NCBI GenBank assembly: GCA_025927595.1 | Contig: JAICLD010000002.1 | Location: 1-48,035 of the forward strand | Source of the DNA: Nocardioidaceae bacterium | GTDB taxonomy: Bacteria; Actinomycetota; Actinomycetes; Propionibacteriales; Nocardioidaceae | Direction of reading: 5' to 3' | DNA length: 48,035 nt | Shown: piece by piece, positions 1 to 48,035 of the stretch | Layout of the letters: every line of letters starts with the position of its first letter | How positions within the stretch are numbered: the stretch's first letter is position 1 | Translations under genes and position numbers: made by a program | The notes under the pieces: model-generated | What the model was told of the DNA's origin: nothing | The model's database searches: none | The model's input: the letters and a program-made list of their open reading frames with translations, nothing else

Positions 1-942
1 CAGCTCGGGCATCAGCTCGAAGGCCTGCTCCAGCTGGGGGTCGAAGTCCTCGGAGGTGAAGGGCATCTCGGTCGGCGACAGCTTGGCCTGCTCGATCGAG
101 GGGATCTCCTCCGGCTCGTGCAGGATCGCCCGGTGGGCGTAGGAGCCGACCTCCATGTCGGCGCCGTGCTGGCGCTCGTAGCAGAAGGTGTCCATGTCCC
201 GGACGATCGGGAAGGAGATCTCGCCCTCGTGGCCGGACAGCTGCGGGCACGGGCCGACGCTGATCATCTGGTGGACCGCAGGCGTGAGCGGGATGCTGAT
301 CCCGGCCATGTCGCCGATCTTGGGGCTCCAGACGCCGCAGGCGATCACGACGGTCTCGGCGTCGATGTCGCCGCCGGACGTGCGCACCCGCCGGATCACG
401 CCGTCCTCGACGTCGAGGCCGGTGACCTCGACGGTCGGGACGACCGTGAGGGCGCCCAGCTCCAGGGCGCGCTCGCGCATGATGGTCCCGGCTCGCAGCG
501 AGTCCACGACGCCCACCGACGGCGTCCAGAACGCGCCGACGATCTGGTCGGGGTCGAGGAACGGCACCTTCTCCTGCACCTGGGCGGGGGTCACCAGCTC
601 GGACTCGATCCCCCAGGCACGCGCCGAGGACATCCGGCGTCGCAGCTCCTCCATGCGCTCCTCGGTGCGCGCGACCTCGAAGCCGCCGGACTGCGTGAAG
701 ACGCCCATCTCCTGGTACTGCTTGACCGAGTCGAGGGTCAGGTCGGTGATCTCCCGCGAGTGGTCGACCGGGAAGATGAAGTTCGAGGCGTGACCGGTCG
801 AGCCGCCGGGGTTCGGCAGCGGGCCCTTGTCGATCTGCACGATGTCGCGCCACCCCAGCCGCGCGAGGTGGTAGACGAGGCTGTTGCCCACGATGCCGGC
901 GCCGATCACGACGACGCGGGCTGAGGACGGGACCGAGGCCAT
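1..942 (-). CDS. FAD-dependent oxidoreductase, dimethylglycine/sarcosine dehydrogenase-like (C-terminus beyond window)
   Basis: Reverse-strand frame open to the window edge from ATG at 942: MASVPSSARVVVIGAGIVGNSLVYHLARLGWRDIVQIDKGPLPNPGGSTGHASNF...; GxGxxG FAD motif; lies next to betaine genes. Not in ORF track because it runs off the edge. Confidence 0.85.
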   Translation of the reverse strand, partial: MASVPSSARVVVIGAGIVGNSLVYHLARLGWRDIVQIDKGPLPNPGGSTGHASNFIFPVDHSREITDLTLDSVKQYQEMGVFTQSGGFEVARTEERMEELRRRMSSARAWGIESELVTPAQVQEKVPFLDPDQIVGAFWTPSVGVVDSLRAGTIMRERALELGALTVVPTVEVTGLDVEDGVIRRVRTSGGDIDAETVVIACGVWSPKIGDMAGISIPLTPAVHQMISVGPCPQLSGHEGEISFPIVRDMDTFCYERQHGADMEVGSYAHRAILHEPEEIPSIEQAKLSPTEMPFTSEDFDPQLEQAFELMPEL

Positions 943-968
943 GACGGCCTCCCTTCTGAGGTCAGAGT

Positions 969-985
969 GTTGCGTGTTCCGCAAC
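969..985. promoter_or_regulatory. Palindromic operator candidate GTTGCG-TGTTC-CGCAAC
   Basis: Perfect 6-bp inverted repeat, 5-bp spacer, 27-43 bp upstream of the FAD oxidoreductase start; same architecture as 8448-8464. Confidence 0.65.
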
Positions 986-1049
986 AGCGTGCGCTATCCG
1001 GAACAGTGCCCTCATCTTCGGCGGTCCTGCGGCGCCGTGTCAACCGGAC

Positions 1050-1082
1050 GCGGCGGCCCGTCGGGAACCGACGGACCGCCGC
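1050..1082. terminator. GC-rich hairpin downstream of substrate-binding protein gene
   Basis: GCGGCGGcCCGTCGG-gaa-CCGACGGaCCGCCGC, 15-bp stem with one mismatch, about 27 nt after the SBP stop codon. Confidence 0.6.
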
Positions 1083-1108
1083 GCCTAGCCAACGGGTGGA
1101 GCGGGTGC

Positions 1109-2086
1109 TCAGGTGCCCTGCAGCCAGGCCTTCACCTTGTCGGGGTTCGCCGAGATCCACTTCTTCGCGGCGTCCGTCGGGCTCATGTGGTCGGCCGCGA
1201 TGTACTTGGCGACCAGGTTCTGGTCGTCGTTGGTCCAGTGGAAGTTCTTGACCAGCGTGTACGCGGGGCTCTTGGACTCGGCGAACTTCGTCGCGACGAC
1301 CTTGTTCAGGTTGTACTTCGGGTAGTCGCAGGCGATCTTCGCCGGGTTCGAGTCGCAGCCGGGCGTGTACTTCGGCAGGCTCACCTTCTTCATCGGCACC
1401 TCGGACAGGAACCACTGCGGGTCGTAGAAGTAGCCGATCACCCAGCTGTGGTTCTTCTCCGCCTTCCGGTAGGCCTGGATCAGCGCGGTCTCGCTGCCGG
1501 CGTAGACCACCTTGAAGTTCAGGTTCAGGTTCTTGACCAGCGCCTCGTCGTTGGTGACGAACGACGGGTCGCCGTCGAGGAACTGCCCCTTGCCACCGGA
1601 CTCGGACGTCTTGAACTTCGACGCGTACTTGTTGAGGTTCTTCCAGCTCAGGATGTCCGGGTGCGCCTTGGCCAGCCACGGCGGCACGTACCAGCCGATC
1701 ACGCCGATGTTGCCGGTCGGGCCGGCGTCCTGCCCGGTGTGGTTGCCCTTGATGTACTTCTTCACCAGGTCGGGGTGGCCCCAGTTCTCCAGGACCACGT
1801 CGACGTCGCCGCTGCCGAAGCCCTGCCAGGACACCTCCTCCTTGAGGTTCTTGTAGTTGACCTGACAGCCCAGCTTCTGCTGGGCGACCGTGCCGACGAC
1901 GTACGCGTCGGCCTCGTACCCGACCCACGGGTTGACCGCGATGTTGAACGGCCCGCAGCTCTTGCCGCTCGCGGTGGTGGTCGACTTGATGTTGGACCCC
2001 CCGCACCCGGCGAGCACCAGTCCCGCGACCGCGGCCAGCGCCACCAGCGACAGTCGCCTGATGCTCCTGTTGTTGCGTCTTGCCAC
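1109..2086 (-). CDS. Glycine betaine/choline ABC transporter substrate-binding lipoprotein (OpuAC/ProX family)
   Basis: VARRNNRSIRRLSLVALAAVAGLVLAGCGGSN lipobox, ...GPFNIAVNPWVGYEADAYVVGTVAQQKLGCQVNYKNLKEEVSW; GTG start at 2086. Confidence 0.9.
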   Translation of the reverse strand: MARRNNRSIRRLSLVALAAVAGLVLAGCGGSNIKSTTTASGKSCGPFNIAVNPWVGYEADAYVVGTVAQQKLGCQVNYKNLKEEVSWQGFGSGDVDVVLENWGHPDLVKKYIKGNHTGQDAGPTGNIGVIGWYVPPWLAKAHPDILSWKNLNKYASKFKTSESGGKGQFLDGDPSFVTNDEALVKNLNLNFKVVYAGSETALIQAYRKAEKNHSWVIGYFYDPQWFLSEVPMKKVSLPKYTPGCDSNPAKIACDYPKYNLNKVVATKFAESKSPAYTLVKNFHWTNDDQNLVAKYIAADHMSPTDAAKKWISANPDKVKAWLQGT

Positions 2087-2124
2087 TTCTTCCTCCTCGA
2101 TGTTGCCCAGTCGGGTGTTCGGAG

Positions 2125-4128
2125 TCAGGCGCGCCCGTGACGGGCGGCTGCGTGTCGGGCGATGCGGTCGAGCATGATGCCGAGCGCGGTGATGGCGATG
2201 CCGGCGGCCAGCCCCTTCCCGAAGAGCTGGTCCTGGGAGAAGCCGGCCACGACGAAGTAGCCCAGCGAGCCACCACCCACGAGGCCCCCGATCACGACCA
2301 TGGACAGCACGTAGAGCAGGCCCTGGTTGGTCGCCAGCACGACGGCCGCCCGCGACATCGGCAGCTGCACCTTGGTGATCATCTGCCACACCGTGGCGCC
2401 GGAGGACTCCGCGGCCTCGACCGAGGTCGGGGACACGCCGCGGATGCCGTCCGCCACCAGCTTCGTGGCGATCGGGACGCCGTAGGCCACCGCTGCGACG
2501 ATCGCGGTGAACCGCCCCACGCCGAACAGCGCGAGAGCCGGCACGAGGTAGACGAAGGGCGGGATGGTCTGCAGGGCATCCAGCAACGGCCGCAGGATCG
2601 TGTCGGTCCGGCCGCTGCGACCCATCGTCACCCCGAGGACCACGGACACGACCACGACGATGATGGTGGCGACGAGCACCGTGGTCAGCGTGATCATCGA
2701 GTCGTTCCACAGGCCGACGCCGAGCAGCACCGCCTCGCACACCGCGGCCGTCACCGTCGGCCGCCAGCCACCCAGCACGTAGGCCAGGGCCAGGATCGCC
2801 GCGGCGCTGAGCCACCACGGGGAGGACGCCAGCACGGACTGGAGCGGGTTGATCAGGCCGTAGCTGACGATGTTGGCGAACGCCGTCGTCACCTGCTCGA
2901 TCGCGTTGACGACCGCGTCGGTGACCGACGAGATGAAGCTGGAGACCGGCCTCTGCAGCGCCGGGTGCGCGGGGAACTGCGCGGCCGACAGACGCAGCCT
3001 CGAGACGTAGACGGCCACCACGGTGACGACCGCGAGCACCACCAGCACGATCCTGCGCATCCGCCGGGTGCCACTGCCGGCCCTCGCGAGGATCTCGCCG
3101 CGCTGGCTCGCCGCGGTCGTGGTCCGGTCGAGCATGATCGCGATGACCACGATGAGACCGCCGGAGACCGCGGACCCGCCGATGTCGAGCGCCGCCAGTG
3201 ACTGGGTGACCGGGACGCCGAGGCCGGGTCCGCTGACGAACGCGGCGATGATCGCCATCGACAGCGCGGCCATCATGCACTGGTTGATGCCGACCACGAT
3301 CGTGCGGCGCGCCATCGGCAGCTGGACCTTGCGCAGCTGCTGCCCGGACGTGCAGCCCAGCGACTGCGAGGCCTCGACCGCACCCTCGGACACTCCGCGG
3401 ATCCCGTGCTCGGTGATGCGGATCAGCGGGGGGATGGCGTAGATGACGGTCAGCACGATCGCCGACGCGGTGCCGATGCCGAAGATGAGCGCGAGCGGCG
3501 GCAGGTAGGCGAACGACGGCATGGTCTGCATCGCGTCGAGCAGGGGGGTGATCGAGGCGCTCACCCCTTTGCGGCGCGCCATCCAGATGCCGATGGGCAC
3601 GCCGATCAGGACGCAGATCGCCACGGCGAGCAACGTGATCAGCAGCGTGTCGATGCTCTCCCGCCAGTAGCCGAGGTAGCCGAACGCCAGGGTGCCGACG
3701 AGCACCAGGACCGCGGACCGGACGCCGGCGAGCGCGAACGCGGTGAAGACCAGGAGCGCCAGCACCCCGACCCAGCCGATCTCGGGGACGGGACGGCCGG
3801 GGGCCGGGGTGCTGAAGAGGTACTGCAGGTGGGTGAAGAGCCAGTTGAGCCCGTCGCTGAGGCCGCCGATGACCTTGAAGAAGACGTTGGTCTCACGGGC
3901 CGCGTCGAAGGAGTTCTTGACGTCGTTGAGCCAGCTCTGGAACGACGTGAGCTGGGCGCCGGGAAGCGCCAGGGTCTGGTGGCCCCGCAGCACCAGCCAG
4001 CCGAGGACCCAGACGGCGACCACGACCGCGAGACGGGCGAACGTGTGGGTCGGCCGGTGGCTCTCGACCCGTGGCTGCTCCTCCTGCACCGGCGAGGTGT
4101 CGGCCGGCCGGGTGACCGTGGTGCTCAC
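2125..4128 (-). CDS. Glycine betaine/proline ABC transporter permease with two tandem permease domains in one polypeptide
   Basis: Two BPD_transp_1-like halves: ...[25 protein letters not shown]...[18 protein letters not shown]... and ...[25 protein letters not shown]...[18 protein letters not shown]...; GTG start at 4128 overlaps ATPase stop. Confidence 0.9.
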
Positions 4129-5201
4129 GACGCCACGTCCTCCTCGGCGACGACCACGCGCAGGATGTCCTCGTCCTCGACGATGCCCAGGAACGTCTCG
4201 CCGTCGAAGACGCGGACAGGGTCCTGAGCGGCGAGCACCTGCCGGGCCGCGTCCCGCACGACCTCGTCGGCCTGCAGGGCCGGGCCGCGCCCGGGGTCGC
4301 CTCCCTCGGGACGCCGGCACACGTAGCGCAGCGTCAGCACGTGGGAGCGGGGCACGTCGCTGACGAAGTCGCGGACGTACTCGTCCGCCGGGTTGGCGAC
4401 GACCTCGGCCGGCGTGCCGATCTGGACGATCTCGCCGTCGCGCATGATCAGGATCCGGTCGCCGAGCTTGAGCGCCTCCTGGAGGTCGTGGGTGATGAAG
4501 ATCATCGTCTTCCCGACCTCCTGGTGCAGCCGGATGACCTCGTTCTGCATGTCGCGGCGGATCAGCGGGTCGAGCGCCGAGAACGGCTCGTCGAACATCA
4601 TCAGCGTGGGGTCGACCGCGAGGGCGCGGGCCAGCCCCACGCGCTGCTGCATGCCACCGGACAGCTGGTCGGGGAAGGACCCCTCGTTCCCGGCGAGCCC
4701 GACGAGGTCGACCATCTCCTGCGCCCGCACGCGCCGTTCGCTCTTGCCGAGCCCGCGCACCTCGAGCCCGAAGGCCACGTTGTCGATCACCGTGCGGTGC
4801 GGCAGCAGTCCGAAGTGCTGGAACACCATGGCCACGTGGTGCCGGCGCAGCTCGCGCAGGTGGCCCGCGTCGGCGGAGGTGATGTCCTCACCGCCCATCC
4901 GGATCGTGCCGGCCGTCGGCTCGATCAGGCGCGTCAGCAGCCGGACGAGCGTCGACTTGCCGGAGCCGGAGAGCCCCATGACGACGAACACCTCACCCGG
5001 CTGCACCGAGAAGGAGACGTCCTTGACCGCGGTGACGCATCCCGTCTTGGCCTGCAGCTCCTTGCGGGACAGCGCCGCGTCCGGCGTGCCGATCACCTTG
5101 TCGGCACGGCTGCCGAAGATCTTCCACAGGCCGTCCACCACCAGGGCCGGGTCGCCCGCAGGAGTGGAACGGCCCTCGGTCGCGGGCACGGTCTGGGTCA
5201 T
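4125..5201 (-). CDS. Glycine betaine/proline ABC transporter ATP-binding protein (ProV/OpuAA type)
   Basis: Walker [25 protein letters not shown] signature, [22 protein letters not shown]-like C-terminal remnant. Confidence 0.93.
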
Positions 5202-6928
5202 CGCTGCTCTCCTCCGGTCGAGGGTGAGGGGTGCGACGGCGGGTGGAGCGGAGAGTTGTCACGGTAGCGGTAGAACGGCGCGTCGGAGGGCGGCAGCGGG
5301 GTGTTTCCGGCGATCAGGTCCGCCGCCTTCTCCGCCAGCATCATCACCGGCGCGTAGATGTTGCCGTTCGTGATGTACGGCATCGACGACGCGTCGACCA
5401 CCCGCAGCCCGTCGACGCCGTGCACCCGCATGGTCTCCGGATCCAGCACGGACTGCTCGTCGACGCCCATCCGGGCGGTGCACGACGGGTGCAGTGCGGT
5501 CTCGGCGTCCTTGGCGACCCAGTCCAGGATCTCCTGGTCGCTGTCCACCGACGGGCCCGGTGACAGCTCCCCCGCGTTGAAGACGTCGAACGCGGGCTGG
5601 TTGAGGATGTGCCGGGCCGCCCGGACCATCTCGATCCACTCCCGACGGTCGTTCTCGGTCGAGAGGTAGTTGAACCGCAGCGCCGGGTGCTCGTAGGGGT
5701 CGCGCGACCTCAGCCTGACTGAGCCCCGCACGTCGGAGTACATCGGGCCGATGTGGACCTGGTAGCCGTGCTCGGCGGCCGGCCGCGACCCGTCGTACCG
5801 GATCGCGATGGGCAGGAAGTGGAACATCAGGTTCGGGTAGTCCACCCGGTCGTTGCTGCGGATGAACCCGCCGGCCTCGAAGTGGTTCGAGGACCCCACG
5901 CCGCGGCGCAGGAACAGCCACTCGGCGCCGATCCGCGGCTTGTGCCGGTGCTTGAGCCACGGGCCGATCGACACCGGCTGCTTCGAGGCGTACTGGATGT
6001 AGACCTCGAGGTGGTCCTGGAGGTTGCTGCCCACCCCGGGCAGGTCCGCGAGGACGTCGATCCCGAGGCCCTCGAGGTGCTCCTTGGGGCCGATGCCGGC
6101 CAGGAGCAGCAGCTGCGGGCTGTTGATCGCGCCGCCGCACAGGACCACCTCGCCGGCCCGGACGCGGCGCGACCCTCGGCCGGCGCGGTGGTAGTCGACG
6201 CCGGTGACCCGCGGGGTGCCGTCCCGGCGCTCGGTGACCAGGCCGGTGACCATGGCCAGCGTCTCCACCCGTAGGTTGGGGCGGTGCCGCACCGGGTGCA
6301 GGTACGCCCGCGCGGCGCTGAGCCGGCGGCCGCGGTAGACGTTGCGGTCGAACGGCGCGAACCCCTCCTGGCGGTAGCCGTTGACGTCGTCGGTGAGCGG
6401 GTGGCCGGCCTGCTGCACCGCCTCGAAGAACGCCCCGAACAGCGGGCTGGTCGCCGGGCCGCGCTCCATGAGGAGCGGACCGCTCCCGCCGCGCCACTCG
6501 TCGGCGCCGGCCAGGCAGGTCTCCATGCGCTTGAAGTAGGGCAGGCAGTGCGCGTAGTCCCAGGACTCCATGCCCTTGTCCGCCGCCCACCGCTCCAGGT
6601 CGAGCGGGTTGCCGCGCTGGAAGATCATGCCGTTGATGCTGCTGGAGCCACCGAGCACCTTCCCGCGCGCGTGGTACACGCGGCGGCCGTCCATGAACGG
6701 CTCCGGCTCGGACTCGTACTTCCAGTCGTAGAGCCGGTTGCCGATCGGGTAGGGCAGCGCGGCGGGCATGTGGATGAACGGGTCGATCCGGAAGTCGCTG
6801 CGCCCGGCCTCCAGCACGAGCACGGTCGTGCCGGCGTCGGCGCTGAGCCGGTTGGCCAGCGCGCATCCCGCGGACCCGCCTCCGACGATGACGTAGTCGT
6901 ACGTCGCGTCCTGGCTGTTCACGTCCAC
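5198..6928 (-). CDS. betA: GMC oxidoreductase, choline dehydrogenase
   Basis: [42 protein letters not shown]...[25 protein letters not shown]...; adjacent to betB and betaine transporter. Confidence 0.9.
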
Positions 6929-6935
6929 CTCTTCC

Positions 6936-8417
6936 TCAGGCCTTCTCTGCGCCGTCGAACCAGCGTTGCGCCGCCGGCCGGATGTTGTGCCAGACGTGCT
7001 TGGTCTCCCGGTACTCCTCGATGCCGGTCGCGCCGAGCTCGCGGCCGATGCCGGACTGCTTGTAGCCGCCCCACTCGGCCTGCGGGACGTACGGGTGGTA
7101 GTCGTTGATCCACACCGTCCCCATCCGCAGCCGCGAGGCGACCCGCTCGGCGCGGCCGGCGCTCTGGGTCCAGACGGCGCCAGCGAGGCCGTAGATGCTG
7201 TCGTTGGCCACCTCGACGGCCTCGTCCTCGGTGGTGAACGTCTCGACGGTCAGGACGGGGCCGAACGACTCGTCGTGGACGACCGACATCGAGCGGTCGC
7301 AGCGGTCGAGGACCGTGGGCAGGTAGTAGAAGCCGTCGGCCAGCTCGGGCGCGTCGGGCCGGGCGCCGCCGCAGCGCAGCGTCGCCCCCTCCTTGAGGCC
7401 GAGCGCGACGTACTCCTCGACCTTGTCGCGGTGCGCCTCGGAGATCAGGGGTCCGGTCTCGGCGCGGTCGTCGAAGGGGCCGCCGAGACGGATCCGGCCG
7501 GCACGCGCGACGAGCTCGTCGACGAACGAGTCGTGCACCGACTCCTCGATGACGAGCCGCGCGCCGGCCGAGCAGACCTGGCCGGAGTGCAGGAACACCG
7601 CGGTCAGTGCGAAGTCGAGGGCCGCGTCGAGGTCGGCGTCGGCGAACACCACGTTCGGGTTCTTGCCGCCGAGCTCGAGGGCGACCTTCTTCACGGTGCC
7701 GGCGGCGCTGACCATGATCCGCTTGCCGGTGGCCAGTCCCCCCGTGAACGACACCAGGTCGACCCGCGGGTCCTCGCTGAGCAGCGCGCCGGCCCGGGGG
7801 CCCGCGCCCAGCACGAGGTTGGCGACGCCGGCGGGGACGCCGGCCTCCTCCAGCAGGCGCATCAGGTGGATCGCCGTGTGCGGTGTGAGCTCGCTGGGCT
7901 TGAGGACGAACGTGTCCCCGGCCGCCAGCGCCGGTGCCACCTTCCAGGAGGTCTGCAGCAGCGGGTAGTTCCAGGGCGTGATCAGCCCGGCGACGCCGAT
8001 CGGCTCGTGCACGATCCGGCTCACGACGTCGGGGCGGCCGGTGTCGACGACCCGTCCGGCGTCCTCGGCCGCGACGTTGCCGTAGTGCCGGAAGACCCCG
8101 ACGACGTCGTCGACGTCGTACTCGCTCTCGACGAGGCGCTTGCCGGTGTCCAGCGACTCCGCCCGGGCGACGTCGGCCCTGTCGCGCTGGAGGAGGTCCG
8201 CGACCCGGTGCAGCAGCCGGCCACGCTCCAGCGAGGAGGAGCCGCACCAGGCGCCGTCGTCGAACGCCTCGCGGGCGGCCGTGATCGCGGCCTCGGTGTC
8301 GGCGGGCCCGGCCTCGTCGATCTCGGCGACCAGCGACCCGTCCGCCGGGCAGCGGATCTCGCGCCGGCCCCCCTCGCGAGCGGCCACCCAGCGGCCGCCG
8401 ATGTACAGTTCCGGCAC
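6936..8417 (-). CDS. betB: Betaine-aldehyde dehydrogenase (aldehyde dehydrogenase family)
   Basis: [17 protein letters not shown]...[22 protein letters not shown]...[45 protein letters not shown]. Confidence 0.9.
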
Positions 8418-8447
8418 CTGTCGTCCGTCCGTTCCATCCGATAAGTC

Positions 8448-8464
8448 GTTGCGTATGTCGCAAC
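8448..8464. promoter_or_regulatory. Palindromic operator candidate GTTGCG-TATGT-CGCAAC upstream of betB
   Basis: Perfect 6-bp inverted repeat with 5-bp spacer, 31-47 bp upstream of betB; followed by a second palindrome TGCGTTACGCA at 8471-8481. Confidence 0.7.
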
Positions 8465-8489
8465 GGGGTGTGCGTTACGCAACACCTTT

Positions 8490-8524
8490 GCCGCATCGGG
8501 TGACCCCGTCAACCCCGGTGCGGC
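8490..8524. terminator. Hairpin immediately after iclR-family gene
   Basis: GCCGCATCGGG...CCCGGTGCGGC, 11-bp stem including one U-G pair, 13-nt loop, a few nt after the stop at 8528. Confidence 0.45.
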
Positions 8525-8527
8525 ACC

Positions 8528-9301
8528 CTACGCCGATCCGTGACCCAGCCGCCTGGAGACCTCGTCGGCCGCGTCCGTCACCACCGGTACCACCTCCTTG
8601 ACCCGAGCCTCCCCGAGCCGGAACGTCGGACCCGACACGCTGAGCGAGGCGATCACGTCCCCGTGGGCGTTGTGGATCGGCGCCGCGATCGCGGTCAGGC
8701 CGAGCTCGAGCTCGTCGACGGCGACCGCGTAGCCCTGCTCGCGGACCTCGACGAGCTCGCGCCGCAGCCGCGCGCGGCTGGTGACGGTGGTGGGGGTGTA
8801 GGCCGTGAGCCGCGGCACCCGCTGGTCGACCTCGGCGGGCGACAGGCCGCTGAGCAGCACCTTGCCGTTCGAGGTCGCGTGCAGCGGGATGTGCTGGCCG
8901 ACCCAGTTGTGCGCCTGGAGCGCCGACTGCCCGGCGACCTGGTCCAGGTAGAGCACCGACCGGTCCGAGAGTACCGCGACGTTCACCGTCTCCCCGGTGT
9001 CGGCAGCGAGCTTGCGGACGACCGGTCGCGCCTCCTGGACCACGTCGAGCCGGGCGGTGGTCGCGCCCGCCAGGCGGAGCACGCCGACGCCGAGCCGGTA
9101 CTTGCCGCGGTCCTCGTTCTGCTCCACCATCCCGTGGGACTCGAGGGTCGCGACGAGCCGGAAGGCCGTGCTCTTGTGGACGCCGAGCTCGCCGGCGATC
9201 TCGGTCACGCCAGCCTCGCCCAGGCGTGCCAGGATGCCGAGGATGGTCAGTGCTCGGTCCACCGACTGCACCCCGGGAGCCGTCTCGGTGGTGCTCTGCA
9301 T
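8528..9301 (-). CDS. IclR family transcriptional regulator
   Basis: MQSTTETAPGVQSVDRALTILGILARLGEAGVTEIAGELGVHKSTAFRLVATLESHGMVEQNEDRGKYRLGVGVLRLAG; longer ORF to 9748 is upstream read-through. Confidence 0.93.
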   Translation of the reverse strand: MQSTTETAPGVQSVDRALTILGILARLGEAGVTEIAGELGVHKSTAFRLVATLESHGMVEQNEDRGKYRLGVGVLRLAGATTARLDVVQEARPVVRKLAADTGETVNVAVLSDRSVLYLDQVAGQSALQAHNWVGQHIPLHATSNGKVLLSGLSPAEVDQRVPRLTAYTPTTVTSRARLRRELVEVREQGYAVAVDELELGLTAIAAPIHNAHGDVIASLSVSGPTFRLGEARVKEVVPVVTDAADEVSRRLGHGSA

Positions 9302-9323
9302 GGGCCGACCGTAGCGCACCCGT

Positions 9324-9359
9324 GTTGCGTATGACAGGACGAGTTTCTGTTGGCGCAAC
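9324..9359. promoter_or_regulatory. Degenerate operator region between iclR and purU (half-sites GTTGCG and CGCAAC)
   Basis: GTTGCGTATGACAGG at 9324 shares GTTGCGTATG with 8448; CGCAAC half-site at 9354-9359 within GTTGGCGCAAC. Confidence 0.4.
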
Positions 9360-9404
9360 CGTCGCCGTTGACGGGAGGGGTGCCGCGCCGGTACAACGTG
9401 CGCC

Positions 9405-10298
9405 ATGACCGACGCCAGCTCCACCTCCTCCCCCACCTTCGTGCTCACGCTGGTGTGCCCGGACCGGCCGGGGATCGTGCACGCCGTCACCGGGCTGCTC
9501 GTGGAGCACCACGGCAACATCTTGGAGAGCCAGCAGTTCGACGACCTCGGTGAGCAGCGGTTCTTCATGCGGGTCCGGTTCGGCGTCGAGGACGCCGCGG
9601 GGGGACAGGACCCCCAGGCGCTGCTCCAGCGGCTCCGCGCGGCGTTCGCCCCGGTCGCCGAGCGGTTCTCGATGACCTGGGAGCTGTGGCTGGCCACGGC
9701 GCCGTACCGGACGCTGATCCTGGTCTCGAAGTTCAGCCACTGCCTCAACGACCTGCTGTTCCGGTGGAGCAGGTCCGCGCTGCAGATCGACGTCGTCGGG
9801 GTCGTCTCGAACCACCTCGACTGCGAGCCGATGGTGACGTCGTACGGGGTGCCCTACCACCACATCCCGGTGACACCGGACACCAAGGCCGACGCCGAGG
9901 CCCAGATGCTCGGGCTCGTCGACTCCCTCGGCGTCGACCTCGTGGTGCTCGCGCGCTACATGCAGGTGCTCTCCGACGACACCTGCCGCTCGCTCGAGGG
10001 CCGGGCGATCAACATCCACCACTCGTTCCTGCCGAGCTTCAAGGGTGCGCGCCCCTACCACCAGGCGTTCGACCGCGGCGTCAAGCTCGTCGGCGCCACC
10101 GCCCACTACGTCACCGCCGACCTCGACGAGGGCCCGATCATCGAGCAGGACGTCATGCGCGTCGACCACCGCTTCGACGCCGCCGAGCTCGCCGCCGCCG
10201 GCCGCGACGTCGAGAGCCAGGTGCTCTCCCGGGCCGTCCGCTGGCACGCCGAGTCCCGCGTCCTGCTCAACGGCTACAAGACCGTCGTGTTCCGCTGA
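9405..10298 (+). CDS. purU: Formyltetrahydrofolate deformylase
   Basis: N-terminal ACT domain TFVLTLVCPDRPGIVHAVTGLLVEHHGNILESQQF; C-terminal formyltransferase fold ...INIHHSFLPSFKGARPYHQAFDRGVKLVGATAHYVTADLDEGPIIEQD. Confidence 0.95.
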   Translation: MTDASSTSSPTFVLTLVCPDRPGIVHAVTGLLVEHHGNILESQQFDDLGEQRFFMRVRFGVEDAAGGQDPQALLQRLRAAFAPVAERFSMTWELWLATAPYRTLILVSKFSHCLNDLLFRWSRSALQIDVVGVVSNHLDCEPMVTSYGVPYHHIPVTPDTKADAEAQMLGLVDSLGVDLVVLARYMQVLSDDTCRSLEGRAINIHHSFLPSFKGARPYHQAFDRGVKLVGATAHYVTADLDEGPIIEQDVMRVDHRFDAAELAAAGRDVESQVLSRAVRWHAESRVLLNGYKTVVFR

Positions 10299-10315
10299 CG
10301 CCGCCGGCCGGTTGT

Positions 10316-10383
10316 CGGTTTACCAGGCGCCCCTGGTAAACCGGCACACCCCTGCTGTTGCAACAGCAGGAGTGTGCCAGTTC
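10316..10383 (+). repeat. Left 68-bp inverted repeat (hairpin A + hairpin B)
   Basis: CGGTTTACCAGGCGCCCCTGGTAAACCGGCACACCCCTGCTGTTGCAACAGCAGGAGTGTGCCAGTTC; 65/68 identical to reverse complement of 11510-11577 by manual alignment. Confidence 0.95.
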
Positions 10384-10464
10384 CCTCGGGGGTGTGGCGT
10401 CCCCAGCTCGTACGACGGACCGGCGGAAGCCGTCGCCGCGCGGAGAGCGTCCACACACCTCGGC

Positions 10465-11490
10465 ATGGCGGTCACGGGTCCACAGGGAGCGAAGGAACAC
10501 CGCTCCGGCCGCTTCCGGCGGCTCACACTGCGGGGCGTGCAGGACTACTTCAGGGCGCTCGACGAGCGGCATGGCTTCATCGCCCGGTCGGAGATCCTCG
10601 CCGCGGGGCACGACGACCGATTCATCCGCGACATGCTTCGACGCCGGGTCTGGACCCGGATCCGCAACGGCGCCTACACGCCGCTCGACACCTGGCAGCG
10701 GCTCGACGCGGTCGAACGTCACGTGCGCCGCGCCCGTGCCGTCCTCCATGCTCATGGTGACGCGGTGGCCCTCAGCCACGTCAGCGCGATGGTGGTCAGG
10801 GGTGGCTGCGACGTCTGGGGCATCGACCTGAGTCGGGTTCACGTCACCCGGCGCGATGGTCGCTCCGGCAGCATCGAGCGGGACGTCGTCCACCACCAAG
10901 GGTCCCTCCGGGATGACGACGTCGAGATGATGGCCGGGATGGCCGTCCTCGACGAGGCGCGCTCCTTGGCCGAGACGATCTGTGGGGCCGGTGTGGAGTC
11001 AGGCCTCGTGGTGGCGGACTCGACGTTCCGCAGAGGGCGCGTCACCGTCGACCGGCTGGAGCAGCTGCGTGAGGCCATGCAGCGCCACCGCGGCAGCCGC
11101 ACCCTGGACCTGGTGCTGCGGCTGGCGGACGGCCGGGCTCAGTCGGTCGGCGAGTCGCGGTGCCGCTACCTCTTCTGGAAGCACGGCCTGCCCCGGCCGG
11201 AGCTGCAGTTCCCGGTGTTCGACCGGGACGGGAGGCTGCTGGGGTTCACCGACCTCGCCTGGCCGGCTCACCGACTGCTCTTCGAGTTCGACGGCCGGGT
11301 CAAGTACGGCCGCCTGCTCGAGCCCGGCCAGGAGCCCGGAGACGTCGTCTTCGCCGAGAAGCGTCGCGAGGACGCGATTCGACGGGCCACGGGCTTCACC
11401 TTCGAACGCGCCACGTGGGCCGACCTGTCGACGCCGGCCGCCACCGTGGCACGGGTCCGGGTCCACATGGTCAGCGGCTCTACCGCATGA
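10465..11490 (+). CDS. AbiEi-like N-terminal domain protein with C-terminal DUF559/Vsr-like PD-(D/E)XK nuclease domain
   Basis: N-term HGFIARSEILAAGHDDRFIRDMLRRRVWTRIRNGAYTP (AbiEi_4-like wHTH); C-term GESRCRYLFWKHGLPRPELQFPVFDRDGRLLGFTDLAWPAHRLLFEFDGRVKYGRL...EKRREDAIRRATGFTFERATWADL. Confidence 0.75.
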   Translation: MAVTGPQGAKEHRSGRFRRLTLRGVQDYFRALDERHGFIARSEILAAGHDDRFIRDMLRRRVWTRIRNGAYTPLDTWQRLDAVERHVRRARAVLHAHGDAVALSHVSAMVVRGGCDVWGIDLSRVHVTRRDGRSGSIERDVVHHQGSLRDDDVEMMAGMAVLDEARSLAETICGAGVESGLVVADSTFRRGRVTVDRLEQLREAMQRHRGSRTLDLVLRLADGRAQSVGESRCRYLFWKHGLPRPELQFPVFDRDGRLLGFTDLAWPAHRLLFEFDGRVKYGRLLEPGQEPGDVVFAEKRREDAIRRATGFTFERATWADLSTPAATVARVRVHMVSGSTA

Positions 11491-11509
11491 CGGCGCGACG
11501 ACCCTGACA

Positions 11510-11577
11510 GAACTGGCACACCCCTGCTGTTGCAACGGCAGGGGTGTGCCGGTTTACCAGGGGCACCTGGTAAACCG
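11510..11577 (-). repeat. Right 68-bp inverted repeat (hairpin B + hairpin A)
   Basis: GAACTGGCACACCCCTGCTGTTGCAACGGCAGGGGTGTGCCGGTTTACCAGGGGCACCTGGTAAACCG; three mismatches against reverse complement of left copy. Confidence 0.95.
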
Positions 11578-11586
11578 GCAGGCCGC

Positions 11587-12531
11587 TCAGGCGCCCAGCA
11601 GGTCCCGGCTGCGGTCGACGTCGCGGCGCATGGTCTCGACCAGGTCCGCGACGGAGTCGAAGCGGAGCATCCCGCGGATCCGGGCGACGAAGGCCACCTC
11701 GACCTCGACGCCGTACAGCTCGAGGTCGTCGCGGTCGAGCACGTAGGCCTCGACGCGGCGCTCGCGGTCGCCGTCGAAGGTCGGGTTCGTGCCGACGCTG
11801 ATCGCGGCGGGCAGCCACGGGGCGTCGGGCACGTCGAGCCGCCGCAGCCGGCCGGCGTAGACGCCGTCCTGCGGGGCGGCCAGCATCCCCGACGCCGGGA
11901 CGTTGGCGGTCGGGTACCCCAGCTCGCGGCCGCGCTGGTCACCCTTCACGACCTCGCCGCGGACGGTGAACGGCCGGCCGAGGGCCTCCGCCGCACCCTC
12001 GACGTCCCCGGCGGACAGGCAGTTGCGGACGTACGTCGAGGACCAGACCTGCGGCCCGCCGTCGAGCGCGATCCCCTCCGCGGTGAAGTCGTGCTCGCGT
12101 CCCAGCGCGACCAGCGTCGAGACGTCCCCGGAGGCGCGCGCCCCGAAGCGGAAGTTCGCCCCGACGACGACCGCCCGGACGTGCAGGGTGTCGACGAGGA
12201 CAGCGGTGACGAAGCGCTCCGGGGGCCAGGCGGCCACGTCCCGGTCGAAGGGCACCACGAGGAGGTCGTCGACGCCGGCCTCGGCCAGCAGCGCGGCCCG
12301 GGTCCCGATGCCGGTCAGGGTCGGCGGGGCGTGCTCGGGCCGCAGCACCGCGATCGGGTGCGGGTCGAACGTGACCGCCACCACCGGGAGGCCTCCGAGC
12401 CCGCGGGCCACCTCGGCGGCGCGGCCGACCACGTGCCGGTGCCCGAGGTGGACGCCGTCGAAGTTGCCGATCGTCGCCACGGTGCGGCCGAGGTCGAGGG
12501 GCACCTCGGCCGGGGTGCGCCATACCTCCAC
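11587..12531 (-). CDS. ribF: Bifunctional riboflavin kinase/FAD synthetase
   Basis: MEVWRTPAEVPLDLGRTVATIGNFDGVHLGHRHVVGRAAEVARG...GRELGYPTANVP. Confidence 0.95.
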   Translation of the reverse strand: MEVWRTPAEVPLDLGRTVATIGNFDGVHLGHRHVVGRAAEVARGLGGLPVVAVTFDPHPIAVLRPEHAPPTLTGIGTRAALLAEAGVDDLLVVPFDRDVAAWPPERFVTAVLVDTLHVRAVVVGANFRFGARASGDVSTLVALGREHDFTAEGIALDGGPQVWSSTYVRNCLSAGDVEGAAEALGRPFTVRGEVVKGDQRGRELGYPTANVPASGMLAAPQDGVYAGRLRRLDVPDAPWLPAAISVGTNPTFDGDRERRVEAYVLDRDDLELYGVEVEVAFVARIRGMLRFDSVADLVETMRRDVDRSRDLLGA

Positions 12532-12586
12532 GTGTCCTCCGCTCGGCCCGTCGTCGTGTCGGCTGCGACGATCGTGCCACAGCCGC

Positions 12587-13471
12587 TCAGACGAAGACGG
12601 CGACGGGGGCGGCGCCCTGGCCCCGCCGCTCGTAGAGGGCGAGGAACTCTCCTGCCGGACCGACGAGGGCCACCGGGCCGGACTGCTCGAGGGTCAACGG
12701 GAGCGCTCGGCCGTGCCGCACGGCCGCGGCCGCCTCCTCGTCGAGGTCGACGGCGGGGAAGCACCGCCGGGCCACCGCGTCGAGCCCCAGGACCTCGAAG
12801 CCGCCGGCCAGGTCCCCGAGGGTACGGGCCTCGTCGAGCGTGAAGGGCCCGACGGCGGTACGGCGCAGCCGGGTCAGGTGCCCGCCCACGCCCAGGGCGC
12901 CACCCAGGTCGCGGGCCAGCGCGCGCACGTAGGTGCCGCTGCTGCACCGCACGGTCACGTCGGCGTCCAGCCAGTCCCCGTCCCGGCGGACGTCGTGGAC
13001 GGTCAGCTCGTGGACGGTCACCGGCCGCGCCGGCAGCTCGACGGCCTCGCCGGCGCGGACCCGCGCGTAGGAGCGCCGGCCGTCGACCTTGACCGCCGAC
13101 ACCGACGAGGGCCGCTGCTCGATGTCGCCGACGAAGGCCTGCGCCGCGGCGGCCACGGCAGCCGCGTCGAGCCCCGCCGTCGGCACCGGCTCGAGCAGGT
13201 CGCCCTCGGCGTCGTCGGTCGTGGTCCCGGCCCCGAGCCGGACGGTGGCGTCGTACGCCTTCTCGGTCAGCGTCAGGTGCCCGAGCAGTCGGGTGGCCCG
13301 GCCGACGCCGACGACGAGCACGCCGGTCGCCATCGGGTCCAGGGTGCCTGCGTGCCCGACCTTGCGCGTGCCGGCCAGCCGCCGGACCCGGGCCACCACG
13401 TCGTGCGAGGTCAGCCCGCCCGGCTTGTCGACGACGACCAGCCCCCCGGCGGGCGGCCCTGCGGCGCTCAC
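12587..13471 (-). CDS. truB: tRNA pseudouridine(55) synthase
   Basis: [69 protein letters not shown] start overlaps rbfA stop. Confidence 0.95.
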
Positions 13472-13971
13472 TCCCCGCGCACCCGGCCCGGCGCCGTGCG
13501 GTCGGCTCCCGCGGCCGGCTCCTCGAGGTCGTCGGGCTCGTCGAGGTCGTCGTCCTCGTGGGGCTTGCGGTAGGGGTCGGGCTCCCCGGCGTACGTCGCC
13601 CCGGCGGCCGCCGCGGCGACGGCCGCGTCGGACTCGCGCGCCCGGGCCAGCAGGTCGTCGATGTGCCGGGCGGTGTCGGGCAGCGCGTCGTGGACGAACG
13701 CGAGCGACGGCGCGTGCCGCATCCCGAGCTGCTTGGCGACCTCCGAGCGCAGCACCCCCTTGGCGGACTCGAGCGCGGCGGCCGAGGCGGCCACCTCCTC
13801 CTCCTCGCCCAGGACGGTGTAGAAGATCGACGCCTGCTGGGTGTCGCCGCTGACCCGCACGTCGGTGACCGTCACGAAGCCGAGCCGCGGGTCCTTGATC
13901 CGCCTCTCGAGCATCTCGGCGACGATGACCTGGATGCGGTCCGCGACCCTGCGGACCCGGGGGCTTGCCAT
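13468..13971 (-). CDS. rbfA: 30S ribosome-binding factor A
   Basis: [55 protein letters not shown]; synteny. Confidence 0.95.
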
Positions 13972-14038
13972 GGTTGCTCCTGCTGGTCTCTGCGGATCCG
14001 GTCGGCGACGACCCTGAGCACTCGCTGCGGGCCGACGC

Positions 14039-14060
14039 GTCCGCGCAGCACTGCGCGGAC
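14039..14060. terminator. Hairpin downstream of infB
   Basis: GTCCGCGCAG-CA-CTGCGCGGAC perfect inverted repeat about 26 nt past infB stop. Confidence 0.5.
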
Positions 14061-14085
14061 CCGCCGACCCACCGACGCGTCCCGG

Positions 14086-17019
14086 CTACGCCCGGGGGAT
14101 CTCCCGCATCTCGAAGCACTCCACGACGTCGCCCTGCTTGATGTCGTTGTAGCCACGCAGGACCAGCCCGCACTCGAAGCCCTCGCGGACCTCGGTCACG
14201 TCGTCCTTCTCGCGCCGCAGCGACGCCAGGTCGAGGCTGTCCGACACCACGTTGCCGTCGCGGATGAGCCGCGCCTTGGCGTTGCGGCGGATCGTGCCCG
14301 AGATCACCATGCAGCCGGCGATGTTGCCGATCCGGCTGGAGCGGAAGATCTCGCGGATCTCGGCCTGGCCGAGCGAGACCTCCTCGAACTCCGGCTTGAG
14401 CAGGCCCTTGAGCGCCGCCTCGATCTCCTCGATCGCCTGGTAGATGACCGAGTAGTAGCGGATCTCGACGCCCTCCTTGTCGGCCATCTCCGTCGCCTTG
14501 CCCTGCGGGCGGACGTTGAAGCCGATGATGATCGCGTCGGAGGCCGCCGCGAGGTCGACGTTGGTCTCGGTGATCGCACCGACACCGCGGTCGATGACCC
14601 GCAGGTTGACGCCCTCGCCGACGTCGATCTTGGCCAGCGAGTCCTCGAGGGCCTCGACCGAGCCGGAGACGTCGCCCTTCAGGATCAGGTTGAGCTCCTG
14701 GCTCGCACCCTTCTCCATCGAGGCCATGAAGTCCTCGAGCGTACGACGGACGCGGCGCTTGGCCTGCATGGCCGCCCGCTCCCGCGACTCGCGCTTCTCG
14801 GCGATCTGCCGGGCCACCCGGTCGTCGTCGACGACGATGAGGTTCTGGCCCGCGCCGGGGACGGCGGTGAGCCCGAGCACCATCGCGGGTCGCGACGGCA
14901 GCGCCACGTCGAGGTTCTCGCCGTACTCGTCGAGCATCGCCCGGACCCGCCCGTAGGCGGGGCCGGCGACGATCGAGTCGCCGACGTGCAGGGTGCCGCG
15001 CTGGATCAGCACGGTCGCCACCGGGCCACGGCCGCGGTCGAGGTGCGCCTCGACGATGAGGCCCTGGGCGTCCTGGTCGGGGTTGGCCCGCAGGTCCAGG
15101 GACGCGTCCGCCGTCAGCACGATCGCCTCGAGCAGCTTGTCGAGGTTCAGCTCGGCCTTCGCGGAGACGTCGACGAACATCGTGTCGCCGCCGTACTCCT
15201 CGGGGACCAGGCCGTACTCCGAGAGCTGGCCGCGGACCTTGGTCGGGTCGGCCGCAGGTACGTCGATCTTGTTGACCGCGACCACGATGGGCACCCCGGC
15301 CGCCTTGGCGTGGTTGAGCGCCTCGACGGTCTGGGGCATGACGCCGTCGTCGGCCGCGACCACGAGCACCGCGATGTCGGTCGCCTGCGCACCGCGGGCA
15401 CGCATGGCGGTGAACGCCTCGTGGCCCGGGGTGTCGATGAAGGTGATCCGGCGGTCCTCGCCGTCGACCTGCGTCGCGACCTGGTAGGCCCCGATGTGCT
15501 GGGTGATCCCACCGGCCTCCTTGGCGACCACGTTGGCGTTGCGCAACGCGTCGAGGAGCTTGGTCTTGCCGTGGTCGACGTGGCCCATGACGGTGACGAC
15601 CGGCGGTCGCGCCGCCAGGTCGGACTCGTCGCCCTCGTCCTCGCCGAACTCGAGGTCGAAGGACTCCAGCAGCTCACGGTCCTCGTCCTCGGGCGAGACC
15701 ACCTCGATGACGTAGTTCAGCTCGTCGCCGAGCAGCTCGAGCGTCTCGTCGTTGACCGACTCGGTCGCCGTCACCATCTCACCGAGGCTGAACAGCATCT
15801 GCACCAGCGCCGCCGCGTCCACGCCGATCTTCTCGGCGAAGTCCGTCAGCGAGGACCCGCGCGCCAGACGAACGGTCTCGCCGTCGCCCTTGCGGACCCG
15901 CACGCCGCCGATGGTCGGGGCCTGCATCGCCTCGAACTCCTGACGACGGGCCCGCTTCGACTTGCGGCCACGCCGCGAGGGGCCGCCCGGACGCCCGAAG
16001 GCGCCCTGGGTCTGCCCGCGCTGGCCGGGGCGACCGCCGCCGGGGCGGCCACCGCCGCCGGGACGACCGGCGAAGCCACCACCCGCACCCGCGCCGGGGG
16101 CGCCGGGGCCGCCGCGACCCGGGGCGCCACCACGCGCGCCGGGTGCGCCACCGCGGCCGGGAGCACCCGGTCGACCCGCGGGACGACCACCGGGGCCGGC
16201 GCCGAACGCCGCCGGGGACTTCGGCATCATCGCCGGGTTCGGACGCGGCATCCCGGGACGACCCGGAGCACCGCCCTCACGGGCAGCCGGCGGACGGGGC
16301 GCCCGGTCGGCCGGCGCCTCGGCACCGGGGCGCGGAGCCGGGCGCCTGCCCATGCCCTGGGTGGAGGAGAACGGGTTGTTGCCGGGACGCGGCGAGCCGG
16401 GACGACCGGCGCCGCCCGAGGGACGCGCCGCCGGACGTGCCGGCGGGGGGCCGGGACGGTGCGTCGGCGCCGGGACGCCGGCGCGCGCCGCCGGAGCGGC
16501 GGCAGGGTCGGGCTCGTCGGGGGCAGCGGCCGCCGCGGGGGCCTGCGGAGCCGGCTCCGGAGCGGCCGGCTGCGCGGGGGCGGCCGGCTCGGTGCGTGCC
16601 TGGCCCGGAACCGGTCGGGGTCCGGGTCGGGGTCCGGACGGTGCCGCGGGCGCAGCGGGTGCTGCCGGGGCAGCGGCGGCTGCGGGCGTCTCCGCCGCGG
16701 GAGCGGCCGGCGCCACGGGCGTGACGGGGGCTGCCTGCGCCGGGACCGTAGCGGCAGGCGCCTCCTGGACCGGCGCCGGGGCCGGTTCCGCGGGGGCGGC
16801 GGCTGCCGGCGCCTGGGCGGGCGCTCCGGACGGCTTCTTGGCGGCGCCGGAGCTCTTCAGCTCCTCGCCGAACTGCGTCGTGAACCTCTTCACGACCGGG
16901 GGCTCGACCGTCGACGACGCCGACTTGACGAACTCGCCCATCTCCTTGAGCTTGGCCAGGACGACCTTGCTCTCCACTCCGAGCTCCTTGGCGAGCTCGT
17001 GGACTCGGACCTTAGCCAC
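14086..17019 (-). CDS. infB: Translation initiation factor IF-2
   Basis: [42 protein letters not shown]; long A/P/G/R-rich linker; GTPase domain [23 protein letters not shown]. Confidence 0.97.
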
Positions 17020-17118
17020 GCTTCTCCTTCTGGTCCGAGTCGGGTGCTCCCCCGCGGTGGGGGACGAGCCGGACCGTTAGCTGGTGTGCATGCTCATCGA
17101 GAGGTTCTCATCGAGTGC

Positions 17119-17487
17119 TCATGAGCTGCTGCTCCACTTCCTTGTCGGTCGTGCTGCGGGTGGTGCGGGGGTGTCGTGCGCCGCCGGGTGCTCGTGCACG
17201 AACGCCTCGAGCAGCCGGGTGCCCAGCCCGGCTCCCTCCGTGCGGAGGGCCCTGGCGAAGGCTCGGCGTCGCAGGGCGAGCACCAGGCACGCGGTCGAGG
17301 GATGCAGGTGCGCCCCCCGGCCAGGTGCCCCGCCCTGCGGATCGGGGACGACCTCCAGGCCTGCTCCCCGGTCCTGGGCGACGACTCGCACCAGCTCGAG
17401 CTTGTCGGCCCGCTGCCGGCAGCCGACGCAGGTCCGGATGCTGCCTCGTCGATCCCCGGGGGCACCGCGAGAGGACATCCGACCCAC
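17119..17487 (-). CDS. ylxR: YlxR (DUF448) family RNA-binding protein
   Basis: [69 protein letters not shown] between nusA and infB. Confidence 0.9.
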
Positions 17488-17521
17488 GCTTTCTGCCGGC
17501 GGTGGCGAACCGTCCCCCAGT

Positions 17522-18583
17522 CTAGCCGCTGCCGGCCCCGCTGCCGAACTCGGCGACCGGCGGGTCCACGGGCGGGGTGACGGGCGGGGCGACCGGCGGG
17601 GCGACCGGAGGGCCGTCCGGCGCCTCGTCGGAGCGGATGTCGATGCGCCAGCCGGTCAGCCGCGCGGCGAGCCGCGCGTTCTGGCCCTCCTTGCCGATGG
17701 CCAGCGACAGCTGGTAGTCGGGCACCACGACCCGGGCCGAGCGCGCGGCGAGGTCGACCACCCGGACCTCGGAGACCCGCGCCGGTGAGAGGGCGTGGGC
17801 CACCATCTCGGCCGGGTCCTCGGAGAAGTCCACGATGTCGATCTTCTCCCCGTGCAGCTCGCTCATCACCGCACGGACCCGCTGCCCCATCGGCCCGATG
17901 CAGGCGCCCTTGGGGTTGACCCCCGGCACCGTCGAGCGCACCGAGATCTTCGTGCGGTGCCCGGCCTCCCGCGCGATCCCGCAGATCTCGACGGTGCCGT
18001 CGGCGATCTCCGGCACCTCGAGCGCGAACAGCTTCTTGACCAGGTTGGGGTGCGAGCGCGACAGCATCACCTGCGGGCCCCGCATCCCCTTGCGCACCGA
18101 CACGACCAGGCAGCGGATCCGGGAGCCGTGCTCGTAGCGCTCCCCCGGGACCTGCTCGCCCGCCGGCAGCAGCGCCTCGAGCCGGCCGAGGTCGACCATC
18201 ACGTCACGCGGGTCGCGGCCCTGCTGGATCACCCCGGAGATGATGTCGCCCTCCTTGCCCGAGAACTCCCCGAACTTGACGTCGTCCTCGGCGTCGCGCA
18301 GCCGCTGCAGCATGATCTGCTTCGCTGTGGTCGCCGCGATCCGGCCGAAGCCGTCGGGCGTGTCCTCGTACTCCGCGAGGACCGTCCCCTCCTCGTCGGT
18401 CTCGGCCGCGAAGACGCTGACGTGGCCGCTCTTGCGGTCCAGCTGCACGCGCGCGTGCGGCTGGGCGCCGGGGCTCTTGTGGTACGCCGTCAGGAGCGCC
18501 TGCTCGATCGCCTCGACGAGGATGTCGAAGGAGATCTCCTTCTCCCGCTCCAGCGAGCGCAGGATGTTCATGTCGATGTCCAT
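17522..18583 (-). CDS. nusA: Transcription termination/antitermination factor NusA with PPV-repeat C-terminal tail
   Basis: [53 protein letters not shown]...; S1/KH regions; C-terminus [32 protein letters not shown]. Confidence 0.96.
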
Positions 18584-18588
18584 GCGGG

Positions 18589-19056
18589 TCAGGGCTCCTT
18601 CCGGTTGAGCTCGGTCTGGACCACGGCCTTGGCGACGGCGGCGTACGCGACCTCACGGGACTCCCCGTCGACGTCGAGCACGGCCAGGGCCTCGTCGGCG
18701 TCGCGGACCCGGCCGGTCACCGAGCCGCCGTCTGCCAGCGCGACCTTGACCAGCCGGCCGACGTTGCGGCGCCAGTGCCGGGGCAGCGTGAGCGGACGGT
18801 CGGTGCCGCGGGAGGTCACCTCGAGGACGTAGGGCCGCTCGCCCATCACGTCGTGCTCGTCGAGGAGCCGGGACACCTCGCGGGTCGCCTCGGCGATGTC
18901 GTCCAGGGTGACGCCGCCGTCGCGGTCGACGGCGACGCGCAGGAGCCGGCGGCGTCCGGCCTCGGTGACGTCGACCGCCTCCACGTCCAGCCCGGCGGCG
19001 GCCAGCGGTCCGGTCAGCACCTCGGCCACCTGCTCGCGGGTCCGGTCGGTCCTCAC
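18589..19056 (-). CDS. rimP: Ribosome maturation factor RimP
   Basis: [72 protein letters not shown] start assumed, could extend to 19098. Confidence 0.93.
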
Positions 19057-19154
19057 GGTGCCCTCCTGCTGTGCTGTTGTGGTCGACGCTGGCACCACCC
19101 TAACCGTTGGCGTGCCGGTCCCCGACCGGTCGCGTCCCCTGACAGACTCGCCCC

Positions 19155-19745
19155 GTGCCAGTGCCGCCCGTGCCGCCCGCGCCCGCGCTCTCCCGTCGTA
19201 CGGCGACGGGCGGGGCGCTCGCGGTCACCGCCGTCCTCGCGACCGGCTGCACCGGCGCGGACCGGCGACCCGGGGCGGCGGGCCCGACGCCGTCGGTGAC
19301 CGGATCACCCACGGCCGTGCCGGAGGACCCCGACGTCGCGCTGGCGCGGGCCGTGCTGCTCCGGGAGCGGGCGATGCTGGCGACGCTGCAGGCGACCGCC
19401 CGGGTGCACCCCCGGCTGCGCGGCGTGCTCGCGAGCGGCCGCGCGTCGCACCGGGACCACGTCCGGGTGCTCTCCGCAGCCGTCCCGGACGGCACCGGGC
19501 CGGCACCCGCCGCCGCGTCCCGGCGCCGCCCCCGACACCCGGCTGCGGTCCCCGCCCGGCCCTCGGCGGCCCTGGCGGCGCTCGCCGGAGCCGAGGAGCG
19601 GCACGCGCGCGACGGCCGGGACAGCTGTGTCGCGGCGCGCAGCGGCACGTTCGCGCGACTCCTGGCGAGCATGGCGGCGGCCGCCTCGCAGCAGGCGGCG
19701 GTGCTCTCCGCCGCTGCCCGGGAGTCCGCCCGGGAGTCGGCATGA
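19155..19745 (+). CDS. Putative lipoprotein, helical/ferritin-like
   Basis: Twin-arginine/lipobox-like leader LSRRTATGGALAVTAVLATGCTGADRR; helical His/Glu-containing body; overlaps next ORF by ATGA. Confidence 0.65.
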   Translation: MPVPPVPPAPALSRRTATGGALAVTAVLATGCTGADRRPGAAGPTPSVTGSPTAVPEDPDVALARAVLLRERAMLATLQATARVHPRLRGVLASGRASHRDHVRVLSAAVPDGTGPAPAAASRRRPRHPAAVPARPSAALAALAGAEERHARDGRDSCVAARSGTFARLLASMAAAASQQAAVLSAAARESARESA

Positions 19746-20200
19746 GTCCGGTGCAGTCCCTGCAGCACGCGCTGGCGGGAGAGCACGCGGCGGTGTACCT
19801 CTACGGCGTCCTGGGCGGCCGGGTCCCGGCCTCCCAGCAGCCGGACCTCGCGGCGCGGCTGGCCGCCGGCTACGCCACCCATCGCGGGCGTCGGGACCAG
19901 CTGACCGCCATGGTCCGGGCGGCCGGGGGCGTGCCCGTGGCCGCCGAGGTCAGCTACCGGCTGCCGAACCCGTGCCGCACCCCGGGCCAGCTGCGCGCCG
20001 CGGCGCTCGACGTCGAGCGCCGGTGCGCCGCCGTCTACGCCGCCACGGTGGCCGGCACCGCGCGCCGGGAGCGGGCCTGGGCGGCGGCGGCGCTGGCCGA
20101 CGGCGCCGTGCGGCAGCTGTCGTTCGGCGGAGCGCCGCAGCCCTACCCGGGGATGCCGGGCCGCCCCGGGCCGAACGGGACGACCGGGGCGAACGGGTAG
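19742..20200 (+). CDS. DUF4439-like ferritin-like domain protein
   Basis: MSPVQSLQHALAGEHAAVYLYGVLGGRVPASQQPDLAARLAAGYATHRGRRDQLTAMVRAAGGVPVAAEVSYRLPNP; ATGA overlap with 19155-19745. Confidence 0.75.
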   Translation: MSPVQSLQHALAGEHAAVYLYGVLGGRVPASQQPDLAARLAAGYATHRGRRDQLTAMVRAAGGVPVAAEVSYRLPNPCRTPGQLRAAALDVERRCAAVYAATVAGTARRERAWAAAALADGAVRQLSFGGAPQPYPGMPGRPGPNGTTGANG

Positions 20201-20211
20201 GCCGGCTCGGC

Positions 20212-22002
20212 TCAGTCCTCCGGGACCGGGCTGCCGTCCGGCTCCCGGGTCGCGGCGACCACGTAGGCGGCCGCCGCGTCGACGGCGACGACCTCACGCT
20301 CCCCCGACGTCCGGTCCCGCACCTCGACGACGCCGTCGGCGAGCCCCTTGCCGACCACGACGATCGTGGGCACGCCGATCAGCTCGGCGTCCTTGAACTT
20401 CACCCCCGGTGACACCTTGGGGCGGTCGTCGTACAGCACGGTGAGGCCGCGGGCGGTGAGCTCGACCGCGAGCGCGTCGGCGGTCTCGTGCACCGCGGCG
20501 TCCTTGCCCGTGGCGACCACGTGCACGTCGGCGGGCGCGACCTCGCGCGGCCAGGCAAGGCCCAGCTCGTCGTGGGTGTTCTCCGCGATCGCCGCCACCG
20601 CACGGGAGATGCCGATCCCGTAGGAGCCCATCGTGACCGTGACGAGCTTGCCGGACTCGTCGAGGACCTGGAGCCCGAGCGCGTCGGCGTACTTGCGGCC
20701 GAGCGCGAAGATGTGGCCCATCTCGATGCCGCGCGCGGTCTGCAGCGTCCCGTCGCAGCAGGGGCACGGGTCGCCGTCGCGGACCTCCGCGGCCTCGATC
20801 ACACCGTCGGGGGTGAAGTCGCGGCCCACCACCAGGTCGAGGACGTGGGACCCAGAGACGTCGGCGCCGGTGACCCAGCGGGTGCCCTCGACGACCCGCG
20901 GGTCGACGAGGTACCGGATCCCGGACTCGTTCTTCTCGCCCAGCACGCCGGGCCCGATGTAGCCCTTCGCCAGCGAGGGGTGGCGCGCGAAGTCGGCCTC
21001 TCCGAAGGCGTCCACCTCGATCGGCTCGAGCTGCCCGCCGAGCCGCTTCTCGTCGACGCCGCGGTCGCCGGGCAGGCCGATCGCCACCGGCTCCCGGGTG
21101 CCGTCGGGGTGCTTGAGGACCACGAGGACGTTCTTCAGGGTGTCCCCCGCGTGCCAGGGCCGGTCCGGTCGCGGGAACGCGGTGTTGAGGTGGTCCACGA
21201 GCGTCTGGATCGTCGGGGTGTCGGGCGTCTGCTCGGCGTGCGCGGGCGGCGCGTCGTCGTACGGCACCGGGGCGGGGGGCCGGACCTGCACCGCCTCGAC
21301 GTTCGCGGCGTAGTCGCAGGTGGAGCAGCGGACGTACGTGTCCTCGCCGTTCTCCGCTGTCGCCAGGAACTCCTCCGACCTGGAGCCGCCCATCGCGCCC
21401 GACGTCGCCGTGACGACCACGTAGTCGAAGCCGAGCCGGTCGAAGGTGCGGACGTACGCCGCGCGGTGCGCCTCGTAGGAGCGGTCCAGGCCCTCGTCGC
21501 TCACGTCGAAGGAGTAGGAGTCCTTCATGACGAACTCGCGGCCGCGCAGCAGGCCCGCGCGCGGCCGGGCCTCGTCGCGGTACTTGGTCTGGATCTGGTA
21601 GAGCCAGACGGGCAGGTCCTTGTAGGAGGAGTACAGGTCCTTGACGACGAGCGTGAACAGCTCCTCGTGGGTCGGCCCGAGCAGGTAGTCGCCGCCCTTG
21701 CGGTCCTGGAGGCGGAAGATCCCGTCGCCGTACTCCGACCACCGGCCGGTCGCCTCGTAGGGCTCGCGCGGCAGCAGCGCGGGGAACTGCAGCTCCTGGG
21801 CGCCGATCGCGTCCATCTCCTCGCGCACGACCCGCTCCACGTTGCGGAGCACGCGCAGCCCCAGCGGCAGCCAGGAGTAGATGCCCGGGGCGGCGCGGCG
21901 GATGTAGCCCGCCCGGACCAGCAGCCGGTGGCTGGGGACCTCGGCGTCCGCCGGGTCGTCCCGGAGCGTGCGCAGGAACAGGCTCGACATCCGCAGGATC
22001 AT
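20212..22002 (-). CDS. proS: Prolyl-tRNA synthetase
   Basis: [88 protein letters not shown]. Confidence 0.97.
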
Positions 22003-22153
22003 CTCGGGGCCCCCGCGGGGGCGTGAGCGACGTGTCCTGAGCCCAGTCGAAGGGAGCGAGCGGCTTCGTGGGGCGAGATCATGGGCGGAAGGCTATCCGT
22101 CCGGGGCCGTCACCGTCGCGCCCGCACACCCGTTGCCCCGCGTCGCGGTCGCG

Positions 22154-23818
22154 CTACCGGCCGCCGATCCGGACGGCTCGCGCGAGGCCGTGCACGCGTG
22201 CGTCCCGGCTCGACAGCGGCTCGAGCCCGAAGCTGTGCTCGATCGTCGCGAGGATCGAGGTCGTGTCGTAGACGCGGTGGTCGACGCCGGAGTGCCGGAA
22301 GGACCTGCTGAGCACGAGCGCGGGGATCCGGGTCCCGGGACCCCACTCGTCGTGGACGCCGCGGGTGCCCATGCCGGGTGGCGGGACGTGGTCCCACTGG
22401 CCGCCGAACTCGTCGTAGGTGACCACCACGAGCGTGCTGCGCGCCTGCGGCCCCCGGGTGACGGCCTTGAGCAGGCGCACCAGGTGGTCGCTGCCGTTCG
22501 GCTCGCTGGAGTAGCCGGGGTGCTCGTTCTCGGCGCCGTAGGGCTTGACGAAGCTCACCGCGGGCAGCCGTCCCGTCCGGGCGGCGTGGAAGAACCGCTT
22601 CTCGTCCCGCAGGTGCCGGCGTCCCGGCTGCCCCGGTGCGTAGTCCGCGAAGTAGTTGAAGGGCTGGTGGTGGTACTGGAACAGCGGCCCGGGAGTGCCG
22701 GCCGCCGCCGCGTCCCAGCCCCCGGAGTACCAGCTCCAGGACAGCCCGGCGTCGGTGAGCCGGTCACCGATGTTGGGGTAGGTCGCGTCGTCGATCAGCG
22801 GCAGCCGTGCCCCCGTCGCGGCGGCCGGCGGGCTGGACGGCTGCATCGTGTTCACCGCGAAGTCGCCGCAGGCCAGGGCCGGGTGCTCCGCCGGACCGCA
22901 GGCCTGGGTGAGCTGGGCGTCCTTGACGGTCGTGGCCGGGTGGTACAGCGGGTAGCTCGCGTTCGGGAACCCGTCGGCGTCCAGCACCGAGTGCAGGCCC
23001 TCGTCCGGCCCGCCCGGGCCGGCACTGGTGTCGAGGGGCGACCGCGCGGCGATCAGCCACTGGTGGTTGAGGAACGAGCCACCGAACGCGGACTGGAAGA
23101 AGTGGTCGGCGACGACGTACTTCGGCGCCCGGCGGGAGTGCAGGTAGCGGTAGACCGGCAGCGACCTCGTCCGGTAGTGCCCCATGGTCAGCCCGACCGC
23201 GTCGGAGCCGGTGACGTACCGGTCCTGCCGGCCCCCGTCGAGCTGGTACTGCTCCTGGTAGAAGCGGTGCACGAGGTCCTGCGTGCAGCCGCCCGGGAGG
23301 CCCTGCCCCTTCGGCACGCCGTGGTCCGCCTTCTGCCCGGGCGCCGGGCAGGTGGTGTCCTCGGGACGGATGTAGCGGTCGATCGTGAACGTGCCGTTGT
23401 GGAAGTGGCTCGTGAAGCCCGTGACGGGTCCGCCGGACGTGTAGACCGTGTGCGAGTCGGCGCACCGCGCGGACAGTGGCGGGGTGGCCAGGTTCACGTC
23501 GTTCTGCAGCAGGCAGGTGTAGGGAGTGCCGTCCTGCGCCACCTGGGTCCTGCTCTGCGCGGACGCCTGCCGCCGGCCCTCGACGCGGTGCCGGCCGACG
23601 CGGCCCCAGCCGCCGTAGAGGTTGTCGAAGGAGTGGTTCTCCTCGTAGATCACGACCAGGTGCCGGAAGCCCCCGGGCAGGGTCCCGCGGGCGTGCTGGT
23701 GCCCGTGCGCGCGGGCCGGGACGTCCGGGGACGCGTCGTCGCCCGACCCCACCAGGAGTCCCGGCGAGACGGCCAGCGAGGCGGTCGCACAGGCGGCGAC
23801 GAGTCCGGCGAGGCTCAT
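22154..23818 (-). CDS. Secreted phosphoesterase / phospholipase C-type (alkaline phosphatase superfamily)
   Basis: Signal-peptide-like N-terminus; FRHLVVIYEENHSFDNLYGGWG; VVVTYDEFGGQWDHVPPPGMG; RIPALVLSRSFR. Confidence 0.85.
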   Translation of the reverse strand: MSLAGLVAACATASLAVSPGLLVGSGDDASPDVPARAHGHQHARGTLPGGFRHLVVIYEENHSFDNLYGGWGRVGRHRVEGRRQASAQSRTQVAQDGTPYTCLLQNDVNLATPPLSARCADSHTVYTSGGPVTGFTSHFHNGTFTIDRYIRPEDTTCPAPGQKADHGVPKGQGLPGGCTQDLVHRFYQEQYQLDGGRQDRYVTGSDAVGLTMGHYRTRSLPVYRYLHSRRAPKYVVADHFFQSAFGGSFLNHQWLIAARSPLDTSAGPGGPDEGLHSVLDADGFPNASYPLYHPATTVKDAQLTQACGPAEHPALACGDFAVNTMQPSSPPAAATGARLPLIDDATYPNIGDRLTDAGLSWSWYSGGWDAAAAGTPGPLFQYHHQPFNYFADYAPGQPGRRHLRDEKRFFHAARTGRLPAVSFVKPYGAENEHPGYSSEPNGSDHLVRLLKAVTRGPQARSTLVVVTYDEFGGQWDHVPPPGMGTRGVHDEWGPGTRIPALVLSRSFRHSGVDHRVYDTTSILATIEHSFGLEPLSSRDARVHGLARAVRIGGR

Positions 23819-23940
23819 GGTGGTCTCCCCTCGTGGTGCCGACGATCACGGCATCTGTACCAGGGTCCACGGTGGACCGGACCCTCCCGCCGCCGCAACC
23901 CCCGGTCCGGTCCGGCCGCGGGCTCGGACCCGCCAGGGCG

Positions 23941-23980
23941 GGTCAGACCATGTCAGAACATGGCAGAACATGTCAGAACA
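23941..23980. repeat. Four tandem 10-bp repeats (minus-strand consensus TGTTCTGACA)
   Basis: ggtcagacca / tgtcagaaca / tggcagaaca / tgtcagaaca at exact 10-bp spacing; last unit overlaps GNAT stop codon; upstream of phosphoesterase start. Confidence 0.85.
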
Positions 23981-24818
23981 TGATCGTCGCGAAGGTGGCG
24001 CTCTGCCGGAAGCCGACCCGTTCGTAGGCACGCCGCGCGGGGGTGTTGTGCGCGTTCACGTAGAGCGAGACGACCGGCGCGATGTCGGCGAGCGCCAGCG
24101 ACACCACCGCGGCCATGCCGGCCTCCGCCAGCCCCTCCCCGCGACGGTGCGGGGCGACGTACACGCCCTGGACCTGGCAGGCGTACGGCGACGTGGCGGC
24201 CACCTCGGCCTTGAAGACCACCCGCCCGTGCTCGAAGCGGGCGAAGGACCAGCCGCGGGAGACCAGCTGCGCGACCCGGGCCCGGTACAGGTCGGCGCCG
24301 CCCCCGAGCTCCGGGGAGACGCCGACCTCCTCGGTGTACATCGCCACGCACGCCGGGTAGAGCGCGTCGAGGTCGGACCGCTCGCTGCGCCGGACCAGCG
24401 GGTCGGGGGCGACGGCCGGCTCGGCGCCGATCTCCAGGTGCGGCTGGTCCCAGCGCAGGTCCCGCGCCGGTCCCCAGTGCGGCTCCAGCCGCCGCCACAG
24501 CGACGCGACCGTCCCCGCCGGCCCCACGATCGTCGCGCAGCGACGGCGCTGCGAGACGGCCCGGGCGGCGAACGCCTCCAGGGCCGGCTCGCCCGCCTGC
24601 ACCGGCACGAGGTTCGCCGCGGAGTGGCACGCCGCGACCAGCCGGCCGTCCACCAGGTAGCCCCACATCTCCCCGCCCAGCCAGCGCGGGTCCAGCCCGG
24701 TCAGGCGGCTGCGGTAGTCGGCGAACGCGTTGACCACCGGGTCCTGCGCGGCGAGCTCCAGCATCGCGGGGAGGTCGGAGGGGCCGAGCAGGCGCAGTCC
24801 GTGCTGGGTGCCGAGCAC
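23973..24818 (-). CDS. GNAT family N-acetyltransferase with N-terminal DUF4081-like domain
   Basis: VLGTQHGLRLLGPSDLPAMLELAAQDPVVNAFADYRSRLTGLDPRWLGGEMWGYLVDGRLVAACHSAANLVPV; C-term GVYVAPHRRGEGLAEAGMAAVVSLAL...NTPARRAYERVGFRQ; GTG start. Confidence 0.85.
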   Translation of the reverse strand: MLGTQHGLRLLGPSDLPAMLELAAQDPVVNAFADYRSRLTGLDPRWLGGEMWGYLVDGRLVAACHSAANLVPVQAGEPALEAFAARAVSQRRRCATIVGPAGTVASLWRRLEPHWGPARDLRWDQPHLEIGAEPAVAPDPLVRRSERSDLDALYPACVAMYTEEVGVSPELGGGADLYRARVAQLVSRGWSFARFEHGRVVFKAEVAATSPYACQVQGVYVAPHRRGEGLAEAGMAAVVSLALADIAPVVSLYVNAHNTPARRAYERVGFRQSATFATIMF

Positions 24819-24828
24819 ACGCGGGAGC

Positions 24829-26217
24829 CTACGCGCCGACGAGGCTCTTCGCGGTGCGTGGCCCGGTCGGCTCGCTCCCCTCGACGGACCCGGCGGCCTG
24901 CTCGTCGGCGTCGAGCATCGTGGTCTCGTCGAAGGGCCGCTCCCCCGCCAGGACCGCCCGCATCTGCTCACGGTCCACGCCACCGGTCCAGGTCGCGACG
25001 AGGACCGTCGCGACGGCGTTGCCGGCGAAGTTCGTCAGGGCGCGGGCCTCGGACATGAAGCGGTCGATGCCGACGATGAGGCCGACGCCGTCGAGCAGCT
25101 CGGGGCGGTGCGTGGACAGCCCGCCCGCCAGGGTGGCGAGCCCGGCGCCGGTCACGCCGGCGGCGCCCTTGGACGCGATGACCATGAAGACCAGCAGCGA
25201 GATCTGCTCGCCGAGGTGCAGCGGCTTGCCGAGCGCCTCGGCCACGAACAGCGACGCCATCGTCAGGTAGATCGCGGTGCCGTCGAGGTTGAAGGAGTAG
25301 CCGGTCGGCACCACGACGCCGACGGTGGCCTGGTCGACGCCGGCGTGCTCCATCTTGGCGATCAGCCGCGGCAGCGCCGACTCCGAGGACGACGTCGACA
25401 GGATCAGCAGGAACTCGCGGGCGAGGTAGCGCAGCAGGCTGAACACGTTGACGCCGGTGACCAGCTTGAGGATGGTGCCGAGCACGACGAACACGAAGAT
25501 CGCGCAGGTGATGTAGAAGCCGACCATGATGACCGCGAGGCTCTTCAGCGCGTCGATGCCGGTCTCGCCGACGACGGCGGCCATCGCGCCGAAGGCGCCG
25601 ACGGGCGCGGCCCACATGATCATCGCGAGCACCCGGAACACCAGCCGCTGCACGTGCTCGACGCCGCGCACGATCGGGCGGCCGGCGGGGCCCATGGCCT
25701 GGAGCGCGAACCCGACGAGCAGCGCCACCAGCAGGGCCTGGAGGACCTCCCCGTCGGTGAGGGAGGAGACGAGCGTGGTGGGGATGATGCCGAGCAGGAA
25801 GTCCGTCGTGGTCCCCGCCTCGGCGGCCTGGTCCGCGCCGGCCTTGGCGACGTCCGGGGTCAGGTGCAGTCCCGCGCCCGGGTGCAGGAGGTTGCCGACC
25901 ACCAGGCCGATGGCCAGCGCGACGGTCGACATCACCAGGAAGTAGCCGAGGGCGAGGCCGCCGACCTTGCCGACGTGGGCGGCGCTGCGGACGGAGCCGA
26001 CGCCGAGCACGATCGTGCAGAAGATGACCGGCGCGATCATCATCTTGATCAGGCCGACGAAGGCCGTGCCGACCGGCTTGAGGCCCACCGCGAAGCCGGG
26101 AGCGGCCAGCCCGACGAGGACGCCGAGGACGACGGCGGCGATGACGGCGAGGTACAGCCAGTGGGTGCGGTCGGTGCGCCGGGCGGGGCCGGCCTCGGTT
26201 CTGACGGGCGACGACAT
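24829..26217 (-). CDS. dctA: C4-dicarboxylate/glutamate:cation symporter (DAACS family)
   Basis: MSSPVRTEAGPARRTDRTHWLYLAVIAAVVLGVLVGLAAPGFAVGLKPVGTAFVGLIKMMIAPVIFCTIVLGV; GGAG upstream of ATG. Confidence 0.9.
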   Translation of the reverse strand: MSSPVRTEAGPARRTDRTHWLYLAVIAAVVLGVLVGLAAPGFAVGLKPVGTAFVGLIKMMIAPVIFCTIVLGVGSVRSAAHVGKVGGLALGYFLVMSTVALAIGLVVGNLLHPGAGLHLTPDVAKAGADQAAEAGTTTDFLLGIIPTTLVSSLTDGEVLQALLVALLVGFALQAMGPAGRPIVRGVEHVQRLVFRVLAMIMWAAPVGAFGAMAAVVGETGIDALKSLAVIMVGFYITCAIFVFVVLGTILKLVTGVNVFSLLRYLAREFLLILSTSSSESALPRLIAKMEHAGVDQATVGVVVPTGYSFNLDGTAIYLTMASLFVAEALGKPLHLGEQISLLVFMVIASKGAAGVTGAGLATLAGGLSTHRPELLDGVGLIVGIDRFMSEARALTNFAGNAVATVLVATWTGGVDREQMRAVLAGERPFDETTMLDADEQAAGSVEGSEPTGPRTAKSLVGA

Positions 26218-26238
26218 GGCGGTGTCTCCAAGAGGGCT

Positions 26239-26270
26239 GGGGGGTCCGGGGGGTCCGGGGGGTCCGGGGG
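26239..26270. repeat. 9-bp tandem repeat GGGGGGTCC, three perfect copies plus a degenerate one
   Basis: Read directly between dctA start and histidine kinase start. Confidence 0.85.
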
Positions 26271-26369
26271 TGTCCCGGTGGAGCCGACGATGTCGCACCC
26301 TGTGAGCGCGGTCACCGTTCTGGTCGTTGAGTTCACACGCCCTGGCTCCTCCGGGGCGAGAATGCCGGG

Positions 26370-27956
26370 GTGTCCCGTCCCTCCGGCCGCCGCAGCCCCG
26401 TCGCCCGGCAGATCCTCCTGCTGCAGGTGCTGGTCGTCCTCGTGGTGGTGGCCGGGTCCGTGGCGCTGACCTACACCGACGCCCGGCGGACGCAGGTCGC
26501 CGGCGCCCGCGACCGGTCGCTGGCGGTGGCCGTCGCGGTGGCGGACACCCCGCTGGTGCGCCGGGCGCTGCGGACGCCGGACCCCTCGAAGGCGATCCAG
26601 CCGTTCGCCGAGCGGGTACGGCGCGACTCCGGCACCGACTTCGTCGTGGTGATGAGCACCCACCGCGTCCGCTACTCCCACCCGGACCCGGCCCGGATCG
26701 GGGGCCGCTTCATCGGCGACCTCGGCACGGCGCCGCTCGGCACACCGTTCACCGAGGAGTACACCGGCACCCTCGGCCCCTCGATGCGGGCGGTGGTCCC
26801 GGTCGAGGCGGGGGGACGCGTGGTCGCGCTCGTCTCGGTCGGCATCACGATGGAGCGGATCCAGGACGCGCTCGTGAGCCGGCTGCCCACCATCGGCCTG
26901 GCCGCCGCCGGGATCCTCGCGGCCGGACTCGTCGGCGCCTGGCTGATCAGCCGGCGGCTGCGCCGGCAGACGCACGGGATGGGCGAGCGCGAGATCACCC
27001 GGATGTACGAGTACTACGACGCCGTGCTGCACGCGGTGCGCGAGGGGCTGCTCCTCGTCGACGCGGAGGGCCGGCTCCAGCTGGTCAACGAGGAGGCCAC
27101 CCGGCTGCTCGGCGTCGGCGAGGACGACGTGGGCCGGCCGGTCGCCGACCTCGGCCTGCCGAAGCCGCTCGCCCGGGCGGTGGCCTCGGGCGTCCAGCGC
27201 TCCGACGAGATCCACCTGGTCGACGACCGGGTGCTGGTGCTCAACAGCTCGCCGGCGCGGTGGCAGGGACACGACGTGGGGTCGGTCGTCACGCTGCGCG
27301 ACCACACCGAGATCCAGGCCGTGGCGGGCGAGCTGGACACCGTGCGGGGACTGGCGGAGTCCCTGCGCAGCCAGAGCCACGAGGCCGCCAACCGGCTGCA
27401 CACGGTGGTGTCGCTGGTCGAGCTCGGCCGCACGGACGAGGCGCTCGACTTCGCCACCGAGGAGCTCGAGACCGCCCAGGTGCTCACCGACCGCGTCGTC
27501 GGCTCGGTGTCGGACCCGGTCGTGTCGGCGCTGCTGCTGGGCAAGACAGCACAGGCGGCCGAGCGAGGGGTGCAGCTGCGGCTCGACGACCGCATCGACG
27601 TCTCCGGCCTGCCGGTGGACCAGCGGGACGCCGTGACGATGCTGGGCAACCTGCTCGACAACGCCATGGACGCCGTCGGCGACCGCCCGGAGCGGGTGGT
27701 GCTGGTCGAGATGACCTCGTCGGCCGACTCCCTGCACCTGCGGGTCTCCGACTCCGGCGCCGGCCTGTCCCCCGCGCTGCGGCAGCGGGTCTTCGAGCGC
27801 GGCTGGTCCACCAAGACCTCCGACGGGCCGGTCGGGCGCGGCCTGGGGCTGGCCCTGGTGGTGCAGGCGGTGCGCAGGTACGGCGGCCGCATCGACGTGG
27901 CCGGCTCGCCGCTGGGCGGGGCCGCCTTCGACATCCGGATCGGGACCGTCCCGTGA
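26370..27956 (+). CDS. Sensor histidine kinase, CitA/DcuS type
   Basis: TM-periplasmic sensor-TM, PAS-like LLLVDAEGRLQLVNEEATRLLGV, SQSHEAANRLHTVVSLVELG, LDNAMDAV, GRGLGLALV. Confidence 0.9.
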   Translation: MSRPSGRRSPVARQILLLQVLVVLVVVAGSVALTYTDARRTQVAGARDRSLAVAVAVADTPLVRRALRTPDPSKAIQPFAERVRRDSGTDFVVVMSTHRVRYSHPDPARIGGRFIGDLGTAPLGTPFTEEYTGTLGPSMRAVVPVEAGGRVVALVSVGITMERIQDALVSRLPTIGLAAAGILAAGLVGAWLISRRLRRQTHGMGEREITRMYEYYDAVLHAVREGLLLVDAEGRLQLVNEEATRLLGVGEDDVGRPVADLGLPKPLARAVASGVQRSDEIHLVDDRVLVLNSSPARWQGHDVGSVVTLRDHTEIQAVAGELDTVRGLAESLRSQSHEAANRLHTVVSLVELGRTDEALDFATEELETAQVLTDRVVGSVSDPVVSALLLGKTAQAAERGVQLRLDDRIDVSGLPVDQRDAVTMLGNLLDNAMDAVGDRPERVVLVEMTSSADSLHLRVSDSGAGLSPALRQRVFERGWSTKTSDGPVGRGLGLALVVQAVRRYGGRIDVAGSPLGGAAFDIRIGTVP

Positions 27957-28654
27957 CGCCGGACCGCCCCCGAGACGTGCGGGTGCTCGTCGTCGAGGAC
28001 GAGGAGCTGTCGGCGCAGGCGCACGCCGACTACGTCCGTCGTACGGCGGGGTTCGAGCTGGCCGGGGTGGCCCGGTCGTCGGTCGAGACGCTGCGGGCGC
28101 TGCGGGCCGACGGAGCGGTGGACCTGGTGCTGCTGGACATGCACCTGCCCGACGGGCACGGGCTCGGGCTGCTGCGAGCGATGCGCGCGGAGGGTCACCT
28201 GTGCGACGTGATCGCGGTGACCGCGGCCCGCGACGTCGAGGTGGTCAAGCGGGCCGTCTCGCAGGGCGTGGTGCTCTACCTGCTCAAGCCGTTCACCTAC
28301 GCGGGGTTCCGCAGCAAGCTCGAGCAGTACGCCGACTACCGCCGACGGCTCAGCGACGACACCGGCCCGCTCGGCCAGGACGAGGTCGACCGGGTCCTGG
28401 GCGTGCTGCGGGCGACGCCGCGACGGTCGGCGGTCCCCAAGGGCATGAGCGTCGACACGCTACGGGAGGTGACGCTGGCGCTGCGCGACGGCGTCGGCCG
28501 CTCCGCCTCCGAGCTCGCCGGCGACATCGGCAGCTCGCGGGTCACCGCACGGCGCTACCTGGAGTACCTCGCGGCGGAGGAGGTCGTCGAGCGCAGCGTC
28601 CGGTACGGCGGCAGCGGCCGCCCCGAGGTGGAGTACCGCTGGACGGGTGCCTGA
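27953..28654 (+). CDS. Response regulator, CitB/DcuR type
   Basis: GTG start overlapping kinase stop; VRVLVVEDEELSAQAHADYVRRTAGFELAGVARS...VDLVLLDMHLPDGHGLGLLRAMR; C-terminal HTH. Confidence 0.92.
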   Translation: MTPDRPRDVRVLVVEDEELSAQAHADYVRRTAGFELAGVARSSVETLRALRADGAVDLVLLDMHLPDGHGLGLLRAMRAEGHLCDVIAVTAARDVEVVKRAVSQGVVLYLLKPFTYAGFRSKLEQYADYRRRLSDDTGPLGQDEVDRVLGVLRATPRRSAVPKGMSVDTLREVTLALRDGVGRSASELAGDIGSSRVTARRYLEYLAAEEVVERSVRYGGSGRPEVEYRWTGA

Positions 28655-28659
28655 CCCGG

Positions 28660-29817
28660 TCAGCCGACCGTGACGGTGGCGCCGCCGCCGCCGTCGACCG
28701 CCGGCTCGAGCTCCTCGGCGATCCGCATCGCCTCCTCGATCAGGGTCTCGACGATCTTCGACTCCGGGACGGTCTTGACGACCTCGCCCTTGACGAAGAT
28801 CTGGCCCTTGCCGTTGCCCGAGGCGACGCCGAGGTCGGCCTCGCGCGCCTCGCCGGGACCGTTGACGACGCAGCCCATGACCGCGACCCGCAGCGGGACC
28901 TCGAGCCCGTCGAGCCCGGCCGTCACCTCGTCCGCGAGCTTGTAGACGTCGACCTGGGCCCGCCCGCACGACGGGCAGGAGACGATCTCGAGGCGACGCG
29001 GGCGCAGGTTGAGCGACTCCAGGATCTGCAGGCCGACCTTGACCTCCTCGACCGGAGGCGCGGACAGCGAGACCCGGATCGTGTCGCCGATCCCCTTCGA
29101 CAGCAGCGCACCGAACGCCACGCTGCTCTTGATCGTGCCCTGGAACGCCGGGCCTGCCTCGGTGACGCCGAGGTGGAGCGGCCAGTCCCCGCGCTCGGCG
29201 AGCATCTCGTAGGCCCTCACCATCACGACCGGGTCGTTGTGCTTGACCGAGATCTTGAAGTCGTGGAAGTCGTGCTCCTCGAACAGGGACGCCTCCCAGA
29301 CGGCGGACTCCACGAGCGCCTCGGGCGTGGCGCGGCCGTGCTTCTCCAGGAGCCGCTTGTCGAGACTGCCGGCGTTGACGCCGATCCGGATCGACGTACC
29401 GCGGTCCTTGGCGGCCCGGGCGATCTGCTTCACCTGGTCGTCGAAGCGGCGGATGTTGCCCGGGTTGACCCGTACGGCGGCGCAGCCGGCGTCGATCGCG
29501 GCGAAGACGTACTTGGGCTGGAAGTGGATGTCGGCGATGACCGGGATCTGCGAGTGCGACGCGATCTGCGGCAGCGCCTCGGCGTCGTCCTGCGACGGGC
29601 AGGCCACCCGCACGATGTCGCAGCCGGCAGCGGTGAGCTCGGCGATCTGCTGCAGCGTCGTGTTGACGTCGGCGGTCAGCGTCGTGGTCATCGACTGCAC
29701 GGAGATCGGCGCGTCGCCGCCGACCAGGACCGTCCCCACCTTGATCTGGCGGCTCCGCCGCCGGGGTGCCAGCACCGGCGGAGGGGCGGCCGGCATGCCG
29801 AGGTTGACCGAGGTCAT
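28660..29817 (-). CDS. ispG: 4-hydroxy-3-methylbut-2-enyl diphosphate synthase
   Basis: [78 protein letters not shown]. Confidence 0.96.
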
Positions 29818-29890
29818 CGTCTTCCTTCTTGTCTGCTTGTCTGCGTGTCGAGCGGTTCGTGGTGCCGTTCGTGTGCCCGGGGTGGGAGCG

Positions 29891-31210
29891 CTAGCTGAGG
29901 CTGACCGGCGCGACGATGTCGGCGTAGATCAGAACGACGCTCGCCACCAGGATGACACCGGCCATGACGTACCCCACCGGGAGCAGCTTGGCGACGTCGA
30001 CGAAGCCGGGGTCGGGGCGGCGGAGCAGCTTCGCGACGGCCCGCCGCAGCGCCTCGTAGACGGCGCCGGCCATCTGACCGCCGTCGAGGGGGAGCAGCGG
30101 CACCAGGTTCAGGACCCCGAGGAAGAGGTTGAGCCCGGCGAGCAGGCCGACGACGCTGAAGATCCCGTCGCTCAGCGGGACGCCCCGCTGGCTGGTCAGC
30201 TCGCCCGCGACGCGTCCCGCGCCGACGACGCTCATCGGGCCGTTCGGGTCCCGCTTCTCCAGACCGACCGCGGCCCGGGCGACGTGGTAGAGCTTCACCG
30301 GCAGCGAGCCGATCGCCTTGACGGTCTCCCAGGTGCCGCTGGCCATGGTGGACACGACGTAGCCGGGCCCCTGCCGGACGTAGCCGGCCGTCGGGACCAC
30401 CCCGAGGAAGCCCGTGCGGGTCAGCTGGTCGGAGCCGCCGGGGACCGGTCGCGCGGTGACGGTCGTGCTCGTGTGCAGCGTCCGCCGGTGACCGGCGCGC
30501 TCGACCACGATCGTGGCGGCACCGGCGTCGTTCGCGGCGATCACCTTGCGCAGCTGCCACCAGGTCGAGACCGGGGTGCCGTTGAACGACACGATCCGGT
30601 CACCGGGGCGGATCCCGGCCTTCTTGGCGGGAGCCTCGGGGTCCGCGGCCGTGCAGGGCCGCTCGGACGCGTCCGCCGACGTGGTCGCGATGACGCACTG
30701 CGAGACCTGTCCCACCACGGTGCTGCCGGTGTCGGGCACCAGCGCACCGCGGCCCATGAACACGACCGCGAACAGCAGGAACGCCAGGACCAGGTTGGTG
30801 GCGACGCCCGAGCCCATGATCACGAGCTTCTTCCACCACGACAGCCGGTAGAAGAGGCGGTCCTCGTCGCCCTCCTCCACCAGGTCGTACTCCGCCGAGC
30901 GCGCGTCGCGGATCAGCTGCGACACGACGCCCGTGTTCGAGCCGCGCAGCGCCGACGGGTCGTCCCCGTCGCCGGGCGGCAGCATCCCGACGAGCTTGAC
31001 GTAGCCGCCGAAGGGCACCGCCTTGACGCCGTACTCGGTCTCGCCGCGGCGGCGGGACCACACCGTCGGCCCGAAGCCGACGAAGTACTGGGTCACCTTG
31101 ACGCCGAACAGCTTGCCCGGCACGAGGTGGCCGAGCTCGTGCAGGCCGATGGACGCGGCGACGCCGACGGCGAACACCAGCACCCCGAGCACGAACATGA
31201 GCACGGTCAT
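29891..31210 (-). CDS. rseP: Site-2 protease / RIP metalloprotease
   Basis: [76 protein letters not shown]. Confidence 0.94.
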
Positions 31211-32325
31211 CTCGCGGTGGTCCCGGTTCCTCTCCTCGCCTCGGCACGTGCCCAAGCGTCGGCCGCCAGCACGTCCTCGACGGTCACGTCCGTCGGGTTC
31301 GAGGGTACGTCGTGCGAGCGCAGGACCCGCTCGATCGTCGGCACGATGTCGGTGAACCTCGTCTCACCGTCGAGGAACGCCTGCACGCAGACCTCGTTCG
31401 CCGCGTTGTAGACCGCCGGCGCCGTGCCGCCGCGGACCCCGGCCTCGCGAGCCAGCCGGACGGCGGGGAACGCCTCGTCGTCGAGCGGCAGGAACTCCCA
31501 CGTCTGCGCGGCGGTCCAGTCGACCGGCGGTGCGGCGTCCGGGACCCGGTCGGGCCAGCCGAGGCCGAGCGCGATCGGGACCAGCATCGAGGGCGGCGAA
31601 GCCTGGGCCAGCGTCGAGCCGTCGACGAACTCGACCATGGAGTGCACGACGGACGTGGGGTGGACGACGACCTCGATGCGGTCGAACGGGACCCCGAAGA
31701 GCAGGTGCGCCTCGATCACCTCGAGCCCCTTGTTCACCAGCGTCGCGGAGTTCAGCGTGACCACCGGCCCCATCGACCAGGTGGGGTGCGCCAGGGCCTG
31801 CCGGGGCGTCACGTCGTGCAGCTGCTCGGGCCGGCGGCCGCGGAACGGCCCGCCACTGGCGGTGAGCACGAGCCGGCGCACCTCGTCGGCGCGGCCGGCG
31901 CGCAGGCACTGGGCCAGCGCGCTGTGCTCGGAGTCGACCGGGACGATCTGGCCGGGCCGGGCGCGGCGGGTCACGACCGGGCCGCCGATGATCAGCGACT
32001 CCTTGTTGGCCAGCGCGAGCGTGCGGCCGGCGTCCAGCGCGGCCAGCGTCGGCCGCAGGCCCACGGCGCCGGTCATGCCGTTGAGCACCACGTCGCACTC
32101 CAGCCCGGCGGCGTGGCAGGAGGCCTCCTCGCCGAGGTCGGCGAAGGCCGGCGCGAACTCCGCGACCTGCGCGGCGAACAGGTCGGGCCGCGACCCTGCA
32201 GCGGTGAGGGCCACCACCCGGAACCGGTCCGGGTTGGCCCGGACGACCTCGAGCGCCTGGGTGCCGATCGAGCCTGTGGAGCCCAGAAGCACGACGTCGC
32301 GGCGACTGCTCGGCGGGGGAGGCAC
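31207..32325 (-). CDS. dxr: 1-deoxy-D-xylulose 5-phosphate reductoisomerase
   Basis: [44 protein letters not shown]...LASGGPFRG-like [16 protein letters not shown]; start could also be GTG at 32355. Confidence 0.95.
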
Positions 32326-32356
32326 CCACCCATCCTGCCGGACTAGGGTGGGCACC

Positions 32357-33754
32357 GTGACCTTCACCTCGACCGACACCCCCGTCACCGCCCCCGGCAC
32401 CGCGCCCGCCTCCTCCACGGCCGGCGGCCCCGGGCTCCCCCAGGAGCGGCGCCTCGTCACGGCGATCCCCGGACCCCGCTCACAGGAGCGCTTCGAGCGA
32501 CGCGGCCGGCATGTCGCCGCCGGGGTGGGCACCACCCTGCCCGTCTTCGTCGAGTCCGCGGGCGGCGGCGTCCTCGTGGACGTCGACGGCAACTCGCTGA
32601 TCGACCTCGGCTCGGGCATCGCGGTCGTCGGCGTCGGCAACGCCGCCCCGCACGTCGTCGACCGCGTCGTCGAGCAGGTCCGCGCGTTCACCCACACCTG
32701 CTTCATGGTCACGCCCTACGACGTGTACGTCGACGTGTGCGAGCAGCTCGGGGAGCTGACGCCCGGCGACCACGACAAGCGCTCGGCGCTGTTCAACTCC
32801 GGCGCCGAGGCGGTCGAGAACGCCGTCAAGGTGGCCCGCTCCTACACCGGGCGCAGCGCCGTGGCCGTCGTCGACCACGCCTACCACGGCCGCACGAACC
32901 TCACGATGGCGATGACCGCGAAGTCGATGCCCTACAAGCACGGGTTCGGGCCGTTCGCCAACGAGGTGTACCGGGTCCCGACGTCCTACCCGTTCCGGGA
33001 GCCGACGGCGATCTCCGGCGAGCAGGCGGCCGATCGCGCGATCGACGTACTCGAGAAGCAGGTGGGGGCGACCGACCTCGCGTGCCTGGTGATCGAGCCG
33101 ATCCTCGGCGAGGGCGGATTCGTGGTGCCGGCCGACGGGTTCCTGCCTCGGCTGCGGGAGTGGACCGCGGCGCACGGCGTGGTGCTGGTCGCCGACGAGA
33201 TCCAGACCGGCTTCTGCCGCACGGGCGACTGGTTCGCGTGCGACCACGAGGGCGTCGTCCCCGACCTGATCACGACCGCGAAGGGGATCGCCGGCGGCCT
33301 GCCGCTCTCGGCGGTGACCGGCCGCGCGGAGATCATGGACTCCGTGCACAACGGCGGCCTGGGCGGCACCTACGGCGGCAACCCGGTCGCCTGCGCGGCG
33401 GCGCTCGGCGCCATCGCGACCATGCGCGAGGACAACCTGTGCGGGCGGGCCCGCGAGATCGGCGAGCTCGTCGGCGGCCGGCTGCGCGGGATCGCCGAGC
33501 GGCACCCCTGTATCGGCGACGTCCGCGGCCGCGGCGCGATGATGGCGGTCGAGGTCGTCGACGAGGACGGCCGCAGCCCGCACCCGGTGCGTGCGGCGGC
33601 GGTCTCGGCGTACTGCCACTCCCAGGGAGTCGTGACGCTGACCTGCGGGACCTACGGCAACGTGCTGCGGTTCCTGCCGCCGCTGGTGATCTCCGACGCC
33701 CTGCTCGGGGAGGGGTTCGACGTCGTCGCCGAGGCCTTCGACGCCACCGCCTGA
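32357..33754 (+). CDS. gabT: 4-aminobutyrate transaminase
   Basis: [117 protein letters not shown]. Confidence 0.92.
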
Positions 33755-33762
33755 CCCGCCGC

Positions 33763-33872
33763 GACGGCGCGTCTGGCGCTTCCCGACCCGGTGAGACGGC
33801 GCGTCTGGCGTCCTACGAGGCGGTGAGACGGCGCGTCTGGCGTCCTACGAGGCGGTGAGACGGCGCGTCTGG
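33763..33872 (+). repeat. 32-bp-period direct repeat arm, four cores GACGGCGCGTCTGG
   Basis: Cores start at 33763, 33795, 33827, 33859; units 2 and 3 are identical gacggcgcgtctggcgtcctacgaggcggtga. Confidence 0.95.
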
Positions 33873-33885
33873 TGAAGTTGCCCCG

Positions 33886-33981
33886 CCAAATGCGCCGGGT
33901 CAGCAGCACACCGCCCGCCAGACGCGCCGGGTCAGCAGCATGCAGCCCGCCAGACGCGCCGGGTCGGCAGCTTGCAGGCGA
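33886..33981 (-). repeat. 32-bp-period inverted repeat arm, three units CCAGACGCGCCGGGTCAGCAGC...
   Basis: Units start at 33886, 33918, 33950; core CCAGACGCGCC is the reverse complement of the forward-arm core. Confidence 0.95.
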
Positions 33982-33998
33982 TCGGTCGTACGTCGGAG

Positions 33999-35228
33999 CT
34001 AGTCCTGCGGCGGGGGACGGTCACGGCTGCCAGCGTCGCGCTGGCCCCACGGTGCGCCGTACTGCGTGAGCAGGTCCAGGAACGGGACGGCGTCGAACGC
34101 CTCGGGCCCGAGCACACCTGTCCCGGACCAGGTCCCCCTGGCCAGCAGCTCCAGCGCCACGACCGGGTTGACGGCGGTCTGCCAGACGACGCACTGGTGA
34201 CCGTACTCGCTCATCGACCACTCGTTGTCCACCACGTGGTAGAGGTACGTCGACCGGGGCCGGCCGTCCTTGCCGGTCCCGGTGACCTGCAGCCCCGCGC
34301 AGGTCTTTCCGCGCATCCTCTCCCCCAGCGTCGCGGGGTCGGGGAGGCAGGCCGCGACGACGTCGCGAGGGCTGACCTCGACACCGCCGGCGCGGACCTT
34401 CTCGGTGCGGTCCAGGCCGAGCAGGTGCAGCGTCCGGAGCACGCCGATGAACTCCTCGCCGAGGCCGTACTTGAACGTCACCCGCTTCGCGTCGACCCAG
34501 CGCGGCATGAGGAGCACCTCCTCGTGCTCGACGTTGACGCACTCGACCGGCCCGATCCCCTCGGGGAAGTCGAAGACCTCCGGCTCGCTGAACGGCTCGG
34601 TCGTGAACCAGTCGCGGCCCTTCTCCCACACCACCGGCGGGTTGAGGCACTCCTCGATCGTCGTCCAGATGGAGAACGAGGGAGCGAAGTCGTGACCCGC
34701 GACGGTCAGGTTCGCCCCGTCGCGAACGCCGAGCTCGTCGATGTCCTCGAACAGGTGGTCCGCGGCGTACCTCGCGAACACGTCGGACAGCCCCGGCTCG
34801 ACGCCGATCCCGCACAGCGCGAGGCGCCCCGCGCCCTCCCAGTCGGCGGCCTTCGCGAACTGCTCGTCGCCAAGCTTCACGCCGACCTCGGAGTACGGCG
34901 CGTCGGGATGGGGCCGCGACAGGCTCATCGCCATGTCGAGGTAGTCGGCTCCCCCGTCGTACGCGCCGTCGAAGATGGGCATCACGAACCGCGGGTCGAC
35001 GGCGTTCATCACGTGGGTGACTGCGTGCTCACGGACGAGGGACGCGACGGCGGAGGCCGACGACGCGTCGACCCGTGCGGCCACGAAGCGTCCGTCGGCG
35101 GCCGCAGCCCGCTCCGCGCGCGCGAGGTCGTAGTCGCTGACGACGAGCAGCTCGAAGAAGTCGCGGCGGGCCGCGATGGAGGCGAACGCCGCGCCGACAC
35201 CGCCGGCGCCGACGAGGAGGATCCGCAC
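33999..35228 (-). CDS. Saccharopine dehydrogenase family oxidoreductase
   Basis: MRILLVGAGGVGAAFASIAARRDFFELLVVSDYDLARAERAA...VTHVMNAVDPRFVMPIFDGAYDGGADYLDMAMSLSRPH. Confidence 0.85.
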   Translation of the reverse strand: MRILLVGAGGVGAAFASIAARRDFFELLVVSDYDLARAERAAAADGRFVAARVDASSASAVASLVREHAVTHVMNAVDPRFVMPIFDGAYDGGADYLDMAMSLSRPHPDAPYSEVGVKLGDEQFAKAADWEGAGRLALCGIGVEPGLSDVFARYAADHLFEDIDELGVRDGANLTVAGHDFAPSFSIWTTIEECLNPPVVWEKGRDWFTTEPFSEPEVFDFPEGIGPVECVNVEHEEVLLMPRWVDAKRVTFKYGLGEEFIGVLRTLHLLGLDRTEKVRAGGVEVSPRDVVAACLPDPATLGERMRGKTCAGLQVTGTGKDGRPRSTYLYHVVDNEWSMSEYGHQCVVWQTAVNPVVALELLARGTWSGTGVLGPEAFDAVPFLDLLTQYGAPWGQRDAGSRDRPPPQD

Positions 35229-35229
35229 G

Positions 35230-36660
35230 CTAGGAGCCGATGTAGGACATCACGTGCTTGATCCGCGTGTAGTCCTCCAGGCCGTACATGGAGAGGTCCT
35301 TGCCGTAGCCGCTGTGCTTGAACCCGCCGTGCGGCATCTCCGCGACGATCGGGATGTGGGTGTTGATCCACACGCACCCGAAGTCGAGGTGCTTGGCCAT
35401 GCGCATCGCCCGACCGTGGTCCTTGGTCCACACCGAGGAGGCGAGGCCGTACTTCACGCCGTTGGCCCAGCGCAGGGCCTCCTGCTCGTCGCTGAACCTC
35501 TGGACGGTGATGACGGGTCCGAAGATCTCGTCCTGGATGACCTCGTCGTCCTGACGCAGCCCGGAGACGACGGTCGGGGCGTAGAAGAAGCCCTGGTCGC
35601 CCTGCCGCGCGCCGCCGGTCTCCACGCTCGCGTGGTCGGGCAGCCGCTCGAGCATGCCGCTGACCCGGTCGAGCTGGCTGCGGTTGTTGAGGGGGCCGTA
35701 CAGCACGTCGTCGTCGGGCGCGCCGGTCCTGGTCGACCTGGCCTGCTCGGTGAGGGCGGCGACGAAGTCCTGGTGGACGCCCGGGCCGGCGAGCACGCGG
35801 GTCGCCGCCGTGCAGTCCTGGCCGGCGTTGAAGTAGCCGGCCGCCGCGATGCCCTCGGCCGCGGCCTCCACGTCGGCGTCGTCGAACACGATGACCGGCG
35901 CCTTGCCGCCGAGCTCGAGGTGCGCGCGCTTGAGCTGGGCTGCCGCGGAGCCCGCGACCTCCATGCCCGCGCGGACGGAGCCGGTGATCGACACCATCTG
36001 CGGCACCGGGTGCTCGACCAGCGCGCGCCCGGTGTCCCGGTCGCCGCAGACGACGTTGAACACGCCCGGCGGCAGGAACTCCTGCGCCATCTGCGCGAAC
36101 AGCGTGGTCGACGCCGGGGTGGTGTCCGACGGCTTGAGGACCACGGTGTTCCCCGCCGCGAGCGCGGGACCGATCTTCCAGACCATCATCATCAGCGGGT
36201 AGTTCCACGGCGTCACCTGCGCGACCACGCCGATGGGCTCGCGGCGGATGCTGGAGGTGTGGTCCTTGAGGTACTCGCCGGTGGCCCGGCCCTCCAGCAC
36301 GCGCGCGGCCCCCGCGAAGAACCGGAGCTGGTCCACGCACGGCGGCAGCTCCTCCTCGGCGGTCAGCTGGAGCGGCTTGCCGGTGTTCTGCGACTCCGCG
36401 CGCACGAACTCGTCGGCGCGCGACTCCAGTGCGTCCGCGATCTTCAGCAGCGCCCGCTGCCGCTCCGCCGGCGTGGTGTCGCCCCACTGCTCGAAGGCGG
36501 TCTCGGCGGCGCGCATGGCGCGGTCGACGTCCTCGGCCCCGGAGGCGGGCGCCGAGGCGTAGACCTCCCCGGTCACGGGACTGACGAGGTCGTACGTCGC
36601 GCCGTCCGCGGCGGCGACGGGCTCGCCGTTGACGATGTTGTGGAAGCTGAGGTCGGCCAT
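35230..36660 (-). CDS. Gamma-aminobutyraldehyde dehydrogenase-like aldehyde dehydrogenase
   Basis: MADLSFHNIVNGEPVAAADGATYDLVSPVTGEVYASAPASGAEDVDRAMRAAETAFEQWGDTTPAERQRALLKIADALESRADEFVRAESQNTGKPLQLT; GQDCTAATRV. Confidence 0.88.
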   Translation of the reverse strand: MADLSFHNIVNGEPVAAADGATYDLVSPVTGEVYASAPASGAEDVDRAMRAAETAFEQWGDTTPAERQRALLKIADALESRADEFVRAESQNTGKPLQLTAEEELPPCVDQLRFFAGAARVLEGRATGEYLKDHTSSIRREPIGVVAQVTPWNYPLMMMVWKIGPALAAGNTVVLKPSDTTPASTTLFAQMAQEFLPPGVFNVVCGDRDTGRALVEHPVPQMVSITGSVRAGMEVAGSAAAQLKRAHLELGGKAPVIVFDDADVEAAAEGIAAAGYFNAGQDCTAATRVLAGPGVHQDFVAALTEQARSTRTGAPDDDVLYGPLNNRSQLDRVSGMLERLPDHASVETGGARQGDQGFFYAPTVVSGLRQDDEVIQDEIFGPVITVQRFSDEQEALRWANGVKYGLASSVWTKDHGRAMRMAKHLDFGCVWINTHIPIVAEMPHGGFKHSGYGKDLSMYGLEDYTRIKHVMSYIGS

Positions 36661-36788
36661 GGCCCGAAGCCTAGCGATCAGGCAACGAGATCGATAGGGA
36701 GCGCCAGGAAAGACTGACGAGATCCTCCGCAGAGCCGACACGCGGGCGCGATATCCGTGTCGCCGCGCCTCCCGGGGCCGAGGGCCGG

Positions 36789-38201
36789 TCAGTACCCGGA
36801 CGGTCTCGCGGGGACGTACAGCCAGTCGTGGAAGAGCGGGCCGAGGTCCTGCCCCGAGACTCGCTCCGCCAGGGCGACGAGCTGCGCCGTGGTGCCGTGC
36901 CCCTCATGGTGGGCGGCGGCCCAGCGCCGCATGACCGCGAAGAAGTCGCTCGTGCCGATCCGCTCGCGCAGCACCTGCAGGGTCATCGCACCGCGCTCGT
37001 AGACCGGGGCGCCGAACATGTCGGCGGGGTCGCTGAAGCGGGCCGGTGCGGGGCTCCACAGCGAGGAGGACGCCGGGTTCGCGTCGTACCGCTCGCGGAA
37101 CGCGCGGGCCGGGCTCGGCCCGCCGTGGACGGCGTTCCACAGGTCCTCGGAGTACGTCGCGAAGCCCTCGTGCAGCCACAGGTCGGTCCATCGGGTCAGC
37201 GTGACGGAGTCGCCGTACCACTGGTGGGCGAGCTCGTGCACGACCGTGACCGCGTCGGGAGCCCCGTCGAAGACCGGGCGGTTCTGGGTCTCGAGGGCGT
37301 AGCCGACCCCCACGCGGTCGATCACCACACCCGTGCTCGAGAACGGGTAGCGGCCGTAGCGCCGCTCCAGGAACCGGACCGCCCTCGGCACCAGCCGGCG
37401 CACCGCCGCCTGGCTGCCGTAGCGGGGGTCGACGAAGCTCCAGACCGGCAGCCTGCGGCCGGTCGTGGTGCGCATCGTCGAGTGGTGCACGGAGTAGCGG
37501 CCGATCGAGACCATCGCCAGGTACGTCGCCATCCGGTGGCCCTGCCGCCAGGTCCACGTCGTCCGGCCGGCCTGGGACCGCCGGCGGACCAGCTCGCCGT
37601 TGCCCGCCACCGCGAGCCGGGACGGGGCGGTCACCCTCACGGCGAAGGTCGCCTTGTCGCGCGGGGTGTTGTTGTCAGGGAACCAGGTCATCGCGCCGAC
37701 CGGCTCGCTGACCACCGTCGCACCGTCGTCGGTCGGCACCCATCCCTCCGAGGAGCCGTCCGGGTCGATGTGGGTGGTCGGGCGTCCCGCGTAGGCGACG
37801 CTCGTCGTGAACCGGCCGCGGACCGGTCGTCGCGGGGTCACCACCAGCTTGTGTCCGTGCCGCTCGAACCGCGCCGGGTGGCCGTCCACCCGCACGGAGC
37901 GGACGTGCAGGCCCTGGAGGTCGAGCGAGTACGACGAGAGCGGGTGCGTCGTGCGCGCGAACACCGAGGTGGCCGCGTCGATCCGGCCGGTGCGTGGCGC
38001 GAACGCGAGCCGGATCGCGTAGTGGCGCACCTGGTAGCCGGAGTTGCCCATCGAGGGGAACAGCGGGTCGCCGGCCGACCCCCCACCCGGCGACGGCGTC
38101 GACGCCCGTGCGGTGGCCGGCGGCGCGACGGCGGTCAGCGAGCCCAGGCCCACGGTCGTGGCGAGCACGGCGGCGACGAGACGGGGACGCACCGACGGCA
38201 T
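36789..38201 (-). CDS. Secreted M1 family metallopeptidase
   Basis: Signal peptide; zinc motif VVHELAHQWYGDSVTLTRWTDLWLHEGFATYSEDLW. Confidence 0.92.
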   Translation of the reverse strand: MPSVRPRLVAAVLATTVGLGSLTAVAPPATARASTPSPGGGSAGDPLFPSMGNSGYQVRHYAIRLAFAPRTGRIDAATSVFARTTHPLSSYSLDLQGLHVRSVRVDGHPARFERHGHKLVVTPRRPVRGRFTTSVAYAGRPTTHIDPDGSSEGWVPTDDGATVVSEPVGAMTWFPDNNTPRDKATFAVRVTAPSRLAVAGNGELVRRRSQAGRTTWTWRQGHRMATYLAMVSIGRYSVHHSTMRTTTGRRLPVWSFVDPRYGSQAAVRRLVPRAVRFLERRYGRYPFSSTGVVIDRVGVGYALETQNRPVFDGAPDAVTVVHELAHQWYGDSVTLTRWTDLWLHEGFATYSEDLWNAVHGGPSPARAFRERYDANPASSSLWSPAPARFSDPADMFGAPVYERGAMTLQVLRERIGTSDFFAVMRRWAAAHHEGHGTTAQLVALAERVSGQDLGPLFHDWLYVPARPSGY

Positions 38202-38265
38202 GGTCGCTCCTGGGGTTCGGGGTCGTTGCTGGGGCAGGGCGGAATCACGCTAGCAGCGGCCTCCG

Positions 38266-39897
38266 TCAGGACACGTGGACCGGCACCCCGTCGACGTACG
38301 TCGCGACGACGCGGGCCCGGCCGATCTCGCCCGGGTCCCCGGCCAGCGGGTCACGGTCGAGGACCGCCAGGTCGGCGAGGCGGCCCGGCGCCAGCACGCC
38401 GGCGCCGTCGAGGTGGTTCACGTGCGCCGCACCGCTCGTGTACGCGGCGAACGCCTGCACCGGGTGGAGGGCCTCCGCCGGCAGGAACGGCTCACCCGGG
38501 TTCTCGGGGTCCGTGCGGTTGACGGCGACGTGGATCGCGGCCAGGGGGTCGGGCGTGCTGACGGGCCAGTCGCTGCCCGCGACCAGACGGGCTCCCGCCC
38601 GCGCGAGCGAGGCGAAGGGGTACTGCCAGCCGGCGAGCTCGGCGTCGAGGAACGGCAGCGTCAGCTCGGTCATGGCGTCGTCGACGGCGGCCCACAACGC
38701 CTGGATGTTGGCGCTCACGTCGAGCGCCGCGAAGCGCGCACGGTCCTGCGGGGCCACGACCTGCAGGTGCGCGACGTGGTGCCGGCCCGCCGAGACGCCG
38801 TTGGCGGTGCGGGCCGCCTCGAAGGCGTCGAGCGCCTCCCGGACCGCCCGGTCCCCGATCGCGTGCACATGGATCCCGAAGCCCTCGGCGTCGAGCCGGG
38901 TCACCGCGGCCGCCAGCAGCGCCGGCTCGACGAAGGAGAGGCCGCGCCGTGCCGTGCTGCCGCCCCTGCCGTCGAGATAGGGCCGGGACAGCGCGGCGGT
39001 GCCGTTCTCGACGACGCCGTCCTGCATGATCTTCACCGAGCCGGCGTCCAGCCGGCCGCGGGTCAGCGCGGCCCTTCGCTCGAGCAGGTCCGGCACCTGA
39101 TCGAGGCCGCGGTCGCGTCGCCACCACAGCGCACCGCGCACCCGGGCGGTGAGCGTGCCCGCCCCGACGGCGCGCACGTACGCCCCGGAGGGGTCGCCGT
39201 TGCCGGCGTACTCCCCGAGCAGGGCGTCCTGCCACGCCGTGACCCCGAGCGAGTGCAGGTAGGACTGCGCGACCTGCAGCCCGAGGTCGTACTCCGCGTC
39301 GGTGGTGGCCGGGATCCGCCGCTGCACGAGGTCCATGGCGCCCTCGTGAAGGGTGCCGGTGGGGGCCCCGGCCGGGTCCCGCTCGATCCGCCCGTCGGCC
39401 GGGTCCGGCGTGCCGGGACCCACCCCGGCCAGCCGCAGGGCCGCGGAGCTCACCCAGGCGCCGTGGTGGTCGCGGTTGGCGAGGAAGACGGGACGGCCCG
39501 CAAGCACGTGGTCGAGGTCCGCGGCGAGCGGACCGGCCGGCCCGAAAGCGGGCATCGACCAGCCCCCGCCGAGCACCCAGGGGCGGTCGGGGTGCTCCTC
39601 GGCGTAGCGGCGGACCTCGACGAGGTACTCCTCCCGCGTCGAGAGGCCGGTGAGGTCGCAGCGGGTCCGCTCGACGCCGCCCTGCACCGGGTGCACGTGC
39701 GCGTCCTGGAAGCCGGGCAGCACCAGACCGCCCGCGAGGTCCACGACCTCGGCACCCGTCGTGACGTGCTCCGTGAGCCGGTCCTCGGGCTCCACGGCGA
39801 CGACCCGGTCGCCCCGGACGACGACCCCGTGGCCCGGTCGGTGCCGGTGCCCGTCGAAGACGTGGCCGTTGCGAAGGACGAGGGTCGGCGTGCGCAT
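38266..39897 (-). CDS. Amidohydrolase (YtcJ-like)
   Basis: MRTPTLVLRNGHVFDGHRHRPGHGVVVRGDRVVAVEPEDRL...GLVLPGFQDAHVHPVQGGVERTRCDL; GSDWPVSTPDPLAAIHVAV. Confidence 0.88.
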   Translation of the reverse strand: MRTPTLVLRNGHVFDGHRHRPGHGVVVRGDRVVAVEPEDRLTEHVTTGAEVVDLAGGLVLPGFQDAHVHPVQGGVERTRCDLTGLSTREEYLVEVRRYAEEHPDRPWVLGGGWSMPAFGPAGPLAADLDHVLAGRPVFLANRDHHGAWVSSAALRLAGVGPGTPDPADGRIERDPAGAPTGTLHEGAMDLVQRRIPATTDAEYDLGLQVAQSYLHSLGVTAWQDALLGEYAGNGDPSGAYVRAVGAGTLTARVRGALWWRRDRGLDQVPDLLERRAALTRGRLDAGSVKIMQDGVVENGTAALSRPYLDGRGGSTARRGLSFVEPALLAAAVTRLDAEGFGIHVHAIGDRAVREALDAFEAARTANGVSAGRHHVAHLQVVAPQDRARFAALDVSANIQALWAAVDDAMTELTLPFLDAELAGWQYPFASLARAGARLVAGSDWPVSTPDPLAAIHVAVNRTDPENPGEPFLPAEALHPVQAFAAYTSGAAHVNHLDGAGVLAPGRLADLAVLDRDPLAGDPGEIGRARVVATYVDGVPVHVS

Positions 39898-40045
39898 CGG
39901 ACCAGTGTGCCTTCGGATTCCGTCGACTGACCAGGGGTACGGTGACGAAGTCGTTCCATCTCACCCGGTACGAGCGACGGATCCGCTTGCATTCGGTGTC
40001 CAGCGACGGGCACCATGGAGGCACCCACGACGAGGAGAGCGACGC

Positions 40046-41464
40046 ATGACCTCACCCAGCCAGACGCCGTCAGGCCTGCCCATGGACGACGAGACGTACT
40101 CGGCCCTGCAGAAGTCCGCACGGGAGCACCTGTGGATGCACTTCACGCGGATGTCGAGCTACGACCACGCCGACGTCCCGGTGATCGTGCGCGGCGAGGG
40201 CGCCTACGTGTACGACGCCAAGGGCCGGCGCTACCTCGACGCGCTCGCCGGGCTGTTCGTGAGCCAGGTCGGTCACGGTCGCGCCGAGCTCGCGCAGGCG
40301 GCCGCGCGGCAGGCCTCGGAGCTCGCCTTCTTCCCGCTGTGGTCCTACGCCCACCCCGAGGCCATCAAGCTGGCCGAGCGGGTGGCGAACTACGCCCCCG
40401 GCGACCTGAACCGGGTGTTCTTCACCAGCGGCGGCGGCGAGGCCGTCGAGTCGGCCTGGAAGCTGGCCAAGAACTACTTCAAGATCACCGGCAGGCCGAT
40501 GAAGCACAAGGTGATCAGCCGCTCGATCGCCTACCACGGGACCACGCAGGGCGCGCTCTCGATCACGGGGCTGCCGGGCCTGAAGGCGGTCTTCGAGCCG
40601 CTGGTGCCCTCGACGTTCCGCGTGCCGAACACGAACTTCTACCGCGCCCCGCAGCCCTACCAGTCCTCGGGCGACCTCGAGGCGTTCGGCCTCTGGGCCG
40701 CGGACCAGATCGCGGTGGCGATCGAGAACGAGGGACCCGAGACGGTCGCCGCGGTCTTCCTCGAGCCCGTGCAGAACGCCGGCGGCTGCTTCCCGCCGCC
40801 TCCCGGCTACTTCCAGCGGGTCCGCGAGATCTGCGACCGGTACGACGTCCTGCTCGTCAGCGACGAGGTGATCTGCGCCTTCGGGCGGCTCGGGCACATG
40901 TTCGGTGCCGAGCGCTACGGCTACCAGCCCGACATGATCACCTGCGCGAAGGGCCTCACGTCCGGCTACTCCCCGCTCGGCGCCATGATCGCCTCCGACC
41001 GGCTGATGGAGCCGTTCCTGCACGGCACCGAGACGTTCGCGCACGGCTACACGTTCGGCGGCCACCCGGTGTCCACGGCGGTCGGCAACGCGAACCTCGA
41101 CATCTTCGAGCGGGAGGGCCTCAACCGCCACGTGCTCGACACCCAGGACGCGTTCCGCGCCACCTTGGAGAAGCTGACCGACCTGCCGATCGTGGGCGAC
41201 GTCCGTGGCGACGGCTTCTTCTACGGCATCGAGATGGTCAAGGACAAGGCGACCAAGGAGACCTTCGACGACGTCGAGGCCGAGCGGCTGCTGCGCGGCT
41301 TCCTGTCCAAGGCGCTGTTCGACGCGGGTCTCTACTGCCGCGCCGACGACCGCGGCGACCCGGTGATCCAGCTCGCTCCCCCGCTGACCTGCGACCAGGA
41401 GCACTTCGACGAGATCGAGCAGAAGCTGCGCTCGGTGCTCGAGGAGGCCTGGACCAAGCTGTGA
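40046..41464 (+). CDS. Class III aminotransferase (putative polyamine/omega-amino acid:pyruvate aminotransferase)
   Basis: HADVPVIVRGEGAYVYDAKGRRYLDALAGLFVSQVGHGRAELAQAAARQASELAFFPLWSYAHPEAIKLAERVANYAPGDLNRVFFTSGGGEAVESAWKLAKNYFK; VSDEVICAFGRLG. Confidence 0.88.
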   Translation: MTSPSQTPSGLPMDDETYSALQKSAREHLWMHFTRMSSYDHADVPVIVRGEGAYVYDAKGRRYLDALAGLFVSQVGHGRAELAQAAARQASELAFFPLWSYAHPEAIKLAERVANYAPGDLNRVFFTSGGGEAVESAWKLAKNYFKITGRPMKHKVISRSIAYHGTTQGALSITGLPGLKAVFEPLVPSTFRVPNTNFYRAPQPYQSSGDLEAFGLWAADQIAVAIENEGPETVAAVFLEPVQNAGGCFPPPPGYFQRVREICDRYDVLLVSDEVICAFGRLGHMFGAERYGYQPDMITCAKGLTSGYSPLGAMIASDRLMEPFLHGTETFAHGYTFGGHPVSTAVGNANLDIFEREGLNRHVLDTQDAFRATLEKLTDLPIVGDVRGDGFFYGIEMVKDKATKETFDDVEAERLLRGFLSKALFDAGLYCRADDRGDPVIQLAPPLTCDQEHFDEIEQKLRSVLEEAWTKL

Positions 41465-41468
41465 CCTG

Positions 41469-41483
41469 GCCCGGCTACCGGGC
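41469..41483. terminator. Short hairpin between convergent aminotransferase and MFS genes
   Basis: GCCCGG-CTA-CCGGGC overlapping the MFS stop codon, a few nt after the aminotransferase stop. Confidence 0.35.
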
Positions 41484-42824
41484 GTAGCTGGACTCCTGCT
41501 CGATGTCGGAGCGGCTGTGGTCGTGCATCGCGGCCAGCGCGGCCAGCGTGATCACCGACGAGATCAGGATGTACACCGAGACGGCGTAGCCGGTGTCGAA
41601 GGTGTGGATCAGCCAGGTCGCGATCAGGGCCGCGGGGCCCCCGGCCACGACGGAGGCGAGCTGGTAGCCGAGCCCGGCGCCTCCGTACCGCAGTGACGTC
41701 GGGAAGCTCTCGGCGATCAGGGACGCCTGCGGGCCGTACTGCATGGAGTGCGGCACCAGGCCGAGGCAGACCGCGACGAACACCAGCCAGGTGACGTTGC
41801 TGTCGAGCAGCGCGAAGTACACGAAGCCCCACACGCCCATGAGCGCGGCGCCGGCGGCGTACACCTTCTTGCGCCCGACCGTGTCCGAGAGGTTGCCGAA
41901 GAACGGCACCAGGACGAACTCCAGGGCCGCCGCGATCAGCGTGCCGATCAGCACGAAGTTGTTCCCGTAGCCGTGCGTGTCGTCGGTGAGGTAGGACAGG
42001 ACGAAGGCGGTCACCACGTAGAACGGCATCTGCTCCGACATCCGCACCAGTGCGGACAGGATGATCGCCCGGGGGTGGTTCCTGATCACCTCGAGCACCG
42101 GCGCCTTCTTGACCGCCTTGTCCGCCACGATCTTGGCGAACATCGGGGTCTCGAGGATCTTCAGCCGGATGTAGAGGCCGATGGCGACCAGGACCAGGCT
42201 GCACAGGAACGGCACCCGCCAGCCCCAGGAGGTGAACGCGGCGTCGTCGGTAGCGGTGCTCAGCAGGGTCAGGAAGCCGGTTCCGAGGATCAGCCCGGAC
42301 GCCACGCCGAGCTGCGGCCAGCTGCCCATCAGCCCGCGCCTCTTCTGGTCGCCCCACTCCATCGACAGGAGCACCGAGCCGCTCCACTCGCCCCCTACCG
42401 CGATGCCCTGCACGACCCGGAGCAGGATCAGCAGCAGGGGCGCGGCGACGCCCCAGCTCGCGGCCCCCGGCAGCACGCCGATCAGCGTCGTGGACAGCCC
42501 CATCATCAGCAGCGTCACGATCAGGGTGACCTTGCGGCCGATCCGGTCACCCCAGTGCCCGAAGATCGCCGCCCCGATCGGGCGGGCCGCGAACCCGACG
42601 AAGTACGTCGCGAAGGACTCCAGGGTCCCGACGTAGTGGGAGGCGTGCGGGAAGAACACGCTGGGGAACACCAGCGCGGACGCGGTCCCGTAGAGGAAGT
42701 AGTCGTACCACTCGATCGTGGTGCCGACCGTGCTCGCCAGGGCGGCACGGCGGACCTGCCGGCCGTGCTCGGCGGTGCCGGCGACCTCGCGGCTCTCGCG
42801 GGCCTGCTGCGGGTCGAGTGTCAT
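41475..42824 (-). CDS. MFS transporter, metabolite:H+ symporter (MHS) family
   Basis: RRAALASTVGTTIEWYDYFLYGTASALVFPSVFFPHASHYVGTLESFATYFVGFAARPIGAAIFGHWGDRIGRK. Confidence 0.9.
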   Translation of the reverse strand: MTLDPQQARESREVAGTAEHGRQVRRAALASTVGTTIEWYDYFLYGTASALVFPSVFFPHASHYVGTLESFATYFVGFAARPIGAAIFGHWGDRIGRKVTLIVTLLMMGLSTTLIGVLPGAASWGVAAPLLLILLRVVQGIAVGGEWSGSVLLSMEWGDQKRRGLMGSWPQLGVASGLILGTGFLTLLSTATDDAAFTSWGWRVPFLCSLVLVAIGLYIRLKILETPMFAKIVADKAVKKAPVLEVIRNHPRAIILSALVRMSEQMPFYVVTAFVLSYLTDDTHGYGNNFVLIGTLIAAALEFVLVPFFGNLSDTVGRKKVYAAGAALMGVWGFVYFALLDSNVTWLVFVAVCLGLVPHSMQYGPQASLIAESFPTSLRYGGAGLGYQLASVVAGGPAALIATWLIHTFDTGYAVSVYILISSVITLAALAAMHDHSRSDIEQESSYAR

Positions 42825-43013
42825 CGTGGGATCCTCTCCGCGGGGCTGTTGGGTGGGCCGTCGGTCTCCATACCCACCGACATGTGACCCCAATCACGTT
42901 CGTCAGCAGCGCGGTCGGGCAGCGGTGGCGACGCGGTGTGCTCGGCACCGGACCCCGGGAGGGCTAGGCTCGCCCGGACCGCCGGACGACGAGGGGGACC
43001 CGCGCTGGGACTC

Positions 43014-43748
43014 GTGCTGCTGCTCGCCGGCATGGTGGGCGTCCTGATCGGCATGGTGGGCGTCGGCGGGGTGCTCCTGCCGCCGGGGCTGGTGACCCTG
43101 GGCGGGATGGGACCGCACGCCGCCACCGCGACGAGCACCTGGGCGTTCCTGTTCACCGGCGTGGTGGGAACCGCCGCCTACGCCTGGCGCGGCGTGGTCC
43201 CCTGGCCGATGCTGACGCGGCTCGCCGTGGGGCTGGTGCCCGCGGCCTTCCTCGGGGCGGCCGCGAACGCCCTGCTCCCCGCGCCGGCGGTGCTGCTGCT
43301 CCTGGCGCTGCTCACCCTGCTCGTCGGCGTCCGGCAGCTGCTCCGGCCCCGCGCCGCCGGCTCGGGCCGCGGGCCCGGGACGGCCGGCCTGGTGGCCGTC
43401 GGCGTCGGGGTCGGGTTCACCTGCGCGCTGACCGGGACCGGCGGGCCGGTGCTGCTCGTGCCGGTCCTGCTGGCCCTCGGGGTCGCCCCCGTGCGCGCGG
43501 TCGCGGTCAGCCAGGCCGCCCAGCTCGCGATCGTCGTGCCGGCCTCCGCCGGCTACCTCCAGGCGGGCGTCACCGACGTCCGGCTCGGCAGCCTGCTCGG
43601 CGTGCTGGCCGCCGGTGGGACGGTCGTGGGCGCCCTCCTCGCGACGCGGATGCGCCCGGCCCGCCTGGGACAGGTCGTGGCGCTCGCCTGCACCGTGGCG
43701 GGGGGCTTCCTGCTGGTCCGCACGGTCGGCGGCCTGGCGGGGTGGTAG
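43014..43748 (+). CDS. TauE/SafE (DUF81) family membrane protein
   Basis: VLLLAGMVGVLIGMVGVGGVLLPPGLVTLGGMGPHAATATSTWAFLFTGVVGTAAYAWRGVVPWPMLTRLAVGLVPAAFLGAA; start uncertain. Confidence 0.8.
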   Translation: MLLLAGMVGVLIGMVGVGGVLLPPGLVTLGGMGPHAATATSTWAFLFTGVVGTAAYAWRGVVPWPMLTRLAVGLVPAAFLGAAANALLPAPAVLLLLALLTLLVGVRQLLRPRAAGSGRGPGTAGLVAVGVGVGFTCALTGTGGPVLLVPVLLALGVAPVRAVAVSQAAQLAIVVPASAGYLQAGVTDVRLGSLLGVLAAGGTVVGALLATRMRPARLGQVVALACTVAGGFLLVRTVGGLAGW

Positions 43749-43752
43749 CCGC

Positions 43753-45165
43753 TCAGGAGTCGAAGCCGAGGCCGGCCCGGTCGAGCGCCCGCAGCCACAG
43801 GTTGCGACGGCCGCCGTCGGCGTCGGCTCGCGCCAGCGACCACCGGGTCAGCTGCACGCCGGCGTACCGGAACGGCTCGGGAGGGAACGGCAGCGGCCGG
43901 CGGCGGGTCATCGCCAACCGGGTCCGCTCGGTCTCCCGGCCGGTGGTCGCGCGGTCCAGCAGGTCCAGGGCGACGTCGGCGCCGAACCGGGTAGCGGCCA
44001 CCCCGAGGCCGGTGTACCCGACCGCGTACGCGACCCGGCCGCCGTACGCCGTCCCGAAGAGCGCCGTGAAGCGGGTGGAGGTGTCGATCACGCCGCCCCA
44101 ACGGTGCGTGAAGCGGAGCCCCTCGAGCTGGGGGAACGTGTCGAGGAAGTGCTCGGCGAGCCGCTCGTGGGTGCGCGACTGCTCCAGGCGGGGTTCGATC
44201 CGGCTGCCGAAGTGGTACACCGCGTCGTAGCCGCCCCACAGGATCCGGTCGTCGCGGGTCAGGCGGTAGTAGTGGAACATGTTCGACGCGTCGCCGACCC
44301 CCTGCCGGTTCCTCCAGCCGACGGCCTCGCGCTGCGCCGGGGAGAGCGGCTCGCTCATCAGCACGTAGTCGTACACCGGGACCGTCATCAGCCGCAGCCG
44401 CCGCAGCAGCGAGGGGAAGGCGTTGGTGCCCAGGACCACCTGGCGGGCGCGCACCTCGCCGTCCCCGGTGCGCAGGTGCACGCCGCCGGCGTGCTCGTCC
44501 ACGGACCGGACCGGGGTGCCCTCGTACACCCGGACCCCGGCGGCGAGCACCGCCTCGCGCAGCCCCCATGCCAGTCGAGCCGGCTCCACCATGGCCGTGC
44601 CGGCGCGGTCCCACAGCCCGGCCAGGTAGCGCGGGGAGTCGACCTCGGCCCGGACGCCGGCCTCGTCCAGCAGCACGACGTCGTGCCCGACCCCCGTCAT
44701 CGCGGTCGCCAGGTCGTGCAGCTCGAGCGCCTCGTGCGGGGACCGCGCGACGGTCAGCTCGCCGGTGTCCTCCCAGGCGCAGTCGATGCCGTGGCTGCGG
44801 ACCGTCTCGGCGATGTCGCGCAGGTTCTCCGCACCGAGGCGCTCGAGCTCCGGCAGCTCGTCGGGCCACCGCTCGACGCCGTTGCCGAAGCCATGGGTCA
44901 GGCTCGCGGAGGCGAAGCCGCCGTTGCGCCCGCTCGCCTGGTCGCCGCACCGGCCCGCCTCGAGCAGGACGACGTCGCGGGCCGGGTCGCGCTCCTTCGC
45001 CCGCAGCGCTGCCCAGAGGCCGGTGTAGCCGCCGCCGACGACGGCGAGGTCGGTCGCCTCGGGCCCGTGCAGCGGGGCCAGGGCCGCCGGCCGCGCCGGG
45101 TCGTCGAGCCAGTAGGTGCGAGGCGCGGCGTCGGCGAGAGACCGCAGCGCTGCGGTGCCCACCAC
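43753..45165 (-). CDS. FAD-dependent amine/amino acid oxidoreductase (PuuB/gamma-glutamylputrescine oxidase-like)
   Basis: TDLAVVGGGYTGLWAALRAKERDPARDVVLLEAGRCGDQASGRNGGFASASLTHGFGNGVERWPDEL; next to polyamine ABC transporter. Confidence 0.82.
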   Translation of the reverse strand: MVGTAALRSLADAAPRTYWLDDPARPAALAPLHGPEATDLAVVGGGYTGLWAALRAKERDPARDVVLLEAGRCGDQASGRNGGFASASLTHGFGNGVERWPDELPELERLGAENLRDIAETVRSHGIDCAWEDTGELTVARSPHEALELHDLATAMTGVGHDVVLLDEAGVRAEVDSPRYLAGLWDRAGTAMVEPARLAWGLREAVLAAGVRVYEGTPVRSVDEHAGGVHLRTGDGEVRARQVVLGTNAFPSLLRRLRLMTVPVYDYVLMSEPLSPAQREAVGWRNRQGVGDASNMFHYYRLTRDDRILWGGYDAVYHFGSRIEPRLEQSRTHERLAEHFLDTFPQLEGLRFTHRWGGVIDTSTRFTALFGTAYGGRVAYAVGYTGLGVAATRFGADVALDLLDRATTGRETERTRLAMTRRRPLPFPPEPFRYAGVQLTRWSLARADADGGRRNLWLRALDRAGLGFDS

Positions 45166-45166
45166 G

Positions 45167-46000
45167 TCAGGCCGGGCGGCGTCGCTGCAGCGCGCTGCCG
45201 GCCAGCACCAGGCCGAGCGCGATCAGGAACATCACCGTGCCGACGACGTTGACCTGGGCCGGGATGCCGCGCTGCGCGGACCCCCAGACGAACATCGGGA
45301 AGGTGATCGTGTTGCCGTGGTTGAAGTTCGTGACGATGAAGTCGTCGAACGAGAGCGAGAAGCTGAGCAGCGCGGCGGCGAGGATGCCCGGGAAGACCAG
45401 CGGGAACGTGACCCGCCAGAACGCCTGCCACTCGTTCGCGTAGAGGTCCATGGCGGCCTGCTCCAGCGTGGAGTCGAGCCCGGCCAGCCGGGCCTTGACG
45501 GTCACCACCACGAACGACAGGCAGAACATGATGTGGGCGACCAGGATCGACCAGAAGCCCAGCTTGCCCGCGAGCCCGACACTGCTGAACAGGGCGAGCA
45601 GCGAGGAGCCCATGACGACCTCGGGAGTCGCCATCGGCAGGAAGATCAGCAGGCTCGTGGCCGCCCGGCCCCGGAACCGGTGACGCACCAGCGCGAAGGC
45701 CACGAGCGTCCCCAGCAGGGTCGCCACGACGGTCGCGAGGAAGCCGATCTGCAGGCTGGTCACGACCGCGCCGCACATGCCGCTCGACTGGCAGGGGTTC
45801 GCCCAGTTGTCCCACGTGAAGGCGTCGAACTCGTAGGACAGCCTGCTCGTCGGCTGGTTGAACGACATCAGCACGACGAAGAAGATCGGCAGGAACATGT
45901 AGACGAGGACCACGAGGGCGACCGCCATGACGACGTGGTCGCCGACCCAGCGGCCGGTCCGCTGGAGGGACGAGGTCCGGCTGACGGTGGTCGCGGTCAC
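45167..46000 (-). CDS. potC: Spermidine/putrescine ABC transporter permease (PotC type)
   Basis: VTATTVSRTSSLQRTGRWVGDHVVMAVALVVLVYMFLPIFFVVLMSFNQPTSRLSYEFDAFTWDNW; GTG start overlaps potB stop. Confidence 0.9.
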   Translation of the reverse strand: MTATTVSRTSSLQRTGRWVGDHVVMAVALVVLVYMFLPIFFVVLMSFNQPTSRLSYEFDAFTWDNWANPCQSSGMCGAVVTSLQIGFLATVVATLLGTLVAFALVRHRFRGRAATSLLIFLPMATPEVVMGSSLLALFSSVGLAGKLGFWSILVAHIMFCLSFVVVTVKARLAGLDSTLEQAAMDLYANEWQAFWRVTFPLVFPGILAAALLSFSLSFDDFIVTNFNHGNTITFPMFVWGSAQRGIPAQVNVVGTVMFLIALGLVLAGSALQRRRPA

Positions 46001-46917
46001 ACCAGCTCCTCGGTCCCGGCGCGGCGGACGTACACGAGCACCATCACGACGATGGCCGCCATCAGCACGACCGAGCAGGCGGCCGCGACGGGGTAGTTCA
46101 GCTGCACCAGGAAGGTGTTGTCGATGACGTTGCCGATCATGTACTGCCTCGGAGTGCCGAGCAGCTGGGCGTTGATGTAGTCCCCGGCCGCGGGGATGAA
46201 GGTGAGCAGGGTTCCGGCCACCACTCCCGGCATCGACAGGGGCAGCGTGATCTTGCGGAAGGACGTGACCCCGTCGGCGTACAGGTCCTTGCCCGCCTCC
46301 ACCAGCCGCAGGTCGATCTTCTCGAGGCTGGCGTAGATCGGCAGCACCATGAACGGCAGGAAGTTGTAGGTGAGGCCGGTCACGACGGCCACGGACGTGG
46401 CCAGCAACCGGCTGTCGGGGCCCAGGAGGTGCAGGAACTGCAGCGAGCTCACCACGAAGCCGTTGTCGGCGAGGATCGACTTCCACGCCAGCGTGCGGAC
46501 GAGGAAGCTGGTGAAGAACGGTGCGATCACCATGACCAGCATGAGGTTCTTCCATCGGCCGGCCTTGACCGCGATCGCGTACGCCAGCGGGTAGCCGAGG
46601 AGCAGCGCCAGGACGGTGGCGCTCAGGGCGTAGTACAGCGACCGCAGGAACGGGTCGCGGTACTGCGAGAGCACGTCGAGGTAGGTTCCGAACGACCACG
46701 TCATGGCGTAGCCGGTGTCCAGCGAGCCGTTCGGGTCGTAGAGGGACGTGGCGAGCAGCTGCACGGTGGGCACGGCGAAGAACAGCAGCAGCCACAGCAT
46801 GCCCGGCAGCAGGAGCAGGTAGCCCGCGCGCGAGCTCCTGCGGCGGGGCTCCTCCCGGTCGCCGTCCCTCGGGTCGAGCGAGCCGCCGACCGTCGCCCCG
46901 GCCTGCGCGACGCTCAT
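45997..46917 (-). CDS. potB: Spermidine/putrescine ABC transporter permease (PotB type)
   Basis: MSVAQAGATVGGSLDPRDGDREEPRRRSSRAGYLLLLPGMLWLLLFFAVPTVQLLATSLYDPNG; EAA-type loop ADGVTSFRKITLPLSMPGVVAG. Confidence 0.9.
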   Translation of the reverse strand: MSVAQAGATVGGSLDPRDGDREEPRRRSSRAGYLLLLPGMLWLLLFFAVPTVQLLATSLYDPNGSLDTGYAMTWSFGTYLDVLSQYRDPFLRSLYYALSATVLALLLGYPLAYAIAVKAGRWKNLMLVMVIAPFFTSFLVRTLAWKSILADNGFVVSSLQFLHLLGPDSRLLATSVAVVTGLTYNFLPFMVLPIYASLEKIDLRLVEAGKDLYADGVTSFRKITLPLSMPGVVAGTLLTFIPAAGDYINAQLLGTPRQYMIGNVIDNTFLVQLNYPVAAACSVVLMAAIVVMVLVYVRRAGTEELV

Positions 46918-48035
46918 GCGGGCTGGGTGCCGACGAGCTCGGCGTAGCTCTGGTCCCCGGCGTGGGCGTCCTGGTCGGCGTCGAGCAGGAAGGTGTGCTC
47001 GGGGGACCACCGCAGGTCCACAGGGGATCCCGGCCGGAACGCCCGGTGGGCACCGCTGTTCTGCTCGAAGACCGTGAGCTCCTGTCCCCAGGGCATCTGG
47101 ACGAGGTACTGCGTGCTGACCCCGATGAAGCTGACGTCGCTGACGACACCGCCCACCAGGACGTTCGAACCGGCGGACTCGACCGAGCCCGCGTCCGCGA
47201 GGAACACCTTCTCCGGCCGCACGCCCACCCAGACCGTGCCATCGCTGCGTCGGGCGCGGGACGCCTGGGCGGTCAGCCTGCAGCCGTAGGCGTCGACGAC
47301 CACGTCGGTCCCCCGCGCCTCGAGGACGCCGGCGCGCACCAGGTTGGACTGCCCCAGGAAGTTGGAGACGAAGGTCGTGGCGGGGTCGTCGTACAGCTCC
47401 GACGGGCTGCCCATCTGCTCGATCACCCCCTGGTTCATCACCGCGATGGTGTCGGCCATCGTCATGGCCTCCTCCTGGTCGTGGGTGACGTGCACGAACG
47501 TGATGCCGACCTCGGTCTGGATCCGCTTGAGCTCGATCTGCATCTGGCGGCGCAGCTTCAGGTCCAGCGCCCCCAGGGGCTCGTCCAGGAGCAGCACCTG
47601 CGGGCGGTTGATCAGCGCGCGCGCGAGCGCCACCCGCTGCTGCTGGCCGCCGGAGAGCTGGGCCGGCCGGCGCTTGTCGTAGCCGCCCAGCTCGACGAGC
47701 TCGAGCATCTCGTGGACCTGCCGCTTGACGTCCTTGACCCCGCGGCGACGCAAGCCGAAGGCGACGTTCTCGAAGATGTCGAGGTGCGGGAACAGCGCAT
47801 AGCTCTGGAACACGGTGTTGACCGGTCGCTTGTAGGGCCGGAGCCGGCTGATGTCCCGGCCGGCGATCGTGATGGTGCCCGACGTCGGCTCCTCGAGGCC
47901 GGCGACCATCCGCAGCGTCGTCGTCTTCCCGCAGCCGGACGGCCCGAGCAGGGCGAAGAACCGGCCCTGCTCGACCAGGAGGTCGAGGGCGTCCACGGCG
48001 GTGAAGTCCCCGAAGCGCTTGGTGACGGCGGTGAG
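46914..48035 (-). CDS. potA: Spermidine/putrescine ABC transporter ATP-binding protein, N-terminus beyond window
   Basis: Frame open to the edge: LTAVTKRFGDFTAVDALDLLVEQGRFFALLGPSGCGKTTTLRMVAGLEEPTSG; LSGGQQQRVALARAL; TOBE-like C-terminus. Confidence 0.93.
   Translation of the reverse strand, partial: LTAVTKRFGDFTAVDALDLLVEQGRFFALLGPSGCGKTTTLRMVAGLEEPTSGTITIAGRDISRLRPYKRPVNTVFQSYALFPHLDIFENVAFGLRRRGVKDVKRQVHEMLELVELGGYDKRRPAQLSGGQQQRVALARALINRPQVLLLDEPLGALDLKLRRQMQIELKRIQTEVGITFVHVTHDQEEAMTMADTIAVMNQGVIEQMGSPSELYDDPATTFVSNFLGQSNLVRAGVLEARGTDVVVDAYGCRLTAQASRARRSDGTVWVGVRPEKVFLADAGSVESAGSNVLVGGVVSDVSFIGVSTQYLVQMPWGQELTVFEQNSGAHRAFRPGSPVDLRWSPEHTFLLDADQDAHAGDQSYAELVGTQPA

Follow-up and report, generated by a model that had tools for sequence, protein, structure and literature searches.

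A palindrome-bracketed AbiEi/Vsr-like nuclease gene of Nocardioidaceae and its putative partnership with dispersed repeats

Results

Locus organization

The window analysed here comprises 48,035 nucleotides of contig JAICLD010000002.1 from a Nocardioidaceae bacterium (GCA_025927595.1). Between purU on the left and ribF on the right, both named by reading the ORFs, lies a single gene-like ORF enclosed by two inverted arms. The left arm (10316–10383) and the right arm (11510–11577) are identical at 65 of 68 positions in inverted orientation (BLAST E = 5e-29), and the inverted repeat runs on ungapped to 10313–10399 and 11494–11580, giving 87 nt at 89%. Each arm consists of palindrome A (26 bp, centre near GGGGCCCC) adjoining palindrome B (36 bp, centre GTTGCAAC), both loop-free, and the overall order is A-B-gene-B-A. 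Alignment and BLAST thereby bear out the 65/68 match, the paired-hairpin arms, and the A-B-ORF-B-A order described in the initial annotation of this DNA. The features are as follows.

10317–10342, + strand: left arm, palindrome A, GGTTTACCAGGCGCCCCTGGTAAACC
10343–10378, + strand: left arm, palindrome B, 36 bp, centre GTTGCAAC
10379–10399, + strand: left arm tail, where the inverted match carries on to 10399
10400–10536, + strand: leader from the left arm to the likely start codon (homologs align from around codon 25 of the longer ORF)
10537–11490, + strand: gene encoding a predicted 317-aa protein, an AbiEi-type winged helix joined to a Vsr-like PD-(D/E)XK nuclease; the ATG at 10465 is an alternative start
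11152–11154, + strand: candidate active site E206
11251–11253, + strand: candidate active site D239
11284–11292, + strand: candidate active site E250-F-D252
11302–11304, + strand: candidate active site K256
11494–11514, − strand: right arm tail
11515–11550, − strand: right arm, palindrome B
11551–11576, − strand: right arm, palindrome A

The ORF had been drawn from the ATG at 10465. Because the homologs align only from about codon 25 of that longer frame, the gene probably starts at the GTG at 10537, which yields 317 amino acids. It had also been suggested that the gene carries its own terminators. We found no intrinsic-terminator-like site (a stem followed by a T-run) at the arms of the locus, there being no T-run after the hairpins, and this suggestion was abandoned. 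Among known RNA families, the sole match was a spurious microRNA, which was rejected.

Predicted nuclease

An AlphaFold2 model built from a 69-member alignment reached a pLDDT of 93.8. The top Foldseek match was the AbiEi antitoxin 6y8q (E = 1.8e-4), with Rv2827c in third place, and PADLOC AbiEi profiles cover residues 10–186 (E = 2e-12). Pfam AbiEi_4 is present in 58 of the 69 family members. The C-terminal part resembles the catalytic domain of I-Bth0305I (3r3p, TMt 0.65), AbaSI, Vsr (1vsr, 1cw0), and TnsA, each of these PDB matches being weak (Foldseek, E > 0.1). Against viral models, the best match was a DUF559 protein (E = 3e-4); Pfam DUF559 was detected in just one of the 69 members, and weakly. 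Residues E206, D239, E250, D252, and K256 are invariant across the family alignment, and the nuclease core pattern, E..D..ExD..K, differs from the textbook PD-(D/E)XK. Model, structural matches, and profiles agree with the AbiEi-type N-terminus and Vsr-like PD-(D/E)XK fold proposed at the outset, and support a predicted product in which an AbiEi-type winged-helix part is joined to a Vsr/I-Bth0305I-like PD-(D/E)XK nuclease part. The dN/dS values of seven pairs (0.13–0.23) show that the gene is under purifying selection.

The N-terminal fold and profile are shared with the AbiEi antitoxins and Rv2827c (type IV toxin-antitoxin; 6y8q, 1zel), whose known members bind inverted repeats. The protein described here differs from them in its nuclease-like C-terminus and in having repeats on both sides of its gene and dispersed elsewhere. 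As had been noted before, no AbiEii (DUF1814) toxin gene adjoins it, the neighbours being read as purU and ribF. The C-terminal fold and the E/D/ExD/K pattern are in turn shared with Vsr, the EDxHD homing endonuclease I-Bth0305I, and DUF559, the difference here being fusion to an AbiEi-type domain and a tie to a repeat family of its own.

Bracketing across homologs

We scored a locus as bracketed when its upstream and downstream flanks gave an inverted match with E < 1e-5. Nearly all of the best homologs in the host's order carry an inverted repeat, and its sequence differs in nearly every genome. Among 80 named loci, 76 could be evaluated; 67 were bracketed and nine were not. Comparable inverted brackets occurred in only 1 of 278 shifted windows and around 2 of 143 other similar-sized genes of the same loci, which excludes chance as the source of the bracket. 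Beyond the host's order, 15 of 28 loci were bracketed, as against 0 of 55 controls; in several f43 and f20 genomes the gene is present and no bracket was detected. The arms are 60–140 bp long with two different palindromes each, and 64 of 67 lie outside coding frames, whereas 163 of 175 control positions are coding. The locus is therefore one case of a general pattern, in which members of a gene family are bracketed by their own repeats.

Inverted brackets (E < 1e-5), often with short-tandem-repeat arms, were also found at 15 of 20 distant DUF559-type paralogs, an uncontrolled count based on heuristic gene starts. Since so many of them are bracketed too, these paralogs could not serve as the negative control they were meant to be. 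One homolog, in genome G020, is split over two contig ends (L101:1-530 and L067); one piece is frameshifted, and palindrome A lies on the outward side of each.

Dispersed repeats

The own genome (294 contigs totalling 2.94 Mb, completeness 82%) contains the arm repeat at 14 more places detected by BLAST and one more detected by palindrome pattern, making about 15 extra intergenic sites. The repeat is thus not confined to this locus. The dispersed copies take A-B or A-B-A forms, and no inverted doublets were seen in this genome. All 14 copies examined lie outside coding frames, mostly at tandem or convergent intergenic sites. Across 20 aligned copies, co-variation within the dyads was 0.118, compared with 0.076 in shuffles (reached by 0 of 500), a control that leaves relatedness in. 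The initial annotation had counted repeats common without the gene as grounds against its reading. Such gene-less repeats are indeed common, yet the homologs consistently carry flanking repeats, and we therefore take the gene-less copies as REP-like dispersal and not as loss of the link. A second, diverged paralog in the same genome (L207, G000:C180:14624-15840) has tandem copies of GCCGAGTCGGCGCGTCCACAGCGC on either side; this sequence is itself scattered over several contigs, which gives the genome two nuclease-repeat pairs.

Other genomes behave similarly. A concatenated query of the arms of 20 genomes gave matches in all 20 and none in two genomes without an arm in the query; among the matches listed, at least 17 of the 20 had sites away from the gene. 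For distant lineages together with the own-genome paralog, the repeats were dispersed in at least 14 of 19, with none in one genome whose arm was left out. Nocardioides sp. 503 and N. lijunqiniae each have two paralogs, and the arms of both are scattered in these genomes; the inverted pairs spaced 0.9–1.1 kb apart there flank the nuclease genes. In genome G028, inverted pairs occur at 4 of 13 loci, in the form of gene-less doublets with a gap of about 113–128 bp. Two loci of Nocardioides sp. 503 (L254 and L256, at C11:133903 and C8:272920) both match one G060 region over 3 kb, with the same coordinates and identity, and reflect either recent duplication or an artefact of assembly; within the segment, two inverted arms 2.3 kb apart enclose a membrane-protein-like gene.

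Arm similarity drops steadily with protein identity. Paralogs of the same genome that are less than 50% identical have arm scores of 6–10, at the level of the shuffled background (7.4 ± 1.4), whereas the closest relatives of a protein in other species generally score 20–57, with L170 (14) and L176 (6) as exceptions. Judged from these comparisons, the arms follow the protein and not the host, and nearly every lineage appears to have its own repeat sequence, scattered in its own genome.

These data bear on whether the gene might be a passenger, caught between two copies of a repeat that another enzyme (a DDE or Y1 transposase) spreads. The repeats are scattered independently of the gene, as such a scenario would have it, but the bracket recurs with the gene family in many lineages with different repeats, the arms follow the protein, and in the two genomes checked the gene-sized inverted pairs are the ones that enclose the nuclease gene. 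A transposase search limited to Y1 (PF01797) found the domain neither in the own genome nor in 55 of 59 relatives. We regard a passenger role as very improbable. A RAYT as the driver of the repeats was rejected on the same absence.

A different possibility is that the protein simply regulates, binding palindromes at its own promoter, with the dispersed copies serving as regulatory sites or insulators and the nuclease domain being defensive or structural. AbiEi and Rv2827c do bind inverted repeats in their own promoters (PMC7319586), the likely start follows the left arm by about 140 bp, perfect dyads are well matched to a DNA-binding protein, and the PADLOC match to AbiEi spans residues 10–186. 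However, the gene has an equal arm on its downstream side, the arms are long (60–140 bp) and hold two different palindromes, and the dispersed copies are found chiefly downstream of or between genes, not at promoters. The active-site residues are invariant, and the repeats are wholly replaced in sequence from one lineage to the next. A purely regulatory role is thus unlikely.

Inheritance and mobility

Orthologs more than 70% identical mostly have both flanks in common, and a few units have moved or been duplicated together with their arms. One such pair, L138 and L143, occurs in a single genome: the two are 81% identical, lie in different contexts, and carried their arms along. We found no match among 50,697 phage records, two weak matches among 72,556 plasmids, and no confirmed match in IMG/VR. 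The genes are chromosomal and mostly inherited vertically at fixed sites, a pattern that does not support the freely mobile element envisaged at first. In a separate comparison, L146 and L157 encode proteins 66% identical, with both flanks 87–88% identical at the DNA level; evolution of this nuclease gene may outpace that of the adjacent genes.

The initial annotation had called for comparing empty and occupied purU-ribF sites. Relatives show gene-bearing and gene-less states next to purU. Genome G002 has the order purU-arm-gene-arms-mttB (mttB named by reading), G004 is gene-less with a short palindrome alone between purU and mttB, and G006 (L229) lacks the gene at this site but has two inverted arms of its own type. 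Between two Nocardioides species, most of the dispersed sites compared are common to both. One clean presence/absence of about 134 bp was found (L279 versus L285), with no clear target-site duplication and no exact footprint of insertion. At two further intergenic sites (L265/L286 and L273/L282), the same positions hold different repeat families in the two species; one core is GCCGGTCGACCGGC. Turnover of the dispersed copies is slow, and we counted this against a pairing of nuclease and repeat.

We considered whether the unit is an ordinary transposon, an autonomous element bounded by terminal inverted repeats, with the protein as its transposase and with solo arms and doublets as MITEs or remnants. 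The inverted ends, the gene-less doublets, the empty sites, and the few relocated or duplicated units such as L138/L143 would all be expected. Against this, there is generally one gene copy per arm family, orthologs are mostly syntenic, purifying selection is strong, phages yielded nothing and plasmids two matches, and the ~134-bp site shows no clear target-site duplication. Because synteny and purifying selection fit a resident enzyme better, we consider a simple transposon quite unlikely. The arms share with MITEs and insertion sequences the character of short, non-autonomous inverted-repeat elements that would depend on a protein encoded elsewhere; the differences are that no known transposase fold is involved and that each repeat family has one resident gene.

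Defence genes are known to include AbiEi and DUF559/Vsr-type domains. The nuclease could accordingly act in telling self from non-self, cutting foreign DNA, with the scattered palindromes as a mark or protection of the host chromosome. The PADLOC AbiEi match is in keeping with such a role, and the way protein and repeat diverge would fit an arms race. Inheritance is nevertheless vertical and syntenic, the locus shows no defence-island context, and the repeats, at tens per genome, are too few and uneven to mark a chromosome, which makes a defence function very unlikely.

Discussion

The closest known systems are RAYT (TnpA_REP) with REP/REPIN, REPtrons, and TIRtrons (PMC3116915, PMC3733652). 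As in RAYT-REPIN systems, a resident, mostly single-copy gene is flanked by palindromes, and its cognate repeats are scattered between genes. Several distinct pairs can coexist in one genome, protein and repeat diverge together, and inheritance is mainly vertical. Inverted doublets, the REPIN form, occur in only part of the family, as in G028. The enzyme, in contrast, is predicted to be an AbiEi winged helix plus a Vsr-like domain and not a Y1/HUH transposase; the arms here have perfect dyads with two palindromes each; the hosts are Actinomycetota; and the GTAG/CGTC end tag is absent from the arm consensus CGGTTTACCAGGGGCCCC... Since the Y1 domain is missing, the family is not part of the RAYTs, though it would work like one. 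We found no description of such a nuclease-palindrome pairing in the open-access literature searched, nor any open-access paper that treats DUF559 together with inverted repeats.

We favour the explanation that the ORF encodes a resident chromosomal nuclease working with its own dispersed palindromes, in the manner of RAYT and REPIN but with an unrelated enzyme, and assign it a probability of roughly 0.6. The comparative data thereby favour the early comparison with REP/TnpA-REP logic carried out by an unrelated enzyme. In the mechanism we propose, the AbiEi-type winged helix would bind the cognate palindromes, and the Vsr/homing-endonuclease-like domain would nick or cut at or beside them. 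Recognition of the arms by the protein is plausible because binding to inverted repeats is established for the related AbiEi and Rv2827c proteins (PMC7319586). Repair of the cut would copy the repeats into new intergenic sites, and conversion during repair would keep the copies alike. Bracketing of its own gene would tie the nuclease to its repeat and could also serve autoregulation. The likeness of the two flanking arms could alternatively be maintained by recombination without the protein.

A broader proposal takes in the actinobacterial AbiEi-Vsr family as a whole, including the DUF559-type paralogs with short-tandem-repeat arms. Its members would be independently evolved, domesticated repeat-spreaders, each keeping private palindromes by site-specific cutting and copying, and would amount to a second, non-HUH solution to the REP problem. 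We hold this wider claim evenly balanced.

REP-like palindromes outside the tagged REP families, some of them in M. tuberculosis, are reviewed with no dedicated enzyme (PMC3733652). The family described here names a candidate for the actinobacterial REP-like repeats, predicts nuclease-repeat partners in many genomes, and opens the origin of such repeats to testing. The naturally diverged pairs of protein and repeat would offer ready material for work on the recognition of long palindromes by a winged-helix nuclease. If the proposal is true, resident repeat-spreading systems arose at least twice from unrelated nucleases.

Follow-up and report, generated by a model that had tools for sequence, protein, structure and literature searches.

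Most of what is known about palindromic repeats of the REP type at gene ends comes from Proteobacteria, and these repeats are linked to RAYT transposases; REPINs are paired REPs mobilised by RAYT. The gaps that hold REPs separate convergent or unidirectional genes, and the repeats stand some 20 bp or less from a gene 3' end (PMC3733652). BIMEs are clusters of alternating, regularly spaced units, with gyrase as the ligand of BIME-2 arrays and IHF as that of BIME-1 (PMC2817692). Translation is reported to be lowered by some REPs that stand within 15 nt of a stop codon (PMC12306157). We describe here an array that belongs to a genome-wide family and that we interpret, with moderate confidence, as a dispersed element of REP/BIME-like type at gene ends, which would act in both directions and consist of phased half-sites recognised, by a putative factor, through their sequence. 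It looks like a new kind of REP-like gene-end palindrome, and it probably marks or protects transcript ends.

The window, i.e. the whole stretch of DNA that was analysed (48,035 nucleotides of a Nocardioidaceae bacterium, contig JAICLD010000002.1 of assembly GCA_025927595.1), carries a two-armed array with a 32-bp period in both arms (Table 1); TRF on the window gave the forward arm at 33763-33872 (score 176) and the inverted arm at 33882-33977 (score 143). As the first-pass annotation had stated, the array lies between convergent genes, for an aminotransferase class III (PF00202) and a saccharopine dehydrogenase (SDH; PF03435 and PF16653), and the four forward cores that it had placed at 33763, 33795, 33827 and 33859, spaced exactly 32 bp apart, were borne out on re-reading the sequence. 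For the inverted cores, the 32-bp period and the exact cores at 33918 and 33950 stood, but the core at 33886 reads CCAAATGCGCC, not CCAGACGCGCC. The natural unit begins two bases ahead of the core as given, with the anchor GACCCGGCGC; in the window forward arm the anchor reads GAGACGGCGC, a variant of it, with GCGACGGCGC in unit 1. The palindrome AGACG-GCG-CGTCT, which had been seen in the forward core, is present in the window forward arm but is not a feature of the family: elsewhere it occurs at few loci (C13, C53, C127), because GAGAC is an uncommon variant of the anchor. Across the centre, 25 nt separate anchor from anchor, which is the most frequent distance in the genome of the window. 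A search of the window array against Rfam gave no gathering-level match (best E=0.88, far under the cut-off).

Table 1 Features of the two-armed array and its flanking genes. Coordinates are those of the window; SDH, saccharopine dehydrogenase.
Feature	Coordinates	Strand	Remarks
Aminotransferase class III gene (gabT-like), TGA stop codon, followed by the forward arm	33752..33754	+	ORF end 33754; Pfam PF00202 E=5e-122
Forward half-site 1, outermost, GCGACGGCGCGTCTGGCG, 6 nt past the stop codon	33761..33778	+	
Forward half-site 2, GAGACGGCGCGTCTGGCG	33793..33810	+	
Forward half-site 3, GAGACGGCGCGTCTGGCG	33825..33842	+	
Forward half-site 4, GAGACGGCGCGTCTGGTG, forming the left side of the palindromic centre	33857..33874	+	
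9-nt loop of the centre	33875..33883	no strand	sequence
Inverted half-site 1, right half of the centre, - strand GACCCGGCGCATTTGGCG	33884..33901	-	2 mismatches to the family 18-mer
Inverted half-site 2, - strand GACCCGGCGCGTCTGGCG	33916..33933	-	exact match
Inverted half-site 3, outermost, - strand GACCCGGCGCGTCTGGCG, 33 nt past the SDH stop	33948..33965	-	exact match
Saccharopine dehydrogenase-like gene, 3' end toward the inverted arm	33999..35228	-	PF03435, PF16653

The architecture was surveyed at loci from six genomes, with 121 element records mapped. The repeat unit, with a period of 32 bp, consists of the 10-nt anchor GACCCGGCGC, followed by some 8 nt that are characteristic of the genome and then by 14 nt that vary; the anchor is constant across genomes whose post-anchor segments differ (GTCTGGCG in the genome of the window; RTCCGCAGG in G006; RTCTGAAC in G324; GAAGTGGCT in G273; RTCCTGACC or RAACTGACC in G196). 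Polarity was inward, with all forward units ahead of all inverted units, in 77 of the 78 both-arm elements, the sole exception being an array of fully palindromic units. The innermost anchor-to-anchor gap is fixed per genome: 8 nt in 28/29 cases in G324, 25-27 nt in 16/23 in G196, 24-25 nt in 8 of the 9 both-arm elements detected in the genome of the window (G000), and mostly 25-28 nt in G300. The longest arms hold 8 and 10 units (L171). Within a search window of 28 to 34, the spacing was exactly 32 bp in all 35 adjacent exact-anchor pairs of G196, and neighbouring spacers were unrelated (identity about 0.3) despite this constancy; such a phasing constraint fits the recognition on one helix face that the 32-bp spacing had suggested at the outset.

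The motif might have been spread at random over the genome without phasing; the opposite was found, a phased family against reversed controls. In the genome of the window (an assembly of 294 contigs), the 11-nt core GGCGCGTCTGG occurs in 46 tandem pairs vs 0 for the reversed pattern, and the 18-mer, within 2 mismatches, in at least 114 copies vs 5 for the control, so that the abundance of the family is not due to chance. Since many arrays lie at contig ends, their true number in this genome is probably higher; the arrays appear to break short-read assemblies of these organisms.

Within the Nocardioidaceae the family is patchy. The tandem 10-nt anchor occurs in 48 of 341 genomes, from 5 genera, some of these matches being lone pairs of the kind that chance would give; when an 8-nt anchor was required at a spacing of exactly 32 bp, 28 of the 341 genomes have at least 6 in-phase pairs, up to 153, and the reversed controls gave 0 in nearly all. 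At least one match was found in 6 of the 7 genomes of the same genus, with only 2 in G005 (vs 1 in the control) and none in G003. At orthologues of the SDH locus, the window array is absent in five relatives, and the sixth, G002, has two related units of its own type; this lack of conservation across the genus, together with the patchy distribution, indicates that the element is dispensable. Elsewhere in the phylum, among 396 genomes spread over it, only two others matched, once each and in a chance-like manner, and a wide distribution in Actinobacteria was rejected on this basis. A phage origin was set aside, with one pair in each of 18 viral contigs and no sign of arrays, and so were hits in unrelated phyla (Oscillospiraceae, Gemmataceae and others), which amount to one or two pairs per contig. 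In G003, a relative without the family, three 32-bp units with another core, GCCGGGACGC, follow immediately on a stop codon (L209:14040-14136, contig C1); this array was found once in that genome.

The conservation of anchor, phase and polarity is sequence-specific, and the elements are placed at gene ends. Among 76 gaps with elements (G004, G196, G300 and G324), 29 were tandem, vs 102 of 194 background gaps of at least 40 bp at the same loci; convergent gaps were in excess (44/76 vs 20/194; Fisher p=3e-15) and divergent gaps in deficit (3/76 vs 72/194; p=3e-9), with genes called by a codon-usage script and single contexts possibly wrong, above all the few divergent ones. Both-arm elements in tandem gaps were closer to the upstream stop in 26 of 32 cases. 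The commonest distance is -2: the outermost anchor (TGACCCGGCGC) provides the stop codon of the gene, through its TGA, at 32 of 127 gene ends. The array-free G003 has locus-specific hairpins in its convergent gaps, at the same place as the arrays, from which it appears that the niche itself is the gene end.

Like the REPs and BIMEs of E. coli, Pseudomonas, Xanthomonas and others, the elements are short extragenic palindromic repeats in tens to hundreds of copies, in-phase pairs numbering over 100 in the richest genomes, and they are sited at gene 3' ends, in convergent and tandem and rarely in divergent gaps. Unlike the alternating units of BIMEs, the arms in Nocardioidaceae are strictly polar toward one centre (77/78), and, unlike those of REPs and BIMEs in general, the units are half-sites with a 32-bp period. 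In contrast to the GTAG/CGTC REPs, for which Actinobacteria are missing from the phyla given, there is no GTAG tag and no consistent CGTC tag at the stem foot; the bases at -4 to -1 follow YRYY in most cases, often as CGCC, with CGTC-like letters in a minority. RAYT (IS200/605-like Y1_Tnp, PF01797) was found in none of 43 genomes, 22 of them array-positive, with control genomes giving matches; a RAYT/Y1 transposase as mobiliser was rejected on this absence. As in REPINs, the unit is two inverted copies round a short centre and the families are dispersed, but the spacing constraint, the many tandem copies per arm and the lack of a detected RAYT set the elements apart. With bidirectional intrinsic terminators they share the palindromic centre and the position between convergent stop codons, but differ in a sequence common genome-wide, long phased arms and the lack of a U-run.

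Given the lack of alternation, of the tag tetranucleotide and of RAYT, the family is REP-like in its niche and not a member of a known REP family. No paper on gene-end repeats in Nocardioides was found within the limits of the literature and databases searched, in which the anchor sequence gave only chance matches, judged by title; in this literature the two-armed gene-end array family is previously undescribed. An actinobacterial family thus occupies the REP niche without RAYT and with a stricter geometry (polar arms, 32-bp phase, fixed centre), which makes directly testable what recognises or spreads gene-end repeats.

Arms gain and lose whole units. Around six elements that they share, the genomes G273 and G274 have an identity of about 99%; the element is present in both at 6/6 loci, and three of the six differ by whole units (32, 32 and 64 bp), which makes the arrays candidate typing markers. 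Anchors are conserved and spacers are fast-changing: substitutions between the two genomes amount to 0/336 in the anchors, 6/400 in the next ten bases, 19/520 in the spacers and 58/14937 in the flanks. The spacer changes lie in clusters, a pattern to be expected of gene conversion between units, so that the independent events number fewer than 19 and p-values that count the 19 substitutions singly are too small. Units are also copied between loci in at least one genome, as follows from G324, in which a 14-nt spacer is common to another locus in 27 of 55 units, vs 5.0 expected and a maximum of 10 in column shuffles.

The RNA of the window element folds better than shuffles on both strands (z -3.2 and -3.8). 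The ladder-like foldback that had been proposed, with forward and inverted half-sites paired in register, did not hold up as a conserved structure: outer forward/inverted pairs are no more complementary than within-genome shuffles (0.715 vs 0.713 shuffled in G196), and outer-pair covariation was also lacking in G000 and G300. The central half-site pair covaries in G196, with an identity of 0.908 within elements vs 0.747 shuffled (0/1000 shuffles); in the other genomes, with few cases or little variation, the same test was not significant. Since only the central pair covaries, the ladder is a by-product of shared half-sites, and the arms, being without covariation, are not selected as RNA stems. 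A local RNA hairpin, GCGCC-GACCC-GGCGC, kept by G-U wobble was rejected, as A is common at -3 (an A-C mismatch); plain transitions explain the pattern, and the initial positions only looked wobble-compatible. A search for intrinsic terminators (GC-rich hairpin and U-run) gave 0 terminator-like sites in window positions 33000-35000, and at L201 a classic terminator stands ahead of the array, which is therefore not the sole transcript end at that locus; taken together, these results indicate that intrinsic termination alone is not enough.

Each element comprises a palindromic centre and two inward arms of half-sites of about 18 nt, at an exact spacing of 32 bp. In our interpretation, RNA polymerase that leaves either flanking gene would go from the stop codon straight into an arm read in the sense orientation, and the strong central hairpin may end or protect the transcripts of both genes; the phased half-sites would be docking sites for a putative sequence-specific factor on one face of the DNA, and the bound factor would turn the element into a bidirectional boundary. 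The genome-typical 8 nt suggest co-evolution of the site with this factor or with the enzyme behind the spread of the repeats. Possible, if on the doubtful side, is a lineage-specific nucleoprotein boundary at gene ends, in which a putative protein would sit on three-turn-phased half-sites that converge on a palindromic centre behind stop codons, would co-evolve with the 8-nt specificity segment, and would separate convergent transcription units and/or spread the repeats; if true, it would form a class apart from the REPs that RAYT drives.

Several observations would be expected of a selfish or neutral dispersed repeat, i.e. a miniature element spread by an enzyme or by recombination, with arms lengthened by slippage, that is tolerated directly downstream of stop codons for want of other features at that place: the patchy distribution, the spacers common to different loci in G324, the whole-unit gains and losses with conversion-like clusters between close genomes, the overlap of units with stop codons, such as insertion at gene ends would produce, and the in-frame 33-bp array within a coding gene of G006. 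We hold such an origin to be unlikely, though far from negligible, for the anchors stay unchanged beside changing spacers (0/336 vs 19/520), the exact 32-bp phasing outlasts spacer turnover, the centre keeps pairing in G196, and the element is found in both G273 and G274 at all six loci compared. The arms might also be operator-like or nucleoid-protein arrays that bear on DNA topology between convergent genes and have no RNA role, by analogy with the gyrase-binding BIME-2 and the IHF-binding BIME-1 (PMC2817692). Three-turn phasing, inward dyad symmetry and enrichment where positive supercoils meet would agree with this, yet gyrase is conserved whereas the 8-nt part varies by genome and most relatives are array-free, and we consider the explanation improbable. 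That ordinary intrinsic terminators had their stems amplified locally by chance is very improbable indeed: the centre is a strong hairpin and the array-free G003 has locus-specific hairpins at the same place in convergent gaps, but such stems need no common sequence, whereas the anchor is common to all elements of a genome and across genera; there is no U-run, and the phasing of the arms would be left unexplained.

A four-unit array with a 33-bp and not a 32-bp period lies inside a predicted coding gene at L061:3013-3121 (G006:C94); the gene is magnesium chelatase-like by eye, the array codes the repeated peptide PDAPGRQDDET, and the in-frame period suggests that it is adapted to the reading frame. 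Arms of the family enclose one and the same AbiEi-like gene (named by eye) in two species (L044:3028-4276; L073, around 3136-4216), with the forward arm ahead and the inverted arm behind. Arms as the ends of a gene-carrying transposon were rejected, since the genes that certain loci hold between their arms are not the same from locus to locus. One array passes into a 9-bp slippage array, with cores 9 bp apart (G000:C186:7254-7320). Certain centres (L116, L126, L182) have within them a repeat of the GCGAGCGCAGCGA type, which may be a further dispersed palindrome of G196 and G300. Elsewhere in the window, a 10-bp tandem repeat, GTCAGAACAT, is found at 23942-23982 (4.1 copies, 90% match) and a 12-bp tandem repeat, GGCGACCGGCGG, at 17552-17622 (5.9 copies).
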